A stretch of 64,000 nt of DNA. Origin: Roseospira goensis. Its GTDB lineage: Bacteria > Pseudomonadota > Alphaproteobacteria > Rhodospirillales > Rhodospirillaceae. Where the stretch lies: assembly GCF_014197795.1 (NCBI RefSeq), contig NZ_JACIGI010000003.1:1-64000 (forward strand). Reading direction: 5' to 3'. How positions within the stretch are numbered: position 1 is the first letter of the stretch; every line of letters starts with the position of its first letter. Below the pieces are notes generated by a model. It was not told where the DNA came from and made no database searches. It was given only the letters and a program-made list of their open reading frames with translations. A program made the translations under genes and the position numbers. Positions 1 to 64,000 of the stretch are shown one piece after another.

Positions 1-95
1 CGCCGGAAACGGCGGTCCTAACCTCACCGACAGCACCGATTTTCGCCGCTGTCGATGGGGAAAGGGGGAAACCACACCGCTTTTTCCGCAGCCTG

Positions 96-353
96 CTAGT
101 CCTGGACCGCATCCGGTGCGTGCGTCGCCCGCGCGCGGTAGTGCGCCAGCACATGGACCCTCAGGGCACTGGACAGGTTGAGGCGCGGTCCGTGCGGGCC
201 GGCGGCACGGGCGGCATCCACCTCGGTGACGATGTCCGCGACGGTGCGGCCCTCGGCCGCCGCGATGTCGCGCAAGGCGTCCCAGAACGGGTCCTCCAGC
301 GAGACACTGGTCGGATGGCCGGCGATGGTGATCGAGCGTTTGCGTCCGGTCAT
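96..353 (-). CDS. Ribbon-helix-helix domain protein
   Basis: An 85-residue protein that fits the RHH_4 type of ribbon-helix-helix proteins, which are small DNA-binding or antitoxin-like regulators common in alphaproteobacteria. The start MTGRKRSITIAGHPTSVSLE gives the basic first strand, followed by the two-helix region DPFWDALRDIAAAEGRTVADIV and a serine-rich segment (NLSSALRVHVLAHYR). Its start codon overlaps the stop of the upstream hydrolase gene as ATGA, so it is probably translationally coupled as the last gene of a four-gene minus-strand operon. No toxin partner is visible. The family call rests on pattern recognition, and the target DNA is unknown. Confidence 0.8.
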   Translation of the reverse strand: MTGRKRSITIAGHPTSVSLEDPFWDALRDIAAAEGRTVADIVTEVDAARAAGPHGPRLNLSSALRVHVLAHYRARATHAPDAVQD

Positions 354-1027
354 GCGCCGGGTTCGGGACGATCGGGGGCCGCCGGATCGTGCATGAACCG
401 GGCCGCGACCGTGACCGCCTCGGCCAGGGCCTGGGCCTCGGTGCGGCCGGAGGCCTTGCGCGGCTTGAAGCCGTGGTCGCCGTCCTCCAGCCAGTGCAGC
501 CGGATGGCCGGCGACAGGCGCAGACCCGGGACCACCTCCCGGCCGCCCATGGGATCGCGCGTGCCCTGGCAGATCAGGGTCGGGGTGCGCAGGTGTTCGA
601 GATGCGCCGTGCGCAGGCGGTCGGGGCGGCCCGCCGGGTGGACCGGGTAGCCCAGGCAGAGCAGGGCGCGCACCCCGGCATCGTCCGCGAGCAGGGAGGC
701 CATGCGTCCCCCCAAAGACTTGCCGCCGATGACCACGCGGTCGGCCGGGCCATGGGCGGCGATCATGGCCCGCCAGGTATCCAGGAGCACCGGTTCACGA
801 TCGGGCGGACGGCGGCGGCCGTCGCGGCGGCGCGCGGCCATGTAAGGGAACTCGAAGCGCACGACCCGCACGCCGGCCTCGGCGAGCCCTGTCGCCACGG
901 TCGTCATCCAGTCGGAGTCCATCGGGGCGCCGGCGCCGTGCGCCAGCAGCAGCCGCGGTCCGTCGGTCGGGCCGTCCTCCAGCACCGGCGGGCGAGGCGG
1001 CGCATCGGCGGTGGGCATGGTGGGCAT
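350..1027 (-). CDS. KANL3/Tex30-type alpha/beta hydrolase
   Basis: A 225-residue alpha/beta hydrolase of the small dienelactone-hydrolase-like type. The region LLLAHGAGAPMDSDWM carries the oxyanion-side HGAG motif. GGKSLGGRMAS is the nucleophile elbow with the catalytic serine, LICQGTRDPMG holds the likely acid, and LEDGDHGFKPRK supplies the histidine. I chose the ATG at 1027 because a longer in-frame start would overlap the TfoX-like gene; an ATG three codons downstream is also possible. The substrate is unknown. It ends overlapping the RHH gene by four bases and lies 19 bases after the TfoX-like gene, so it is inside an operon. Confidence 0.8.
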   Translation of the reverse strand: MPTMPTADAPPRPPVLEDGPTDGPRLLLAHGAGAPMDSDWMTTVATGLAEAGVRVVRFEFPYMAARRRDGRRRPPDREPVLLDTWRAMIAAHGPADRVVIGGKSLGGRMASLLADDAGVRALLCLGYPVHPAGRPDRLRTAHLEHLRTPTLICQGTRDPMGGREVVPGLRLSPAIRLHWLEDGDHGFKPRKASGRTEAQALAEAVTVAARFMHDPAAPDRPEPGA

Positions 1028-1046
1028 GGCGCGACCGGGCGCGCGG

Positions 1047-1469
1047 TCAGGACCCGGCGGCGGCGCGGGCGCGCTTGCCCGCTTCCCAGGCCGCCCGACC
1101 CCAGTCCGCCAGCATGTCCTCGTCGTCCAGAACGAACGGTGGTACCCGCCGGAAGCTGGCGGCCACCAGCGCACCCCCGCCCGGCGGCTCGAAGTGGGTC
1201 ATGATATCGGCCGCCGCCTTCTCGGAGTCGGTGTCGGCTGAGGTGTCGTCTGCGGTGTCGGCGTCACGCTCGGCGGCGTCGTAGGCCGCGCGGGTGCGGG
1301 CATCGACGCGGAACAGCAGAACCCCGTCCTGGATCACGCCGAACAGCGTCCCCTTGAGGTATAGGCCGATGGTTGCGCCGCTGTGGCGGGTCTCGACCCC
1401 GCCCAGCGCGGCGCGCAGCAGCGGCAGCACCGCGTCGGCCACGTGCGCGGCGCGGGCCAGCGTCGTCAT
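1047..1469 (-). CDS. TfoX N-terminal-domain family protein
   Basis: A 140-residue protein resembling the TfoX N-terminal domain fold. Signs are the segments SGATIGLYLKGTLFGVIQDG and LLFRVDARTRAAYDAA, then an acidic Asp/Thr-rich insert (about residues 66-90), then FEPPGGGALVAASFRRVPPFV with a C-terminal helical tail. In gammaproteobacteria TfoX domains act in competence regulation, but most stand-alone alphaproteobacterial members are uncharacterised. The ATG overlaps the stop of the DUF2794 gene by four bases. The acidic insert is longer than usual and may be a flexible linker. Confidence 0.7.
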   Translation of the reverse strand: MTTLARAAHVADAVLPLLRAALGGVETRHSGATIGLYLKGTLFGVIQDGVLLFRVDARTRAAYDAAERDADTADDTSADTDSEKAAADIMTHFEPPGGGALVAASFRRVPPFVLDDEDMLADWGRAAWEAGKRARAAAGS

Positions 1470-1834
1470 GACGAGCCCCGCAGCTTGATCGGCCGGTCGA
1501 ACACGGCCAGCACGTCCAGCAGGGCGGATCCCCGCGCCAGGGTCTCGCGGCCGGTCAACACCGTGTACTGGTGCGCGGGCGGCGCCAGCGTTCCCGTTCC
1601 GCGCGATTGGGGGCCGCGGGCCTGCTTGGTGATGATGTACTGCGGGCGTTCCAGGCTGCTGCGGAAGACCGCGAAGCGGGCCATGCCGTCGCTCTGGTCG
1701 ATGGCGTAGTCACGCCACTCGCCGCGCATGACGCGGCGGCTGTACAGGGACAGCAGGGAGTTCATTTCCGATCGGGTGAAATGGACGAGGGGGGTGCCGC
1801 GCCGGTATTCGAGCAGGCGGACGATCTTCGACAT
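1466..1834 (-). CDS. DUF2794 family protein
   Basis: A 122-residue conserved alphaproteobacterial protein of unknown function. It matches the DUF2794 pattern: N-terminal VHFTRSEMNSLLSLYSRRV, a central GEWRDYAIDQSDGMARFAVF, and RPQYIITKQ before a Gly/Pro loop. It has no signal peptide or membrane segment, so it is probably cytosolic. It is the first gene of the four-gene minus-strand operon with the TfoX-like, hydrolase and RHH genes, with four-base start/stop overlaps at two junctions. The 222 bases upstream, up to the lipoprotein gene, show no feature I can name. Confidence 0.8.
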   Translation of the reverse strand: MSKIVRLLEYRRGTPLVHFTRSEMNSLLSLYSRRVMRGEWRDYAIDQSDGMARFAVFRSSLERPQYIITKQARGPQSRGTGTLAPPAHQYTVLTGRETLARGSALLDVLAVFDRPIKLRGSS

Positions 1835-2056
1835 GGGCGCTCCACTGCTTCCCGGTCCCCTGCGTCCCGGGACCCCTGTATGGTCGCGTCGCGGGGCATT
1901 GTCAGCCGAGTCGTCGACCCTGTCGAGACCTAACTGGCCGCTGCCGCGGCTGAGGTGTGTCGGCTCGTCCGCCGGCGGCGAGCGGCCGGCGCAGGCTACA
2001 GCCGGTCGCCCGAAGCCGGACTCACGCCGAGCTCCGACGTCGGACGCGACGCCGCG

Positions 2057-2575
2057 TTAGCGTTGCCCCGGACGCGGGCCGACCATGGGGCCGGCCAGAT
2101 CCCGGGAACTGATGACGTGGCGAGGATCGGTCACCAGGCGGCCGTTCTCGCCCGGAACCGCTTTATCATAACAGGTGATGCCGCCGATCGAGCGGTAGCA
2201 GTACAGCCGCGTCTCGACCGGCATATTGGCAGGCAACGGTTGCACGCAGTAGTACCCGCCGTCGCCATAGCGGACCGTGGAGCAGTCGTGTCCGGTCACG
2301 AGCGAGACGACGTGGTCGGGAATGGTCTTGTCGGAGGCCACCACCGAGGCGATGTTGACGGCGCCGGCGGTCAGCGTCACCGGATGGGTGGCGACGTCGT
2401 ACATGGTATCGCAGCCGGCCAGCGCGACCAGCGCCGTAGCCCCAGCCAGGCCCCCGGCCAGGGCGCCGGCCCCGCGCTTCCAGGGGGACCGGCGTGCGGT
2501 CCGTCGTGTGGCCCATGGTGTCGCCCATGGAGTGGCCCCGCCTGTCTCAGGCCGCCGCCTGGTGTTCGCGTCCAT
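2057..2575 (-). CDS. Putative lipoprotein, unknown function
   Basis: I do not recognise this protein. With the ATG at 2575 it has 172 residues: a basic N-terminus, a hydrophobic stretch, and a lipobox ending LVALAGC, so it is probably an envelope lipoprotein. The mature part has four cysteines in two groups (HDCSTVRYGDGGYYC and YCYRSIGGITCYDKAV), suggesting disulfides. The start was chosen for the G-rich sequence just upstream. A longer form starting at 2632 would add 19 unlikely residues before the signal peptide. The basic region before the hydrophobic core is long (about 30 residues) for a lipoprotein signal. Confidence 0.6.
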   Translation of the reverse strand: MDANTRRRPETGGATPWATPWATRRTARRSPWKRGAGALAGGLAGATALVALAGCDTMYDVATHPVTLTAGAVNIASVVASDKTIPDHVVSLVTGHDCSTVRYGDGGYYCVQPLPANMPVETRLYCYRSIGGITCYDKAVPGENGRLVTDPRHVISSRDLAGPMVGPRPGQR

Positions 2576-2764
2576 CACGCCCCCGCCCCATTCCTCGTCG
2601 CTCCCGTCCCGCCGCTCCAGCCGCCGATGCATACGTCGGGCGGCATCGACCGGCCCACCGAGGCTGCCGTTGCAAGCGCGGTCTGGTCACCCTACCTGCC
2701 CCGGGGTTAAGGATCGTTGAATCCGGCGCCCCTTTCCCCGCCACCACGGAGGCTCGATACCGCC

Positions 2765-3319
2765 ATGGCCGTGCATACCCCGATCTGCGATTTCGGTTGG
2801 CGCGCTCCCGATTTCTCGCTCCCCGGCACCGATGGCCGCACCTGGACGCTGGCCGACGTGCGCGGACCGCGCGCCACCCTGATCGTGTTCATCTGCAACC
2901 ACTGCCCCTACGTCAAGGCGGTCATCGACCGGCTGGTGCGCGATGCCCACGCGCTCATGGACGTGGGCGTCGGCGTGGCCGCCATCTGCTCCAACGACCC
3001 GGTGCAGTACCCCGACGACTCCTTCGACAACATGACGCGGTTCGCCGCCGACCACGGGTTCCGCTTCCCCTACCTGCACGATGCAACGCAGGAGATCGCG
3101 CGGGCCTATGACGCCGTGTGCACGCCCGACTTCTTCGGCTTCGACCGCGACCTGGGGCTTCAGTACCGAGGCCGCCTGGACTCCTCGGGCAAGCAGCCGG
3201 CGGGGCCCGACGCCCGCCGCGAGTTGTACGAGGCCATGATGGCGGTCGCCGAAACCGGGCAGGGACCGCGCGAGCAGACCCCGTCGATGGGCTGTTCGAT
3301 CAAGTGGAAGGCGGCCTGA
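2765..3319 (+). CDS. Thioredoxin-like (AhpC/TSA-fold) protein
   Basis: A 184-residue soluble thioredoxin-fold protein. FGWRAPDFSLPGTDGRTWTL and RGPRATLIVFICNHCPYVKA match the stand-alone thioredoxin family protein group whose active-site segment is CNHCPY. The rest keeps the peroxiredoxin-like order (ICSNDPVQYPDDSFDNM, then DAVCTPDFFGFD). The role is probably thiol redox or peroxide handling, with the substrate unknown. The ATG at 2765 is preceded by a GGAGG-like site and begins the conserved part; an in-frame ATG 16 codons upstream lies before that site. Confidence 0.85.
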   Translation: MAVHTPICDFGWRAPDFSLPGTDGRTWTLADVRGPRATLIVFICNHCPYVKAVIDRLVRDAHALMDVGVGVAAICSNDPVQYPDDSFDNMTRFAADHGFRFPYLHDATQEIARAYDAVCTPDFFGFDRDLGLQYRGRLDSSGKQPAGPDARRELYEAMMAVAETGQGPREQTPSMGCSIKWKAA

Positions 3320-3453
3320 GCCGGCGTCCGGCGACCGCGCGGCTCCCGCGTTGCCTTCCCGGCATGCGCTGATTATGGTGTGCGACCGGTCCCGCCCCGG
3401 TGACCGGCCACTGTCGCACGACCGCCCCGCACAGAGGACTCGAGGAGACACCC

Positions 3454-4200
3454 GTGGCGAAAACGCCCAGGCGCGCCCGCGAAGACGATCAGGCCCCGTC
3501 CGCGCCCGACGATCTGGATCCGGCCCAGGCCGCCCTGTTCCGCGAGGTCGAGGAAGACCTGCGCGCGGAGCAGATGCAGAAGCTGTGGAAACGCTACGGC
3601 GGCTATGTGATCGCCGCGGCGGTTCTGGTGGTGGGCATCGTGGCCGGGATGCAGGGTTGGACCGCCTGGCAGGCGTCGGTCCGGGCTGACGAGGCCGAAC
3701 GCTACTACGCGGCCGTGCGCGGTCAGGGGGTCGATCGTCCCGCGCTGGATGTGCTCGCGCAGGAGGGGCGCACCGGCTACGCCGATCTGGCGGCGCTCCA
3801 GGCCGCCAACGCCCTGGTCGAGGCGGGGGACGAGGCCGGCGCCGTCGCGGCCTACGACGCGCTGTCCGCCGACGGCGGCGCGCCGCAGCCGATGCGCGAT
3901 CTGGCGACCGTGCTGGCGGCGCTGCATGCCATGGACACCGAGAGCGCCGGCGCCGTGCGCGGCCGGCTGGCGCCGCTCGATACCGAGGCCGGCCCGTGGC
4001 GGTTCATGGCGCGGGAACTGCTGGCCGTGCTGGCGTTGCGCGAGGGCGACACCGCCGCAGCCCGGACCGCGTTCGCCGATCTGAAGGAGGCCCGCGAGGC
4101 GCCGCCGGGCGTGCGTTCGCGCGCGGCCGAAATGCTCTCCATGCTGGGCGGGCCGGCCCCGGGCGAGGGCGACGGGGCCGCACCGGAGGCCGAGGGCTGA
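3454..4200 (+). CDS. YfgM-like tetratricopeptide membrane protein
   Basis: A 248-residue protein of the TPR_21/YfgM type, an ancillary inner-membrane factor thought to link the Sec translocon with periplasmic folding. It has an acidic cytosolic N-terminus, the conserved RAEQMQKLWKRYGGYVIAAA, one membrane helix (about residues 47-68), then a periplasmic part of Ala-rich helical repeats. The GTG start at 3454 is preceded by GAGGA at normal spacing; an upstream ATG would have no ribosome site. It sits four bases before bamB and upstream of der, the usual yfgM-bamB-der order. Confidence 0.85.
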   Translation: MAKTPRRAREDDQAPSAPDDLDPAQAALFREVEEDLRAEQMQKLWKRYGGYVIAAAVLVVGIVAGMQGWTAWQASVRADEAERYYAAVRGQGVDRPALDVLAQEGRTGYADLAALQAANALVEAGDEAGAVAAYDALSADGGAPQPMRDLATVLAALHAMDTESAGAVRGRLAPLDTEAGPWRFMARELLAVLALREGDTAAARTAFADLKEAREAPPGVRSRAAEMLSMLGGPAPGEGDGAAPEAEG

Positions 4201-4204
4201 GGCG

Positions 4205-5548
4205 ATGACGAACGGCGGCATGGGGCGCGGACGCGCGGGTCTCGCGATCGGGCTGGTGGCGGCGCTGGCCGGCTGCGGCTGGATCGGGGCGGAGACCCAG
4301 GATCCGTTGCCGGGCACGCGCATCAGCGTGCTGGAGCGCGAGGTGCGCCTGTCGCCGACCGTGGCCGGCGAGGCGGGCGAGATCCGGCTGCCGGCTCCCG
4401 CGCCCAACGACGACTGGCCGATGGCCGGCGGTTACGCCAACCACGCCATGCACCACATGAGTCTGGGCGAGGCGCCGGCGCTCGCCTGGCGCACCGACAT
4501 CGGCACCGGCTCGGGGTCGCGCGACGCGCTGCTGGCCGAGCCGGTCATCGGCGGCGGGCGCATCTACACCATCGACGCCGAGGCCGAGGTGCGGGCCTAC
4601 GATCTCGCCACCGGCGACCTGCTGTGGAGCGTCTGGCTGCCCGATCGCGCCCGCGAGGAGGACGACGGCTACCTTCTGGGCGGCGGTCTGGCCTTCGGGG
4701 CCGATGGCCGGCTCTATGCGACCACGGGCTTCGCCAAGGTCATCGCCCTCGACGCCGCGAGCGGCCAGGAAATCTGGCGCGAAGAGGTCGGCGTGCCGAT
4801 CCGGGCAGCGCCCACGCTCAACAGCGGCCGCGTGTTCGTGGTCACCGTCGACAACCAGACCATCGCCCTCGCCGCTCAGGACGGCCGCAAGCTGTGGACT
4901 CATGCCGGCTCGCCCGAGGTCGCCAGCCTGCTGGGCACACCCGCCCCGGCGGTCGACCAGGGCGCGGTGATCGTTGCCTATTCGTCCGGCGAGCTGTACG
5001 CGCTGCGGGTGGAGACCGGCGCCGTGCTGTGGCAGGACAGCGTCACCACGGTGCGCCGGACCGATGCCGCGGGCAATCTGCGCGACATCCGGGCGCGGCC
5101 GGTGATGGCCGGCAACCGCGTCTATGTGGTCGGCCACAGCGGCCTGATGACCGCCATTGACCTGGCGACGGGCGAACGCATCTGGCAGGCGGAGCTGGGC
5201 GGCGTGCATCAGCCCTGGATCGCCGGCCGCACACTGTACGTCATCACCGCCGAGGCCGATCTGGTCGCGGTTTCGGCCGACGACGGCCGCATTCTCTGGG
5301 TCACGCCCCTGCAACGCTGGGAGGATCCCGACGACAAGGAGGGGCCGATCACCTGGGGCGGCCCGCTGCTGGCATCCGACCGCCTGATCGTGACCGGCAG
5401 TAACGAGGAGATTCTCGCCGTCTCGCCCTACGACGGCCGCGTGCTGGGCTACGTCGAGGCCCCGGCCGGCATCACCCTTCCGCCGGTGCTGGCGGCCGAT
5501 ACCCTCCTCATCCTCACCGACAACGGCGACCTGATCGCCTACCGGTAG
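4205..5548 (+). CDS. bamB: Outer membrane protein assembly factor BamB
   Basis: A 447-residue lipoprotein of the BamB family, a beta-propeller subunit of the BAM complex that inserts outer-membrane proteins. The signal peptide ends in the lipobox LVAALAGC. The mature chain carries repeated PQQ-type blades, for example [47 protein letters not shown] and [16 protein letters not shown]. It follows the YfgM-like gene by four bases and precedes der, the conserved neighbourhood in alphaproteobacteria. Length and order fit a complete gene. Confidence 0.93.
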
Positions 5549-5625
5549 GACGACACCCGCGCCCCGGCGTGCCGGGCGCCCCCGGGTCGGTGCCGCCGAC
5601 CCGGCCCTTTGCGAGTCCCCGTTTC

Positions 5626-7083
5626 ATGACACCGTTGACCGTCGCCATCATCGGCCGCCCCAATGTGGGCAAGTCCACCCTGTTCAACCGGCTGGCCGGG
5701 CGCCGGCTGGCGATCGTCCATGACCAGCCGGGGGTGACGCGGGACCGCCGCTTCGCCGACGGCCGGCTGGGCGACATGGCGCTGCGGCTGGTCGACACCG
5801 CCGGCCTGGAGGAGGCGCCGGCCGATGCCCTGGAGACCCGCATGCGGCATCAGACCGAGCGGGCCATGGCCGAGGCCGACGTGGTGCTGATGCTGATCGA
5901 CGCCCGCACCGGCGTGACCCCCATGGACGCCCATTTCGCCCAGGTGCTGCGGGAATCCCCGACCCCGGTCGTGCTGGTCGCCAACAAGTGCGAGGGGGGC
6001 GCGGGCGAGGCCGGGCTGTACGAGTCCTACGGGCTCGGCCTGGGCGATCCGGTGCCGCTGTCGGCCGAGCACGGCGAGGGGTTGGCGCTGCTGTACGAGG
6101 CCCTGCTGCCGCACGAGGCGGCCCTGCATGAGCGCCAGGCCGCCGCGGGCGAGGCCGGGGCGCCGGACGGCGCGGATGCGGCGGGCGCGGAGGCGCTGCC
6201 GCCCGACCTGGAGGCGCGCGCCATGGCCGGCGCCGAGGACGACGCCGAGCCCGAGCCCGACGACCCCGGCCGGCCGCTCAACCTCGCCATCGTCGGCCGC
6301 CCCAACACCGGCAAGTCGACCCTGGTCAACCGTCTGATCGGGGACGACCGCCTGCTGACCGGGCCGGAAGCGGGCGTGACCCGCGACTCCATCACCGTCG
6401 ACTGGACGCACCGCGGCCGCCCGGTGCGGCTGGTCGACACCGCCGGCCTGCGCCGCAAGGGCCGGGTGACCGACAGCCTGGAGAAGCTGTCGGTCGCGGA
6501 CACCCTCAACGCCATCCGCCTGGCCGAGGTGGTGGTGCTGATGATGGACGCTGACATGGTGATGGACCGCCAGGACCTGACCATCGCCCGCATGGTGGTG
6601 GAGGAGGGCCGCGCCTTGGTGCTGGCGGTCAACAAGTGGGACGCCGCCGCCGACCGTGAGGCCACCCTGCGGCGCGTGCGCGACCGCCTGGAGACCTCGC
6701 TGGCCCAGGTGCGGGGGCTCCCGTTCGTGACCGTCTCGGCGTTGCAGGGCCGCAACCTGGACCGCCTGATGGACACGGTGTTCGAGATGCACGCGCGCTG
6801 GAACGTGCGCGTCTCCACCGGCCGCCTGAACCGCTGGCTGGCGGGGATGACCGGCGAGCATCCGCCGCCCATGGGCAAGCACGGCAAGCGCATCCGGCTG
6901 CGCTACATGACCCAGGCCAAGGCTCGGCCGCCTACCTTCGCGGTGTTCTGCAGCCGGCCCGAGGATCTGCCCGACAGCTATGTGCGCTACCTGGTCAACG
7001 GTCTGCGCGAGGCGTTCGGATTCGACGGGGTACCGGTGCGCCTGTTCCTGCGCAAGAGCGAGAACCCGTACGCGAAGGGATGA
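5626..7083 (+). CDS. der: Ribosome biogenesis GTPase Der
   Basis: A 485-residue double GTPase needed for 50S ribosome assembly. The first G domain has GRPNVGKS (residues 10-17) and DTAG; the second has GRPNTGKS (about 224-231), DTAGLRRKG and NKWD. The C-terminal KH-like domain includes [15 protein letters not shown] and the typical ending SENPYAKG. The linker between the G domains is unusually Ala/Glu/Asp-rich (about 165-215). I chose the ATG at 5626 because family members start right before the first P-loop; an upstream in-frame start adds 19 unconserved residues. Confidence 0.96.
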
Positions 7084-7099
7084 TCGGGGGTGGCCGTCT

Positions 7100-7207
7100 G
7101 GCGCCCACGCGCCCGTGTGGGCGCCGGGTAGTCTGGTCGGCTCTTGTCCTGACTCGTCAGAACAAGAGCCATCCGCGGCTTCGCGGCGCCGGTGCGGTCG
7201 CACCGGC
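7100..7207. terminator. Three consecutive hairpins between convergent genes
   Basis: Three strong stem-loops fill the gap between der and the convergent minus-strand gene. The first has arms of nine bases at 7100-7108 and 7117-7125. The second has arms GGCTCTTGT and ACAAGAGCC (7139-7147, 7162-7170) plus an inner CTGAC/GTCAG stem. The third pairs 7188-7196 with 7199-7207. None has a clear T-tract, so bidirectional termination or mRNA 3-prime protection is inferred from position. Confidence 0.5.
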
Positions 7208-7216
7208 CGGCCGGTA

Positions 7217-7618
7217 TTACGGTCCTTCCGCCACCGTCCGCCCCGCGTCTGTCAGCTTGCAGACCTGCCAATCCGGCTTGACCGGGTTGGCGAACCAGGG
7301 CTCGGCCCAGCCGGCGTCCAGGCACGCCTGAACCAGGCGGCGGCTGACCCGCCGGCCGTTGGCGTCGAACAGGGGCAGCTTACCGCCCGGCTGCGCCAAG
7401 CCGCGTCGCAGCCAAGCCCGCTGGGCTTTGGTCGGTCTGGGGGCTTTGGTCGGTTTGGGAGCCGGTCCGGGACTCGGCGGCGGGGCAGGGGGCGAGTCGC
7501 CGGTCCCGGCCGCCGGCGGCGGCTTGACGCCGGCCGGCGCGCTGCGCAGGCTGCCGGGCGCGGCCGCCTCGTCGGCGGCATCGCGGGCAGCGGGTCCGGA
7601 TCGCGGGCGCGCGCTCAT
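7217..7618 (-). CDS. Conserved hypothetical protein
   Basis: A 133-residue protein with a disordered Pro/Ala/Lys-rich N-terminal half and a compact C-terminal domain. That domain runs from KAQRAWLRRGLAQPGGKLPL through RLVQACLDAGWAEPWFANP to CKLTDAGRTV, and looks like a small winged-helix or wHTH-type fold. I cannot name a family with certainty. The ATG at 7618 lies 36 bases from the start of the divergent cutA gene, so the two may share a regulatory region. The tail TDAGRTVAEGP resembles hypothetical proteins seen in Rhodospirillales. Confidence 0.65.
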   Translation of the reverse strand: MSARPRSGPAARDAADEAAAPGSLRSAPAGVKPPPAAGTGDSPPAPPPSPGPAPKPTKAPRPTKAQRAWLRRGLAQPGGKLPLFDANGRRVSRRLVQACLDAGWAEPWFANPVKPDWQVCKLTDAGRTVAEGP

Positions 7619-7654
7619 GCACGGCAGGATAGGCAGCCCGCCGGGAGGAGTCCA

Positions 7655-7978
7655 TTGGAATACTGTCTGGTTTACATGACCGCCGGCTCGCATGACGAGG
7701 CGGTGCGCATCGGGCACGAACTGGTGGCCGATCGGCTGGCGGCTTGCGTCAACGTCCTGGGCCCCATGACCTCGATCTACGAATGGGAGGGCCAGACCCA
7801 CGAGGATCCGGAGGTCGCTTTCGTCGCCAAGACCCGGCGCGACCTGGTGGATCGGCTGGCGGCGCGGGTGCAGGCGCTGCATTCCTATGATTGCGCCTGT
7901 GCGGTCGCCCTGCCCATCGTTGGCGGGCATCCCCCATTTCTTCAGTGGCTGGGCGAACAAACGGCCGCAGAAGGTTGA
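7655..7978 (+). CDS. cutA: Divalent-cation tolerance protein CutA
   Basis: A 107-residue CutA-family protein, a trimeric ferredoxin-like protein linked to metal tolerance. Conserved parts are CLVYMTAGSHDEAVRIGHEL, DRLAACVNVLGPMTSIYEWEG, the AFVAKT strand and PIVGGHPPFLQWL. The gene most likely starts at TTG 7655, which is preceded by a good GGAGG at 7644-7648; the first ATG (7676) would cut into the first beta strand. It is transcribed away from the upstream hypothetical gene and converges on ispDF. Confidence 0.9.
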   Translation: MEYCLVYMTAGSHDEAVRIGHELVADRLAACVNVLGPMTSIYEWEGQTHEDPEVAFVAKTRRDLVDRLAARVQALHSYDCACAVALPIVGGHPPFLQWLGEQTAAEG

Positions 7979-8008
7979 TATCGCAACCATCAACTCTCGC
8001 CCTCCGGC

Positions 8009-9196
8009 TTACCCCGGGAGCGATACCGTGGCGGCGGCCTGGGCGGCAATGCCTTCGCCGCGGCCGGTGAAGCCGAGCCGTTCGGTGGTGGTGGCCTTGA
8101 CCGCCACCCGGCCGCCGTCGAGTCCCAGGATCTCGGCGATGCGGCCGGCGATGGCGGCGCGGTGCGGGCCGACCTTGGGGCGCTCGCAGATCAGGGTGAG
8201 GTCCAGGTGCAGGATTCGTCCGCCCAGGGCCTCGACCAGCCCGCCAGCATGGCGCAAGAACACGTCCGAGGGCGCGCCCTTCCAGCGCGCCTCGCTGGGC
8301 GGGAAGTGGCGGCCGATGTCGCCGGCGGCAATGGCGCCGTAGATCGCGTCGGCCAGGGCATGCAGGCCGACGTCGGCGTCCGAGTGGCCCGACAGGCCCT
8401 GGGTGTGCGGGATGCGCACCCCGCCCAGGGTGACGTGGTCGCCGGGACCGAAGGCGTGCACGTCGAAGCCGGTGCCAACCCGGACCTCGCCCGCGCCGCG
8501 GAACCGGGCCTCGGCGCGGCGCAGGTCGTCGGCGGTGGTGACCTTGCCGTTGTCCTCCGCGCCCGGCACCAGCACGACCGTGCCGCCGGCCGCCTCCAGC
8601 ACCGCCGCGTCATCCGTCAGTGCCTGGCCGGCGGCGGCGCGGTGGGCGGCCCGGATAGCCTCGAACCGGAAGCCCTGCGGCGTCTGCGCGCGCCACAACC
8701 CGGCGCGGTCCACGGTCCCCGTGATGCGGCCGTCGGCGTCGGCGCGCTTCAGGGTGTCGGCCTGGGCGACGGCAGGGATGGCGCCGGCGTGGTGGTCCAG
8801 GGCAGCGATGACCCGGTCGATGACGCCGACGGTGACGAAGGGTCGCGCGGCGTCGTGGATCAGCACCTGGTCGGGCGCCAGTTCCGCCAGGCTTTCCAGG
8901 CCCAGGCGCACCGAGTCCTGGCGTTCGGCGCCGCCCGGCACCGGCTCCAGCAGGTCGAGGCCGCGCGCCGCCTGCTCGTAGAGCGGCCGGTCGTCGGGAT
9001 GGATGACGACGCGGATCGCGGACACGTCGGGGTGAGCGGCGAAGGTGGCCAGGCAATGCCGCAGGATCGGCCGCCCGCCCAGGGTCAGGTACTGCTTGGG
9101 CAGGCCGCCGCCCAGCCGGTAACCGCGCCCCGCCGCCACGATCAGGGCCACCCGCTTCGGTCCGCCCTTGCTCCCGCCTTGCACCGCCTCCGTCAT
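8009..9196 (-). CDS. ispDF: Bifunctional IspD/IspF isoprenoid enzyme
   Basis: A 395-residue fusion of two MEP-pathway enzymes. The N-terminal half is 4-diphosphocytidyl-2-C-methyl-D-erythritol synthase (Isp[21 protein letters not shown], then [10 protein letters not shown]). The C-terminal half is 2-C-methyl-D-erythritol 2,4-cyclodiphosphate synthase (Isp[57 protein letters not shown]). Such fusions are common in alpha- and epsilonproteobacteria. The ATG at 9196 begins just before the IspD nucleotide-binding motif. The 195 bases upstream, shared with the divergent cytochrome-assembly gene, show no clear promoter. Confidence 0.95.
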
Positions 9197-9391
9197 GGTC
9201 GCCGTGTCCCTCGTCGCTCCGTTGTTTCGGTCCCATGGCGCCGAAGCGCCCCGCGGGCGGCGCAGGGTAGTGCATTCGGCCAGGGTCTGGAACGTCGTTC
9301 CGCGCCCGCGGCGCGGCCGCGGGGGCACGCTGTTCCGCAATTGCGAACGCCGCGCGTTGTGATGCCACCGATCGCGCGGTATAGTCCCGCC

Positions 9392-10195
9392 ATGGTCAAC
9401 ACGCTGGGGTTCCATCTCGCCGCCGTCCTGTTCCTGGTGCCGGCGGCCGTGCTGCCGCTGTGGCGTGCCGCCAAGCCGGTGTGGCAGGCGGCCGCCACGG
9501 TGCTGGCGGCCATGGGGCCGACCTTCTGGGTCACCTGGCAGCTCACAGAGGGTTGGCACACCGGTGTTTCCGCGACCCTGTGGGTGGCGATCGCCACCAG
9601 CGCCCTGTTGTTCTTCCTGGTGACCATGGTCAGCCGCCATGCCTGGCGGCTGGCGCCGCTGCTGATGCCCTACCTCGGCCTGCTGGGCGTGGTGGCGGGC
9701 GTCACGGCCGGGGCGGACGACGCCGTCCTGCCCCTGCGCGGCCAGGCGCCGCCGGCCGCCTGGCTGGTGTTCCACATCGTGGTGTCGGTCATCACCTATG
9801 GCCTGCTGACGATCGCGGCGGTCGCGGCCCTCGGAGCCTTCCTCCAGGAACGGGCGCTGAAGCGCAAGCAGCCGACGCGGCTGACGAGGCTGCTTCCGTC
9901 GGTGACGGAGTCGGAGCGCCTCTCGGTGGCCCTGCTGGCCTGGTCGGAGGCGGTGCTCGGCCTCGGGCTGCTCAGCGGCATGGCGGTGCAGACGTTCGTC
10001 AGCGGGACCCTGCTGGTGCTGGATCACAAGACGCTGCTGTCGCTGCTGGCGTTCGCGGTCATCGGCGGCCTCTTGGCCGCGCATCGCTGGGCCGGGGTTC
10101 GTGGTCGCGCCGCGGCGCGCTACGTGCTGCTGGCCTACCTGCTGCTGACCCTGGCCTTCCCGGGCGTCAAGTTCATCTCGACCGTGCTGGCCTGA
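9392..10195 (+). CDS. CcsA/YpjD-like cytochrome assembly membrane protein
   Basis: A 267-residue polytopic inner-membrane protein, with about eight hydrophobic segments, of the cytochrome c assembly (CcsA/YpjD) family. Conserved segments are [49 protein letters not shown] and [14 protein letters not shown]. The histidines in FHIVV and DHKT are candidate haem-handling residues. The typical CcsA tryptophan-rich motif is not obvious, so it belongs to the shorter YpjD-like branch whose substrate is unclear. The gene starts 195 bases from divergent ispDF. Confidence 0.8.
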
Positions 10196-10301
10196 CGCGC
10201 AAAAAACAGACGGACTGCCGCAAGATGGGTCGCCAATTGCCTAAGCAGTGTGCATAATGCGCGTCTTCTGACCCGGTTCCGCTCCCCATCGGTTTCTCCC
10301 C

Positions 10302-11330
10302 ATGACCCTGACCATCGGTCCCCTGCGCCTGCGCAACCGTGTGCTGCTCGCGCCCATGTCGGGCATCACCGACGCGCCGTTCCGGCGGCTGGCGTGGCGC
10401 TTCGGGTGCGGCCTGACGGTCTCCGAAATGATCGCCAGCGGGCGCGTCGCCAGCGGCCACGATACCCGCCTGGGGCACGCGGCCGGATCCTGCGGGGACG
10501 CCGGGCCGGCCGCCGTGCAGCTCGCCGGCTGCGACCCGGTGATCATGGCCGAGGCGGCGCGCGCCTGCGCCGACCAGGGAGCGGCGCTGATCGACATCAA
10601 CATGGGCTGCCCGGTCAAGAAGGTGGTCAAGGGCGAGGCCGGCGCCGCGCTGATGCGCGACGAGCCGCGCGCCGCCGCCATCATCGGCGCCGTGGTGGCG
10701 GCGGTCTCCGTCCCGGTGACGCTCAAGATGCGGGCCGGCTGGGACGCCGACCACCGCAACGCCCCCCGGCTGGCGCGCATCGCCGAGGACCTGGGGGTGC
10801 GGATGATCACGGTACACGGGCGCACCCGGGACCAGTTCTATGGCGGCCATGCCGACTGGTCGGTGATCGGCGACGTTAAGGCGGCGGTGTCGGTGCCGGT
10901 GGTCGGGAACGGCGACGTCGGCTCGCTGGACGACGCCCGGCGGCTGCTGGCGCGCTCGGGCGCCGACGGCGTGATGATCGGGCGCGCCGCCCAGGGCCGG
11001 CCGTGGCTGCCCGGGCTGGTGGCCCAGGGCCTGGAGGCGGGAACCGCGCCGGCCGAGCCGGACCTTCTCGCCCGGGCCGCGATCGCCCTGGAGCACTTCG
11101 ACGGCCTGATCGACCACTACGGCGGTTATCGTGGCCTGCGCCTGGCCCGCAAGCACATGGCGTGGGCGGTGCAGGGACTGCGCGACGCGGCGGCCTTCCG
11201 GCGCGCCTTCAATGCCGAGACCGACCCGGCGTGCGCCCGGGCCGCCCTGGTCGCCTTCTGGGCGGAGGCCCGGCCGGAACGCGCGGACGGTGGTCCGGCG
11301 GCCGGCCCGTCGGCACGGGAGGCAGCATGA
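10302..11330 (+). CDS. dusB: tRNA-dihydrouridine synthase DusB (NifR3)
   Basis: A 342-residue FMN-dependent tRNA dihydrouridine synthase. It shows [20 protein letters not shown], the catalytic-cysteine region [42 protein letters not shown] and [11 protein letters not shown]. In alphaproteobacteria dusB (nifR3) heads the ntrBC operon, as here: its TGA overlaps the ntrB ATG by four bases. It may therefore be co-transcribed with the nitrogen regulators. Confidence 0.95.
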
Positions 11331-12466
11331 GCCGGTCCCTCAAGGTCGTCGATGGCGGCCGTCCCACGTCGGAGCCGACCCTCGACCCGGTCTCAATCCT
11401 CAACGCCATCGCCTCGGCCGTGCTGGTGCTGGACGACGCCGACCGGGTGGTGTTCCTCAACGCCGCCGGCGAGCAGTTGTTCGAGAGCAGCCTGGCCCAC
11501 CTCAAGGGCACTCCGCTCGACGACCTGGTGCCGCGCGACAGCCAGACGTTCTCGTTGATCTCCCAGGCGCGGCGCAACAGCAGCGCCGTGTCCGAGTACG
11601 AAGTGGAGATCGACACCCCGCGCACCGGCCCCCGGGTGATGACCATCCAGGTCTCGCCCCATGGCGACATGGCCGATTGGGTGGTGGTGCAGTTCCAGGA
11701 GCATTCCAAGGCCCTGCGCATCGGCCAGCAGATGTTGAGCCGGGGCGCGGCGCGGTCGGTGTCTGCGATGGCGCGCCTGCTGGCGCACGAGGTCAAGAAC
11801 CCGCTGTCGGGCATCCGCGGCGCGGCACAGCTCCTCGACCAGAGCGTGCCCGAACCGGACCGGGTGCTGACCCAGCTCATCCGCGACGAGACCGACCGTA
11901 TCGTGGCCCTGGTCGACCGCATGGACGTGTTCAGCGAGGGCGGCGCCCTGAAACGCGAGCCGGTCAACATCCATCAGGTTCTGGAGCACGTTCGCCGGGT
12001 GGCCGAAAACGGGTTTGCCCGGGGCGTCCGTCTGGTCGAGAGCTACGACCCGTCGCTGCCGCCGGTGCTCGGCAACCGCGACCAGCTCGTGCAGGTGTTC
12101 CTGAACCTGGTCAAGAACGCGGCCGAAGTGGTGCCGGCGGAGGGCGGCGAGATCGTGCTGTCCACGGCCTACCAGCACGGCCTGCGGCTGGCCGCGCCGG
12201 GCTCGACCGATCGGCTGGACCTGCCGCTGGTGGTGACGGTGCGCGACAACGGGCCGGGCATCCCCGAGGACATGCGCGGCCACCTGTTCGAGCCCTTCGT
12301 CACCAACAAGCCGGCCGGCAGCGGCCTTGGCCTGCCGCTGGTGGCCAAGATCGTGACCGACCACGGCGGCATCGTCGAGTTCGATACCCAGCCGCGCCGG
12401 ACGGTGTTCCGGGTCGTGCTGCCGATGGCGCCGGCGGCCCGGCAAACGCGGCGGCACGAGGCGTGA
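11327..12466 (+). CDS. ntrB: Nitrogen sensor histidine kinase NtrB (GlnL)
   Basis: A 379-residue cytosolic two-component kinase that controls NtrC according to nitrogen status through PII. A PAS-like N-terminal domain (about residues 20-125) precedes the H-box [20 protein letters not shown] with phospho-acceptor His154. The ATPase domain follows, with [24 protein letters not shown] and [13 protein letters not shown]. No transmembrane segment is visible, as expected. The start overlaps dusB by four bases and ntrC follows after a 50-base repeat-rich gap. Confidence 0.95.
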
Positions 12467-12511
12467 GAGGGTCAGAGTGTGACAGCGTGAGAGACAGCGT
12501 GAGAGGAGGAG
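12461..12511 (+). repeat. Short tandem repeats feeding the ntrC ribosome site
   Basis: The ntrB end and ntrB-ntrC gap contain three copies of GCGTGAGAG (starting 12461, 12485, 12497). Two of these lie in an exact 12-base tandem repeat, GACAGCGTGAGA, at 12481-12504. The last copy runs directly into GAGGAGGAGAG, the ntrC Shine-Dalgarno region. The repeat looks like slippage-generated sequence that could vary in length between strains. Confidence 0.8.
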
Positions 12512-12516
12512 AGACG

Positions 12517-14022
12517 ATGACCGAGGCGACGGTCGGCCCCGGCGCGGAGGCGATGGCGCCGCTGCTGGATGCCGTGCCGGGCGAGGGCCGGACCATCCTG
12601 ATCGCCGATGACGACCGCGCCATCCGCACGGTCCTCAGTCAGGCGCTGGGGCGGGCCGGCTACGAGGTGCGGACCACCGGGACGGCCTCCACGCTGTGGA
12701 CCTGGGTCTCCGACGGTGCCGGCGATCTGGTCATCACCGACGTGGTCATGCCGGACGAAAACGGTCTCGACCTGATCCCGCGTATCAAGAAGGTCCGGCC
12801 GGACCTGCGCATCATCGTGATGAGCGCCCAGAACACCCTCCTGACCGCGGTCAAGGCGACGGAGCGTGGCGCGTTCGAGTACCTGCCGAAACCCTTCGAC
12901 CTGACCGAACTGGTCAACGTGGTGCGGCGCGCGCTGTCGACCCCCAGCCAGCCGGCGGCGCGCGGCCCCGACGTGGCGGACGAGGACGAGGGCCTGCCGC
13001 TGATCGGCCGCTCGCCGGCGATGCAGGAGATCTACCGCACGCTGGCCCGGTTGATGAACACCGACCTGACGGTGATGATCACCGGCGAGTCCGGCACCGG
13101 CAAGGAGTTGGTGGCGCGCGCCCTGCATGACTACGGCAAGCGCCGCGGCGGGCCGTTCGTGGCGGTCAACATGGCGGCGATCCCGCGCGAGCTGATCGAG
13201 TCCGAGCTGTTCGGCCACGAGAAGGGCGCCTTCACCGGGGCCACCACGCGCGGTGTCGGCCGGTTCGAGCAGGCCGACGGCGGCACCCTGTTCCTGGATG
13301 AGATCGGCGATATGCCGCCCGAGGCGCAGACCCGCCTGCTGCGCGTGCTGCAGGAGAACGAGTACACCACGGTGGGCGGGCGCACCGCGATCCGGGCCAA
13401 CGTGCGCATCGTCGCCGCCACCCACCGCGACCTGACCCAACAGATCCGCCAGGGGCTGTTTCGCGAGGATCTGTTCTACCGCCTCAATGTCGTTCCGATC
13501 CGCCTGCCGGCGCTGCGCGAGCGGGCCGAGGACATCCCCGAACTGGTGCGGCATTTCCTGGCCCAGGTGGCCGAGGAGGGCCTGCCCGGCAAGATGATCG
13601 ACGGGCCGGCGATGGAGCGCCTGAAGCGCCACCGCTGGCCGGGCAACGTGCGCGAGCTGGAGAATCTGGTGCGCCGCCTGGCCGCGCTGTACTCGCAGGA
13701 GACCATCGGCGTCGACGTGATCGAGGCCGAACTGGCCGCCGCCCCGCCGACGGTCGGCAACGGCGGCGGCAGCGGCGAGGGCCTGAGCACGCTGGTCGAA
13801 CGTCACCTGCGCGAGTACTTCGCGGCCCACAACGAGGCCCTGCCCGCCGCCGGGCTGCACGACCGGGTGTTGCGCGAGGTGGAACGCCCGCTGATCGCGC
13901 TGTCGCTGGAGGCGACCAAGGGCAACCAGATCCGGGCCGCGCACCTGCTGGGGCTGAACCGGAACACCCTGCGCAAGAAGATCCGCGAATTGGACATCCA
14001 GGTGATTCGCGGCGTACGGTGA
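12517..14022 (+). CDS. ntrC: Nitrogen response regulator NtrC
   Basis: A 501-residue sigma-54-dependent activator. The receiver domain has the acidic pocket IADDDR and the phospho-acceptor Asp75 in [13 protein letters not shown], with YLPKPFD as the conserved lysine. The AAA+ domain has GESGTGKE, the sigma-54-contacting loop GAFTGA and [11 protein letters not shown] Fis-type helix-turn-helix follows at the end ([19 protein letters not shown]). Phosphorylated by NtrB, it would activate nitrogen-assimilation promoters. The strong AGGAGGAG ribosome site makes ATG 12517 the clear start. There are about 20 extra residues before the receiver domain. Confidence 0.96.
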
Positions 14023-14076
14023 CAGACCGGGGCGCGCCCGGACCGGAAGGCCGGCGGACCTGGGAACGGAACCACG

Positions 14077-16374
14077 ATGGACACTGCCACCCGCAGCACC
14101 CTGAAACGGCGGCTCCTGCGGTTGGGCCTGTGGGCGCGCCGCGCGCGCCTGTCGCGCGCCCTGACCCTGGTCCTGGCCGTGGCCGCGGTGGTGTCGGTGG
14201 GCGTCACCACGGCGGTGCTGACCGGCCTGGGGCCGACCATCAAGGACCCGGCGGTCATGCTGGGTCTGCTCAACGTCAACCTGGCGATCATGCTGGCGCT
14301 CGGCCTGCTGGTGGCGCGCCGCCTGGTGAAGGTCTGGGCGGCCCGTCGCAGCGGCGGGGCCGGATCGCGCCTGCACGTGCGCATGGTGGTGTTGTTCGGC
14401 GTGGTGGCGGTGACCCCGGCGATCCTGACGTCGGTGTTCTCGATCCTGGTGTTCCAGGTCGGCGTCCAGGGCTGGTTCTCGACGCGGGTGTCGACCGCGC
14501 TCGATGAATCGCGAGAGGTCGCCCAGGCGTACCTGACGGAGCATCAGCAGGCGATCGCCGGCGACGTGCTGGCCATGGCCAACGACCTGAACCGGGACTG
14601 GCTGCGCATCAGCCGGGACCCGCAACGCCTGAGTCAGTTCCTGGGCACGCAGTCGGCGTTGCGCAACCTGACCGAGGCGGTGGTGTTCGGCAAGGACGGC
14701 AAGGTGATCGCCCGCGCCGGCTACACCTTCTCACTGCAGTTCGAGCAGGTGCCGTTCTGGGCCATGGACCGGGCCGACAGTGGCGACGTCGCGCTTCTGA
14801 CCGGCGAGAACGACGACCGGGTACGCGGTCTGGTGCGGCTCGATACGGTCACGCCGCTGTACCTGTACGTGGGGCGATTCGTCGATCCCGCGGTGCTGGG
14901 GGCGATCGAGAGCACCGAACAGGCGGTCAACCAATACCGCGAACTGGAGGGGCGCCGCTCGGGCTATGAGTTCACGCTGTCCATGATCTTCCTCATGGTC
15001 GCCGTCCTGCTGCTGCTGGCGGCGGTGGCCGTGGGCCTGACCATGGCAACGCGCCTGGCGACCCCCATCATGGCCCTGATCGACGCCGCCGACCGCGTGC
15101 GCCAGGGCAACCTGCGGGTCCGGGTCAAGGAGATCGCCGCCAATGACGAGGTGGCGTCGCTGTCGCGGGCGTTCAACCGCATGACGGCGCAGATCGAGGC
15201 CCAGCAGAAGAGCCTCATGGGCGCCAACCGGGAGCTGGACGAGCGCCGCCGGTTCACCGAGACGGTGCTGGCCGGGGTCTCCGCCGGCGTCATCGCGCTC
15301 GACCGCGACGGCCTGGTGACGCTCGGCAACCGGTCCGCGTGCGATCTCCTGGGCGAGGACCTCAACGCCTGGGTGGGCCGCCCGGCCGCCCGCCTGATCC
15401 CGGAGATCGCCGCGCTGATGGACCAGATCCGGCCCCGTCCGGACCGGTCGGCCCAGGCCGAGACTGCGTATCGGCACGACGGACGCACCCTCACGCTGCT
15501 GGTGCGCCTGAGCGCCGAGCGCGACGCTGAGGGGGGCATCCTGGGTTACGTCTTGACCTTCGATGATATCACCGAGTTGCAGCAGGCGCAGCGCAAGGCG
15601 GCCTGGGCCGACGTCGCGCGGCGCATCGCGCACGAGATCAAGAATCCACTGACTCCGATCCAGCTCTCCGCCGAGCGCCTGAAGCGGCGCTACCTCAAGC
15701 AGCTCACCCAGGACCAGGACACCTTCGTGCAGTGTACCGACACCATCGTGCGCCACGTCAGCGACATCGGCCAGATGGTGGACGAGTTCTCGGCCTTCGC
15801 CCGGATGCCGGCCCCCACCATGCGCACCGAGACCCTGAACGGGATCGTACAACAGGCCGTGGTCTTGCAACGCACGGCCTATCCGCGCATCACCTATCAC
15901 ACCGACCTGCCCGATCATCCGGTCCGGCTGCGGTGCGACGCCCGCCAGGTGACGCAGGCGCTGACCAACCTGCTCAAGAACGCGGTCGAGGGGATTGACG
16001 GCCGATTGGAAAAGGAAAAGGATCAAGCATCGGCGGTGGCCGGCGTCATTCGGGTGGGGCTGGAGGAGCGCACGGACTCGGTGGCGATCGTGGTCGAGGA
16101 TAACGGCAAGGGTCTGCCGGCCCTGGATCGTGAACGCCTGACGGAGCCCTACGTGACCACCCGGACCAAGGGCACGGGCCTCGGTCTGGCCATCGTCAAG
16201 AAGATTCTTGAGGATCACCGCGGTGACCTCGTCCTGGGCGACGCGGCCGGGATGGGAGCGCGGATCACCCTCGTGTTTCCGCGTCGGAGCGACGAGACGG
16301 ACACGCCCGGTGCGGTGGCGTCCGCCGCCGATACCAAGCCTCCGGTTCCCCTGGCTGCCCAGGGTGGTGTGTGA
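14077..16374 (+). CDS. ntrY: Nitrogen-related sensor histidine kinase NtrY
   Basis: A 765-residue membrane histidine kinase. The N-terminal region carries several membrane helices (within about residues 25-145) and a periplasmic loop ending near the helix FTLSMIFLMVAVLLLLAAVA (about 300-320). A HAMP domain, a PAS domain and the kinase core follow, with H-box IAHEIKNPLTPIQLSAERLK, LTNLLKNAVEG and TGLGLAIVKKIL. NtrY pairs with NtrX and responds to nitrogen or, in some alphaproteobacteria, redox and envelope cues. It lies 54 bases after ntrC in the conserved ntrBC-ntrYX order. Confidence 0.95.
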   Translation: MDTATRSTLKRRLLRLGLWARRARLSRALTLVLAVAAVVSVGVTTAVLTGLGPTIKDPAVMLGLLNVNLAIMLALGLLVARRLVKVWAARRSGGAGSRLHVRMVVLFGVVAVTPAILTSVFSILVFQVGVQGWFSTRVSTALDESREVAQAYLTEHQQAIAGDVLAMANDLNRDWLRISRDPQRLSQFLGTQSALRNLTEAVVFGKDGKVIARAGYTFSLQFEQVPFWAMDRADSGDVALLTGENDDRVRGLVRLDTVTPLYLYVGRFVDPAVLGAIESTEQAVNQYRELEGRRSGYEFTLSMIFLMVAVLLLLAAVAVGLTMATRLATPIMALIDAADRVRQGNLRVRVKEIAANDEVASLSRAFNRMTAQIEAQQKSLMGANRELDERRRFTETVLAGVSAGVIALDRDGLVTLGNRSACDLLGEDLNAWVGRPAARLIPEIAALMDQIRPRPDRSAQAETAYRHDGRTLTLLVRLSAERDAEGGILGYVLTFDDITELQQAQRKAAWADVARRIAHEIKNPLTPIQLSAERLKRRYLKQLTQDQDTFVQCTDTIVRHVSDIGQMVDEFSAFARMPAPTMRTETLNGIVQQAVVLQRTAYPRITYHTDLPDHPVRLRCDARQVTQALTNLLKNAVEGIDGRLEKEKDQASAVAGVIRVGLEERTDSVAIVVEDNGKGLPALDRERLTEPYVTTRTKGTGLGLAIVKKILEDHRGDLVLGDAAGMGARITLVFPRRSDETDTPGAVASAADTKPPVPLAAQGGV

Positions 16375-16481
16375 CAACCCGGCGTACCGGCCGACGGATG
16401 CGCCCTTGCCATGACCAGGATTGCAACCAGACCCATGACCAAGACCAGGGATGCGGGCGCTGGCGCCCTGTCAGCGTGATC

Positions 16482-17966
16482 ATGCCCCACGACATCCTGA
16501 TCGTTGACGACGAGAGCGACATCCGCATGGCGGTGGCCGGCGTCCTGGAGGACGAGGGCCACACCTGTCGGGAAGCGACCGACAGTGACAGTGCCCTGCA
16601 GGCCATCGCCGAGCGGCGTCCGAACCTCGTCGTTCTGGACATCTGGCTGGAGGGCAGCCGGCTCGATGGGCTGGAGCTGCTCGACCACGTCTTGCGGGAC
16701 TATCCGACGCTTCCGGTGCTGATGATCAGCGGCCACGGCACCATCGAGACCGCGGTGGCAGCGATCAAGAAGGGCGCCTACGACTTCATCGAGAAGCCGT
16801 TCAAGACCGACCGCCTGCTGCTGATGGTGGACCGCGCCGTCGAGGCCGCGCGCCTGAAGCAGGAGAACGCCGAACTGCGCATCCGGATCGGCGCGCACAG
16901 CGAACTGGTGGGCGAGAGCCCGCCCATCAGCCAGTTGCGCGGGGCCATCTCCAAGGTGGCGCCGACCGGGTCGCGCGTGCTCATCACCGGACCGGCCGGC
17001 ACCGGCAAGGAGGTGTTGGCGCGCCAGATCCACGCCCGCAGCCGCCGGGCCGAACAGCCCTTCGTGGTGGTGAACTGCGCGGCCATGCACCCCGACCGCA
17101 TGGAACTGGAGCTGTTCGGGACCGAGACCGGCGTGGACGGCTACGATTCACCGCGCAAGGTGGGCATGTTCGAGCAGGCCAACGGCGGCACCCTGCTGCT
17201 GGACGAGATCGCCGACATGCCGCTGGAGACCCAGGGCAAGCTGGTGCGCGTGCTCCAGGAACAGACCTTCGAGCACGTGGGCGGCACCCGGCGGGTGCAT
17301 GTCGACGTCCGGGTCATCGCCACCAGCCACCGCGACCTCCAGGACGAAATCCAGCAGCACCGCTTCCGCGAGGATCTGTACTATCGCCTCGCCGTGGTCC
17401 CGCTGCGCGTGCCGTCTCTGGTCGAGCGACGCGGCGACATCCCGCTGTTGGCGCGGTTCTTCATGGACGCCGCCGCCCGCTCCGCGGGTATCCCGCCGCG
17501 CCCCCTGGGCGAGGATGCGATGGCCGCCCTCCAGGCTTACGACTGGCCCGGCAACGTGCGGCAGTTGCGCAACGTCATCGACTGGCTGCTGATCATGGCG
17601 CCGGGGGAGCCGCGCGAGGCCATCCGCGCCGACATGCTGCCGAGCGAAATCAGCGCCCTGACGCCCGACACGCTGCGGCTGGAGAAGTCGCCGGAGATCA
17701 TGACCCTGCCGCTGCGCGAGGCGCGCGAGATGTTCGAACGGGACTATCTGCTGGCCCAGGTCACCCGGTTCGGCGGCAACGTCTCGCGCACCGCCGAGTT
17801 CGTGGGCATGGAACGCTCGGCCTTGCATCGTAAGCTGAAGAGCCTGGGTGTCGCCGGCGGGGCGGCGGCCGCCGCGGCGGCCAGTGGCGGCGACGCCGGC
17901 CAAGCCGCGCCCGCGTCGGCCGAGCCCGGCCTGGTGCACGGCGGCGCCCGCGGGTCCGCCTCCTGA
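16482..17966 (+). CDS. ntrX: Nitrogen assimilation response regulator NtrX
   Basis: A 494-residue NtrC-family regulator. The receiver domain starts right after the ATG (ILIVDDESDIRMAVAGVLED) with phospho-acceptor Asp53 in VVLDIWLEGSRLDGLEL. The AAA+ domain has GPAGTGKE and LLLDEIADMP, but the GAFTGA sigma-54 loop is replaced by FGTETGVDGYDS, as is usual for alphaproteobacterial NtrX. A Fis-type helix-turn-helix (TAEFVGMERSALHRKLKSLG) is followed by a low-complexity Ala/Gly tail. I prefer ATG 16482. An in-frame GTG at 16371, overlapping the ntrY stop, would add 37 residues with no family match. Confidence 0.92.
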   Translation: MPHDILIVDDESDIRMAVAGVLEDEGHTCREATDSDSALQAIAERRPNLVVLDIWLEGSRLDGLELLDHVLRDYPTLPVLMISGHGTIETAVAAIKKGAYDFIEKPFKTDRLLLMVDRAVEAARLKQENAELRIRIGAHSELVGESPPISQLRGAISKVAPTGSRVLITGPAGTGKEVLARQIHARSRRAEQPFVVVNCAAMHPDRMELELFGTETGVDGYDSPRKVGMFEQANGGTLLLDEIADMPLETQGKLVRVLQEQTFEHVGGTRRVHVDVRVIATSHRDLQDEIQQHRFREDLYYRLAVVPLRVPSLVERRGDIPLLARFFMDAAARSAGIPPRPLGEDAMAALQAYDWPGNVRQLRNVIDWLLIMAPGEPREAIRADMLPSEISALTPDTLRLEKSPEIMTLPLREAREMFERDYLLAQVTRFGGNVSRTAEFVGMERSALHRKLKSLGVAGGAAAAAAASGGDAGQAAPASAEPGLVHGGARGSAS

Positions 17967-18012
17967 CCGGCGCGGCCGGCCCACGCGCGTCCGTCACGAA
18001 GGGCACGACGCC

Positions 18013-19389
18013 ATGAAGGTCATCGTCTGCGGGGCCGGCCAGGTCGGCTTCAACATCGCCCGCTATCTGGCGTCGGAGGGCAACGACGTCACGGTCATCG
18101 ACCAGCGCCCGGATCTGATCCGCAAGATCTCCGACAGTCTCGACGTTCAGGCCATGGTGGGGCACGCGTCGTACCCCAGCGTGCTTGACACCGCCGGCGC
18201 CGCCGACGCGGAGATGCTGATCGCGGTCACCCACGCCGACGAAGTGAACATGGTCGCCTGTCAGGTCGCGCACTCGCTGTTCCATGTGCCGACCAAGATC
18301 GCGCGCGTGCGCGCCCAGGACTACCTCCAGGACGAATGGGCCAACCTGTTCAGCCGCGAGAACATGCCGATCGACGTCACCATCTCGCCGGAGATCGAGG
18401 TGGCGAAGGCGGTGATCCGGCGTCTGCGGGTGCCCGGCGCGACGGAGTTGATCCCGCTGGCGCACAACAAGGTGCGGCTGCTGGGGGTGCGCTGCTCCGA
18501 GGACACGCCGGTGGTGTTCACGCCCATCCGCCAGCTCGCCGCGCTGTTTCCCGAATTGTCCATCGTCATCGTCGGCATCGTGCGCCAGGACCGCCCCATG
18601 GTGCCGAGCCCGGACGACCAGATGATGCCGGGCGACGACGTCTACTTCGTCTGCGCCACCGAGCATCAGGCCCGCGCCCTGGCCGCCTTCGGGCACGAGG
18701 AGCCGGAAGCACGGCGGATCCTGATCCTGGGCGGGGGCAACATCGGCCTGTTCCTGGCCCAGCGCCTGGAGCGCGATTTCCCGCAGGTCTCGGTCAAGGT
18801 GGTGGAGCAGGACCGCGCCCGCGCCGAGTTCGTGGCCAAGACCCTGACCCGCTCCGTGGTCATCAACGGCGATGTGCTGGACCAGGAGATCCTGGAAGAG
18901 GCCGCCGTGGACCAGACCGAGACCGTGGTCGCGGTCACCAATGATGACGAGAACAACATCCTGGCCTCGCTGCTGGCCAAGCGGCACGGCTGCCAACGGG
19001 CCATCACCCTCATCAACAAGTCCACCTACAACCCGCTGGTCTCCACCCTGGGCGTGGACGTGGTGGTCAACCCGCGCAGCATGACGGTCTCGACCATCCT
19101 CCAGCACGTGCGCCGGGGCCGCATTCACAGCGTCCACTCTCTGCACGAGGGCTTCGGCGAGCTGATCGAGGCCGACGCGCTGGAGACCTCGGGCCTGGTC
19201 GGCCGCCCCCTGCGCGAGGTGCGGTTGCCGGCCGGGGTGATCCTCGGTGCCGTGGTGCGCGGCGAGCAGGTCATCAGCCCGCGCGGGTCCACGGTGCTGA
19301 AGGCCGGCGACCGCGTGGTGCTGTTCGCCTCCTCCGGGGCGATCAAGAAGGTGGAGAAGATGTTCTCGGTGCGGCTGGAGTTCTTCTGA
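18013..19389 (+). CDS. trkA: Trk potassium uptake regulatory protein TrkA
   Basis: A 458-residue cytosolic, NAD-binding gating subunit of the Trk potassium transporter. Two RCK units are visible. The first begins KVIVCGAGQVGFNIARYLA with a Rossmann fold and the acidic VTVIDQRPD. The second has ILILGGGNIGLFLAQRLE. Each is followed by a TrkA-C domain. The start ATG 18013 begins exactly at the first Rossmann strand. trkA after ntrX and before hfq is the conserved alphaproteobacterial order. No trkH partner is in the window. Confidence 0.95.
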   Translation: MKVIVCGAGQVGFNIARYLASEGNDVTVIDQRPDLIRKISDSLDVQAMVGHASYPSVLDTAGAADAEMLIAVTHADEVNMVACQVAHSLFHVPTKIARVRAQDYLQDEWANLFSRENMPIDVTISPEIEVAKAVIRRLRVPGATELIPLAHNKVRLLGVRCSEDTPVVFTPIRQLAALFPELSIVIVGIVRQDRPMVPSPDDQMMPGDDVYFVCATEHQARALAAFGHEEPEARRILILGGGNIGLFLAQRLERDFPQVSVKVVEQDRARAEFVAKTLTRSVVINGDVLDQEILEEAAVDQTETVVAVTNDDENNILASLLAKRHGCQRAITLINKSTYNPLVSTLGVDVVVNPRSMTVSTILQHVRRGRIHSVHSLHEGFGELIEADALETSGLVGRPLREVRLPAGVILGAVVRGEQVISPRGSTVLKAGDRVVLFASSGAIKKVEKMFSVRLEFF

Positions 19390-19497
19390 GCCGGACACAG
19401 GGCTGCCTTGTGCGCGCGGCATTCCCTCGCGCGCCCGAGTGGTCTAGAACCGGGGTCTGCACCGCGCACCGTCCCGCCACCGCCCCTCGGAGGAGCC

Positions 19498-20376
19498 ATG
19501 TCCCGCATCGCCTACGTGAACGGCCGCTACGTGCCCCATGCCACCGCCGGGGTGCACGTCGAGGACCGGGGCCTCCAGTTCTCGGACGGCGTCTACGAGG
19601 TCATCGCCATTGCCGGCGGCCGGCCCATCGACATGACCGGCCACATGGAGCGGCTGGCCCGGTCGCTGCGCGAACTGCGCATCGCCATGCCGATGCCGGC
19701 GCGGCCGCTGCGGATGGTGATGCGCGAGGTGGTGCGGCGCAACCGGGTGCGCAACGGCATCGTCTACCTCCAGGTCAACCGCGGCGTCTACCGGCGCGAC
19801 CACCCGTTCCCGCCGGCGGCCGTGCCGCCGTCGCTGGTGGTCACGGCGCGATCCGGGCTGGGTCCGTCGGCGGCGGTGACGGAGGAGGGGGTTCGGGTCG
19901 TCACGGTCCCGGACCAACGCTGGGCCCGCCGCGACATCAAGTCCGTCGCGCTGTTGCCCAACGTGCTGGCCAAGCAGGCGGCCCGCGAGGCCGGGGCCTA
20001 CGAGGCGTGGCAGGTGGATGCGGACGGCGCCGTGACCGAGGGCACCTCCACCAACGCCTGGATCGTGACGCGGGACGGAACCCTGGTGACACGGCCGCTG
20101 GGCGACGACATCCTGGCCGGCATCACGCGCCACACGCTGATCGCGCTCGCCCGCGCCGACGGCATCCCGGTGGAGCAGCGCGCGTTCACCGTGGACGAGG
20201 CCAAGGCGGCGCGCGAGGCGTTCACCTCCAGCACGACCCTGCTGGCGCTGCCCGTGGTGCGCATCGACGACGCGGTCGTCGCCAACGGCGCGCCGGGCAG
20301 CATCACGCGGCGCCTGCGGGAGCTGTATCACATCCATATGGCCGGCGCCGGCGGCGAGGACTGGGTGGGCGCATGA
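19498..20376 (+). CDS. dat: D-amino-acid transaminase
   Basis: A 292-residue fold-type IV PLP transaminase, most likely D-alanine transaminase, which makes D-glutamate and D-alanine for the cell wall. It has AYVNGRYVPHATAGVHVEDR, LQFSDGVYEVIAI, the PLP lysine in RRDIKSVALLPNVLAKQAA, and the carboxylate/phosphate-binding region VTEGTSTNAWIV. A GGAGG precedes ATG 19498. It overlaps the following HAD gene by four bases. Branched-chain aminotransferase and aminodeoxychorismate lyase share the fold, but GLQFSDGVYE and length favour Dat. Confidence 0.88.
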   Translation: MSRIAYVNGRYVPHATAGVHVEDRGLQFSDGVYEVIAIAGGRPIDMTGHMERLARSLRELRIAMPMPARPLRMVMREVVRRNRVRNGIVYLQVNRGVYRRDHPFPPAAVPPSLVVTARSGLGPSAAVTEEGVRVVTVPDQRWARRDIKSVALLPNVLAKQAAREAGAYEAWQVDADGAVTEGTSTNAWIVTRDGTLVTRPLGDDILAGITRHTLIALARADGIPVEQRAFTVDEAKAAREAFTSSTTLLALPVVRIDDAVVANGAPGSITRRLRELYHIHMAGAGGEDWVGA

Positions 20377-21119
20377 CCGGAGCGGCCTCCTTTTTGACGC
20401 CACCGCACCAGACCGCCGCGCCCCCGGAGGCGGTCGCGACCGGGACGCTGCCGGTGCCGCGCGTCCTCCTGTTCGACTGGGACAACACGCTGGTCGATAC
20501 CTGGCCGTGCATCCATCGGGTGGTCAACATCCTTATGGAGCACATGGGCCACCCGCCCTGGACCTTCGACGAGACCCGGCGCCGCATCGGCCGCTCGATG
20601 CGCGATACCTTTCCGGAGATGTTCGGCGACCGCTGGACGGAAGCACGGGACGTCTTCCTGGATGCCTTCCGGGCGGTGCATCTGGAGATGCTGGTCGTGC
20701 TCGACGGCATGGAGCCGATGCTGGAGGGCCTGGCCGCACGCGGCGTGCCGATGGGGCTGGTGAGCAACAAGACCGGCGCCCTGTTGCGGCGCGAGGTCAC
20801 GGCCCTGGGGTGGGAGCGGTACTTTTTCGCCCAGGTCGGGGCCGGCGACGCCGCCCGCGACAAGCCGGCTCGCGAGGCGGTCGACCTGGCGTTGGCAACC
20901 GCGCCGGGCGGGGCCGTGACGGCGGACCCGGCGGTGTGGTTCGTGGGCGACAGCCCGACCGACATGACCTGTGCCCATGCCTGTGGCCTTACCCCGGTGC
21001 TGTTGCGGTCCTGGGCGCCGGAGCCGGGCGAATTCGACCCCCATCCGCCCCTTGTGCATCTTTCGGACGGCGCCCACCTCTTGAGGACCGTCGAGGCGAT
21101 CGGGCAAAGGTGCCCCTGA
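20373..21119 (+). CDS. HAD-superfamily phosphatase (Gph-like)
   Basis: A 248-residue haloacid-dehalogenase-type hydrolase of the phosphoglycolate phosphatase-like subfamily. Motif I is LLFDWDNTLVDTWP with the nucleophile Asp, motif II is MGLVSNKTG, and motif III/IV lies around RDKPAREAV and FVGDSPTDMTCAHACG. The first 30 residues are Pro/Ala-rich and unconserved. The ATG overlaps the stop of dat, so the two are coupled. The physiological substrate cannot be read from the sequence. Confidence 0.85.
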   Translation: MTGAASFLTPPHQTAAPPEAVATGTLPVPRVLLFDWDNTLVDTWPCIHRVVNILMEHMGHPPWTFDETRRRIGRSMRDTFPEMFGDRWTEARDVFLDAFRAVHLEMLVVLDGMEPMLEGLAARGVPMGLVSNKTGALLRREVTALGWERYFFAQVGAGDAARDKPAREAVDLALATAPGGAVTADPAVWFVGDSPTDMTCAHACGLTPVLLRSWAPEPGEFDPHPPLVHLSDGAHLLRTVEAIGQRCP

Positions 21120-21264
21120 CAGTCCCTCGGACGCGTCGGGATCGGGGGTGGTGGTCTGAGGCTCGGCGGCGTCTCACGACAAATGGAACGCGATACGCTG
21201 GCTGCGAAACCCTAGAGCTTGAACAAGAACGTCAAGAGCAAAAACAGAAAAAAGGAGGCACAAT

Positions 21265-21519
21265 ATGCCCCAGGAAAAATCCCAAAATGTACAGGATGTG
21301 TTCCTAAATCACATCCGCAAGCAAAAGACGCCAGTGACCGTGTTCCTTGTCAATGGCGTCAAACTCCAAGGCATCGTGACTTGGTTCGATAACTTTTCGC
21401 TGCTTCTGCGGCGCGATGGGCACACTCAGCTTGTCTACAAGCATGCTGTCTCCACGATCATGCCCAGCACGCAGATTCAGCTCTTCGAACAGAAGGCCGA
21501 GGAAGGGGCCGAAGCCTGA
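21265..21519 (+). CDS. hfq: RNA chaperone Hfq
   Basis: An 84-residue Sm-like RNA chaperone that pairs small RNAs with mRNAs. The Sm1 motif is [20 protein letters not shown] with [10 protein letters not shown], and the Sm2 motif is [15 protein letters not shown] very strong AAGGAGG ribosome site lies seven bases before the ATG. The gene and its 145-base upstream region are visibly less GC-rich than the neighbours, with A-rich runs just before the start. hflX follows three bases after the stop, as in most proteobacteria. Confidence 0.97.
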
Positions 21520-21522
21520 TCC

Positions 21523-22923
21523 GTGGTCACATCCGGGTTTGAAGACGGGGTCAAGGACCAGGGGCGAGCGCCCCCGACCCGCGCTCTGGTGGTGCATCCC
21601 GACCTGCGCGGGGCGGCCGGGGCCGGGCGCACGCGCGATCCCGCCACCCGGCTCGACGAGGCGGTGGGCCTGGCGCGCGCCATCCATCTCGACGTCGTCG
21701 CCGCTGAGATCGTCCCAGTCTCCAAACCGCGTCCGGGCACCCTGCTGGGGGGCGGCGCGGTCGAACGCCTGGGCACCCTCATCGCGGACGACGAGGTCGG
21801 CGTCGCCATCGTCGACAACCACCTGTCCCCGGTGCAGCAACGCAACCTGGAGCGGGCGTGGTCGTGCAAGGTCATCGACCGCACCGGGCTGATCCTGGAG
21901 ATCTTCGGTGAGCGGGCCCGCACCCGCGAGGGCCAGCTTCAGGTCGAACTGGCCCATCTGTCCTACCAGCGCAGCCGGCTGGTGCGGAGCTGGACCCACC
22001 TGGAGCGCCAGCGGGGCGGCCTGGGGTTCATCGGCGGCCCGGGCGAAACCCAGATCGAGATTGACCGCCGCCTGATCGGCGAGCGCATCGCCCACCTGCG
22101 CAAACAGCTCGACGCCGTGACCCGCACCCGGGAGCTGCACCGGGCCGCGCGCCGTCGCGTGCCGTATCCGATTGTCGCGCTGGTCGGGTATACGAACGCC
22201 GGTAAGTCGACGCTGTTCAACCAGGCCACGGCCGCCGACGTGCTGTCCCAGGACATGCTGTTCGCGACTCTGGATCCGACCATGCGCGGTCTGACGCTGC
22301 CGTCGGGCCGCACCGTGATCCTGTCCGATACCGTGGGCTTCGTCTCCGACCTGCCGCACGAGCTGGTTGCCGCCTTCCGGGCCACCCTGGAGGAGGTGAT
22401 GGAAGCCGACGTCATCGTGCATGTGCGCGATGTCTCGTCGCCCGACGCCGAGGCCCAGAAGCAGGACGTCGAGCAGGTGCTGCGCGAGCTGGGCGTGGGC
22501 GAGAAGGTGGACGCCGGCCTGATCGAGGCGCTCAACAAGACCGACCGGCTCGATGCCGAGGCCCGCGCGCGCGTGGCGGCGGCGGTTCGGGACCGCACCC
22601 GCCAGGTGCCGTTGTCGGCGGTCACGGGCGACGGGCTGGACGACCTGCTGCGGGCCATCGACCGCACCCTGTCGGCGGGCCGGGTCGCCCTTGACCTGGA
22701 CCTGGATGCCGCCGATGGCGCCACGCTGGCGTGGATCTACCGGCGCGGCGAGGTCCTGGACCGGCACGACGCCGATGCGACCGTTCATGTCCGTGTCCGC
22801 CTGGACCCGCCCGACGCCGAGCGTCTGCATCGCCGGCTCAAGCCTGGCGGGGAGCTCTCCGAGGACGACACGCTCACCGGTGCGGCGCCGGTGGCCGGGG
22901 CGACCGCGCACGGCCCGTCCTGA
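21523..22923 (+). CDS. hflX: Ribosome-associated GTPase HflX
   Basis: A 466-residue GTPase that splits and rescues stalled ribosomes. The N-terminal HflX domain includes KPRPGTLLGGGAVERLG and VIDRTGLILEIFGERARTRE; the linker has GPGETQIEIDRRLI. The G domain has GYTNAGKS, the switch region LSDTVGFVSDLPHELVAAFR, and NKTD. I chose GTG 21523, three bases after hfq, which gives a short unconserved lead before the domain. A translationally coupled hfq-hflX operon is likely. Confidence 0.94.
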   Translation: MVTSGFEDGVKDQGRAPPTRALVVHPDLRGAAGAGRTRDPATRLDEAVGLARAIHLDVVAAEIVPVSKPRPGTLLGGGAVERLGTLIADDEVGVAIVDNHLSPVQQRNLERAWSCKVIDRTGLILEIFGERARTREGQLQVELAHLSYQRSRLVRSWTHLERQRGGLGFIGGPGETQIEIDRRLIGERIAHLRKQLDAVTRTRELHRAARRRVPYPIVALVGYTNAGKSTLFNQATAADVLSQDMLFATLDPTMRGLTLPSGRTVILSDTVGFVSDLPHELVAAFRATLEEVMEADVIVHVRDVSSPDAEAQKQDVEQVLRELGVGEKVDAGLIEALNKTDRLDAEARARVAAAVRDRTRQVPLSAVTGDGLDDLLRAIDRTLSAGRVALDLDLDAADGATLAWIYRRGEVLDRHDADATVHVRVRLDPPDAERLHRRLKPGGELSEDDTLTGAAPVAGATAHGPS

Positions 22924-22938
22924 TCGTCGCCCATCCCG

Positions 22939-22968
22939 TTGCAGGGCCGGCCTGTCTACTAGTAGACT
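22939..22968 (+). promoter_or_regulatory. Candidate promoter with 14-bp palindrome
   Basis: TTGCAG at 22939-22944 and TAGACT at 22963-22968 are spaced by 18 bases. They are joined by a perfect 14-base palindrome, GTCTACTAGTAGAC, at 22954-22967. The palindrome overlaps the proposed -10 box, as repressor operators often do. It lies 31 bases before the next small gene. The palindrome is seen directly; the promoter and operator roles are inference. Confidence 0.4.
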
Positions 22969-22998
22969 GGTCGCCCCGAAGCTGGGGGAGGGCAGGTC

Positions 22999-23268
22999 AT
23001 GGCCACACGGGAGTCGCAGCGGCGCTGGCGCGGCAAGAACCATCTGGTCAAACGCCAGCTCAACGTGATGGCCCGCGGTCTGATCCACGGCTATCTGGAG
23101 GAGATCGCGGCAGCCCACGACCTGCGCGGCAAGGGCGAGGCGGTGGCCTTCTCTGCCTTCGCGCTGCGCGTGCTGATGCAGCAGGCCGACTACGATCCGG
23201 CGGCGGCCGACCGGCTCGCCGCTCTGCGCGAGAGCTACCACCGCGACCGCGACCTGTACCAGGGGTGA
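22999..23268 (+). CDS. Small basic protein, possibly ribbon-helix-helix
   Basis: I do not recognise this 89-residue protein with confidence. The N-terminal half is basic (RESQRRWRGKNHLVKRQLNV). Two amphipathic helices follow, LIHGYLEEIAAAHDL and GEAVAFSAFALRVLMQQA. The order strand (RQLNVMA)-helix-helix is reminiscent of ribbon-helix-helix DNA-binding proteins. The gene is preceded by GGGGGAGGG and by a 14-base palindrome overlapping a candidate promoter, which would suit autoregulation. It ends 48 bases before the inositol-phosphatase-like gene. Confidence 0.65.
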   Translation: MATRESQRRWRGKNHLVKRQLNVMARGLIHGYLEEIAAAHDLRGKGEAVAFSAFALRVLMQQADYDPAAADRLAALRESYHRDRDLYQG

Positions 23269-23316
23269 CCGCTCGCCCCCTTGCCGTGCTGCCTCCGGTC
23301 CCTTAAACGAACGCCC

Positions 23317-24117
23317 ATGGCCCTGTCGATCCCCATCACCGCCGTCACCGAGGTTCTGCACGAGGTGGCGGAGGCGGAGGTCTTGTCCCGGTTCCGCAAC
23401 CTGTCGCGCGCGGACATCCGGAGCAAGTCCTCGTCCCAGGACCTCGTGACCCTGGCGGACATCGAGGCCGAGCGGGTCCTGACCCGCCGCCTGCCGGACC
23501 TGTTGCCCGGGTCGTCGGTGGTGGGGGAGGAGGCCGCGTACGCGGATCCCGGCGTGCTGGACCGCTTGACCGCGCCCGGTCCGGTCTGGATCGTCGATCC
23601 GGTCGACGGCACCGGCAACTTCAGCAAGGGCATCGCGCGCTTCGGCATGATCGTGGCCCTGGCCTACCGCGGCGAGACCGTGGCCGGCTGGATCCTCGAC
23701 CCGATCGACGGCCGCATCGCCGTGGCCGAGCGCGGCGCCGGTGCCACCCTCGACGGCCGCCGGGTGGCCATCAAGACCGACGTCGGGCGGCTGGGGACCC
23801 TTGAGGGGTGCGCCTTCGGGCCGCGCAGCAAGGTGCTGAAGGGGCGCGTGCGACGCTTCCATCATCTCGGCAGCGCGGCCCAGGTCTATCTCGGACTGCT
23901 TCAGAACCGGTTGCAGTTCGGCGTGTTCTCGCGGCTCATGCCCTGGGACCATGCCGCCGGCATCCTGCTGCACGCCGAGGCCGGCGGTCAGGTCGGTCTG
24001 CTCGACGGCACCCCCTACCGTCCGGCCCTGCGGCGCGGCGACCTGCTGCTGGCGCCCAACGCGGCGCTGTGGGACGAGATGCGCAGCCTCCTGCGCGCCG
24101 TGACGGTCTCCGGCTGA
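23317..24117 (+). CDS. Inositol monophosphatase family protein
   Basis: A 266-residue Mg-dependent phosphatase of the IMPase/CysQ superfamily. The metal and catalytic motifs are present: DLVTLADIEAE, GEEAAY, WIVDPVDGTGNFSKG and MPWDHAAGILLHAEAGG. Substrates in the family include inositol phosphate, PAP and histidinol phosphate, and the sequence does not decide between them. I start at ATG 23317; an in-frame TTG 12 codons earlier lacks a ribosome site. It converges on the enoyl-CoA hydratase gene. Confidence 0.88.
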   Translation: MALSIPITAVTEVLHEVAEAEVLSRFRNLSRADIRSKSSSQDLVTLADIEAERVLTRRLPDLLPGSSVVGEEAAYADPGVLDRLTAPGPVWIVDPVDGTGNFSKGIARFGMIVALAYRGETVAGWILDPIDGRIAVAERGAGATLDGRRVAIKTDVGRLGTLEGCAFGPRSKVLKGRVRRFHHLGSAAQVYLGLLQNRLQFGVFSRLMPWDHAAGILLHAEAGGQVGLLDGTPYRPALRRGDLLLAPNAALWDEMRSLLRAVTVSG

Positions 24118-24145
24118 GGCGACGGCAAGCCCGCGATCGGCTGAT

Positions 24146-24967
24146 TCAACGGCCGCCATAGGTGGGCGGTCGCTTCTCCAGGAAGGCGGCGACCGCTTCC
24201 GCGTGATCCGCGCTGGTGTGGCACATGCCCTGGACGGCTGCGCAATGGGCCAGGAAGTCGGGCAGGGCAGTGCGCTGCGCCATCTTCATCAGACGCTTGG
24301 TGTGACGCACCGTCAGCGGCGGCTTGGCGGCGATCTCGGCCGCCATCGCCGCGGCCGTGGCGACCAGATCGGCGTCCGGCACGACCCGCGAGACCAGACC
24401 CAGCGCCAGGGCCTCGTCGGCCTTCACCAGGCGCCCGGTGAAGGTCATGTCGGCGGCGGCGGCGGGCCCGATCAGGCGTTGCAGGAACCAGGCGCCGCCG
24501 TCCCCCGGGATGATGCCCAGGTTCACGAAGGTCTCGCCGAATACAGCCGACTGCCCGGCGATGCGGAGGTCGCACATGCAGGCCAGATCGCAGCCGGCGC
24601 CGATGGCCGGCCCGTTGACGGCGGCGATCGCCGGCACCTCCAGCCCGTCCAGGGCCAGGGGCAGCCGCTGGATGCCGTGCCGGTACTGCCGCGCCACCTG
24701 CTCGACCGGTCCGCCGAACGGCGGGGCGCCGTCGCGCATGTCCTTGACGTTGCCGCCCGACGAGAAGGCCGTGCCGGCGCCGGTGACGACCAACACCGAG
24801 ACATCGGCCCCGGCGTTGATCCAGTCCACCACCGCCACGATATCGTCGACCAGCGCGCTGCCGGTCAGGGCGTTGCGCACGTCATCGCGGTTCAGGGTCA
24901 GGGTGGCGACGCGGCCGTCAACGGACAGCAGGGCGTCGGTCAGGGCCGGCACGGCGGGATCGGTCAT
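24146..24967 (-). CDS. Enoyl-CoA hydratase/isomerase family protein
   Basis: A 273-residue crotonase-fold enzyme, probably an enoyl-CoA hydratase in fatty-acid or related acyl-CoA breakdown. It shows VATLTLNRDDVRNALTGSAL, the oxyanion-hole segment FSSGGNVKDMRDG, PAIAAVNGPAIGAGCDLACM, and a glutamate-containing GETFVNLGIIPGDGGAWF. The ending EAVAAFLEKRPPTYGGR is typical. The ATG at 24967 directly precedes the conserved domain. A second paralogue lies about 2 kb away. Confidence 0.88.
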   Translation of the reverse strand: MTDPAVPALTDALLSVDGRVATLTLNRDDVRNALTGSALVDDIVAVVDWINAGADVSVLVVTGAGTAFSSGGNVKDMRDGAPPFGGPVEQVARQYRHGIQRLPLALDGLEVPAIAAVNGPAIGAGCDLACMCDLRIAGQSAVFGETFVNLGIIPGDGGAWFLQRLIGPAAAADMTFTGRLVKADEALALGLVSRVVPDADLVATAAAMAAEIAAKPPLTVRHTKRLMKMAQRTALPDFLAHCAAVQGMCHTSADHAEAVAAFLEKRPPTYGGR

Positions 24968-25051
24968 CGCGGATGGTCTCCCGGATCGCGGTGTGCAAGG
25001 ATCGGCGGCATCGTAACACACCCCCAGGATGCCGGGAGGGCGCGGCGCGTC

Positions 25052-25417
25052 ATGTTCGGACTGTTCGGCCTGTTCGGGAAGGCACGCGAGATCCAGGCGC
25101 TCGACGATGCGGTGCGGGCCGAGGGTCTGCACCCCCGGTTGGTGCCGGATGCGGTGAAGATGACGGTGGTGCGGCTGGTCCGCGCCGAGGGGCTGTCGGA
25201 CACGGCGCCGGCCGCGCCGCTGCTGGCCCACTGCATGCTGGGACCGGAGGACCACGCCGCCGCCACCGACGCGGCTCGGGCCGCGGGCGCGGCGGAGCGG
25301 CTGGCGGCAGCGATCGAGGCGGGCGACAGCCTGGACGCCCGCCTGGTGCTGCTGACCATGGAGGCCGGCGTCATCCATCCCGATGTGGTCACTGCGTACG
25401 GGCTGGAGCGGGCGTAA
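25052..25417 (+). CDS. Hypothetical protein
   Basis: A 121-residue protein I cannot assign. It begins MFGLFGLFGKAREIQALDDA and is rich in Ala, Glu and Leu helices, with no signal peptide or cysteine motif; it has single cysteine and histidine residues around HCMLGPEDH. The segment AVRAEGLHPRLVPDAVKMTV suggests a small helical-bundle fold. The gene is preceded by GGGAGGG about 12 bases before the ATG. It is divergent from the enoyl-CoA hydratase and converges on the CHAP lipoprotein gene. Confidence 0.65.
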   Translation: MFGLFGLFGKAREIQALDDAVRAEGLHPRLVPDAVKMTVVRLVRAEGLSDTAPAAPLLAHCMLGPEDHAAATDAARAAGAAERLAAAIEAGDSLDARLVLLTMEAGVIHPDVVTAYGLERA

Positions 25418-25477
25418 CGGAGACACCCGCCCGCCAGCGCCGACAGACCACGGGGGGCCGGCATCCAGGCCGGCGTG

Positions 25478-26176
25478 TCAGAACACCTGCTGCATGGCCG
25501 TGCGGGCGTCCAGCGGGGGTGCGGCGGGCGCGGGGGTGGTGGCAGGAGCGGGGGTGGTGGCAGGAGCGGGCGCTTCCGCGACCCGCACGTCCGGTCCCGT
25601 GTCGTCCGGGTAGATGAACCCGTGCGCCGGGTAGACGCGGCCGAAGGCGCCCACGGCGGGGTGCTTGAACCGGACCCGGCTCCAGTCGTTGTCGGGCGAG
25701 ACGTCGATGGCCGGCATGTGGGTGTACACACGGCCGCGGGTGGCGGCGGTCCAACCCCAGTTGGCATGGCTGACCCGAATCTCTCGCGGCCCGAGGATAC
25801 CGGTAACGACGCCGACGTGTCCGCCGCTGAGCCGGCGGTCCGGCTTCAGGGCCAGCACGGCGTAGGGAGCGGGCCGGCGGCCGCGCGCGTAGCGGCCGGC
25901 GGCCTGGCCCCACCAGGTGTCGGCATCACCCCGGATCCGGACGCCCGAGATCTCGCGGGCATAGGGCACGCACCAGACGAAGGACTCGCCGCCGGTATAG
26001 GCCGGCACCGGAAACAGGCCGTTCGCCGCAACGGGCGCGCCGACGTCGGCCGGCCCGGAACTGCACGCCCCCAGCAGCAGGAGCCCCAGAAGCGCGGCCA
26101 CGGCCCGCCGCGCCGGGGGGCGGGGGAGGGGCGGCGTCCGGCCAACGAGGAAGCGGGATTTCAGCTTTTTTACCAA
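25478..26176 (-). CDS. CHAP-domain lipoprotein (putative amidase)
   Basis: A 232-residue putative envelope lipoprotein with a CHAP amidase domain, a fold that cuts peptidoglycan or glutathionyl amide bonds. The N-terminus has a basic region, a hydrophobic core and the lipobox LLLLGAC. The catalytic cysteine lies in SFVWCVPYAREISG and the histidine in GHVGVVTGILG, with VSHANWG completing the site. The tail is a Pro/Ala/Thr repeat from two exact 18-base units (25530-25565). The start appears to be TTG 26176; no ATG or GTG fits. A palindromic promoter lies just upstream. Confidence 0.8.
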   Translation of the reverse strand: MVKKLKSRFLVGRTPPLPRPPARRAVAALLGLLLLGACSSGPADVGAPVAANGLFPVPAYTGGESFVWCVPYAREISGVRIRGDADTWWGQAAGRYARGRRPAPYAVLALKPDRRLSGGHVGVVTGILGPREIRVSHANWGWTAATRGRVYTHMPAIDVSPDNDWSRVRFKHPAVGAFGRVYPAHGFIYPDDTGPDVRVAEAPAPATTPAPATTPAPAAPPLDARTAMQQVF

Positions 26177-26185
26177 TGCCCTATC

Positions 26186-26237
26186 CCCCTATGCTGACAC
26201 ATAACATCAGCATAGGGGAGGGCGGCGCGACCGTCAA
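26186..26237 (-). promoter_or_regulatory. Strong promoter overlapped by a 12-bp inverted repeat
   Basis: Read on the minus strand, TTGACG (26237-26232), a 17-base spacer and TATGCT (26214-26209) form a near-consensus sigma-70 promoter for the CHAP lipoprotein gene. A perfect inverted repeat with 12-base arms, CCCCTATGCTGA and its complement (26186-26197 and 26207-26218, 9-base loop), covers the -10 box and the presumed start site. This looks like an operator; alternatively it is a stem-loop at the 5-prime end of the mRNA. The boxes and repeat are seen directly; the regulator is unknown. Confidence 0.6.
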
Positions 26238-26302
26238 CCCAAAAATAGTATACTTGTATAAACGCTACCAGGGGAAGTGGGGCGTCATGACCCTGCCGGC
26301 GT

Positions 26303-27127
26303 TCACTGCCCCGTCCAGGTCGGCGCGCGCTTCTCCAGGAAGGCGTCGATGCCCTCTTCGGCATCGCGGGCCAGCATGTTGGTGGTCATCACATCGCTGG
26401 CATAGGCATAGGCGTCGGCCAGCGGCATATCGAGCTGGCGGTAGAACGCCTCCTTGCCGATCGCCAACGTGAGCGGCGACTTGGAGGCGATGGTGCCGGC
26501 CAGCTCGGCCACCTTGGCGTCGAGCGCCGCCACGTCGGGCGCGACCGCGGTCAACAGGCCGGCGGCCAGGGCCTCGTCGGCGCTCAGCGGGCGGCCGGTC
26601 AACAACATCTCCATGGCCTGCTTGGGGCCGACGTTGCGCGACAGCGCCACCATGGGCGTGGAGCAGAACAGGCCGATGTTGACCCCGGGGGTCGCGAACC
26701 GGGCCTCGGGCACCGCCACCGCGAGGTCGCAGGTGGCGACGAGCTGGCAGCCGGCCGCCGTCGCCATGCCGTGCACGCGGGCGATCACGGGCTTGGGCAG
26801 CCGGGTGATCGCCAGCATGAGGTTGGAACACTGTTGGAACAGGGCTTCGTAGAACGAGCGACCCGGGTTGGCGCGGACCTCCTTGAGGTCATGGCCGGCA
26901 CAGAAGGCCGGGCCGTTGGCCGAAATCACCACCACCTTGACCGCGTCGTCCTCGGCGACGGCGTCGAGTGCCGTCTGCAAGGCCGTCATCAGGGACACGG
27001 ACAGGGCGTTGCGGGCTTGCGGCCGGTTCAGCGTCAGCGTGCAGATGCCCTCGGCGTCGTGGCGCAGCAGGATGGGCTCGGGCGCGGTGGGATCGGGGGC
27101 GGCCTCGGCCGCCGGCGCGCTGGTCAT
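26303..27127 (-). CDS. Enoyl-CoA hydratase (ECHDC3-like)
   Basis: A 274-residue crotonase-family enzyme. It contains ICTLTLNRPQARNALSVSLM, FCAGHDLKEVRANPGR, PKPVIARVHGMATAAGCQLV and FATPGVNIGLFCSTPMVALS. The ending EEGIDAFLEKRAPTWTG is standard. The GHDLKE segment and FCSTPMVALSR resemble the ECHDC3-like branch, where the usual catalytic glutamates differ, so the reaction may not be a simple hydration. The 126 bases beyond its stop contain the promoter of the CHAP gene. Confidence 0.87.
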   Translation of the reverse strand: MTSAPAAEAAPDPTAPEPILLRHDAEGICTLTLNRPQARNALSVSLMTALQTALDAVAEDDAVKVVVISANGPAFCAGHDLKEVRANPGRSFYEALFQQCSNLMLAITRLPKPVIARVHGMATAAGCQLVATCDLAVAVPEARFATPGVNIGLFCSTPMVALSRNVGPKQAMEMLLTGRPLSADEALAAGLLTAVAPDVAALDAKVAELAGTIASKSPLTLAIGKEAFYRQLDMPLADAYAYASDVMTTNMLARDAEEGIDAFLEKRAPTWTGQ

Positions 27128-27198
27128 GCGGTCCTCCCTGGGAGACTGTGGCCGGTCGGGTCATGGTGCCCGAACCACAGGCAGGATCAAGCGTCGGG

Positions 27199-27807
27199 TC
27201 ACGGCGCCGCGACGGAGAACGGCACCTCGCGGGTCGCGGCGCCGCCGCCGAGTGCGTCCCGCACGGTGAGCTGGATGACGTAGTCACCGGCCGGCAGCCG
27301 CTCGGTGCCAAGGGACATGGTCATGAACACCGCCGTCGAAGGCACGTGGAACGTGAACGGTACATGGGCGAAGTCGCGCTGCCCGCCAAGAATGGTGCCG
27401 TCGGTGTCGAGGACCAGGAAATCGGCCTTCAGGCCCATGGTGTAAAGGCCGTCGGCGAACTCGTACTCGAGCCCGATCGGCTCGACGTACAGGTGCAGCG
27501 GTTCCCCCGCGGTGTAGGGGCCGTCCGGGCGCGGGGCGTAGGCGCGGAAGCCCTCCGCCGTGGCGGTGGTCGCTTCCACCCGCACGAGATCGAACGGCGC
27601 GGCGCTCCACACCGTCAGCATGGCCTCGCGCAGGGCCTCCACCGCCGCCGCCGGCCGGCCCGCGGTCACGCTGTCCGCCGCCCGGGCGACGGCGGCCCGC
27701 GCTTCGGCGTTGGCGTCCGCCGCCGCTGTGGCCGGCGCGCCGCCCGCCACGGCCACCAGCATCGCCCCGCCCAGGGCCGCCCGTCCTGCCATGCGCACTC
27801 CGTTCAT
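27199..27807 (-). CDS. Periplasmic hypothetical protein
   Basis: A 202-residue exported protein with a Sec signal peptide ending near ATAAADA. The N-terminal mature part is a single helix-rich region (RAAVARAADSVTAGRPAAAV). The C-terminal part is beta-rich, with YTAGEPLHLYVEPIGLEYEF, GLKADFLVLDTDGTILGGQR and LPAGDYVIQLTVRDALG, resembling an immunoglobulin-like fold. I know no functional assignment. The start is either ATG 27807 or the ATG five codons later. It lies 71 bases upstream, in transcription order, of the enoyl-CoA hydratase. Confidence 0.7.
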   Translation of the reverse strand: MNGVRMAGRAALGGAMLVAVAGGAPATAAADANAEARAAVARAADSVTAGRPAAAVEALREAMLTVWSAAPFDLVRVEATTATAEGFRAYAPRPDGPYTAGEPLHLYVEPIGLEYEFADGLYTMGLKADFLVLDTDGTILGGQRDFAHVPFTFHVPSTAVFMTMSLGTERLPAGDYVIQLTVRDALGGGAATREVPFSVAAP

Positions 27808-27865
27808 CCCCCTTGCCCCCCTCTGGTTCGTCCGTCGCCGTGGTCGGCTTGTATGGTCGTGTTCT

Positions 27866-27933
27866 GGTGTCTTCCGTCTACCGGTGTCTTTCGTCTACCG
27901 GTGTCTTTCGTCTACCGGTGTCTTCCGTCGGCC
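27866..27933. repeat. Four tandem 17-bp repeats
   Basis: Four head-to-tail copies of the 17-base unit GGTGTCTTTCGTCTACC occupy 27866-27882, 27883-27899, 27900-27916 and 27917-27933. The middle two are identical, the first differs at one base and the last at three. There are no spacers, so this is a minisatellite-like array and not CRISPR. It lies between divergent genes. Confidence 0.9.
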
Positions 27934-27950
27934 GATCCCGCCACGCCGAA

Positions 27951-28005
27951 CCATACGGTACCGTTTGGAATCGGGGTTCCATACGGTACCGTCTGGATGT
28001 ACGAT
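27951..28005 (+). promoter_or_regulatory. Paired palindromic operator-like sites upstream of the thioesterase
   Basis: The 14-base sequence CCATACGGTACCGT occurs twice, at 27951-27964 and 27979-27992, exactly 28 bases apart. Each contains the perfect palindrome ACGGTACCGT. The second site lies between a weak TTCCAT (27977) and TACGAT (28000) spaced by 17 bases, a plausible promoter for the thioesterase gene 41 bases downstream. Two palindromes on nearly the same DNA face resemble TetR-type operator pairs. The regulator is not in the window. Confidence 0.5.
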
Positions 28006-28045
28006 AGCGGCTCGATCCGACAGCGTGACGGAACTATAGCGGCCC

Positions 28046-28534
28046 ATGTCCCGAATATCACTGCCCGAATTCAACGCCATCCTGGACCGGGAACTGCCGA
28101 TCACCCGGCTGCTGGGGATCCACACCGAGCACATCGCCCACGGCCGCGGCCGGCTGCGCATGCGCTTCAATCCCGACCTGATCCGGCCCGGCGGCACGGT
28201 GGCGGGGCCGGCGATGATGGCGCTGGCCGACGTCGCCATGTACGCGGTGGTGCTGAGCCTGCTGGGGCCGGTCGAACTGGCGGTGACCACCAACCTGTCG
28301 ATCAACTTCCTGCGCAAGCCGGCGCCGGGGGACGTGGTGGCCGAGGCCCATGCCCTGAAGGGGGGCAAGCGGCTGATCGTGGTCGAGGTCGAGCTGTACG
28401 CCGACGACCCGGACCACGAGGGGGAGCGGATGCTGGTGGCGCACACCGTGGGCACCTATTCGGCCCCGCCGCTGCCCGACGCGGCCGCGGTCGGACGCGC
28501 CATCGAGGCCGGGAGCTGGGCTCAGGTATCCTGA
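28046..28534 (+). CDS. PaaI family (hotdog) thioesterase
   Basis: A 162-residue hotdog-fold acyl-CoA thioesterase of the PaaI/4HBT type. Conserved features are LRMRFNPDLIRPGGTVAGPA followed by MMALADVAMYAVVLSLLG, with the catalytic acid in ALADVAMY, then AVTTNLSINFLRKPAPGDVV and a final strand VAHTVGTYS. The substrate is probably an aromatic or medium-chain acyl-CoA. It has its own operator-like upstream region and is followed by a small hairpin with a T-run, so it is probably monocistronic. Confidence 0.88.
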   Translation: MSRISLPEFNAILDRELPITRLLGIHTEHIAHGRGRLRMRFNPDLIRPGGTVAGPAMMALADVAMYAVVLSLLGPVELAVTTNLSINFLRKPAPGDVVAEAHALKGGKRLIVVEVELYADDPDHEGERMLVAHTVGTYSAPPLPDAAAVGRAIEAGSWAQVS

Positions 28535-28549
28535 TACCTTAATGGCAGT

Positions 28550-28571
28550 CGGCTGGAATTGCAGCCGTTTT
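28550..28571 (+). terminator. Short hairpin plus T-run
   Basis: CGGCTG and CAGCCG form a six-base stem with a six-base loop, followed by TTTT. It lies 16 bases after the thioesterase stop and just before the rplM promoter. The stem is short, so termination may be partial. Confidence 0.4.
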
Positions 28572-28575
28572 GGCG

Positions 28576-28604
28576 TTGACAGGGGCATTTCCGGTGGCAT
28601 AGTG
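28576..28604 (+). promoter_or_regulatory. Promoter of the rplM-rpsI operon
   Basis: A consensus -35 box TTGACA (28576-28581) is followed, 17 bases later, by ATAGTG (28599-28604), with TAGTGC at spacing 18 as an alternative -10. This is a reasonable alphaproteobacterial housekeeping promoter. It lies about 90 bases before rplM, leaving room for a leader, and no other gene is between. Confidence 0.55.
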
Positions 28605-28692
28605 CGCGCCTCGACCGGCGCGGCGACGGCCCCTGTCTGCCAGGCGCCGGGTCCTCGCGACACCCGCCGACCTTTCGCGGACGGAGAGCCGA

Positions 28693-29157
28693 ATGAAAAC
28701 CTATTCCGCCAAGCCCAGCGAGGTGGAGCGCAAGTGGTACGTGATCGACGCCGACGGCGTTGTTCTCGGCCGCCTCGCCGCCACCGTCGCCACCATCCTG
28801 CGCGGCAAGCACAAGACCATGTACACGCCGCACATCGACACCGGTGACCACGTGGTGATCGTCAACGCCGACAAGGTGCGCCTGACCGGCCGCAAGCTGA
28901 CCCAGAAGCGGTTCTACTGGCACACCGGCTACCCCGGCGGCATCAAGAGCCGGACCATGGAGCAGATCCTCGGCGGCAGGCACCCGCAGCGGGTGGTCGA
29001 AAAGGCCATCGAGCGCATGGTGCCCAAGGGCCCGCTGGGCCGCGCCCAGCTCCGCAAGCTGCGCGTCTATGCCGGCGCCGAGCATCCGCACGCGGCGCAG
29101 CAGCCGGAGGTCCTGGACCTCGCCGAACGCAACCCGAAGAACAAGAGGAGTGTCTAA
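28693..29157 (+). CDS. rplM: 50S ribosomal protein L13
   Basis: A 154-residue L13 protein of the large ribosomal subunit. It contains [60 protein letters not shown] and a [20 protein letters not shown] signature near the C-terminus. The ATG has a GGAGAG site seven bases upstream. rpsI follows after three bases, the universal L13-S9 pair. Confidence 0.98.
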
Positions 29158-29160
29158 TCC

Positions 29161-29682
29161 ATGGCCGAGGAACGCGTGGGCCTGGACGGCCTCAAGGACG
29201 CCATGCGCGGTCAGGCCGCGGCGGCGACGGGAAGCGCGGCGACGACCGTGACGCAGGCGGCCGAGGCCGAGGCCCCGCAGCCGCTGCGCGATGCCTTCGG
29301 CCGTGCCTATGCCACCGGCCGGCGCAAGAACGCCGTGGCCCGGGTGTGGGTCAAGGCCGGCAGCGGCCGCATCACGGTCAACGGCCGTGACATCACCACC
29401 TATTTTCCGCGCCCGGTGCTGCGCATGGTCATCAACCAGCCCTTCGTGGTCACCCAGACCATGGGCCAGTTCGACGTCATCTGCACCGTCAAGGGCGGCG
29501 GGCTGTCGGGCCAGGCCGGCGCCGTGCGCCACGGTCTCAGCCACGCCATGGGGCGTTGGGATCCGCAGCTGCGGCCGCCGTTGAAGGCACAGGGCTTCCT
29601 GACCCGCGACTCCCGCGTGGTGGAGCGTAAGAAGTACGGCAAGGCCAAGGCCCGCCGCAGCTTCCAGTTCTCCAAGCGCTGA
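29161..29682 (+). CDS. rpsI: 30S ribosomal protein S9
   Basis: A 173-residue S9 protein. The conserved core starts at [20 protein letters not shown] and ends in [17 protein letters not shown], whose C-terminal tail reaches the ribosomal P site. About 45 residues of Ala/Thr/Glu-rich extension precede the core; such extensions are common in alphaproteobacterial S9. A strong hairpin follows the gene. Confidence 0.97.
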
Positions 29683-29723
29683 CCGGACGTACGGCCGTCT
29701 GCGTCCAACGAGGCCGGATCGCC

Positions 29724-29769
29724 GGGACCCGCACGTGCAGACGTGCGGGTCCCGCCCGTTTTGGGCGGG
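29724..29769 (+). terminator. Strong terminator-like hairpins after rpsI
   Basis: A perfect 13-base stem (29724-29736 with 29741-29753, loop GCAG) overlaps a second stem CCCGCCC/GGGCGGG (29751-29757 with 29763-29769). The second has a GTTTT loop. The two stems share bases and cannot form fully together. Position right after the ribosomal operon supports transcription termination. Confidence 0.6.
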
Positions 29770-29876
29770 CACGGCAGGGACCTTGACCCCGGCGGGCGGC
29801 TGCGCCACTGTCCTGCGCTCTCCGGCGCGCCGCGCGCGGCCGGGTGTCGCCGCCGTCCGCAGGGGCCGAGACCGCC

Positions 29877-31100
29877 ATGCTCCAGACCGAATTCTACCGC
29901 GTCAAGCGGTTGCCACCATACGTTTTCGCCGAGGTCAACGCGATGAAGGCGCGCGCCCGCGCCGCCGGCGAGGACATCATCGACCTGGGCATGGGCAACC
30001 CGGACCAGCCGACCCCCCAGCACATCGTGGACAAGCTGGCCGAGGCCGCCGCCAACCCGCGCGCCCACCGCTATTCCACCTCGCGCGGGATTCCGGGGCT
30101 GCGCCGCGCGCTGGCCGCCTATTACGATCGGCGCTTCAACGTCACCCTGGATCCCGAGACCGAGGTCATCGCCACGCTCGGGTCGAAGGAGGGCCTCGCC
30201 AACCTGGCCCAGGCCATCACCAGCCCGGGCGACATCGTGCTGGCGCCCAACCCGAGCTACCCGATCCACGCCTTCGGCTTCATCATCGCCGGCGGCTCGG
30301 TGCGGCACATTCCGTGCGAGCCCGACCACACCTTCCTGGAGGCGCTGGAGCGGGGCGTGCGCCATTCGGTGCCGAAGCCGATTGCGGTGCTGCTGAACTA
30401 CCCTTCCAACCCCACGGCGCTGGTGGCCGATCTCGACTTCTACGGCCAGGTGGTGGAGTTCTGCCGCCATCACGGCATCTGGATCCTGTCGGACCTGGCC
30501 TATTCGGAGATCTATTTCAACGACCAGCCGCCGCCCTCCATCCTGGAGGTGCCGGGCGCCCGCGAGGTGGCGGTGGAGTTCACCTCACTGTCCAAGAGCT
30601 ACAACATGCCCGGGTGGCGCATCGGCTTCGCGGCCGGCAACCGCCACCTGATCGGGGCACTGACCCGGATCAAGTCCTACCTGGACTACGGCGCCTTCAC
30701 CCCGGTGCAGGTGGCGGCAACCGCGGCCCTCAACGGCCCGCAGGACTGCGTCGCGGAAGTCCGCGCCCTCTATAAGGAGCGCCGCGACGCCATGGTGGAG
30801 GCGTTCGAGCAGGCCGGTTGGCCCATCCCGTCGCCCCCGGCCACCATGTTCGCCTGGGCCCCCGTGCCGCCGGCGTTCGCCCACCTGGGGTCGCTGGAGT
30901 TCTCCAAGCTGCTGTTGCAGGAGGCCAAGGTGGCGGTCTCGCCCGGCGTGGGCTTCGGCGAGCACGGCGACCAGCACGTCCGCATCGCGCTGGTCGAGAA
31001 CCGGCAGCGGATCCGCCAGGCAGCCAGAAATATCAAGGCGTTCCTGTCGAATTATGACAGTGCGCTCGAAGTCTCGGAACGAAAACGCGCGGAGGTCTGA
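29877..31100 (+). CDS. PLP aminotransferase (AlaC / LL-DAP aminotransferase type)
   Basis: A 407-residue class I/II PLP aminotransferase. It contains VFAEVNAMKARARAAGEDII, LGMGNPDQPTPQHIVDKL, LLNYPSNPTALVADLDFYG, the PLP lysine in SLSKSYNMPGWRIGF, and QHVRIALVENRQRIRQAARN. This branch is often annotated LL-diaminopimelate aminotransferase, but members tested in proteobacteria are glutamate-pyruvate transaminases (AlaC). The gene is five bases before hom, a common pairing, so it may serve amino-acid synthesis from aspartate or pyruvate. The ATG at 29877 begins the conserved part. Confidence 0.88.
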   Translation: MLQTEFYRVKRLPPYVFAEVNAMKARARAAGEDIIDLGMGNPDQPTPQHIVDKLAEAAANPRAHRYSTSRGIPGLRRALAAYYDRRFNVTLDPETEVIATLGSKEGLANLAQAITSPGDIVLAPNPSYPIHAFGFIIAGGSVRHIPCEPDHTFLEALERGVRHSVPKPIAVLLNYPSNPTALVADLDFYGQVVEFCRHHGIWILSDLAYSEIYFNDQPPPSILEVPGAREVAVEFTSLSKSYNMPGWRIGFAAGNRHLIGALTRIKSYLDYGAFTPVQVAATAALNGPQDCVAEVRALYKERRDAMVEAFEQAGWPIPSPPATMFAWAPVPPAFAHLGSLEFSKLLLQEAKVAVSPGVGFGEHGDQHVRIALVENRQRIRQAARNIKAFLSNYDSALEVSERKRAEV

Positions 31101-31105
31101 ACAGC

Positions 31106-32398
31106 ATGTCGGCGCCCCTCAGGATTGCCATTGCCGGCCTGGGAACGGTCGGAGTCGGAACGGTGCGGTTGCTGGCGGAGCACGCGCCGACCGTCGCCGC
31201 CCGGTGCGGGCGCCCGATCGAGATCGTCGCGGTGAGCGCGCGCGACCGCTTGCGCAACCGGGGCTGCGACGTCTCCATGGCGACGTGGTACGACGACCCG
31301 GTCACGATGGCGCGCGAGGCCGACGCGGACGTGGTGGTGGAACTGATCGGCGGCTCCGACGGCGTGGCGCGCGACACCGTGCTGGCCGCGATCGGCGCCG
31401 GCCGTCACGTGGTCACCGCTAACAAGGCGCTGCTGGCGATTCACGGGGTCGATCTGGCCCGGGCGGCCGAGGCCCAGAGCGTGCACCTCGCCTACGAGGC
31501 CGCGGTGGCCGGCGGCATCCCGATCGTCAAGGCCCTGCGCGAGGGGCTGGCCGGCAACCAGGTGCGGCGCGTCTACGGCATCCTCAACGGGACCTGCAAC
31601 TACATCCTGACCGCCATGGGCGAGACCGGGCGCGACTTCGAGGACGTGCTGGGCGAGGCCCAGCACCTGGGCTACGCCGAGGCTGACCCGTCGTTCGACG
31701 TCGACGGCATCGACACCGGCCACAAGCTCGCCCTGCTGGCCAGTGTGGCCTTCGGCCGCCCGGTGGATTTCGGCGCGGTCTACATGGAGGGCATCCGCCG
31801 TATCACGGCGATGGACATTACCTTCGCCGAGGAGTTGGGCTATCGCATCAAGCTGCTCGGCGTCGCCGAGGAGACCGAGCACGGCATCCTCCAGCGGGTC
31901 CACCCCTGCATGGTGTCGCAGGGCCGTCCGATCGCCGCCGTCGACGGGGTGTTCAACGCCGTGGTGGTCGAGGGCGACTACGTGGACCGCTCCATGCTGG
32001 AGGGACGCGGGGCCGGCGCGGGTCCCACTGCCTCGGCCGTGGTGGCGGACCTGATGGATCTGGCGGCGGGGCGCGGCGCGCCCACCTTCGGGGTGCCCGC
32101 CGACCGCCTGGTCGGCAGTCCCGCCGCCACCATCGACACGCATGTGGGCGCCTACTACGTGCGGCTGATGGTCGTCGACCGTCCGGGGGTGTTCGCGGAC
32201 ATCGCGACCGCGTTGCGCGATGCCCAGGTGTCGATGGAGTCGATCCTCCAGCGCGGCCACGATCCCGGCGAGACCGTGCCGGTGGTCATGACCTTCCATC
32301 GGACGGTGGAGGCGGCGGCCAAGCGCGCGCTGGAGCGGATCGCCCGCATCGACGCGGTGGTGGAACCGCCTTGCATGATCCGCATTGAAGCCTTCTGA
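31106..32398 (+). CDS. hom: Homoserine dehydrogenase
   Basis: A 430-residue enzyme that reduces aspartate semialdehyde to homoserine, the branch point to threonine and methionine. The NAD(P)-binding N-terminus is IAIAGLGTVGVGTVRLLAEH, followed by NKALLAIHGVDLARAAEAQS, YEAAVAGGIPIVKALREGLA, NGTCNYILTAM and DVDGIDTGHKLALLASVAFG. A C-terminal ACT domain starts at VRLMVVDRPGVFADIATALR, suggesting allosteric control by threonine. The length is usual. Confidence 0.96.
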   Translation: MSAPLRIAIAGLGTVGVGTVRLLAEHAPTVAARCGRPIEIVAVSARDRLRNRGCDVSMATWYDDPVTMAREADADVVVELIGGSDGVARDTVLAAIGAGRHVVTANKALLAIHGVDLARAAEAQSVHLAYEAAVAGGIPIVKALREGLAGNQVRRVYGILNGTCNYILTAMGETGRDFEDVLGEAQHLGYAEADPSFDVDGIDTGHKLALLASVAFGRPVDFGAVYMEGIRRITAMDITFAEELGYRIKLLGVAEETEHGILQRVHPCMVSQGRPIAAVDGVFNAVVVEGDYVDRSMLEGRGAGAGPTASAVVADLMDLAAGRGAPTFGVPADRLVGSPAATIDTHVGAYYVRLMVVDRPGVFADIATALRDAQVSMESILQRGHDPGETVPVVMTFHRTVEAAAKRALERIARIDAVVEPPCMIRIEAF

Positions 32399-32536
32399 TT
32401 TCGGCATTGGGCTTCCGCCCCGGACCGCACCCGGCCTGTGGTATCGTCATGTGGTATCCTCAGGGATGGTCCGGCGGACCGCCATGGGCGTCGCGTGCCG
32501 GGCCGTCCGGTTCTCCCCATCCAGGTCTTTTCCGCT

Positions 32537-33562
32537 ATGTCTCCGCTCGAACCCTACCATGTCCTGGAACGCAACCTCGCGTTGGAAATGGCCCGCGTCA
32601 CCGAGGCCGCGGCCCTGGCCGCCTCGCGCCATATGGGGCGGGGCGACGAACGGGCGGCGGTGCGCGCGGCCAGCCGGGCGATGCGGGCGGCCCTGAACGG
32701 CGTCGGCATCACCGGGCGGGTCGTGATCGGCGACCATGACCCGGGGTGCGACGCTGACACGGACCCCGACTGCGGGCTCGGCGACGGCATGCCCGTGGGC
32801 ACGCGCAGCGGCCCCAGCGTCGAGATCGCGGCCCAGCCGCTTGAGGGGGCCACCATCTGCGCCACCGGCATGCCGAACTCGCTGTCGCTGCTGGCGCTGG
32901 CCGAGGCCGGCGGCTTCGCCCCCATGCCGCCGGGACTCTACATGGACAAGATCGCCGTCGGGTCGGGCGTGCCGGACGGTGCGCTGGGCCTGGACCGCGC
33001 GCCCGGCGACAATGTGCGCGCTCTGGCCGAGGTGCGCGGCGTGCGCCCCGCCGATCTGGTGGTGTGCATCCTGGAGCGGCCGCGCAACGAGGGCATCATC
33101 ACCGCCGTGCGCGAGGCGGGCGCGCGCATTCAGCTTATTCAGGATGGTGATGTCTCCGGCATCATCGCCACCACCGACCCCGAGAGCGGCGTGGACATGC
33201 TGATGGGCAGCGGCGGGGCGCGCGAGGGCATCCTGTCCGCCGCCGCCATGGCCTGTCTGGGGGGCTGGATGCAGGGCCGTCCGCTGGCCCGGACCGAAGC
33301 CGAGCGGTCGGCCCTCCGGGAGGCCGGCCTTGACCCCAGGGCGCCGATCCTGGCGCTGTCGGACATGGTACGCGGCGACGTTATGTTCGCCGCCACGGGT
33401 GTGACCGACAGTGCGGTGCTGCGCGGGGTGCGGCGCTGGCCGGACGGCGCCACCACCCACTCCCTGGTGGCGCGCACCAAGTCGGGCACGGTGCGGCGCA
33501 TCGAGGCCCGGCACGATCTGCGCCGCAAGGCCGCCGTCGCCGGCGCGGACGATCCTGCATGA
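32537..33562 (+). CDS. glpX: GlpX-type fructose-bisphosphatase homologue, altered metal site
   Basis: A 341-residue homologue of class II fructose-1,6-bisphosphatase, in the conserved hom-glpX-recJ order. Family parts are clear: RNLALEMARVTEAAALAASR, LYMDKIAVGSG, RPRNEGIITAVREAGARIQL, IQDGDVSGII and GSGGAREGILSAAAMACLGG. However, the segment that is normally GEGERDEAPM is replaced by GDHDPGCDADTDPDCG (residues 65-80). The metal motif normally DPLEGT reads QPLEGA (100-105), and the early aspartate in the GDE-AA region is not obvious. Glu103 and Glu230 remain. Catalysis may be reduced, lost or changed. The start at 32537 matches the family N-terminus, and the reading frame is intact. Confidence 0.85.
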   Translation: MSPLEPYHVLERNLALEMARVTEAAALAASRHMGRGDERAAVRAASRAMRAALNGVGITGRVVIGDHDPGCDADTDPDCGLGDGMPVGTRSGPSVEIAAQPLEGATICATGMPNSLSLLALAEAGGFAPMPPGLYMDKIAVGSGVPDGALGLDRAPGDNVRALAEVRGVRPADLVVCILERPRNEGIITAVREAGARIQLIQDGDVSGIIATTDPESGVDMLMGSGGAREGILSAAAMACLGGWMQGRPLARTEAERSALREAGLDPRAPILALSDMVRGDVMFAATGVTDSAVLRGVRRWPDGATTHSLVARTKSGTVRRIEARHDLRRKAAVAGADDPA

Positions 33563-35361
33563 CGGTCGCGCCGACCGCGACCCCCACCACCAGCCTGCTG
33601 GGCGTCGAGCGGTCGGTGCTGGGGCGCCGCTGGACGGCGCGCCCGGTGGACGATCGCCTGGTCGCCGCCCTGTCGCAGCGCCACGACCTGCCGGATGTGG
33701 TCGCCCGCATCCTGGCCGGGCGCGGGGTGTCCCTGGAGACCGCGCCCGACTTCCTGCATCCGACCATGCGCGCGCAGTTGCCCGATCCCAGCCATCTGCG
33801 GGATCTGGACACTGCGGTGGCACGCCTCGCGGCCGCCGTGCAGCGCGGCGAGCCCATTGCCGTGTTCGGCGACTACGACGTGGACGGGGCGACGTCCAGC
33901 GCCCTGCTGCGCCGCCTCCTGGAGGGGATCGGGGCGCGGGTGCTGGTGCACATTCCGGACCGCATGACCGAGGGCTACGGTCCGAATGCGCCGGCCCTGT
34001 TGGCGCTGAAGGGTCAGGGGGCCGGGGTCTGCGTCTGCGTCGACTGCGGCATGACCGCGCACGGTCCGCTGGCGGAAGCGCGCGCGGCCGGTCTCGACGT
34101 CATCGTGGTCGATCATCACGCACCCGGCGAGACGCTGCCGGCGGCGGTCGCCGTCATCAACCCCAAGCGGCGCGACGAGACGACCCCACACCGTGACCTG
34201 GCAGCCGTGGGGGTCACCTTCCTGCTGGTTGTCGGACTCAATCGCGCCCTGCGGAGCGCCGGCTGGTACGCTGCCGCCGGGCGCCGGGAGCCGGACCTCA
34301 TGGCCCTGCTGGACCTCGTGGCCCTCGGTACGGTGTGCGACGTGGTACCGCTGGCCGGGCTCAACCGCGCGTTCGTGACCGCCGGGCTGAAGAGCATGGC
34401 GCGGCGCGGCAATCCCGGCCTGGCGGCGCTGGCCGACGTTGCCGGCCTGACGACCCCCCCGACGGCCTTCCACCTGGGGTATGTCCTGGGGCCGCGCATC
34501 AATGCCGGGGGCCGGGTCGGCGAGGCCCCGGCCGGCATGCGCCTGCTCAGCACCGACGACGCCGCGGAGGCGCGCGATCTGGCCGCCCGGCTGGACGGCT
34601 TCAACGCCGACCGCCGCGAGATCGAGGCCCAGGTCCTGCTGGAGGCGATCGAGCAGGTGGAGGGAGCGCCGGCGCCGGACGCGGGACCGCTGGTGATGGC
34701 AGCCGGGGAGGGCTGGCACCCCGGGGTGATCGGCATCGTCGCGAGTCGGCTGAAGGAACGCTACGGTCTGCCGGCCTGCGTGCTCGCGGTCGAGGGCAAC
34801 CAGGCCAAGGGGTCGGGACGCTCGGTGCCCGGCCTGGACCTCGGCCGAGCGGTGATCGAGGCCCGCGAGGCCGGCCTCCTGACCCTGGGCGGTGGCCACG
34901 CCATGGCGGCGGGGTTCAGCCTCGATCCCGACCACATCCCGGCCCTGCGCGCCTTCCTCGCCGCGCGGCTGGCGGCGCAGCTCGGTGACGGCATCCTGGA
35001 TCCGCGCCTCGATCTGGACGGCACGCTCGCCGTGGAGGGCGTCTCGGCCACGCTGCTGGAGCATCTGGAGCGCGTCGCCCCCTACGGCGCCGGCAATCCC
35101 GAACCCACCTTCGCGCTCGCCGATGCCCGAATTCTCTACGCCGATGTGGTCGGCATGGGCCACGTCCGGTGCCAGGTGCAGGGGCGGGGCGGGGGGCCGC
35201 TCAAGGCCATCGCCTTCAAGGTCGCGGACAACGAACTGGGCCAGGCGCTGTTGACGGCGCGGGGTACCGTGGCCCATCTGGCGGGCACGCTGCGGCTCGA
35301 TCACTGGCAGGGCCGCGTCCAGCCGCAGTTTGTCATCGAGGACATGGCGCGTCCGGGCTGA
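33559..35361 (+). CDS. recJ: Single-stranded-DNA-specific exonuclease RecJ
   Basis: A 600-residue 5-to-3-prime exonuclease used in recombination and mismatch repair. The DHH domain has IAVFGDYDVDGATSSALLRR, CVDCGMTAHG and VDHHAPGE. The DHHA1 part has GWHPGVIGIVASRLKERYG, GSGRSVPGLDLG and TLGGGHAMAAGFSL. A C-terminal OB-fold-like domain includes YGAGNPEPTFAL. The ATG overlaps the glpX stop by four bases. All the metal-binding Asp/His motifs I can check are present. Confidence 0.95.
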   Translation: MTVAPTATPTTSLLGVERSVLGRRWTARPVDDRLVAALSQRHDLPDVVARILAGRGVSLETAPDFLHPTMRAQLPDPSHLRDLDTAVARLAAAVQRGEPIAVFGDYDVDGATSSALLRRLLEGIGARVLVHIPDRMTEGYGPNAPALLALKGQGAGVCVCVDCGMTAHGPLAEARAAGLDVIVVDHHAPGETLPAAVAVINPKRRDETTPHRDLAAVGVTFLLVVGLNRALRSAGWYAAAGRREPDLMALLDLVALGTVCDVVPLAGLNRAFVTAGLKSMARRGNPGLAALADVAGLTTPPTAFHLGYVLGPRINAGGRVGEAPAGMRLLSTDDAAEARDLAARLDGFNADRREIEAQVLLEAIEQVEGAPAPDAGPLVMAAGEGWHPGVIGIVASRLKERYGLPACVLAVEGNQAKGSGRSVPGLDLGRAVIEAREAGLLTLGGGHAMAAGFSLDPDHIPALRAFLAARLAAQLGDGILDPRLDLDGTLAVEGVSATLLEHLERVAPYGAGNPEPTFALADARILYADVVGMGHVRCQVQGRGGGPLKAIAFKVADNELGQALLTARGTVAHLAGTLRLDHWQGRVQPQFVIEDMARPG

Positions 35362-35480
35362 TCGGGGGCGTCGGTCCCTTTCGGACGGGCGGGGGATCAG
35401 CTAAGGTCTGCGGCCCCATCGGCGCACGCGACGAACGGCGCGGTCCGAACCCGGACCGGAGCATGGGATGGAGCGCTGTC

Positions 35481-36719
35481 ATGGCCACCAAACCCGCCGG
35501 CCCCAAGGGGGCGCGCGCCGGCAAGGCAGGGTCGACCGGGACGCCGCGCGCGGCGGCCGCGGCGGAGCGTCGGCGTGCCGCGCAGGCGAAGGCCATTCAC
35601 GACATCAACGAGCAGCTCAGCGGCCCGGTTCTGGCGGTCTACCGAACCTTGCTGCCCGACCTTCAGACGCTGTCGTACGAGGACATTCTGACCTCGCCCG
35701 ACCTGGTGAACGGCTGCATGCTGATCTTCGAGAAGCAACGGTCGCTGTTCCAGCATCTGCTGGTGAGCGAGGCCGGCCTGCCGGTCACCGACGACGACGA
35801 ACCGCTGTGGTGTGGCCGCTCCATCGACGACATCCGCATCCTGGTCATCCGCACCACGGCCAAGAAGTACCTGCGCACCCACGGCGACCGCTTCCGGGAC
35901 GTCAAGGAGCACAGCAACCGCGCCGACAGCAAGGTGAACGTGGGCCTGCTGGAGCGTCTGTTCGACCTGGTGACGCGGCTCTGGCAGGGCGGGCCGGCCC
36001 AGAAGCCGAAGCCGTCGGCCGAAAAGACCCGGAGCGGGGCGGACGTGTTCTACGAGACCATCGCCCCGTTCCTGCGGCACCGCTGGCAGGTGCCGCTGAT
36101 CCCATACTATGCGGCCCTGCCGCGCTCGCTGATCCGCGAGGTGGGCGAGGGGCTGTTGAGCCTGCGCCGGCCCGAGGATCTGGAGTTCCTGTTGCGCATC
36201 GGCCGCAACGATTTCAACGAGGCACAGACCATCGCCGGTGACCTGACCCGCGAAATGCTGGATACCGACCCGCGCGCCGCCTCCGGCGTCACGCACGCCG
36301 GCCGCCAGGAATACGAACGCCTGCTCACCAGCCTGCATCACCGCATGGGGCCGCGATTCTGGAAGGTCTTCACCGGAACCGAGCTGCTGGACAGCCTCAG
36401 CACCAAAAGCACGGCCGATATCATCGAGATGGCCACCCACCTGGACCGTGTCGGCCCGGAGACGGTCGACAGCCTGGTCACCTTCCTGCAGCGTCCGCAG
36501 ATCGCCCCGTTCCTGCGGGTTGCGGAGGACACCCTGCCGCGCGAGGACTTCGACGCCATCTTCGGCATGCCCGGCAACCCGCGCCTGGCCCGCGTGTTCG
36601 CGCAGAAGGCCGCCCAGTTGCGCGTGGAGCCCGCCAAGCTCGAGGACTTCGAGACCCAGCTTCCGTTCATTTTCCAGGCGTATCGCACCGCGCCCGAGGA
36701 CTTCACCCGGACCCTGTAG
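35481..36719 (+). CDS. Conserved hypothetical protein
   Basis: A 412-residue protein I cannot assign to a function. The first 40 residues are Lys/Ala/Arg-rich and probably disordered. The rest looks helical, with motifs such as AVYRTLLPDLQTLSYEDIL, LFQHLLVSEAGLPVTDDDEP and AATHLD-like helices near the end. It has no signal peptide or membrane segment, and no catalytic motif I know. The start ATG 35481 has GGAG seven bases upstream; an in-frame ATG six codons earlier is less likely. It lies alone between recJ and the lytic transglycosylase on the same strand. Confidence 0.75.
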   Translation: MATKPAGPKGARAGKAGSTGTPRAAAAAERRRAAQAKAIHDINEQLSGPVLAVYRTLLPDLQTLSYEDILTSPDLVNGCMLIFEKQRSLFQHLLVSEAGLPVTDDDEPLWCGRSIDDIRILVIRTTAKKYLRTHGDRFRDVKEHSNRADSKVNVGLLERLFDLVTRLWQGGPAQKPKPSAEKTRSGADVFYETIAPFLRHRWQVPLIPYYAALPRSLIREVGEGLLSLRRPEDLEFLLRIGRNDFNEAQTIAGDLTREMLDTDPRAASGVTHAGRQEYERLLTSLHHRMGPRFWKVFTGTELLDSLSTKSTADIIEMATHLDRVGPETVDSLVTFLQRPQIAPFLRVAEDTLPREDFDAIFGMPGNPRLARVFAQKAAQLRVEPAKLEDFETQLPFIFQAYRTAPEDFTRTL

Positions 36720-36792
36720 GCCATGGCCGGGTCGTTGCGCCGGGCGGCGAAACGTGGCAGGTGGGGTTGCTCATTTGGCGGAGGAACCCACG

Positions 36793-38112
36793 ATGTCGCT
36801 GTCCGGTTCGTTTGGTGGCAGGGGCCTGCGGGCGTCCGGTCTCGGGATTGGGGGCGCGCTCGCGGTCGCGCTGGTGCCGGCGGCCCTGCTGGCCGCCGAG
36901 CCGTCGGCGCCAACCCGTATCCTTCAGACCCCGGCGGGCGCCGAGTCCGCCCAGACTCAGGTTGCCCAGACTCAGGATTTCCAAAGCTGGTTGGACGGCG
37001 TCCGGTCGGAGGCTGTGCGGCGCGGCATCGCCGCCGCCACGGTGAACCGGGCGTTTCAGGGGGTTGCACCCAATGACCGGGTCATCGACCTCGACCGCCG
37101 CCAGCCCGAGTTCACGCAAACGTTCTGGGGCTACTTCGATCGCGCGGTGTCGGAAACACGGGTGGAGGAGGGGCGGGCGATGCTGGCCCGCCATGGCCCG
37201 CTGCTTCGGCGGGTGGCCGCCGAGACCGGTGTGCCGGCTCACGTGCTGGTCGCCTTCTGGGGTTTGGAAACCAACTACGGCGGCAACCTGGGCGGGTTCA
37301 ATGTCATTGAGGCTCTCGCCACCCTGGCCTGGGACGGCCGGCGCGGTGCGTTCTTCCGCGAGCAGCTCCTGACGGCGCTGGAGATCATCGACCAGGGGCA
37401 CATCGACCCGGCCCGCATGCTGGGATCCTGGGCCGGGGCGATGGGGCAGATGCAGTTCATGCCCACCACCTTCCGCGATCATGCCGTGGACTACGACGGC
37501 GACGGCCGCAAGGATATCTGGGGCACGCTGGCGGACGCCTTCGGCTCGGCCGGCCGCTTCCTGTCCAACCTGGGCTGGCGCCAGGGCGAGCTGTGGGGGC
37601 GCCAGGTTCGCCTGCCGGCCGGGTTCGACCATGCCCAGTCCGATCTGGGGCTGCGGCAACCGCTGGCCGCCTGGGCCGCCCTGGGCGTGCGCCGGGCCGA
37701 CGGCGGGCCGCTGCCGGTGGTCGAGGGCATGAGCGCCGCGCTGCTGCTGCCGGCCGGGCACGAGGGGCCCGCCTTCCTGGTCTACGACAACTTCCGCATC
37801 ATCATGCGCTGGAACAATTCCAGCGTGTACGCTCTGGCGGTGGGTCGGCTGGCCGATCGCATCGGAGGAGACGGGCCGCTGGTGGGCACCTTCGACCGCA
37901 CGCCCGAGCCGTTGCGACACACCGAGGTGCGCGCGTTGCAGGGACTGCTCAATCGGCTCGGCTACGACGCCGGTCCGGTCGACGGCCTAGTGGGCCCGGG
38001 GACGCGCGGCGCCATCCGGCGTTTCCAGGCCGCCCAGGGGCTGCCGGCCGACGGCCACGCCGACCCGGACCTTCTGCGGCGGGTCCAGGGCGCGGTGGGG
38101 CGCCTCGACTAG
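36793..38112 (+). CDS. MltB-type lytic murein transglycosylase with PG-binding domain
   Basis: A 439-residue exported lytic transglycosylase that cleaves peptidoglycan glycan strands. A signal peptide covers about residues 1-35. The SLT_2 domain has FQSWLDGVRSEAVRRGI, the catalytic glutamate in FWGLETNYGGNLGGFNVIEA, and GSWAGAMGQMQFMPTTFRDH with YDGDGRKDIWGTLADAFGSA. A C-terminal peptidoglycan-binding domain (LQGLLNRLGYDAGPVDGLVG) follows. GGAGGA precedes the ATG. It is unlike MltB lipoproteins in lacking a clear lipobox cysteine. Confidence 0.92.
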   Translation: MSLSGSFGGRGLRASGLGIGGALAVALVPAALLAAEPSAPTRILQTPAGAESAQTQVAQTQDFQSWLDGVRSEAVRRGIAAATVNRAFQGVAPNDRVIDLDRRQPEFTQTFWGYFDRAVSETRVEEGRAMLARHGPLLRRVAAETGVPAHVLVAFWGLETNYGGNLGGFNVIEALATLAWDGRRGAFFREQLLTALEIIDQGHIDPARMLGSWAGAMGQMQFMPTTFRDHAVDYDGDGRKDIWGTLADAFGSAGRFLSNLGWRQGELWGRQVRLPAGFDHAQSDLGLRQPLAAWAALGVRRADGGPLPVVEGMSAALLLPAGHEGPAFLVYDNFRIIMRWNNSSVYALAVGRLADRIGGDGPLVGTFDRTPEPLRHTEVRALQGLLNRLGYDAGPVDGLVGPGTRGAIRRFQAAQGLPADGHADPDLLRRVQGAVGRLD

Positions 38113-38221
38113 CGGGGTCGGCTGTCGAACCCGGCCGCCGACCGGCCGGCCGGCGGGTGCGGTAAGGTTCCGATACCCTAACCGGTTCCCGCCATGGTCA
38201 GCGCAGGATGGTGCCTTTGTC

Positions 38222-38250
38222 TTGCAGACGGCGACTCGGGCCGGTACAGT
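38222..38250 (+). promoter_or_regulatory. Candidate promoter upstream of rlpA
   Basis: TTGCAG (38222-38227) and TACAGT (38245-38250) are spaced by exactly 17 bases. They lie in the 294-base gap between the lytic transglycosylase and rlpA, which otherwise shows only GC-rich sequence. The leader to rlpA would be about 150 bases. Transcription may continue into dacA and tmk. Confidence 0.45.
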
Positions 38251-38406
38251 GTGCGGGCTTGATTCAAGATGTCGGCGCTATGCCTGCCTTGTTCCCTTTA
38301 TCTGGGGGGTGTGGACGTCGCGGGGCGTGCCTTGGCGGTCGGCACCGGGGGGAGCCCGGATGCCGCGCGGGATCCAGGGCGCGGGATGCAAGGAGGCGGA
38401 CGACCC

Positions 38407-39234
38407 ATGACACGACGCGCCGTTGCGGTCGGAACCGTGATGCTGGCCGGACTTCTGGGTCTGGGGGGCTGTGCCGAGACCACCCTGACGGTGGACACCG
38501 CCAAGTCGGTTGCCGCGGCGGTCAGTCCGGATCCACAACGCGAGGGGTCCTACAAGGTCGGCGCGCCCTATGAGATCGGGGGCCGCCGCTATACGCCGGC
38601 CGAGGACTTCGCCTACGACGAGGTCGGGGTGGCCTCGTGGTACGGACCGAAGTTCCATGGCCGCAGGACCGCCAACGGCGAACGCTTCGACCAGAACGCC
38701 ATGACGGCGGCGCACCCGACCCTGCCGATGCCGTCCGTCGTGCAGGTGACGAACCTGGAGAACGGTCGTCGCGTGACCGTGCGGGTCAACGATCGCGGCC
38801 CCTTTGCGGACAACCGGATCATCGACGTCTCCAAGAAGGCCGCCGACCTGCTCGGGTTCCGGCACCAGGGCACGGCCCGGGTCCGGATTCGGATCCTGGC
38901 CGAGGAGAGCCTCGCCCTGCGCGACGGCCTGACCGGCGCGGGACCGGGCGCGGTTCGCATCGCGTCCGCCGATCCCGGCTTCGTGCCGACCGGCGCCCCG
39001 GCGGTCGACGGCTGGTTCATTCAGGCCGGCGCATTCTCCGACTCGCGCAACGCCCGGCGCGTCGTCTCTGATCTGGCGTCGGTCGCGCCGGCGCACCTGG
39101 CGCCCGTGACCCGCGACGGGCGCGATCTCGTGCGGGTCCGCATCGGCCCGTTGCCCGACGGCCGCGCGGCCGCCCGTCTGTTGCAGGCGGTGCAGGCCTC
39201 GGGCTATCCTGAGGCCCGGCTGATCGGTCGCTGA
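38407..39234 (+). CDS. rlpA: Septal ring lytic transglycosylase RlpA
   Basis: A 275-residue lipoprotein that cuts glycan strands lacking stem peptides at the division site. The signal peptide has a lipobox ending GLGGC. The double-psi beta-barrel domain contains GVASWYGPKFHGRRTANGE, FDQNAMTAAHPTLPMPSVVQ and VNDRGPFADNRIIDVSKKAA, with the catalytic region intact. A C-terminal SPOR domain (WFIQAGAFSDSRNARRVVSD) would bind denuded septal peptidoglycan. It is followed by a DacA-type carboxypeptidase, the usual alphaproteobacterial pairing. Confidence 0.94.
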   Translation: MTRRAVAVGTVMLAGLLGLGGCAETTLTVDTAKSVAAAVSPDPQREGSYKVGAPYEIGGRRYTPAEDFAYDEVGVASWYGPKFHGRRTANGERFDQNAMTAAHPTLPMPSVVQVTNLENGRRVTVRVNDRGPFADNRIIDVSKKAADLLGFRHQGTARVRIRILAEESLALRDGLTGAGPGAVRIASADPGFVPTGAPAVDGWFIQAGAFSDSRNARRVVSDLASVAPAHLAPVTRDGRDLVRVRIGPLPDGRAAARLLQAVQASGYPEARLIGR

Positions 39235-39292
39235 GACACGTCACGGGCGACGTAATAGGCCGGCTTTTTACAAAAAAGTCAGTGGGTTGCCT

Positions 39293-40534
39293 ATGTTTTT
39301 TCAGGTTCGGCGTGGGGTTCTGCCGGCGTGGTCTGCGGGGGCCGCACGGATGGTCGCCGTCGTCCTCGTCATGGCCGCCGTTGTCGTCGCGACGCCGGCC
39401 CGGGCCATTGAGACCACCGCCCGCGAGGCATTGCTGGTGGACTTCGACACCGGCACGGTGATGCTGGAGAAGGACTCCGACACGCCGATGCCGCCGTCCT
39501 CCATGAGCAAGCTCATGACCGTGTTCATGGTGTTCGAGCAGCTCAAGGCCGGACGGCTGTCGCTGGACGACACCTTCACCGTCAGCGAGAACGCCTGGCG
39601 GACCGGTGGAGCGGCCAGCGGCGGGTCGACGATGTTCCTGGAGCCGAACACGTCCGTGCGCCTGGAGGACCTGCTGCGCGGCATCATCGTCCAGTCCGGC
39701 AACGATGCCTGCATCGTGGTGGCCGAGCATCTGGCCGGCACCGAGGAGGCGTTCGCGGAGGCGATGAATCGGCGCGCGCGCGAGATCGGCCTGACCGACA
39801 GCGTGTTCCGGAACTCCACCGGGTTGCCCCATCCCGAGCACGTGATGACGGCCCGCGATCTGGCGACGCTGGCCAAGCGCATCATCACCGATTTCCCCGA
39901 GTACTACCCGTACTACTCGGAGAAGGAGTTCACCTACAACGGCATCACCCAGCACAACCGCAACCCGCTGCTTTATAAGAACATCGGCGCCGACGGGCTC
40001 AAGACCGGCCACACCAGCGTGGCCGGCTACGGGCTCACGGCCTCGGCCAAGCGCAACGGGCGGCGCCTGATCCTGGTCCTCAACGGCCTGGACAGCACGC
40101 GTGCCCGGACCGAAGAAGCCGACCGGCTGATGTCCTGGGGGTTCCGGACCTTCGAGAACGTCGAGATGTTCAAGCCGGGGGCCACCGTCACGGAGGCCGA
40201 GGTCTGGCTCGGACAGACGGCGGCGGTGCCGCTGGTTCTGCCGGACGGTCTGACCGTGACGCTGCCGCGGAACGCGCGGCGGACGATGACGGTGATGGTG
40301 CGGTACGACGGTCCGATCCCGGCGCCGATCGCGCGCGGCGACGAGATCGCCACCCTGGTGATCGAGGCGCCCGACATGCAGCCCTTGCAGTTCCCCTTGC
40401 AGGCCGGCACCAGCGTGGAGCGCATGGGCATGGTCAATCGCATGTTCGCGGCGCTGCGCCACATCGTGCTCGGCCTGGCGCTGCCGGACGCGACGCCGGA
40501 GAGCGACGAGGCGGCGGCGCAGGGCGCGTCCTAG
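39293..40534 (+). CDS. D-alanyl-D-alanine carboxypeptidase (PBP5/6 type)
   Basis: A 413-residue serine-type DD-carboxypeptidase that trims peptidoglycan pentapeptides. A signal peptide ends near ATPARAIET. The active-site motifs are SMSK with Ser70 and Lys73, SGNDA, and KTGHTS. A C-terminal PBP5-like beta domain and an amphipathic tail would anchor it to the membrane. Start choice lies between ATG 39293 and a TTG two codons earlier. It sits between rlpA and tmk, an order shared by many alphaproteobacteria (dacA/dacC). Confidence 0.94.
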   Translation: MFFQVRRGVLPAWSAGAARMVAVVLVMAAVVVATPARAIETTAREALLVDFDTGTVMLEKDSDTPMPPSSMSKLMTVFMVFEQLKAGRLSLDDTFTVSENAWRTGGAASGGSTMFLEPNTSVRLEDLLRGIIVQSGNDACIVVAEHLAGTEEAFAEAMNRRAREIGLTDSVFRNSTGLPHPEHVMTARDLATLAKRIITDFPEYYPYYSEKEFTYNGITQHNRNPLLYKNIGADGLKTGHTSVAGYGLTASAKRNGRRLILVLNGLDSTRARTEEADRLMSWGFRTFENVEMFKPGATVTEAEVWLGQTAAVPLVLPDGLTVTLPRNARRTMTVMVRYDGPIPAPIARGDEIATLVIEAPDMQPLQFPLQAGTSVERMGMVNRMFAALRHIVLGLALPDATPESDEAAAQGAS

Positions 40535-40591
40535 CGGGGGCAGCAGCCCGCCGGTAGACGGGCAGGGCAAGCGAGGCAACGGAGGATCCCG

Positions 40592-41272
40592 GTGAGCGGG
40601 CGAGGACGGTTCATCACCCTGGAGGGCGGCGAGGGCACCGGCAAGTCGACCCAGGCGCGCCGGCTGGCGCAGGCGCTGCGTCGGCGCGGCCTGAGCGTGG
40701 TCGAGACCCGGGAGCCCGGGGGCTCGCCCGGCGCCGAGTTGCTGCGCGCCGTGCTGCTGGAGGCCCCCGCGGAGTGCTGGGATGCCATGAGCGAGGCGCT
40801 GATCCTGTCGGCGGCGCGGCGCGACCATCTCGCCACCACCATCCGGCCGGCGCTGGCGCGGGGCGACTGGGTGGTGTGCGACCGCTTCGCGGACTCCACG
40901 CTGGCCTACCAGGGGTTCGGTCACGGCGTCGATCCGGCGACCCTGGAGCAGCTCTATGACCTGGCCGTCGGACCCTTCGGTCCCGACCTGACCCTGGTCC
41001 TCGACCTCGATCCCCAGGTCGGGCTGGAGCGCGCCAAAGCCCGTGGTGCCGAAACCCGGTTCGAACACCTGGACATCGGCTATCACCACCGCGTCCACAT
41101 GGGGTTCATCGACATCGTCGCGCGTGAACCCGAGCGGTGCGCGATGATCAGCGCGGCCGGCGATGAGGAAACCGTAGAGGGCCGGATTCTGGCGGCCGTA
41201 GAGGCGCGCATGGCCGAGTGGTCCGCCGATGCCGACGCGGTCGAGGGCGCCGACGGCCCGGTGGCGGACTGA
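40592..41272 (+). CDS. tmk: Thymidylate kinase
   Basis: A 226-residue dTMP kinase, which makes dTDP for DNA synthesis. The P-loop is GGEGTGKS (residues 12-19). Other motifs are VVETREPGGSPGAELLRAVL, VVCDRFADSTLAYQGFGHG, and FEHLDIGYHHRVHMGF in the LID and C-terminal region. The GTG start is preceded by GGAGG. holB begins eight bases after the stop, a conserved tmk-holB arrangement. Confidence 0.96.
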   Translation: MSGRGRFITLEGGEGTGKSTQARRLAQALRRRGLSVVETREPGGSPGAELLRAVLLEAPAECWDAMSEALILSAARRDHLATTIRPALARGDWVVCDRFADSTLAYQGFGHGVDPATLEQLYDLAVGPFGPDLTLVLDLDPQVGLERAKARGAETRFEHLDIGYHHRVHMGFIDIVAREPERCAMISAAGDEETVEGRILAAVEARMAEWSADADAVEGADGPVAD

Positions 41273-41279
41273 GGCCCGG

Positions 41280-42464
41280 ATGGCGCGCGCGTCGTCGCGG
41301 GGCAGGGGCCGCACCCTCGATCCGGCCGACCTCGATCCGGCCCCGCGGGCCAATCCGCACCTGGCCGGCCAGGCGGCGGCCGAGGGCGAGGTGCTGCGGG
41401 CCTGGACCGGCGGGCGCATGAGCCACGCGTGGCTGATCTCCGGTCCACGCGGCATCGGCAAGGCGACGCTGGCGTTCCGCATGGCCCGCTTCGTCCTGGC
41501 CGACGGAGGCGGAGCCGGGCAGGGGGGCGACGGCCCCGGCCTGTTCGGCGACGCCACGCCGGCACCGACCAGTCTGACGATGGCCCCGGACCACCCGGTG
41601 TTCCACCGCGTCCAGGCCGCCAGCCACGCCGATCTGCGGGTGATCCAGCGCGCACCCGTCGACGAGACCGAGGCCGCCGCCGCCCTGGGCGCGGGCCGGG
41701 AGCCGCGCCGGCGCGGCGAGATCGGCGTGGACAGCGTGCGCGGCCTGGGGGCGTTCCTGTCCTTGACCCCGGCCGAGGGCGGTTGGCGGGTGGTGGTGAT
41801 CGACGCCGCCGACGAGATGAACCGCAACGCCGCCAACGCGGTCCTGAAGGTCCTGGAAGAGCCGCCGCGCCGGGCCATTTTGCTGCTGGTGGCCCACAAT
41901 CCGGCCCGGTTGCCGTCCACGATCGCCTCGCGCTGCCGCCGCCTGACCCTGCGGCCGCTGGCGCCCGACGTGATGACGGACCTGCTGATGCACTACCGGC
42001 CCGACCTGGACGAGTCGGCCCGGGCAACCCTGGTCCGGCTCGCCGGTGGCAGCATCGGCCGGGCGTTGGGCCTGGCGCGGCAGGGCGGGCTCGACCTGCA
42101 TGGCGAGCTGCTGGCGGTGCTGGGGCAGGCGCCGCACATGGATGTGGCGCGCTGCCATGCCCTGGGTGATGCCGTGGCGCGCGACGATGCCGCCTGGCAG
42201 CTCCTGCGCGATCTTCTGCCCGGGTGGCTGGCGGGCCTGGCGCGCTTCGGCGCGACCGGGCAGGGGGCGGCGGACGGCGAGACGGCCGCCGAGGACCGCG
42301 CCCTCATGACCCGGTTGTGCCGGGCGGCGCCCCTTGATCGGTGGGTCGCGGTATGGGAAAAGACGGTCCACCTGCTGGGCCGGACCGAGGCCGTCAATCT
42401 GGACCGCAAACAGGCCGTGCTGGCCGTCCTGCTGCTGATCGAGCGGGCCGCCGCCCGCGCCTGA
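41280..42464 (+). CDS. holB: DNA polymerase III subunit delta prime
   Basis: A 394-residue clamp-loader subunit. It has MSHAWLISGPRGIGKATLAF, a long Gly-rich insert, GVDSVRGLGAFLSLTPAEGG, VVVIDAADEMNRNAANAVLK and LEEPPRRAILLLVAHNPARL followed by SRCRRL. These match delta prime, including the SRC motif. The ATG at 41280 is chosen because it follows the tmk stop directly; the conserved domain begins about 45 residues in. metG follows after 67 bases. Confidence 0.93.
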   Translation: MARASSRGRGRTLDPADLDPAPRANPHLAGQAAAEGEVLRAWTGGRMSHAWLISGPRGIGKATLAFRMARFVLADGGGAGQGGDGPGLFGDATPAPTSLTMAPDHPVFHRVQAASHADLRVIQRAPVDETEAAAALGAGREPRRRGEIGVDSVRGLGAFLSLTPAEGGWRVVVIDAADEMNRNAANAVLKVLEEPPRRAILLLVAHNPARLPSTIASRCRRLTLRPLAPDVMTDLLMHYRPDLDESARATLVRLAGGSIGRALGLARQGGLDLHGELLAVLGQAPHMDVARCHALGDAVARDDAAWQLLRDLLPGWLAGLARFGATGQGAADGETAAEDRALMTRLCRAAPLDRWVAVWEKTVHLLGRTEAVNLDRKQAVLAVLLLIERAAARA

Positions 42465-42531
42465 CGGCGCGGATCGACGCCCCCGGACCGTTCCGGCCCG
42501 TTCCACCGTTCAGCGCCGGAGCATGTCCCCC

Positions 42532-44088
42532 ATGTCGGGCCGCCCCCCGTTCTACATCACGACGCCGATCTACTACGTGAACGACAGCCCGCACATCGGG
42601 CATGCCTACACGACGCTGGCGTGCGACGTGATGGCGCGCTTCAAGCGCCTCGACGGGTTCGACGTCAAGTTCCTGACCGGCACCGACGAGCACGGCCAGA
42701 AGGTGGAGAAGTCGGCCCAGGCCCGCGGCATGGACCCGCAGGCCTTCACCGACATGGTCTCGGGCAACTTCCGGGACCTGGCCAAGGCCCTGAACTTCTC
42801 CAATGACGACTTCATCCGCACCACCGAGGCGCGGCATGCCCGGGCCTGTCAGGCGCTGTGGCAGGAGCTGGTGGCGCGCGACGAGATCTACCTGGGCAGC
42901 TATGCCGGCTGGTACGCCGTGCGCGACGAGGCGTTCTACGGCGAAGACGAACTGACGGTCGGTCCCGACGGCGTGCGGCGGGCGCCCAGCGGCGCCGAGG
43001 TGGACTGGGTCGAGGAGCCGAGCTACTTCTTCCGGCTGTCCAAGTGGGCGGAGCCCCTGCTGGATCTGTACGCGCGCCGCCCGGACTTCGTGGCGCCCGA
43101 GAGCCGGCGCAACGAGGTCATGAGCTTCGTGCGCGGCGGCCTGAACGACCTGTCAGTGTCGCGCACGACGTTCCAATGGGGCGTGCCGGTGCCGGGCGAT
43201 GACGCGCACATCATGTACGTGTGGCTGGACGCCCTCACGAACTACATCACCGCCGTGGGCTACCCGGAGACTGAGACGGGTGAATATGCCACCCACTGGC
43301 CGGCGGACCTGCACATGGTCGGCAAGGACATTCTGCGCTTCCACGCCGTCTACTGGCCGGCGTTCCTGATGGCCGCCGGGCTGGAGCCGCCCAAGCGGGT
43401 GTTCGCCCACGGCTGGTGGACCAACGAGGGGCAGAAGATCTCCAAGTCGCTGGGCAACGTCATCGACCCCTACGACCTGGTGGACCGCTATGGCCTCGAC
43501 CCGGTGCGTTACTTCCTGCTGCGTGAGGTGCCGTTCGGCAATGATGGGGACTTCTCGCACCGGGCCATGGTCGGCCGTATGAACGGCGACCTGGCCAACG
43601 ATCTGGGCAATCTGGCCCAGCGCGTGCTGTCCATGATCGCGAAGAACTGCGGCGGGTCCGTGCCCACGCCGGGGCCGCTCACCGAGGACGACACGGTGCT
43701 GCTGGCGCAGGCGTACGGTCTGCTCCCGCAGGTGCGGGCGGCGGTCGACCGCCAGGCCTTCCACGAGGCGCTGGAGGCCGTCTGGGTTGTCGTCCGCGCG
43801 GCCAATGCCTATGTCGACCGCCAGGCGCCGTGGGCGCTGCGCAAGACCGACCCGGGGCGCATGGCGACCGTATTGTACGTCTTGGCGGAAACCATCCGCC
43901 ATGTCGCCATCCTGGTGCAGCCGGTGGTGCCGGACTCCGCGGCGCGCATGCTGGATCAGCTCGGCGTGGCCGCCGACGCCCGCGGATTCGAGGCCCTGGG
44001 CGAGGGCGGCGCCCTGACGCCCGGCTCACCACTGCCGAAGCCGCAAGGCGTCTTCCCGCGCTACGTCGAGGACGACGCGGCCTCCTGA
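42532..44088 (+). CDS. metG: Methionyl-tRNA synthetase
   Basis: A 518-residue class I aminoacyl-tRNA synthetase. The HIGH motif is at residues 21-24 (YYVNDSPHIGHAYTTL) and KMSKS appears as KISKS at 302-306. LKFLTGTDEHGQ-like sequence (VKFLTGTDEHGQKVEKSAQA) and FHAVYWPAFLMAAGL are typical. It is the short form without a C-terminal tRNA-binding domain. An ATG three codons earlier is only one base from the GGAG site, so I prefer 42532. Confidence 0.95.
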   Translation: MSGRPPFYITTPIYYVNDSPHIGHAYTTLACDVMARFKRLDGFDVKFLTGTDEHGQKVEKSAQARGMDPQAFTDMVSGNFRDLAKALNFSNDDFIRTTEARHARACQALWQELVARDEIYLGSYAGWYAVRDEAFYGEDELTVGPDGVRRAPSGAEVDWVEEPSYFFRLSKWAEPLLDLYARRPDFVAPESRRNEVMSFVRGGLNDLSVSRTTFQWGVPVPGDDAHIMYVWLDALTNYITAVGYPETETGEYATHWPADLHMVGKDILRFHAVYWPAFLMAAGLEPPKRVFAHGWWTNEGQKISKSLGNVIDPYDLVDRYGLDPVRYFLLREVPFGNDGDFSHRAMVGRMNGDLANDLGNLAQRVLSMIAKNCGGSVPTPGPLTEDDTVLLAQAYGLLPQVRAAVDRQAFHEALEAVWVVVRAANAYVDRQAPWALRKTDPGRMATVLYVLAETIRHVAILVQPVVPDSAARMLDQLGVAADARGFEALGEGGALTPGSPLPKPQGVFPRYVEDDAAS

Positions 44089-44105
44089 ACGAAGCGAGAG
44101 CAAAC

Positions 44106-44903
44106 ATGCTGGTGGACAGCCATTGCCATCTGGACTTCCCCGACCTCGCCGATGATCTCGACGAAGTGGTGGCACGCGCCCATCGGGCCGGCGTCGGCCA
44201 TATGCTGACCATCTGCACCCATGTGACGCGGTTCGAGCAGGTGCTGGCGGTGGCGCGCCGGTTCGAGACCGTGGACTGTACGGTCGGTATCCACCCGCAC
44301 GAGGCGGGCAGCGAGCCCGAGACCTCGGCGGAGACTCTGATGGCGCTGGCGCGCGATCCGAAGGTCATCGGCTTCGGCGAGACCGGGCTGGACTTCTTCT
44401 ATGAGCACAGCCCGCGCGATGCCCAGGAGCGCAGCTTCCGGGAACACATCCGCGCCGCCCGGGACACCGGGCTGCCGGTCGTCATCCATACCCGGGATGC
44501 CGATGCGGACATGATCCGCATCCTGGAGGAAGAACACCGGGCGGGACCGTTTCCCGGCCTGATCCACTGCTTCAGTTCCGGTCCCGAGCTGGCCCACAGG
44601 GCCGTCGCCCTCGGTCTGATGATCTCCATCTCCGGGATCGTGACCTTCAAGAAGGCCGATGCCCTGCGCGAGACCGTCCGCGAGATCCCGCTGAGCCATC
44701 TACTAGTGGAAACTGACGCCCCGTACCTGGCGCCGGTCCCGAAGCGCGGCAAGCGCAACGAGCCGGCCTTTACCGCGTTCACCGCGGACGTGGTGGCCCA
44801 GGTGAAGGGGATCCCGCCAGCCGACCTGGCGGCCGCGACGACAGACACCTTTTTCCGGCTGTTCACCAAGGCACGGCGTCCCGCCGCCGCGGCGGCGGAA
44901 TAA
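44106..44903 (+). CDS. TatD family metal-dependent hydrolase
   Basis: A 265-residue TatD-type nuclease or hydrolase (YcfH/TatD). Metal ligands lie in VDSHCHLDFPD, TVGIHPHEA, IGFGETGLDFFY, PVVIHTRDADADM, LIHCFSSG and VETDAPYLAPVP. Members act as 3-prime exonucleases or on D-aminoacyl-tRNA. It lies 17 bases after metG and 10 before the MBL gene in the conserved holB-metG-tatD-MBL series. Confidence 0.94.
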   Translation: MLVDSHCHLDFPDLADDLDEVVARAHRAGVGHMLTICTHVTRFEQVLAVARRFETVDCTVGIHPHEAGSEPETSAETLMALARDPKVIGFGETGLDFFYEHSPRDAQERSFREHIRAARDTGLPVVIHTRDADADMIRILEEEHRAGPFPGLIHCFSSGPELAHRAVALGLMISISGIVTFKKADALRETVREIPLSHLLVETDAPYLAPVPKRGKRNEPAFTAFTADVVAQVKGIPPADLAAATTDTFFRLFTKARRPAAAAAE

Positions 44904-44913
44904 GCCCCGGCGC

Positions 44914-45726
44914 ATGACCACCCCTCTGCGCGTCACCATCCTCGGCTGCGGGGCCGCGCCGGGCGTTCCCAGCATCGCCACCGGCTGGGGCCGCTGCGAC
45001 CCCGCCAATCCCCGCAACCGACGCCGCCGCGCGTCGATCCTGGTATCGCCGGCCGGGCCGGGCGACACCCCGGCGCCGGCGCCGATCCTGGTCGACACGG
45101 CGCCGGACTTGCGCGACCAGTTGCTGGATGCCGGAACGAACGCCCTGTCCGCAGTCCTCTATACCCACGCCCATGCCGACCATCTGCACGGTCTCGACGA
45201 CCTGCGCGAGGTCAACCGGGCCATGGGCGGTCCGCTGGACGTCTACGCCGACGCCGAGACCCTGGCGGTGTTGGAGAAACGCTTCCACTACGCCATCACG
45301 CCGCAGCCGGAGGGGGTCCGCTGGATCTTCAAGCCGCTGCTGGTGCCGCATCGGATCGACGGGCCGTTCGAGGTCGCCGGGCTACCGATCACGCCGTTCG
45401 CCCAGGATCACAAGGTCATGACCACGCTGGGCTTCCGGTTCGGCGACGGCTTCGCCTACAGCACCGACGTGGTCCATCTCGATGACGACGCGTTCGCGGC
45501 CCTCGCGGGCGTCGATACCTGGGTGGTGGGCTGTATCGGCTGGGAGCCGCATCCGACCCATGCCCATGTGGAGCGCGTGCTGGAGTGGGCGAACCGGGTC
45601 GGACCGCGCCGCCTTGTGCTGACGCATTTGGGGCTGGGTCTGGACTACGACGCCCTGGTGCGGGTGCTGCCGGCCGGTGCCGAGCCGGCCTATGACGGCA
45701 TGGTGCTGGAGGTCCCGTCGGCCTGA
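44914..45726 (+). CDS. MBL-fold metallohydrolase (PhnP-like)
   Basis: A 270-residue metallo-beta-lactamase-fold hydrolase. The metal motif is LYTHAHADHLHGLDDLREVN, with ILVDTAPDLRDQLLDAG before it, ITPFAQDHKVMTTLGFRFGD, AYSTDVVHLDD and LVLTHLGLGLDYDAL after it. The family is close to PhnP cyclic phosphodiesterases, but this position after tatD is a general housekeeping context. A link to the phn genes 340 bases downstream should not be assumed. Confidence 0.9.
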   Translation: MTTPLRVTILGCGAAPGVPSIATGWGRCDPANPRNRRRRASILVSPAGPGDTPAPAPILVDTAPDLRDQLLDAGTNALSAVLYTHAHADHLHGLDDLREVNRAMGGPLDVYADAETLAVLEKRFHYAITPQPEGVRWIFKPLLVPHRIDGPFEVAGLPITPFAQDHKVMTTLGFRFGDGFAYSTDVVHLDDDAFAALAGVDTWVVGCIGWEPHPTHAHVERVLEWANRVGPRRLVLTHLGLGLDYDALVRVLPAGAEPAYDGMVLEVPSA

Positions 45727-46065
45727 CGGCCCGGCCCATCCACCCCACCGTCGCGCTCGATATCGTTCTATTCATAATATACATTATGCGACAAATAGAC
45801 CGACGGCGCCCTGGAAAACCTTGATCCGCAACGACGGTCTTAGCGGCCGACAACCGCGGGATCGGTGACGCAACGAAACGAGCGGCTGTCGGCTGTAACG
45901 CGGTTTCACCGAACCTTTTCACCGAACCTTGATTTGCACCATGCCGGCGCGCCGCTACCCTCTGCCCGGCGCTGGAATGCCGGTTGGCTGCAAGGCCCGA
46001 CCGCGGCCGCGCCCCACCCCGCCCCCATCCCGATTCCCATCCGTATCCGAGGAGAGTTTCGCGGC
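45727..46065. promoter_or_regulatory. AT-rich intergenic region with 13-bp direct repeat and candidate phnX promoter
   Basis: This 339-base gap has no convincing gene. It holds an AT-rich patch with the inverted repeat CATAAT/ATTATG (45773-45778, 45783-45788). An exact tandem repeat TTCACCGAACCTT lies at 45905-45917 and 45918-45930. TTGCAC (45934-45939) and TACCCT (45956-45961), spaced 16 bases, form a possible promoter for phnX. The tandem repeat abuts this -35 box, a normal place for an activator site. The repeats are seen directly; the promoter is tentative. Confidence 0.45.
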
Positions 46066-46905
46066 ATGACCGCATCGTTCGTCTATCGTCGCAGTTACCG
46101 CGGGCCGGTCGTGGCCTGCGTGTTCGATTGGGCCGGCACCATGGTCGATCACGGCAGCCTCGCCCCCACGAGCGCGTTTCGGGAGGCCTTTGCGGCCTTC
46201 GGGGTCGCGATCAGCGAAGCCGAGGCCCGCGGACCCATGGGCCGTGCGAAACTGGACCATGTGCGCGACATCGGCGCCCTGCCGGCGGTGGCCGAACGCT
46301 GGCAGGCAGCCCGGGGCCGCCCGTTCGACGAAAACGAGGTCCAGGCGGTGTACGCCGATTTCATCCCGCGCCAGGTCGCCACCGCCGGGGCCCATGCCGA
46401 TCTGATCCCGGGCGCGGCCGACGCCGCGGCCGCCCTGCGCGCCCGCGGCGTCCGCATCGGGGCCACCACCGGCTATACGCGCGCGATCATGGCCGCCGTG
46501 GCCCCCCGCGCCGAGGCGCAAGGCTATGCGCCCGATGTGACCGTTTGCGCCGACGACATCGCCGGACGGGGCCGGCCCGCGCCTGGTCTGCTGTTCCAGG
46601 CCATGACCGCGCTCGACGCGTGGCCGCCGGCCGCGGTGGTGAAGGTCGGCGATACCGTGGCCGACGTCGAGGAAGGCCTGAACGCCGGCGTCTGGAGCGT
46701 CGCCGTCACCGAGACGGGCAGCGAGATGGGCCTGTCGCTGGCGGAACTGGAGGCTTTGACACCGGAGGACCGGGCCGCCCGTCGGTTGGCGGCGGCCGAC
46801 CGCCTGACCCGGGCCGGCGCCCATTTCACTATTCCCGGCGTGGCCGACCTGCCGGAGGTTATCGACGCCGTCGAGGCGCATCTGGCCCGCGGAGAAACGC
46901 CATGA
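46066..46905 (+). CDS. phnX: Phosphonoacetaldehyde hydrolase PhnX
   Basis: A 279-residue HAD-type phosphonatase that splits phosphonoacetaldehyde into acetaldehyde and phosphate. The nucleophile is Asp21 in VFDWAGTMVDHGSLAPTSAF. The Schiff-base lysine is Lys62 in ARGPMGRAKLDHVRDIG. Further matches are GARTT-like GATTGYTRAIM, ADDIAGRGRPAPGLLFQAMT and KVGDTVADVEEGLNAGVWSV. GAGGAGAG precedes the ATG. The stop overlaps the start of the following FAD enzyme, so the two probably act together. The N-terminal extension of about ten residues is slightly long. Confidence 0.92.
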   Translation: MTASFVYRRSYRGPVVACVFDWAGTMVDHGSLAPTSAFREAFAAFGVAISEAEARGPMGRAKLDHVRDIGALPAVAERWQAARGRPFDENEVQAVYADFIPRQVATAGAHADLIPGAADAAAALRARGVRIGATTGYTRAIMAAVAPRAEAQGYAPDVTVCADDIAGRGRPAPGLLFQAMTALDAWPPAAVVKVGDTVADVEEGLNAGVWSVAVTETGSEMGLSLAELEALTPEDRAARRLAAADRLTRAGAHFTIPGVADLPEVIDAVEAHLARGETP

Positions 46906-48143
46906 GTGGTGCGGTCGTGCCGTCCACGGCGGACGTGGTGGTCATCGGCGGCGGCATCTGGGGATCGGCCACCGCCGAGGCCCTGTGCCGGTACCACGGT
47001 GCCGACGTTGTGGTGCTGGAGCGCGAGAGCCTGTCCGCCGCCACCACCAGCCGCGGCGCGGCCCTGATGCCGCGCGCCCGCTCGACCGCCACCCTGCGGG
47101 CCATGGTCTGCGAGACCTATGCCGCCATCGAGAGCCTGGAGGCGCAGCTTGGCGAGGACCTGCAACTCCATCGGGTCGGCGCGCTCCATATCGCGACATC
47201 GGAGGCCACGCGGGCGACCCAGGACGCCCAGGTGACGGCGGCGCGGGCCGAGGGGGACCGGGTCGAGCATCCGGATTCCGACACGGTGGCCGCGATGGTG
47301 CCGTGGCTGAGGCCCGATGCCGACCGGGCCTATGCCTTCTTTCCCGACGACGGCTTCATTGACCCTTACAAGCTCGGCATGGCCTATGCCCAGGCGGCCC
47401 GACGGCATGGCGCCACCCTGTGCCAGGGTGTGGAGGTCACCGGCATCCTGCGCGCGGGGCGCCGGGTGGTCGGCGTCGAGACCACCGCCGGGCGCATCGC
47501 CTGCGCCACCGTGGTGTGCGCCGCCGGTCCCTGGTCGGCGCTGGTCGGCCTGTGGTCCGGCGCCCGCCTGCCGCTGGCCCCGGTGCGGAGCCATTACTGG
47601 ATCACCGCGCCGAACGAGACCCTGTTCCCGCGCGACCAGGTGATGGTGTTCGCGCCCGACGGCCGGTTCTACGCCCGCCCCGAGGTCGGCGGCCTGCTGT
47701 ACGGCTTCCGTGACCGGGTGTGCGTGGCCGCGGATCCACGCGACTACCCACCGGACCCGTCCGGTTTCGCGTTCGGCCACGATGATGCCGGCTGGGAGTC
47801 GCTCAACGACGCCCTGAAGGGCTTCCGGTCGTTCTGGGACGGCCTCGGCGACGTGCCGGTGGCGCATTATATTGCCGCCGCGTCGGCCTATACCCCGGAC
47901 GGGCAGTTCGTCATCGGGCCTTGGCCGGAGATCGAGGGCTTCGTGGCCGTCACCGGCTGTTCCGGCGCCGGCATCGCCACCAGCGGCGGTGTCGGCCGCG
48001 CGGCCGCAGCGTTGGCGGTGGGCGCGGAACCGCCCTGGGACCTGTCGGCCTTCCGGCCCGACCGCTTCGGGGCCGTCGACCCGCTCGATCGGGCCTTCCT
48101 GGATCGCTGCGCCGCCGCGCGCGCCAATAAGCGGTCCGGATAG
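46902..48143 (+). CDS. FAD-dependent oxidoreductase (DAO family), phosphonate-linked
   Basis: A 413-residue flavoenzyme of the D-amino-acid/glycine oxidase superfamily. The FAD-binding site is VVVIGGGIWGSATAEAL with the acidic VVVLERESLSAATTSRGAAL, and the C-terminal return is GFVAVTGCSGAGIATSGGVG. It is translationally coupled to phnX. Related enzymes in phosphonate clusters (the TIGR03364/HpnW and Pbf types, as I recall them) oxidise aminoethylphosphonate or its N-alkyl or hydroxy forms to phosphonoacetaldehyde. I infer that role here because no phnW is present. The exact substrate is not readable from sequence. Confidence 0.75.
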   Translation: MSGAVVPSTADVVVIGGGIWGSATAEALCRYHGADVVVLERESLSAATTSRGAALMPRARSTATLRAMVCETYAAIESLEAQLGEDLQLHRVGALHIATSEATRATQDAQVTAARAEGDRVEHPDSDTVAAMVPWLRPDADRAYAFFPDDGFIDPYKLGMAYAQAARRHGATLCQGVEVTGILRAGRRVVGVETTAGRIACATVVCAAGPWSALVGLWSGARLPLAPVRSHYWITAPNETLFPRDQVMVFAPDGRFYARPEVGGLLYGFRDRVCVAADPRDYPPDPSGFAFGHDDAGWESLNDALKGFRSFWDGLGDVPVAHYIAAASAYTPDGQFVIGPWPEIEGFVAVTGCSGAGIATSGGVGRAAAALAVGAEPPWDLSAFRPDRFGAVDPLDRAFLDRCAAARANKRSG

Positions 48144-48289
48144 GCGACGCGGCGGCGGCCGCCTGCCCGACCCCTGGCCCGCCGGGTGCCCGGCGCGCTA
48201 CACTCGCGCGCGAGGGCGGGGGCGTCGCAGTGACCCAGAACGGTCATTTGCCCCCACGACCGCGACGCTCCTAGAGAGGGGGGTTCTCC

Positions 48290-48308
48290 GCCCCTCGACC
48301 GGAGGGGC
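48290..48308 (+). promoter_or_regulatory. Hairpin overlapping the sulfotransferase ribosome site
   Basis: GCCCCTC (48290-48296) and GAGGGGC (48302-48308) form a seven-base GC stem with a five-base loop. The right arm contains the GGAGGGG that is the only ribosome-site candidate for the sulfotransferase gene. If formed in mRNA it would hinder initiation. The pairing is seen directly; a regulatory role is inference. Confidence 0.35.
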
Positions 48309-48318
48309 ACGACCCGCT

Positions 48319-49596
48319 ATGACCCGTGCGAGGTTGCGTGTGCTCGGTTTGATGGCTGACAGCCTGACGCGTTATGGCGCCGTGGTGCGGGCCGCCCTGC
48401 GTGCGCCCGCCGGGCGGCGCTGGCCGTCCGCGCGGCGAGTGGTGGTGATGCTCGGCTTCCTGCCCCTGTTCACCCTGGTGCAGGTCGGCCACTGGGTCGC
48501 TCTGCTGCTGGACGAGGTGCTGTTCCCGGGGTACCGCCGCGTCCCGGTGCGGGCGCCGCTGTTCGTGCTCGGCGTGCCGCGCAGCGGGACCACGTTGCTG
48601 CATCGGGTGCTGTCCCGGGATCCCAACCTGACCACCTTCCGGACCTGGGAATGCCTGCTGGCCCCGTCGATCACCCAGCGCATGGTGATTCGGGGGCTGG
48701 CCCGCGTCGACCGAGCGGTCGGCCGTCCCTGCGGCCGCTTGCTGGCCGCGCTCGAACGGGGCGTGTTCGGCACCTTGGACGATGTCCACGCCATGGACCT
48801 GTCGGCCCCCGAGGAGGACTACCTCGCGCTGCTGCCGGCCATGGCCTGTTTCATCCTGGTGGTGCCCTTCCCCGCTGCCGCGCCGCTGTGGCGCCTGGGC
48901 ACCGCGGACCGCGACATGCCGGCGGGCGAACGCGACCGCTTGATGGCCTTCTATCGGGGTCTGCTGCAACGGCATCTCTACGTGCACGGCGCGGACCGGC
49001 GCCTGCTGTCGAAGAACGCGGCGTTTGCCGGGCTGGCCGGGAGTCTGGCCACCACCTTCCCCGACGGCATGTTCATCCGCTGCGACCGCGACGCGCGGGC
49101 GGTGGTGCCGTCGCAGCTCTCCGCGATCCAGGGCGGTGTTCGGCTGTTCGCGAGCGACCCGGAGAACCAGGTGTTCACGCCGCGCATGACCGAACTGCTG
49201 CGGTTCTACTACGCCAACCTGGCACGCACCCTGCCGGCCGGCGGCGGCCCCCGCCACGTCACCCTGGACATGAACAGCCTGAAGGAAGACCTGGCGGGAA
49301 CGGTGCAGGGCGTCTACCGCACGCTCGACTTGCCCCTGGATCCGACCTTCGCGGACGCCCTGGCCGAAGAGGCCGCGGCGGCGCGGGCCTACCGCTCGCG
49401 TCATCGCTACACGGCCAACGCGTTCGGGTTGGACGAGACGGCCATTGCGGCAACCTTCGCGCCGGTTCAGGATCGTAACGGACCCGCTAGCGGGACTCAG
49501 AGTCCGGACCGCGGGGCCGATGCGCCACATCATCCGACGGGACGCCGCGGGGCCGCGCCCGCCCCGTCGGCGCTCGCGGGACAGCAGGGATCGTGA
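48319..49596 (+). CDS. Sulfotransferase family protein
   Basis: A 425-residue PAPS-dependent sulfotransferase of the Sulfotransfer_3 type. The 5-prime phosphosulfate-binding loop is LFVLGVPRSGTTLLHRVLSR (PRSGTT at residues 87-92). The 3-prime phosphate region is around MFIRCDRDARAVVPSQLSAI, and VTLDMNSLKEDLAGTVQGVY follows. A hydrophobic segment near residues 42-65 may attach it to the membrane. The last 40 residues are Pro/Gly/Ala-rich and unconserved. It heads a three-gene set with a glycosyltransferase and a DUF2334 deacetylase, suggesting a sulfated glycolipid or glycan as product. Confidence 0.8.
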   Translation: MTRARLRVLGLMADSLTRYGAVVRAALRAPAGRRWPSARRVVVMLGFLPLFTLVQVGHWVALLLDEVLFPGYRRVPVRAPLFVLGVPRSGTTLLHRVLSRDPNLTTFRTWECLLAPSITQRMVIRGLARVDRAVGRPCGRLLAALERGVFGTLDDVHAMDLSAPEEDYLALLPAMACFILVVPFPAAAPLWRLGTADRDMPAGERDRLMAFYRGLLQRHLYVHGADRRLLSKNAAFAGLAGSLATTFPDGMFIRCDRDARAVVPSQLSAIQGGVRLFASDPENQVFTPRMTELLRFYYANLARTLPAGGGPRHVTLDMNSLKEDLAGTVQGVYRTLDLPLDPTFADALAEEAAAARAYRSRHRYTANAFGLDETAIAATFAPVQDRNGPASGTQSPDRGADAPHHPTGRRGAAPAPSALAGQQGS

Positions 49597-49598
49597 CC

Positions 49599-50774
49599 AT
49601 GTCGAACGTATCCTCGCCCCAGGGACCGCCGCGCGCCGATCGCACCGGAGAGCAGGCCGGCGACCGAACCGCCTGGCGGATCGCCGTGATCTCGGACGCG
49701 GTGGCCGAACGCAACGGCGTCGGCGCCTATTACAGCGATCTGGCCGAGCACCTGCGCGACCACGTGGCGGCTGTGGCGGTGCTGGGGCCGGGCGGCGACG
49801 GCAGCCTTGGCAGCGTGGCCCTGCCCCTGCCCGGCGACTCCACGCAGAAGCTGTCCCTCCCCAACCTCGTGACCGTGCGCCGCCGGCTCCTCGACCTGCG
49901 CCCGCATGCCATCGTGGTCCCGACACCGGGCCCCTGGGGCCTGCTGGGGGCGCGCATGGCGGGCAGCCTGGGTGCGGCCCTGGTGGTGGGCTTCCATACG
50001 CACTACGAGCGGCTGGCCGATCTGTACTGGAGCACCACCCTGGGCATGATCCCGCGCTCCTACATGCGCATGGCCAATCGCTTCCTGTTCGACCGCGGCG
50101 CCGTGGTGCTGGCGAACTCCCACGCCATGGCGGATGCGGCCCGCGACCTGGGCGCGGCCAGCGTCGACCTGATGGGCACGCCGATTCCGCGCTCGTTCAT
50201 CGACCCGGCCCCCCTGCCCCTCCCGGACGGCGTGAGCCGGGTGCTGTTCGCGGGTCGGCTGGCCCCGGAGAAGAACGTGCAGGCGGTGGTCGATGCCGCG
50301 CGCGCACTCCCGGACATCGCGTTCACCATCGTCGGCGACGGGCCGATGCGCGCAAGCCTGGAGGATCAGGCCCACGCGCTGCCGAACCTGACGCTTCCGG
50401 GCTGGCTGCCGCGCAGCCACTTGCCGGCGCTGCTGGACGCCACCGACGTGCTGGTGCTGCCGTCGCACGTCGAGTCCCTCGGCACCATCGCCCTGGAGGC
50501 CCTGGCCCGCGGGCGCAACGTGCTGGTGTCGGCCCAATGCGGCATCACGGAATGGCCGATGCTCGACCGCGCCCTATTCCGGATCGGCGACGGCGAGACG
50601 GTCGCCCATGCGCTGGCCCGGGTCGCCAGCCTGGATCCCACCATCCGCCGCCGCAAGGCCGCCCTGGGCGCCGACGGCGCCCGCGAGATGAACGCATGGG
50701 CCATCCAGGGTTGGCTGAACGTCCTGGCCGCCCATGCCACGCCCGACGCCACGCCCGATACCACCGATGCATGA
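49599..50774 (+). CDS. Glycosyltransferase family 4
   Basis: A 391-residue GT-B glycosyltransferase. The N-terminal acceptor domain has VISDAVAERNGVGAYYSDLA and GFHTHYERLADLYWSTTLGM. The C-terminal GT4 donor domain has VLFAGRLAPEKNVQAVVDAA, FTIVGDGPMRASLEDQA, LPGWLPRSHLPALLDATDVL and the ESLGTIALEALARG signature. The pattern resembles lipid-linked mannosyl- or glucosyltransferases. ATG 49599 has AGGGA eight bases upstream. A GTG two codons earlier overlaps the sulfotransferase stop. The end overlaps the deacetylase start by eight bases. Confidence 0.88.
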   Translation: MSNVSSPQGPPRADRTGEQAGDRTAWRIAVISDAVAERNGVGAYYSDLAEHLRDHVAAVAVLGPGGDGSLGSVALPLPGDSTQKLSLPNLVTVRRRLLDLRPHAIVVPTPGPWGLLGARMAGSLGAALVVGFHTHYERLADLYWSTTLGMIPRSYMRMANRFLFDRGAVVLANSHAMADAARDLGAASVDLMGTPIPRSFIDPAPLPLPDGVSRVLFAGRLAPEKNVQAVVDAARALPDIAFTIVGDGPMRASLEDQAHALPNLTLPGWLPRSHLPALLDATDVLVLPSHVESLGTIALEALARGRNVLVSAQCGITEWPMLDRALFRIGDGETVAHALARVASLDPTIRRRKAALGADGAREMNAWAIQGWLNVLAAHATPDATPDTTDA

Positions 50775-51501
50775 CGCGGCCCCAGATCCGGAGCCGACCA
50801 CGACCGGGCGCGTCCCGGCGCCCGTTCTGGTCTCGATCCACGACGTGATGCCGGCCACCCTGCCCCAGGTCGCGACGCTGCTGGATCTGCTCGACCGTGC
50901 CGGCGCCGGACCGGTCGATCTGCTGGTCGTGCCGGGCCTGGACTGGCCGGCGTCCGACCTGGCCACGCTGCGCGACTGGAGCCGTGCCGGGCACCGGCTC
51001 GCCGGGCACGGCTGGCGGCATCGCGCCGACCGCATCCGGGGACCGTGGCACCGGCTGCACAGCCTCTTGATCTCGCGCGACGTGGCGGAGCACCTGGCCC
51101 TCGACGGTGACGGCATCGCCGACCTGATCGCCCGCTGCCACGCCTGGTTTGCCGCCCACGACCTGCCCGCGCCCCGCCTGTACGTCCCGCCGGCCTGGGC
51201 GCTGGGGGCGATCCCGCGGGACCGGCTCGCCACCCTGCCCTTCGCGCGGTACGAGGTCTTCACCGGCCTCATCGACGCCGCGACGGGACGTTGGCGGCCG
51301 GTGCCCATGGTGGGCTTCGAGGCCGATACGGTCGCGCGGGTCTGGCCCGTGCGGCTCTGGAACGCGCTCAATCGCGGCCACGCCCGGGCCTGGCGCACCC
51401 CCCTGCGGATCGCCATCCACCCCCACGACCTGTCGTATCGGCTGGGGGACGACCTGCGCCGCACCATCGCCACCCTGCCCGTCCGGCCGGCCCCGGCGTA
51501 G
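50767..51501 (+). CDS. DUF2334 polysaccharide deacetylase-like protein
   Basis: A 244-residue protein of the DUF2334 branch of carbohydrate-esterase-4-like deacetylases. The signature is VLVSIHDVMPATLPQVATLL, with DLLVVPGLDWPASDL, HRLAGHGWRHRAD and LRIAIHPHDLSYRLG. These place the His/Asp metal ligands. It has no signal peptide, so it probably acts in the cytosol on an intermediate made by the neighbouring glycosyltransferase. Its TAG stop is the first triplet of the palindromic repeat element that follows. Confidence 0.8.
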   Translation: MHDAAPDPEPTTTGRVPAPVLVSIHDVMPATLPQVATLLDLLDRAGAGPVDLLVVPGLDWPASDLATLRDWSRAGHRLAGHGWRHRADRIRGPWHRLHSLLISRDVAEHLALDGDGIADLIARCHAWFAAHDLPAPRLYVPPAWALGAIPRDRLATLPFARYEVFTGLIDAATGRWRPVPMVGFEADTVARVWPVRLWNALNRGHARAWRTPLRIAIHPHDLSYRLGDDLRRTIATLPVRPAPA

Positions 51502-51635
51502 AGCGGAACGCCCGAATACGGACTCGCATGGTGATTTCGAATTCGGGCGTTCCGCTCTGAAACCAACAGATCGCGCCGAGTCACGCTCGAAATCGGCCCC
51601 ACCCCGGTGGTTCCGATTTCGAGCGATCGGCGCTA
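51499..51635 (+). repeat. Palindromic MITE-like element, copy A
   Basis: A 137-base element made of two stem-loops. The first has perfect 18-base arms starting AGAGCGGAACGCCCGAAT (51500-51517, 51541-51558) with a 23-base loop. The second has perfect 13-base arms (51584-51596, 51613-51625). The element begins TAG and ends CTA, with imperfect terminal inverted repeats (TAGAGCGGAAC against TAGCGCCGATC, 8 of 11). It supplies the stop codon of the deacetylase. The same sequence is present in inverted orientation at 62549-62699. No transposase is encoded. Confidence 0.85.
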
Positions 51636-51700
51636 GTGCACTTTCGATCCAGACAAAAGATGCAACCTGCATTCTTTTGTCTGGATCGAAAGTGCACTAG
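51633..51700. repeat. 68-bp near-perfect hairpin element
   Basis: Perfect 28-base arms at 51633-51660 and 51673-51700 flank a 12-base centre that pairs further (TGCA with TGCA) around a single bulged base. The ends read CTAGTGCAC and GTGCACTAG. It abuts copy A of the palindromic element but is absent from copy B, so it is a separate unit. It lies between convergent genes and may act as a terminator or be a small mobile palindrome. Confidence 0.85.
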
Positions 51701-51714
51701 AAACAGTGTTTTGT

Positions 51715-51760
51715 GCAGCGACATTTGCTTTCAAAGGGAATCCCTTGAAAGCGTCGCTGC
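51715..51760. terminator. Hairpin between convergent genes
   Basis: Outer arms GCAGCGAC/GTCGCTGC (51715-51722, 51753-51760) and inner arms GCTTTCAA/TTGAAAGC (51727-51734, 51745-51752) form one long interrupted stem. It lies 24 bases past the stop of the minus-strand transferase gene. Bidirectional termination is inferred from position. Confidence 0.5.
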
Positions 51761-51784
51761 CCTAGGCCGCGGCCGGCGCCGTCC

Positions 51785-52399
51785 TCAGCGGCCCGGGTCG
51801 TACTTGGCGCAGAAGGCCGCGATCTCCAGGTGCCGGAAGTCGTCCAGCGCCGCGCCAAGGGCATCGTGCGACCAGTCCCACCAGCGGATGCGCGCCAGGG
51901 CGGCGGCGATATCCTCCGAAAAGCGGCGACGCACGGGCCGGGCGGGAACACCGGCCACGATGGTGTAGGCCGGCACATCGCGGGAGACCACCGCGCCCGC
52001 GGCCAGCACGGCCCCGTCACCCACGGCCACCCCCGGCAGCACGGTCACGCCGTGCCCGATCCACACGTCGTGCCCGATGGTCACGGGCGATGCCCGCCGC
52101 CAGGCGAAGAACGCCGCCTCCGCCGCCCCCAGGCCGTACTGGTCGGCGCGGTAGGTGACATGGTGCTGGGTGGCCCGCTGCATCGGATGATTGCCCGGAT
52201 TGAGGCGACAGTGGGCGGCGATGGAACAGAACTTCCCGATGGTCGTGTGGTCGGCCTGGCCGTCGTTACAGATGTAGCTGTAGTCGCCCAGCGTGACGCC
52301 GCTCAGGGTGACCCGCGCCTGCACCTCCGTCCATCGGCCCAAGACGCAGTCGTGAAGCCGTGCCGTGGCGTCGACGGTGGGTGTTTCGGACAACGTCAT
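51785..52399 (-). CDS. Hexapeptide-repeat transferase, phosphonate-associated
   Basis: A 204-residue left-handed beta-helix acyltransferase of the TIGR03308 type, found almost only in phosphonate gene clusters. Markers are [60 protein letters not shown] and [20 protein letters not shown], then [20 protein letters not shown]. It probably acetylates or otherwise modifies a phosphonate, but the substrate is not established. AGGAGG lies nine bases before ATG 52399. It is divergent from phnC, sharing a 304-base regulatory region. Confidence 0.87.
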
Positions 52400-52512
52400 C
52401 GGCGTGGGCCTCCTGTCGGTCTCCATGATGCTCTCCGGCGATACGCGAAGCAAAGGGGCATGAAAAGGCCGGTACTATACGCCGGAATACAGTACGGCAA
52501 GTCGTGGTGGCC

Positions 52513-52530
52513 ATGACAATTGTATGACCG
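52513..52530. promoter_or_regulatory. Pho-box-like PhoB binding site
   Basis: On the minus strand two half-sites, CGGTCAT and TTGTCAT, are separated by four bases. This fits the PhoB consensus CTGTCAT-N4-CTGTCAT with one mismatch per half-site. It lies in the 304-base region between the hexapeptide transferase and phnC, where phosphate control is expected. The rest of that region has a GTACTATA/ATACAGTAC imperfect inverted repeat near 52471-52495 and no gene. Match and spacing are seen directly; PhoB binding is inferred. Confidence 0.6.
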
Positions 52531-52703
52531 ACGCGTTACACGACGGTTTCACGTTCGTGTCGGGAGCATGAAGTTACGGTCACGCCTTCTGCCCAGTCTT
52601 TATTTTCAGAGGCGCCTTGCTAGTCTCGCGGCGGTCGGGAGGCGTCGGGTTCGCGCCGCTCCTCGACTGCTCGCCCGCGACCCGGACAGACTCGAGGACA
52701 GGC

Positions 52704-53531
52704 ATGCGCGTCATCGACCTCAACAAGACATTCGGATCCGTCATGGCCGTCAAATCGGCCAGCTTCGACGTTCCGGGCGCGCAGATGATTGGCGTGATCG
52801 GACGCTCCGGTGCCGGCAAGTCGACCCTGCTGCGCATGATCAACCACCTGACGCCGGCGACATCGGGCAGCATCCTGATCGACGGTCGCGATATCCTGGC
52901 GTTGCGCGGCGCCGCCCGTCATGCCTGGCAGCGCGACTGCGCGATGATCTTTCAGCAGTTCAATCTGGTGCCGCGCCTGGACGTGCTGACCAACGTCATG
53001 CTGGGGCGCCTGAACCGTCACGGCACCCTGCGCAGCCTGCTCAAGGTGTTCGGCCGCGAGGACATCGCCCGCGGCCTGCATGCCCTGGAGCGGCTCGGCA
53101 TCGCCGACCAAGCCCTGAAGCGGGCCGAGGACCTGTCGGGCGGACAGCAACAGCGTGTCGCGATCGCCCGCGCGCTGACCCAGGACCCGCGCATGATCCT
53201 GGCGGACGAGCCCATCGCCTCGCTGGATCCGATGAGCGCCCAGGTCGTGATGGACTCCCTGCGCCAGATCCACGAGCGCGACGGCCTCACGGTCATCTGC
53301 AATCTGCACACCCTGGACACCGCCCGCACCTACTGTGACCGCGTCATCGGCATGCGCGACGGCGCGATCGTCTACGACGGCCCGGCGCACGCCGTGACCA
53401 CGGACGTGGCCCGCGACATCTACGGCGCAGACGACTCGTTCAACGAAGGCGTGACCTCGACCGTGCTGGAGCCCGACGACCGGCGCGCGGCCGAGGTCGC
53501 CTACCTGCGCGCGGCCGAGGCCGGCGCCTGA
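52704..53531 (+). CDS. phnC: Phosphonate ABC transporter ATP-binding protein PhnC
   Basis: A 275-residue ABC ATPase. Walker A is GRSGAGKS (residues 33-40), the Q-loop is in [20 protein letters not shown], the signature is LSGGQQQR, and Walker B is [13 protein letters not shown]. The segments [20 protein letters not shown] and [20 protein letters not shown] are PhnC-specific. It energises uptake by PhnE1/PhnE2 of phosphonate bound by PhnD. The start ATG 52704 has GAGGACAGG upstream. A hairpin separates it from phnD. Confidence 0.95.
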
Positions 53532-53543
53532 CCCCTCTTCCAC

Positions 53544-53573
53544 GCGGTCCCGGGCAGCGCGACGCGGGACCGC
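53544..53573 (+). other. Intergenic hairpin between phnC and phnD
   Basis: Perfect eight-base arms GCGGTCCC (53544-53551) and GGGACCGC (53566-53573) form a stem in the 80-base phnC-phnD gap. There is no T-run, so it more likely sets relative mRNA stability than ends transcription. Confidence 0.4.
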
Positions 53574-53611
53574 TTCCTCCGAACCCCGTCGAGACTTCCA
53601 AGGAGGCTCCC

Positions 53612-54550
53612 GTGACCCTGACCCTGTCCCTGAAGGCGGCCGCCGCGTCGACCGCCGTTCTGCTGGCCACCACCGCCCTGGTGCCGGCGTCCGCCGTCGC
53701 CCAGGACGCGACCATCGACGAGTTCCGCATCGGCATCATGGGCGGCGAGAACGCCTCGGACCGCCTGCGCTCCAACGAATGCCTGCGCACCAAGATCGAA
53801 GACCTGCTGGGGGTCGAGACCAAGCTGTTCGCGCCGGCCGACTACAACGGCGTGATCGAGGGTCTGATCGGCGGCAACCTCGACCTGGCCTGGCTGGGCG
53901 CCTCGGGCTACGCCAAGACCTACCTGGAGGACCCGGAGGCGGTCGAGCCCGTGCTGGTGAAGATCAACACCGACGGCAGCTACGGCTACCACTCGATCGG
54001 CTTCGCCCGCGCCGACAGCGGCATCACGGCGCTGGAGGACATGGAGGGCAAGGTGTTCGCCTTCGGCGACCCGAACTCCACCTCGGGCTACCTCATCCCG
54101 TCCATCGAGATCCCGCAGGCCGGCTACGCCATGGAACCCGGCGAATACTTCGGCGACGTGGTCTTCTCGGGTGGCCATGAGCAGACCATCGTCGGTGTGT
54201 ACAACGGCGACTACGACGCCGGCGTCACCTGGGCCGACGGCCTGGGCGAGTGGGAGGACGGCTTCAACAGCGGCGCCTTCCGCAAGGCCGTGGACGCCGG
54301 CCTTGTCGACATGACCGAGCTGGTCGAGATCTGGCGCTCCAACGTGATCCCCGAGGGGCCGATCGTGCTACGCAAGAGCCTGCCGGCGGACGTGAAGGAG
54401 AAGGTCACGGCAATGATCGACGACCTCGTCAACACCGACGCCGAATGCGCGTACCAGTTCATGGCCGGCGAGATCAAGGACATCGACCCGATCGGCCACG
54501 ACGCCTACGTCAGCGTCATCGAGGCCCGCAAGGCAAAGATGGGCAACTGA
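53612..54550 (+). CDS. phnD: Phosphonate-binding periplasmic protein PhnD
   Basis: A 312-residue periplasmic solute-binding protein. The signal peptide ends around PASAVAQ, then FRIGIMGGENASDRLRSNEC, LFAPADYNGVIEGLIGGNLD and LAWLGASGYAKTYLEDPEAV, then KVFAFGDPNSTSGYLIPSIE. These are classic PhnD segments that cradle the phosphonate group. The GTG start is preceded by AGGAGG. Family members bind 2-aminoethylphosphonate tightly, which fits the PhnX pathway upstream. Confidence 0.95.
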   Translation: MTLTLSLKAAAASTAVLLATTALVPASAVAQDATIDEFRIGIMGGENASDRLRSNECLRTKIEDLLGVETKLFAPADYNGVIEGLIGGNLDLAWLGASGYAKTYLEDPEAVEPVLVKINTDGSYGYHSIGFARADSGITALEDMEGKVFAFGDPNSTSGYLIPSIEIPQAGYAMEPGEYFGDVVFSGGHEQTIVGVYNGDYDAGVTWADGLGEWEDGFNSGAFRKAVDAGLVDMTELVEIWRSNVIPEGPIVLRKSLPADVKEKVTAMIDDLVNTDAECAYQFMAGEIKDIDPIGHDAYVSVIEARKAKMGN

Positions 54551-54563
54551 TCACCGCGACACC

Positions 54564-54601
54564 GACCGGCCGGGGAGTGGGCGCCGACCGCTCCCCGGTC
54601 G
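54564..54601 (+). other. Intergenic hairpin between phnD and phnE1
   Basis: CCGGGGAG (54570-54577) pairs with CTCCCCGG (54591-54598), with further pairs outside, in the 109-base gap. Such hairpins after a binding-protein gene often raise its expression over the permease genes. That role is inferred. Confidence 0.4.
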
Positions 54602-54659
54602 TGTCACGGTCGCCCTCCCCCTGGTCCGGACACGCCCCGTCCCGCATGGTCGCCCCCGC

Positions 54660-55517
54660 ATGGTCGCCGTTTCCCAACATGAAAGCATCGTCCAGCTTGA
54701 ACAGCGCCGCCGCGCCTATTCGCTGCTGACGATCCTCGTCGTTGTCCTGATCCTGGTCACCGGATACACGCAGGCGGAGTCGATGAACTCCGGCGGGTTC
54801 CTGACCGGCTTGCGCCAGTTCTTCGACTATCCCGGTGACATCCTGGAGGAGGCCTGGGCCGAGGGCTGGGCCTTCTGGGGCATCGTCTGGGGGTTCCTGC
54901 CGGCGCTGGTCGAGACGCTCAACATCGCCGCCACCGCCACCATCCTGGGCGGCGTGCTGGCGATGGTGTTTGCGTTTCTCAGCACCCGTTCCCTGGACGT
55001 CTGGCCGCCCCTGATCCCGGTTTCGCGCCGCCTGATGGACGTGATGCGGGCCTTCCCGGAGCTGATCCTCGCGCTGTTCCTGATCTTCGTGCTGGGCGCC
55101 AGTTCGGTGCCGGCGATGATCGCGGTCGCGTTTCACACCATCGGCGCGCTCGGCAAGCTGTTCTCGGAGGTCAACGAGAACATCGACCGCCGCCCGGTGG
55201 AGGGCCTCCAGGCGGTCGGCGCCAGCTGGCTGCAACGGCTGCGCTTCGGCGTGCTGCCCCAGGTGCTCCCCAACTACACCAGTTATTTTCTGATGCGGTT
55301 CGAAATCAATGTGCGGGCCTCCGCCATCCTCGGTTTTGTCGGGGCTGGTGGCCTGGGGGCCGAGCTACGCCGGACCATCGGCTGGGGCAGCGGTGAGGAG
55401 ACCGCCGCCCTGTTGCTGCTGCTGTTCGCGTCCATCATGGTGATCGATCAGGTCTCCGGCATGGTCCGGCGGGGCCTCGTGACCGGCACCCTGCGGGCCA
55501 AACGGGTGCCGGCATGA
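54660..55517 (+). CDS. phnE: Phosphonate ABC transporter permease PhnE1
   Basis: A 285-residue inner-membrane permease. It has one helix near residues 20-38, then the binding-protein-dependent transport fold with ALVETLNIAATATILGGVLA, FPELILALFLIFVLGASSVP, the EAA-like loop VEGLQAVGASWLQRLRFGVL, and ILGFVGAGGLGAELRRTIGW. It overlaps the second permease by four bases, giving a heterodimeric channel. The ATG at 54660 has only a weak ribosome site. Confidence 0.93.
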   Translation: MVAVSQHESIVQLEQRRRAYSLLTILVVVLILVTGYTQAESMNSGGFLTGLRQFFDYPGDILEEAWAEGWAFWGIVWGFLPALVETLNIAATATILGGVLAMVFAFLSTRSLDVWPPLIPVSRRLMDVMRAFPELILALFLIFVLGASSVPAMIAVAFHTIGALGKLFSEVNENIDRRPVEGLQAVGASWLQRLRFGVLPQVLPNYTSYFLMRFEINVRASAILGFVGAGGLGAELRRTIGWGSGEETAALLLLLFASIMVIDQVSGMVRRGLVTGTLRAKRVPA

Positions 55518-56908
55518 GCACTCCACCGGCCCCCCTGGCCTTCCCCCTGGCCTTCCCCCTGGCCTTCGACGCCGACGCCGTCATGGCGCGCCACGTCGAC
55601 GCCGTGCGCCACGTCCGGCGCGGCAGCTTGATCGGCCTCGCGGGCCTGCTCGCGGTGCTGGCCTACCTGGTCTATGCGTGGTTCGCCTTCGACATCCCGC
55701 GCCTGATCGCCACCGCCGAGCCGCAGCGCGCCGTCCTGCTGGCCACCGACGCGGTGGCGCACAAGGTTCACGTGACCAAGGGCCTGCGCAATCCCGGCTT
55801 CGAGGTCGCCGTGGAGGGCGAGCGCACGGCGACCTACGACACCCCGCCCGCCTGGGTCGAGGCCGATACCGCCGGCGACCGGGTCATCGTCGATCTGGGC
55901 GACGGCTACAGCGCCCGCATTGATGGCGCCGTTCTGACCCTGACCGGACCCGACACGGCGCCGATCCGCGTGGAAGCGACCGACCGAGGGGTGCGCATCG
56001 ACTATCGCGGCGCGCGGCCGGACTGGGTGACCGAGGGCGTCAACGTCAAGACCGGCAGCCTTGTGAAGTTCGAGGCCCGTCCCAGCATCGACAAGCGGGT
56101 GCAGGTGACCCGATCCAAGATCGAGATCCACCGCTATTTCTTCGGCTGGGAGAATTTCTGGTTCCCGTTCGACTCGCCGCTGCACGGCCTCTCGCTCGGG
56201 GCGCTGGTCGAGCTGGCCCTGTCCGGGGACCGTATCGACCCGGACCGCTCCAACGTGGCCACCATCTTCGACACCTTCTGGTCGAACCCGGAATGGCAGC
56301 ACCGCACGGTCTTCATCGCTTTGCTGGAAACCGTGCTGATGGCGGTGCTGGGCACCCTGACCGCGGCCTTCGTGGGCCTGCCGCTGGCCTTCGCCGCCGC
56401 CCACACGTTCAACCGGATCGCGGTGATCCGGTTCGCGCTGCGCCGGCTGTTCGATTTCCTGCGCGGCATCGACATGCTGATCTGGTCGCTGATCTTCATC
56501 CGCGCCTTCGGCCTGGGGCCGCTCACGGGGGCGCTGGCGATCGCCTTCACCGACACCGGCACGCTGGGCAAGCTGTTCTCCGAGACCCTGGAGAACATCG
56601 ACAGGAAGCAGGTGGAGGGCGTCCAGGCCACCGGCGCCAACCGCTGGCAGCGCTACCGGTTCGGCGTGATCCCCCAGATCCTGCCGGTGTTCGTCTCCCA
56701 GGGCCTGTACTACCTGGAATCCAACATGCGCTCGGCCACCGTGATCGGCGCCCTTGGCGCCGGCGGCATCGGGCTCGTGCTGGTGGAGACCATGCGCACC
56801 TCCCGCGACTGGGAGAACACGCTCTACATCATCATCCTGACCATCCTCCTGGTGGTGGCCATGGATGCGCTGTCCGGCTGGCTGCGCCGCCGCCTGATCC
56901 AGGGCTGA
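55514..56908 (+). CDS. phnE: Phosphonate ABC transporter permease PhnE2, long form
   Basis: A 464-residue permease, much longer than PhnE1. After a first helix (about residues 36-60) comes a periplasmic region of about 200 residues rich in beta strands (for example VDLGDGYSARIDGAVLTLTG). The transport domain follows, with TVLMAVLGTLTAAFVGLPLA, the EAA loop VEGVQATGANRWQRYRFGVI and VIGALGAGGIGLVLVETMRT. The N-terminus has a 12-base tandem repeat coding LAFP-LAFP-LAF. Long PhnE2 proteins are known in alphaproteobacteria; the function of the extra domain is unclear. Confidence 0.9.
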   Translation: MSTPPAPLAFPLAFPLAFDADAVMARHVDAVRHVRRGSLIGLAGLLAVLAYLVYAWFAFDIPRLIATAEPQRAVLLATDAVAHKVHVTKGLRNPGFEVAVEGERTATYDTPPAWVEADTAGDRVIVDLGDGYSARIDGAVLTLTGPDTAPIRVEATDRGVRIDYRGARPDWVTEGVNVKTGSLVKFEARPSIDKRVQVTRSKIEIHRYFFGWENFWFPFDSPLHGLSLGALVELALSGDRIDPDRSNVATIFDTFWSNPEWQHRTVFIALLETVLMAVLGTLTAAFVGLPLAFAAAHTFNRIAVIRFALRRLFDFLRGIDMLIWSLIFIRAFGLGPLTGALAIAFTDTGTLGKLFSETLENIDRKQVEGVQATGANRWQRYRFGVIPQILPVFVSQGLYYLESNMRSATVIGALGAGGIGLVLVETMRTSRDWENTLYIIILTILLVVAMDALSGWLRRRLIQG

Positions 56909-56945
56909 CGCCCCGGTGGCGGCCCCGCTCCCCTGGGTGGGGTCG

Positions 56946-59456
<2,511 letters not shown>

Positions 59457-59559
59457 GTCTGTCCGCTCCTCCCCAATCCCGACGGGACGCCGTCGTCGCC
59501 GGCCCTCTCACCCTACTCCCGACGGCGCCGGCGTTCAGCCAAAACGTGGCCCGGCCCCC

Positions 59560-60084
59560 TCAAAGCCGGGGCGCGCCCGGGACATGGTAGGCGTCCAGCG
59601 CCGCGCGCACATCCGCCGGCAGCGGCTGGGAGCGACCAGCGTTGGTGTCGGCCCAGACGCACACGCTCTCGGCGGCCCCGAAGCAGCGTTCACCGATGAA
59701 CAGGCCCTGGCCGATGATGCAGGAGGTGCGCCCGATATGCACGATCCGCGAGCCGATCTCCACATCGGCCGGATAGCGCGCCTCGGCGACGAAATCGAGC
59801 ACCAGCCGGGCGATCACCCAGCCGACGCCGGCGCCGGCCGTGGCGCCGGGGTTGAGGGTCTCCAGGAAGTCCACCCGTCCGGACTCGAGGTAGATCGCGA
59901 ACGAGACGTTGTTGACGTGACCCAGCCGGTCGAGGTCCTGGAACCGCACGATGTCACGGGTCCAGAACCGGTAGGCCGACCGCTCGCGCGCCCCGGGACT
60001 TGCGGCGGCGGGCGTGCCGTCCCCGGTCTCCATGCCCTCGGGGGCGCACGGCAGGGGACGGCGGCAGGGGAGACGGCTCGGCAT
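59560..60084 (-). CDS. 4HBT acyl-CoA thioesterase
   Basis: A 174-residue hotdog-fold thioesterase of the YbgC/4-hydroxybenzoyl-CoA type. The motif FQDLDRLGHVNNVSFAIYLE has the catalytic Asp/His/Asn set, followed by RLVLDFVAEARYPADVEIGS and IGQGLFIGERCFGAAESVCV. ATG 60084 has GAGGG seven bases upstream, although the conserved domain starts about 38 residues later. An ATG at 60033 is an alternative. It is divergent from the creatininase gene and lies 103 bases upstream of glgP on the same strand. Confidence 0.87.
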   Translation of the reverse strand: MPSRLPCRRPLPCAPEGMETGDGTPAAASPGARERSAYRFWTRDIVRFQDLDRLGHVNNVSFAIYLESGRVDFLETLNPGATAGAGVGWVIARLVLDFVAEARYPADVEIGSRIVHIGRTSCIIGQGLFIGERCFGAAESVCVWADTNAGRSQPLPADVRAALDAYHVPGAPRL

Positions 60085-60175
60085 CGCAGACCCTCGGCGA
60101 TTGGGGTTGTCGGGCCGGTGCTTCCGCTCTAGACCGGCGCCCGATCATTACCCCCGGATCGGGAGGCCCCGCAAC

Positions 60176-60922
60176 GTGCTCCTGCACCTGTCCACGTGGC
60201 CCGAGGTGGACCGCTACCTCGCGCACCGTCAGTCCATCATCCTGCCCATCGGTTCCACCGAGCAGCACGGCCCCACCGGCCTGATCGGCACCGACGCCAT
60301 CACCGCCGAAGCCATCGCCAAGGTCGTCGGCGAGCAGACCGGCACCCTGGTCGGCCCGACCATCCCGGTCGGGATGGCGCACCACCACATGGGCTTTCCC
60401 GGCAGCATGACGCTGCGGCCGAGCACGCTGATCCAGGTGATCCGCGACTCCGTGCTGTCCCTGGCCGCGCACGGCTTCCGGTCGGTGCTGTTCATCAACG
60501 GCCACGGCGGCAACATCAACACCGTCAACGCCGCCTTCTACGAGATCTACGAAGAGGCCCGCGCCACCCTCGGCGACGCGGCGCCGGCGCTGCGCTGCGC
60601 CCTGTGTAGCTGGTTTGCGCTGCCCGGCGTCGGTGCCCTCCAGGCCGAGCTGTTCGGCGACCGCGAGGGCCTGCATGCCACCCCCAGCGAGGTGTCCGTC
60701 ACCCAGGCCGTCCATCCCGACCACATCAAGACGGCGTCGCTGGATCCGATCGCGCCCACGGCCGGTGCCTTCCACGACTCGCGCGACTTCCGGGCCCGGT
60801 TCCCCGACGGCCGGATGGGCGCGGATCCGTCGCTGGCGACTCCGGAGCACGGCCATCGCTTCATTGCGGCCGCGGCGGCCGAGATCGCCGAGCGCTATGG
60901 CGAGTTCCTGGCCGGCGCGTGA
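60176..60922 (+). CDS. Creatininase family protein
   Basis: A 248-residue metal-dependent amidohydrolase of the creatininase family. Metal ligands lie in IILPIGSTEQHGPTGLIGTD, PVGMAHHHMGFPGSMTL, VLFINGHGGNINTVNAAFYE and DREGLHATPSEVSVTQAVHP. Family members hydrolyse creatinine, formylamides or act in cofactor pathways, and the substrate here is unknown. The GTG start has GGAGG nine bases upstream. It overlaps azlC by four bases (GTGA). Confidence 0.9.
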   Translation: MLLHLSTWPEVDRYLAHRQSIILPIGSTEQHGPTGLIGTDAITAEAIAKVVGEQTGTLVGPTIPVGMAHHHMGFPGSMTLRPSTLIQVIRDSVLSLAAHGFRSVLFINGHGGNINTVNAAFYEIYEEARATLGDAAPALRCALCSWFALPGVGALQAELFGDREGLHATPSEVSVTQAVHPDHIKTASLDPIAPTAGAFHDSRDFRARFPDGRMGADPSLATPEHGHRFIAAAAAEIAERYGEFLAGA

Positions 60923-61701
60923 CCGTCATGCGGGAGGTGACGCTCCAGGACGGCCCTGACGGCTACGGAACGCGCGGCGCCGCCCTGAGGGCCGGCGCGC
61001 GCGCGGCCGTGGGGGCGCCCGCCGTCGTGCTGGCGGCCAGCTACCTGGGGTTCGGTGCCCTGGTGCGCTCCGCGGACTGGAGCCTGCCCCTGGGCCTGAT
61101 GTCGACCGCGCTCGGCTTCGCGCTGCCCGGCCAGATCGTGGTGGTCGAGATGGCGGCGGCGGGCGCCTCGCTGGCCCTGATCGCGGCGGCGGTGGCGTTG
61201 ACAAACTTCCGGCTCATGCCGATGACGCTGGTGCTGATGGGCCGGCTGCGGGCGCCGGACACCCCGCGCTGGTGGCTGTACGCGCTGGCCCACGTGATCG
61301 CGGTGACGAGCTGGCTGGTGGCGTTGCAGCGGGCGCCGCGCCTGCCGCTGGCCGAGCGGCTGCCGTTCGTGGCCGGGTTCTCCGTCGTCATCTGGGCCGT
61401 CACGCTGACCGCCACGGCGGTTGGCTTCTGGCTGCACGAGCAGGTCCCGCCGCTGGTGTCGCTGGCGCTGGTGTTCCTGACGCCGCTGTACTTCCTTCTG
61501 ATGATGGTGGCCGACCTGCGCCAGCGGGCGCGGGTCTACGCCATGGTCGCGGGGACGCTGGCGGGACCACCGCTCCACCTGCTGACGCCGGAGTGGGGCC
61601 TAGTGCTGACCGGGGTTCTGGCCGGCACCCTGGCCTTCGGGCTCGATCGCCGGGCGGCACGGCGCGCCGCCCCCACCGACGCGGACCCTGGCGATGTCTG
61701 A
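60919..61701 (+). CDS. azlC: AzlC family transporter subunit
   Basis: A 260-residue polytopic membrane protein, the large subunit of an AzlCD-type exporter for branched-chain amino acids or similar compounds. AzlC hallmarks are AASYLGFGALVRSADWSLPL, STALGFALPGQIVVVEMAAA and ALTNFRLMPMTLVLMGRLRA. The GTG at 60919 overlaps the creatininase stop; ATG 60928 is an alternative start. azlD follows with an eight-base overlap. Confidence 0.9.
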   Translation: MTVMREVTLQDGPDGYGTRGAALRAGARAAVGAPAVVLAASYLGFGALVRSADWSLPLGLMSTALGFALPGQIVVVEMAAAGASLALIAAAVALTNFRLMPMTLVLMGRLRAPDTPRWWLYALAHVIAVTSWLVALQRAPRLPLAERLPFVAGFSVVIWAVTLTATAVGFWLHEQVPPLVSLALVFLTPLYFLLMMVADLRQRARVYAMVAGTLAGPPLHLLTPEWGLVLTGVLAGTLAFGLDRRAARRAAPTDADPGDV

Positions 61702-62035
61702 GGGTCTGGCGACCGGCGGGGCGGTGGCGGCAATCCTGGTCGGCGCGGCCGTGACCTATGGCTGGCGGGCACTCGGGACAGCCCTGGCCGGACGGCTGCG
61801 CGCCGACAGCGCGGTCATGCAGTGGGCGGGCTGCGTCGCCCATGCCCTGCTCGCCGGACTGCTGGCGCGCATGGTCGTGCTGCCGGTCGGACCGCTGGAA
61901 GAGACCGCGGTGTGGGCGCGGCTGGCCGGGGTGGCGGTCGGCGTCGCCGTGTTCTTCGCCCTGCGGCGCAACGTGCTGCTGGGCGTGGGCGCCGGCGCCG
62001 CCACTCTGATGGCGGCGACCTGGGCCACGGGCTGA
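61694..62035 (+). CDS. azlD: AzlD family transporter subunit
   Basis: A 113-residue small membrane protein with four hydrophobic segments, the AzlD partner of AzlC. AAILVGAAVTYGWRALGTAL and WAGCVAHALLAGLLARMVVL match the family. It overlaps azlC by eight bases, so the two subunits are made together. Transport direction and substrate are not shown by the sequence. Confidence 0.88.
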   Translation: MSEGLATGGAVAAILVGAAVTYGWRALGTALAGRLRADSAVMQWAGCVAHALLAGLLARMVVLPVGPLEETAVWARLAGVAVGVAVFFALRRNVLLGVGAGAATLMAATWATG

Positions 62036-62098
62036 GTCCGCGCCAGAGCGGGAAATCGGGCGGCCTGTGGTCTTCACCGGCCGCGCCGGCGTTCCCAT

Positions 62099-62551
62099 AT
62101 GCGCGTCATGAACAGGATCATGCCCCACACCCGCCCCGCCGGTTCCCGTGCCTCCGACGGCGGGCCGGCCCTGACGACCTACTACAACGGGGCCTGTCCG
62201 ATCTGCCGGACAGAGATCGAGCACTACCAGGGCGTGGACCAGCGTCACGACGTCGGCCTGGCCTGGCAGGACGTGAGTCAGGGTGTCGGCGGCCTCGCCA
62301 TTCACGGCATCGACCCCGACACCGCGACCCGGCGCCTGTACGCGATCGACGCCCACGGCCACCTCCACGCCGGCGTCGATGCCTTCATTCTGGTGTGGTC
62401 GCAGTTGCCGGGCTATCGCTGGCTGGCCCGGGTGGTGGCCCTGCCCGGGGTGCGGCAACTGGCCGGGGTCGTCTACGAGGGTGTGCTGGCGCCCTTGCTT
62501 TACCGCTGGAACCGCTGGCGGCGTCACCGGGCTGCCGGGAACGGGCGATAG
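62099..62551 (+). CDS. DCC1-like thiol-disulfide oxidoreductase
   Basis: A 150-residue protein of the DUF393/DCC family. The signature is TTYYNGACPICRTEIEHYQG with the CPIC thiol pair. LAWQDVSQGVGGLAIHGIDP and VWSQLPGYRWLARVVALPGV with a basic tail follow. The family is thought to act as thioredoxin-like oxidoreductases. The start is ATG 62099 or ATG 62108. Its TAG stop (62549-62551) is the first triplet of repeat copy B, mirroring the situation at copy A. Confidence 0.85.
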   Translation: MRVMNRIMPHTRPAGSRASDGGPALTTYYNGACPICRTEIEHYQGVDQRHDVGLAWQDVSQGVGGLAIHGIDPDTATRRLYAIDAHGHLHAGVDAFILVWSQLPGYRWLARVVALPGVRQLAGVVYEGVLAPLLYRWNRWRRHRAAGNGR

Positions 62552-62699
62552 CGCCGATCGCTCGAAATCGGAACCCCCGGGGTGGGGCCGATTTCGAGCG
62601 TGACTCGGCGCGATCTGTTGGTTTCAGACTGTTGGTTTCAGAGCGGAACGCCCGAATTCGAAATCACCATGCGAGTCCGTATTCGGGCGTTCCGTTCTA
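62549..62699 (-). repeat. Palindromic MITE-like element, copy B
   Basis: This is the inverted copy of the element at 51499-51635, nearly identical base for base, including both loops. It is 14 bases longer because CTGTTGGTTTCAGA is tandemly duplicated at 62615-62628 and 62629-62642. Only a few substitutions separate the copies, for example one in the 18-base arm and one in the second loop. Like copy A it supplies the stop codon of the gene it follows. Confidence 0.85.
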
Positions 62700-62722
62700 A
62701 GGCCACTTTACAGCCGTATAAT

Positions 62723-62751
62723 TTGACATTTCCACCATTTTTCGCTGCATT
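62723..62751 (+). promoter_or_regulatory. Candidate promoter upstream of metY
   Basis: A perfect -35 box TTGACA (62723-62728) is followed after 17 bases by TGCATT (62746-62751), a weak -10. A stand-alone TATAAT lies just upstream at 62717-62722 without a good -35. The region directly follows repeat copy B and is AT-rich compared with its surroundings. Confidence 0.4.
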
Positions 62752-62832
62752 AAGGCAACGCGAGTCGGGACGGCAACGATCCGGCGCCGCGGCCCTGTCC
62801 ATCCCGCAAGGTTCCGCGAAACGGAGGCACCC

Positions 62833-64000
62833 GTGCCCATCCATTCCAAGCACCCCGAGACGCTGGCGGTCCACGCCGGCTTCCGCACCGCGCCCGGCAC
62901 CCACAGCGTGGCGGTGCCGATCCATCAGACCACCTCGTACCAGTTCGAGAGCACCGAGCACGCCGCGAACCTGTTCGCCCTGAAGGAACTGGGCAACATC
63001 TACACCCGCATCATGAACCCGACGTGGGACGCCTTCGAGCAGCGCGTCGCCGCGATGGAGGGCGGCGTGGCCGCCCTGGCCGTGGCCTCCGGCCAGGCGG
63101 CGAGCACCTACAGTGTTCTCAACCTGTGTGAAGCAGGCGACAACTTCGTCACGTCCACGGACCTTTACGGCGGCACGTGGAACCTGTTTGCGAACACGAT
63201 CCGGCAGATGGGCATCGAGGCCCGCTTCGTCGACCCCACCGACCCGGAGGCCTTCCGCCGCGCCGTGGACGATCGCACCCGCCTGTTCTATGCGGAAACG
63301 CTGCCCAACCCGAAACTCCAGGTGTTCCCCATCGCCGAGGTGGCCGCGATCGGCCGTGAGCTGGGCATCCCGCTGATCGTCGACAACACCGCCGCGCCGG
63401 TGATCTGCAAGCCGCTGGAGATGGGCGCGGCGGCCGTGATGTACTCGGCCACCAAATACATGGGCGGGCACGGCACCACCATCGGCGGCGTCGTCGTGGA
63501 CGGGGGCAATTTCGACTGGGCGGCCTGGGGCGACCGGTTCCCGACCCTGAACAAGCCGGATCAGAGCTATCACGGCGCGGTCTGGACCGAGGCCGTCAAG
63601 CCGCTCGGCCCCATCGCCTTCATCATCCGCATGCGCGTCATCCTGCTGCGCGACCTGGGCGCGGCGCTCAGTCCGTTCAACGCCTTCCAGCTCATCCAGG
63701 GGGTCGAGACCCTGCCCCTGCGCATGCGCCAGCACTGCGAAAACGCCATCCTGACGGCCCGCTTCCTGCGCGATCACCCCAAGGTCACCCGGGTGATCCA
63801 TCCCAGCCTGATGGAGGGCGAGATGCGCCGGCGTGCCGACACGGCCTTCCGCGGCGGTTACGGCGCCCTGTTGGGCTTCGAACTGGAGGGCGGGGCGGAG
63901 GCCGGCCGCCGCTTCATCGAGGCGCTGGAGTTGTTCTACCATGTTGCCAACATCGGCGACGCGCGCAGCCTCGCCATCCATCCTGCGACCACGACGCACT
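62833..64000 (+). CDS. metY: O-acetylhomoserine sulfhydrylase MetY (partial)
   Basis: The first 389 residues of an O-acetylhomoserine aminocarboxypropyltransferase, cut by the window end; about 40 residues are missing compared with the usual 430. It makes homocysteine from O-acetylhomoserine and sulfide using PLP. It has ETLAVHAGFR, PIHQTTSYQFESTEHAANLF, YTRIMNPTWDAFEQRVAAME, FVTSTDLYGGTWNLFANTIR and the PLP lysine Lys208 in SATKYMGGHGTTIGG. The GTG start has GGAGG six bases upstream. It follows on from the homoserine made by hom elsewhere in the window. Confidence 0.93.
   Translation, partial: MPIHSKHPETLAVHAGFRTAPGTHSVAVPIHQTTSYQFESTEHAANLFALKELGNIYTRIMNPTWDAFEQRVAAMEGGVAALAVASGQAASTYSVLNLCEAGDNFVTSTDLYGGTWNLFANTIRQMGIEARFVDPTDPEAFRRAVDDRTRLFYAETLPNPKLQVFPIAEVAAIGRELGIPLIVDNTAAPVICKPLEMGAAAVMYSATKYMGGHGTTIGGVVVDGGNFDWAAWGDRFPTLNKPDQSYHGAVWTEAVKPLGPIAFIIRMRVILLRDLGAALSPFNAFQLIQGVETLPLRMRQHCENAILTARFLRDHPKVTRVIHPSLMEGEMRRRADTAFRGGYGALLGFELEGGAEAGRRFIEALELFYHVANIGDARSLAIHPATTTH

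What the first reader, a model, noticed from the sequence alone, without database searches (positions are those of the whole stretch)
51499..62699. Inverted pair of palindromic MITE-like elements bracketing the phn/glgP/azl region
A 137-bp element with two perfect stem-loops (18- and 13-bp arms) ends the deacetylase gene. It reappears about 11 kb away in opposite orientation as a 151-bp copy with one 14-bp duplication. Both loops, which have no pairing reason to be conserved, are essentially identical, so the copies are recent or under selection. In each case the element end supplies the TAG stop of the upstream gene, and the ends look like weak terminal inverted repeats with TA at the border. 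This suggests a non-autonomous mobile element, or a structured RNA, whose two copies could drive inversion of the phosphonate region.
Basis: partly seen in the sequence, partly recalled or inferred. Interest (0 to 1): 0.7.

Follow-up and report, generated by a model that had tools for sequence, protein, structure and literature searches.

The report
Mobile hairpin repeats with methylation sites
Two matching DNA hairpin elements in a purple bacterium belong to a family of small transposon-like repeats that has spread through its genome, and each carries conserved sites for the enzyme that marks DNA as the cell divides.

Summary
The 137-bp element (51499-51635) and its 151-bp inverted copy (62549-62699) are two of 21 full-length copies in this draft genome, with 19 partial or chimaeric ones. 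At least four related families share one plan: TA-hairpin-linker-hairpin-TA. Copy 2 is absent at its place in 6 of 6 same-genus genomes, copy 1 in the only colinear one. The genus is Rhodospira/Roseospira. The ends resemble those of IS630-type insertion sequences of the bacterial family, so these look like IS630/Tc1-mariner-type MITEs, although no IS630 transposase was found in this genome. Each family-A hairpin carries one GANTC site (CcrM methylase): across 21 copies the two most variable columns are exactly the two N positions, and the eight other GANTC columns never vary. This resembles Caulobacter CIR repeats, whose mobility a 2007 review leaves unexplained. Inversion of the phosphonate region is not supported.

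The parts
51499..51635 (+). element family A, copy 1 (137 bp): TA-hairpin-linker-hairpin-TA
   Evidence: 21 full-length copies in own genome
51500..51558 (+). left hairpin of copy 1 (18 perfect pairs)
51573..51633 (+). right hairpin of copy 1 (7 + 13 pairs with a 4-nt bulge)
51521..51525 (.). GANTC site 1 of copy 1 (GACTC), in the loop region of the left hairpin
   Evidence: retained in 21 of 21 copies, N is C in 12 and A in 9
51578..51582 (.). GANTC site 2 of copy 1 (GAGTC), overlapping the bulge of the right hairpin
   Evidence: retained in 20 of 21 copies, N is G in 12 and T in 8; the remaining copy has a deletion there
51634..51764 (+). element family D (131 bp), second two-hairpin element, sharing TA 51634-51635 with copy 1
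   Evidence: about 40 places with D in G037
51738..51742 (.). GANTC site of the D element (GAATC)
   Evidence: a GANTC is present in 19 of 26 distinct D copies examined
62549..62699 (-). element family A, copy 2 (151 bp, 14-bp tandem duplication in the linker)
   Evidence: absent at this place in 6 of 6 same-genus genomes
62673..62677 (.). GANTC site 1 of copy 2
   Evidence: L048
62602..62606 (.). GANTC site 2 of copy 2
   Evidence: L048
62099..62551 (+). reading frame (150 aa) whose stop TAG is the end of copy 2

Best explanation
The elements are members of a mosaic family of small non-autonomous transposons (MITEs), each built as TA-hairpin-linker-hairpin-TA. They insert at TA dinucleotides, most likely duplicating the TA, and are most likely moved in trans by an IS630/Tc1-mariner-type transposase that recognises ends of the form TAgaGC.GAT. 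Shown: multicopy dispersal, TA borders, bursts limited to single species, absence at orthologous places in relatives, and end similarity to IS630 elements of the same bacterial family. Inferred: the IS630 helper (none was found in this genome, so it would have been lost, unassembled, or supplied from elsewhere) and the exact TA duplication. Each family-A hairpin carries one GANTC site held fixed except at N. The likely meaning is that CcrM methylation of these sites matters to the element, for example by tying transposition to the hemimethylated state just after replication; this step is inferred, not shown. Because the element begins with TAG, an insertion at the TA of a stop codon restores a stop, which would explain why both window copies end a gene (inferred).
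For: 21 full copies plus 19 partial ones in the own genome. In 74 genomes of the bacterial family, matches in 5, all in this genus of 7 genomes; outside the own genome one copy is near full length (G036, 133 of 137 bases) (at most 11 candidates scored per genome). TA at left, right and both ends in 17, 20 and 17 of 21 copies. Copy 2 absent at its place in 6 of 6 relatives, copy 1 in the one colinear relative. Three A copies lie inside X hairpins, two of these within C-type elements; removing the insert and one TA leaves G(T/C)CGC(G/A)ATAATCGGCTG, and the GATA form exists uninterrupted in 3 of 29 own arms. 21 of 27 IS630 loci with a readable transposase C-terminus have TAGAGC 15-18 bases after it. 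Element ends match IS630 ends better than 2000 of 2000 control draws, and better than 4990 of 5000 shuffles when only bases 7-18 are scored. GANTC: the N columns rank 1 and 2 of 137 in entropy; fixed letters changed in 0 of 166 cells. A CcrM homologue is present.
Against: No IS630 transposase was found in the own genome by Pfam model or by protein. In G037, where family D is abundant, IS630 matches to the 221-residue query span at most 73 residues. No element end is identical to an IS end: the best match is 13 of 16 after TA, and it is to a fragmentary IS630 copy in G036 (L403). TAGAGC is not unique to IS630: an IS5-type element of G036 (L086) also has ends beginning TTAGAGCC and TAAGAGCC, though it matches the element ends less well (5-8 of 16, against 9-13). 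Family D prefers CTAG and its ends fit IS630 poorly (9-10 of 16). 19 of 29 uninterrupted X arms lack the extra bases, so the nested insertions fit a TA duplication but do not prove it. The sites in relatives are too diverged to read a single TA. GANTC is less well kept in family D (19 of 26 copies).
Confidence: 0.67

Rival explanations
1. The elements are MITEs moved by another DDE transposase with a TA or CTAG target, such as an IS5-group enzyme, not by IS630.
For: IS5-family transposases are present in the own genome (L090) and in G037 (L085, L091, L292), while IS630 was not found in the own genome. One IS5-type element in G036 (L086) has ends beginning TTAGAGCC and TAAGAGCC, sharing TAGAGC with several element ends. 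Family D copies in G037 sit at C-TA-G: C before in 13 of 14 and G after in 13 of 13 copies read. I raised this rival slightly (0.20 to 0.22) after rereading.
Against: Beyond TAGAGC the L086 ends match the element ends poorly (5-8 of 16). The terminal repeats found for L292 (GGGCACCTCG) are different, and for L085 and L091 no convincing terminal repeat was found. Family A has no CTAG rule: the base before TA is C in 7 of 17. IS630 ends match better than controls.
Confidence: 0.22
2. The elements are REP/REPIN-type repeats mobilised by a RAYT tyrosine transposase.
For: Paired hairpins, and one Y1 transposase in the genome.
Against: That Y1 gene is flanked by its own GTAGGTTGGGGTGAGCG repeat and not by these elements. 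The GTAG tag is absent: the base before TAG is G in 1 of 17 copies. Both ends carry TA, and stems are longer than in REPs (5-13 bp in GTAG families; passages of PMC3733652).
Confidence: 0.04
3. The elements are host-domesticated CcrM-responsive regulators or RNA hairpins (terminators, mRNA stabilisers), kept for function rather than by transposition.
For: GANTC conservation with free N, about ten-fold enrichment over the genome (2 per 137 bp in family A against 1.46 per kb), very stable folds, one B-type copy directly after ccrM itself.
Against: Copy places are not shared with relatives, one species amplifies A and another D, and copies sit inside other copies, all of which point to mobility. 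Regulation could still be a by-product.
Confidence: 0.2
4. The two copies act as an invertible pair that flips the 11-kb phosphonate region.
For: Inverted orientation and near identity.
Against: Gene order across each element is the ancestral one in every relative where it can be read: 1 of 1 for copy 1, 6 of 6 for copy 2. There are 19 other full copies that could pair equally well.
Confidence: 0.03

Closest known systems
[quoted passage not shown] known here only through passages of PMC2229807 and PMC10969869)
   Same: Two long inverted-repeat arms joined by a linker, conserved GANTC at or partly in a loop, TA at the termini, alphaproteobacterial, repeated.
   Different: 131-151 bp rather than about 110 bp. 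Here terminal repeats resembling IS630 ends, absence at orthologous places and single-species bursts are seen, whereas the 2007 review lists CIR without terminal inverted repeats, with target duplication unknown and mobility unexplained. No CIR sequence was available to compare letter by letter.
RUP of Streptococcus pneumoniae (proposed IS630-Spn1 MITE; passages of PMC2229807 and PMC10969869)
   Same: 107 bp, TA target, ends matching an IS630 element, found inserted in IS elements and other repeats.
   Different: Not described in those passages with two hairpins, a linker or GANTC sites.
ERIC/IRU and Correia/NEMIS (passages of PMC2229807)
   Same: Short, highly palindromic, TA at the ends, proposed MITEs.
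   Different: One long stem-loop formed by the two ends, not two independent hairpins; different hosts.
RIME and Bru-RS repeats of Rhizobiales (recalled; not seen described in any call)
   Same: About 100-bp elements with two palindromes, mosaic exchange of modules.
REP/REPIN (PMC3733652 passages)
   Same: Palindromic, dispersed, found as pairs.
   Different: The GTAG tag, short stems and RAYT association are lacking here.

Membership tests
MITE (non-autonomous DNA transposon) | short, many dispersed copies, no transposase gene inside | tested here: met
   21 full copies of about 137 bp, too short to hold a transposase
MITE (non-autonomous DNA transposon) | terminal inverted repeats | tested here: met
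   TAGAGCGGAACGC against TAGCGCCGATCGC, 10 of 13 by eye (sequences); imperfect
MITE (non-autonomous DNA transposon) | target-site duplication | tested here: inconclusive
   TA at both ends in 17 of 21; nested sites fit a TA duplication but 19 of 29 uninterrupted arms lack the extra bases
MITE (non-autonomous DNA transposon) | empty orthologous places | tested here: met
   copy 2 absent in 6 of 6 relatives; copy 1 absent in the single colinear one
IS630-derived MITE | ends shared with an IS630 element | tested here: inconclusive
   above 2000 of 2000 controls, and 4990 of 5000 on inner bases, but best match 13 of 16, to a fragmentary IS630; an IS5 (L086) shares TAGAGC too
IS630-derived MITE | helper transposase in the same genome | tested here: not met
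   0 matches in own draft genome
CIR | two arms and a linker | tested here: met
CIR | conserved GANTC at a loop | tested here: met
   site 2 lies at a bulge, not a terminal loop
CIR | host CcrM | tested here: met
   RAMA domain in 7 of 7 genus genomes; own protein matches CcrM structure 6pbd at E 1.5e-156
CIR | sequence homology to CIR1-4 | not testable with these tools
   original paper not held; no CIR sequence at hand
CIR | strictly intergenic | tested here: inconclusive
   my gene caller was unreliable and is not used; both window copies begin at the stop of a reading frame
REP/REPIN | GTAG tag | tested here: not met
   G before TAG in 1 of 17
REP/REPIN | flanks a RAYT gene | tested here: not met
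   the one Y1 gene found has a different repeat

The most novel reading that the evidence does not exclude
CIR-type repeats are IS630/Tc1-mariner-class MITEs whose movement is gated by CcrM: the GANTC sites in both hairpins are kept because hemimethylation after the fork passes licenses, or full methylation blocks, transposase action, so that these elements jump at a set point of the alphaproteobacterial cell cycle, as Dam controls some IS elements in enterobacteria (the Dam case is recalled).
Probability: 0.25. Interest if true: 0.7.

Novelty: new variant of a known kind. Interest (0 to 1): 0.5.

Why it matters
A 2007 review leaves open how CIR repeats move and what their GANTC sites are for (PMC2229807 passages). 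Here one genus offers several related families with recent bursts, unoccupied places in relatives, a candidate transposase class and a clean pattern of constraint on the methylation site, so both questions become directly testable.

Tried and rejected
Tried without result: exact 22-base right-end pattern in genome contigs, 0 hits, with the tool's note that the window's own or very near records may be left out; plasmids, no match; Rfam, 4 hits all well below their gathering scores; the single Y1 transposase, which has its own REP; IS4/IS5-type transposases of the genus: most have ends unlike the elements or no clear ends, but L086 of G036, an IS5 type, begins TTAGAGCC and TAAGAGCC, which I count against the IS630 reading; a DDE_Tnp_1 gene next to D fragments in G037, which proved to be an IS1380 with D in or before its frame, not a helper; a scan for element ends outside known copies, which gave many weak matches and no helper; family B in 318 genomes of the order, where outside the genus only 21-26-base matches appear, with at most two candidates scored per genome. 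A home-made gene caller put the glycogen phosphorylase on the wrong strand, so its context counts are not used. Reading-frame lengths before the TAG ends gave no clear general rule beyond the two window copies. Literature listings; none of the titles and abstract starts shown links CIR or GANTC repeats to IS630; the library covers open-licence papers only.

Corrections made on rechecking: one search counted 14 full A copies in the 2.02-Mb set, of which one was a palindrome artefact (13); one search counted the window's D copy twice (26 distinct copies). I lowered the best explanation from 0.70 to 0.67 and raised the IS5 rival to 0.22 because of L086.
Full report
What is there. The two elements are at the stated coordinates. 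Copy 1 is 51499-51635 (+) and copy 2 is 62549-62699 (-); copy 2 has a 14-bp tandem duplication in the linker. Copy 1 folds into two independent hairpins joined by a linker of 13-14 bases, with z-scores of -9.6 and -8.8 on the two strands. Both ends are TAG...CTA. In both cases the upstream reading frame ends on that TAG. Directly after copy 1, sharing its terminal TA, lies a second two-hairpin element, 51634-51764 (family D), with a 28-bp perfect stem and z-score -14.7.

How many. A search of the own draft genome (4.18 Mb, 81 contigs) gave 97 BLAST matches, many of them one hairpin matching itself in reverse. I fetched 40 places; 21 hold full-length copies and 19 hold partial or chimaeric ones. 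Among 74 genomes of the bacterial family, 5 have matches, all in this genus of 7 genomes; outside the own genome only one copy is near full length (G036, 133 of 137 bases, at most 11 candidates scored per genome). That copy's left flank has no match in the own stretches tested and its right flank only one weak, partial match, so it is probably not at an orthologous place. Contig lengths identify relatives as Rhodospira trueperi (G036), Roseospira visakhapatnamensis (G037), R. marina (G032), R. navarrensis (G033) and an uncultured Rhodospira (G035); the window is from an unnamed member of this group.

A mosaic superfamily. In 2.02 Mb of own sequence I found A (13 full), B and its variant Bb (9 and 7 full), C (10 full) and D (1 full), plus 47 partial pieces, at 74 places in all when pieces within 200 bp are merged. 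The full ones read have two hairpins and a linker, bordered by TA in most. Modules are shared: the X hairpin is the left half of B and the right half of C; the V hairpin is the right half of B and Bb and is related to the right half of A. The species differ in what they amplify: A in the own genome, D in G037 with about 40 distinct places by my count of the list (only 40 of 65 candidates scored there). The own genome has one intact D, one nearly full D at 81% identity and two partial ones.

Mobility. At the copy-2 place the flanking genes are the same in 6 of 6 same-genus genomes and lie 114-170 bp closer together, without the element (distances; alignment). The copy-1 place is readable in one relative only, G035, and lacks both A and D there. 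These flanks are too diverged to show a single TA. Within the own genome three A copies lie in X hairpins at the same spot, two of them within C-type elements; two face one way and one the other, so at least two events occurred (sequences). Taking out the insert and one TA leaves G(T/C)CGC(G/A)ATAATCGGCTG; the GATA form exists uninterrupted in 3 of 29 own arms, while 19 of 29 have the shorter GTCGCAATCGGCTG, so a TA duplication is likely but not proven. TA borders both ends in 17 of 21 A copies.

Helper. The Y1 transposase of the genome is flanked by another repeat. IS630 elements of the bacterial family were collected with one transposase (matches in 23 of 74 genomes). Of the 30 loci that call saved, 27 had a readable C-terminus, and 21 of those have TAGAGC 15-18 bases after it (a few loci are neighbours or copies of one another); L077 shows both ends with TA. 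Nine element ends, two of them identical, were compared with 20 distinct IS630 ends: summed best score 96, against a control mean of 67.9 and a maximum of 86 in 2000 draws of other TA-starting 18-mers from the same loci. Since the IS630 ends had been picked by TAGAGC, I repeated the test with eight ends on bases 7-18 only: 58 against a mean of 45.9, reached by 10 of 5000 shuffles; without D, 45 against 34.5, reached by 21 of 5000. The best single case is C-left with an IS630 end of G036, 10 of 12 inner bases, but that IS630 is a fragment (L403). Against the IS630 reading: none was found in the own genome; an IS5-type element of G036 (L086) also begins TTAGAGCC and TAAGAGCC, though it matches only 5-8 of 16 bases; and family D fits poorly and favours CTAG (C before TA in 13 of 14, G after in 13 of 13).

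GANTC. The consensus of 21 A copies contains GACTC at position 23 and GAGTC at 80. These two N columns have the highest and second-highest entropy of all 137 columns (chance of that pair 1 in 9316). The fixed letters changed in 0 of 166 cells, N in 17 of 41, other unpaired columns in 14 of 650, paired columns in 53 of 2016. All four combinations of the two N letters occur among the 18 copies my pattern could read (7, 4, 4 and 3), so this is not simply one pair of master copies. In the other families the N columns rank 2 and 73 of 138 (B), 12, 3 and 20 of 139 (Bb), 28, 2 and 44 of 141 (C) and 8 of 129 (D, 26 distinct copies; 9 with one copy counted twice). All eleven together give Fisher p about 6e-6 (with D at 9), though shared modules make them not fully independent. 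Fixed letters changed in 9 of 441 cells for A, B, Bb and C together (summed) but in 14 of 104 for D, so D is a weaker case: 7 of 26 D copies lack the site. GANTC is otherwise depleted in this genome (0.59 of expectation, 1.46 per kb, in the 2.02-Mb set). Each of the 7 genus genomes has one RAMA-domain match, and the own protein matches CcrM. A B-type element lies directly after ccrM and supplies its TAG stop.

Comparison. The plan (two arms, linker, GANTC at a loop, TA at the ends, alphaproteobacteria) is that of CIR as described in passages of PMC2229807 and named in passages of PMC10969869. The 2007 review lists CIR without terminal repeats, with target duplication unknown and mobility unexplained. 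The original CIR paper is not held. What the present data add is the mobility side: ends resembling IS630, unoccupied places in relatives and single-species bursts.

Inversion. Across copy 1 the order is the same in G035. Across copy 2 it is the same in 6 of 6 relatives. In G033, G035 and G036 the phn and glgP blocks lie on different contigs. Nothing points to flipping of the segment.

Noticed in passing
window 51634-51764: A second two-hairpin element (family D) abuts copy 1; its closest relatives are in G036 and G037 (about 90%), not the other own copies (about 80%).
   Followed up: yes
L420:1912-2048: A B-type element lies directly after the ccrM homologue and provides its stop codon.
   Followed up: partly
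L075:1278-1380: The only Y1 (RAYT-like) transposase found in the genome has a GTAGGTTGGGGTGAGCG repeat of its own.
   Followed up: partly
L287:1984-2101 and L288:2990-3107: In G037 two copies of an IS1380-type transposase gene carry a D element inside or at the start of the reading frame; the two regions are 93% alike over 1.8 kb, so the IS seems to have moved with it.
   Followed up: partly
L105:10231-10330, L107:11032-11312, L113:13159-13309: A separate repeat family of CCCACGCGGGAGCGTGGG hairpins in small clusters.
   Followed up: no
window 27857-27941: A 17-bp unit repeated in tandem, followed by an inverted repeat at 27951-27996.
   Followed up: no
window 56908-56946: The phn cluster and the glgP block adjoin here but lie on different contigs in G033, G035 and G036, so the junction may be specific to this species.
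   Followed up: partly
L086:1029-1967: An IS5-type element of G036 with ends TTAGAGCC and TAAGAGCC, sharing TAGAGC with the hairpin elements.
   Followed up: partly
L293-L306: D copies in G037 sit in CTAG: C before TA in 13 of 14 and G after in 13 of 13 copies read.
   Followed up: partly
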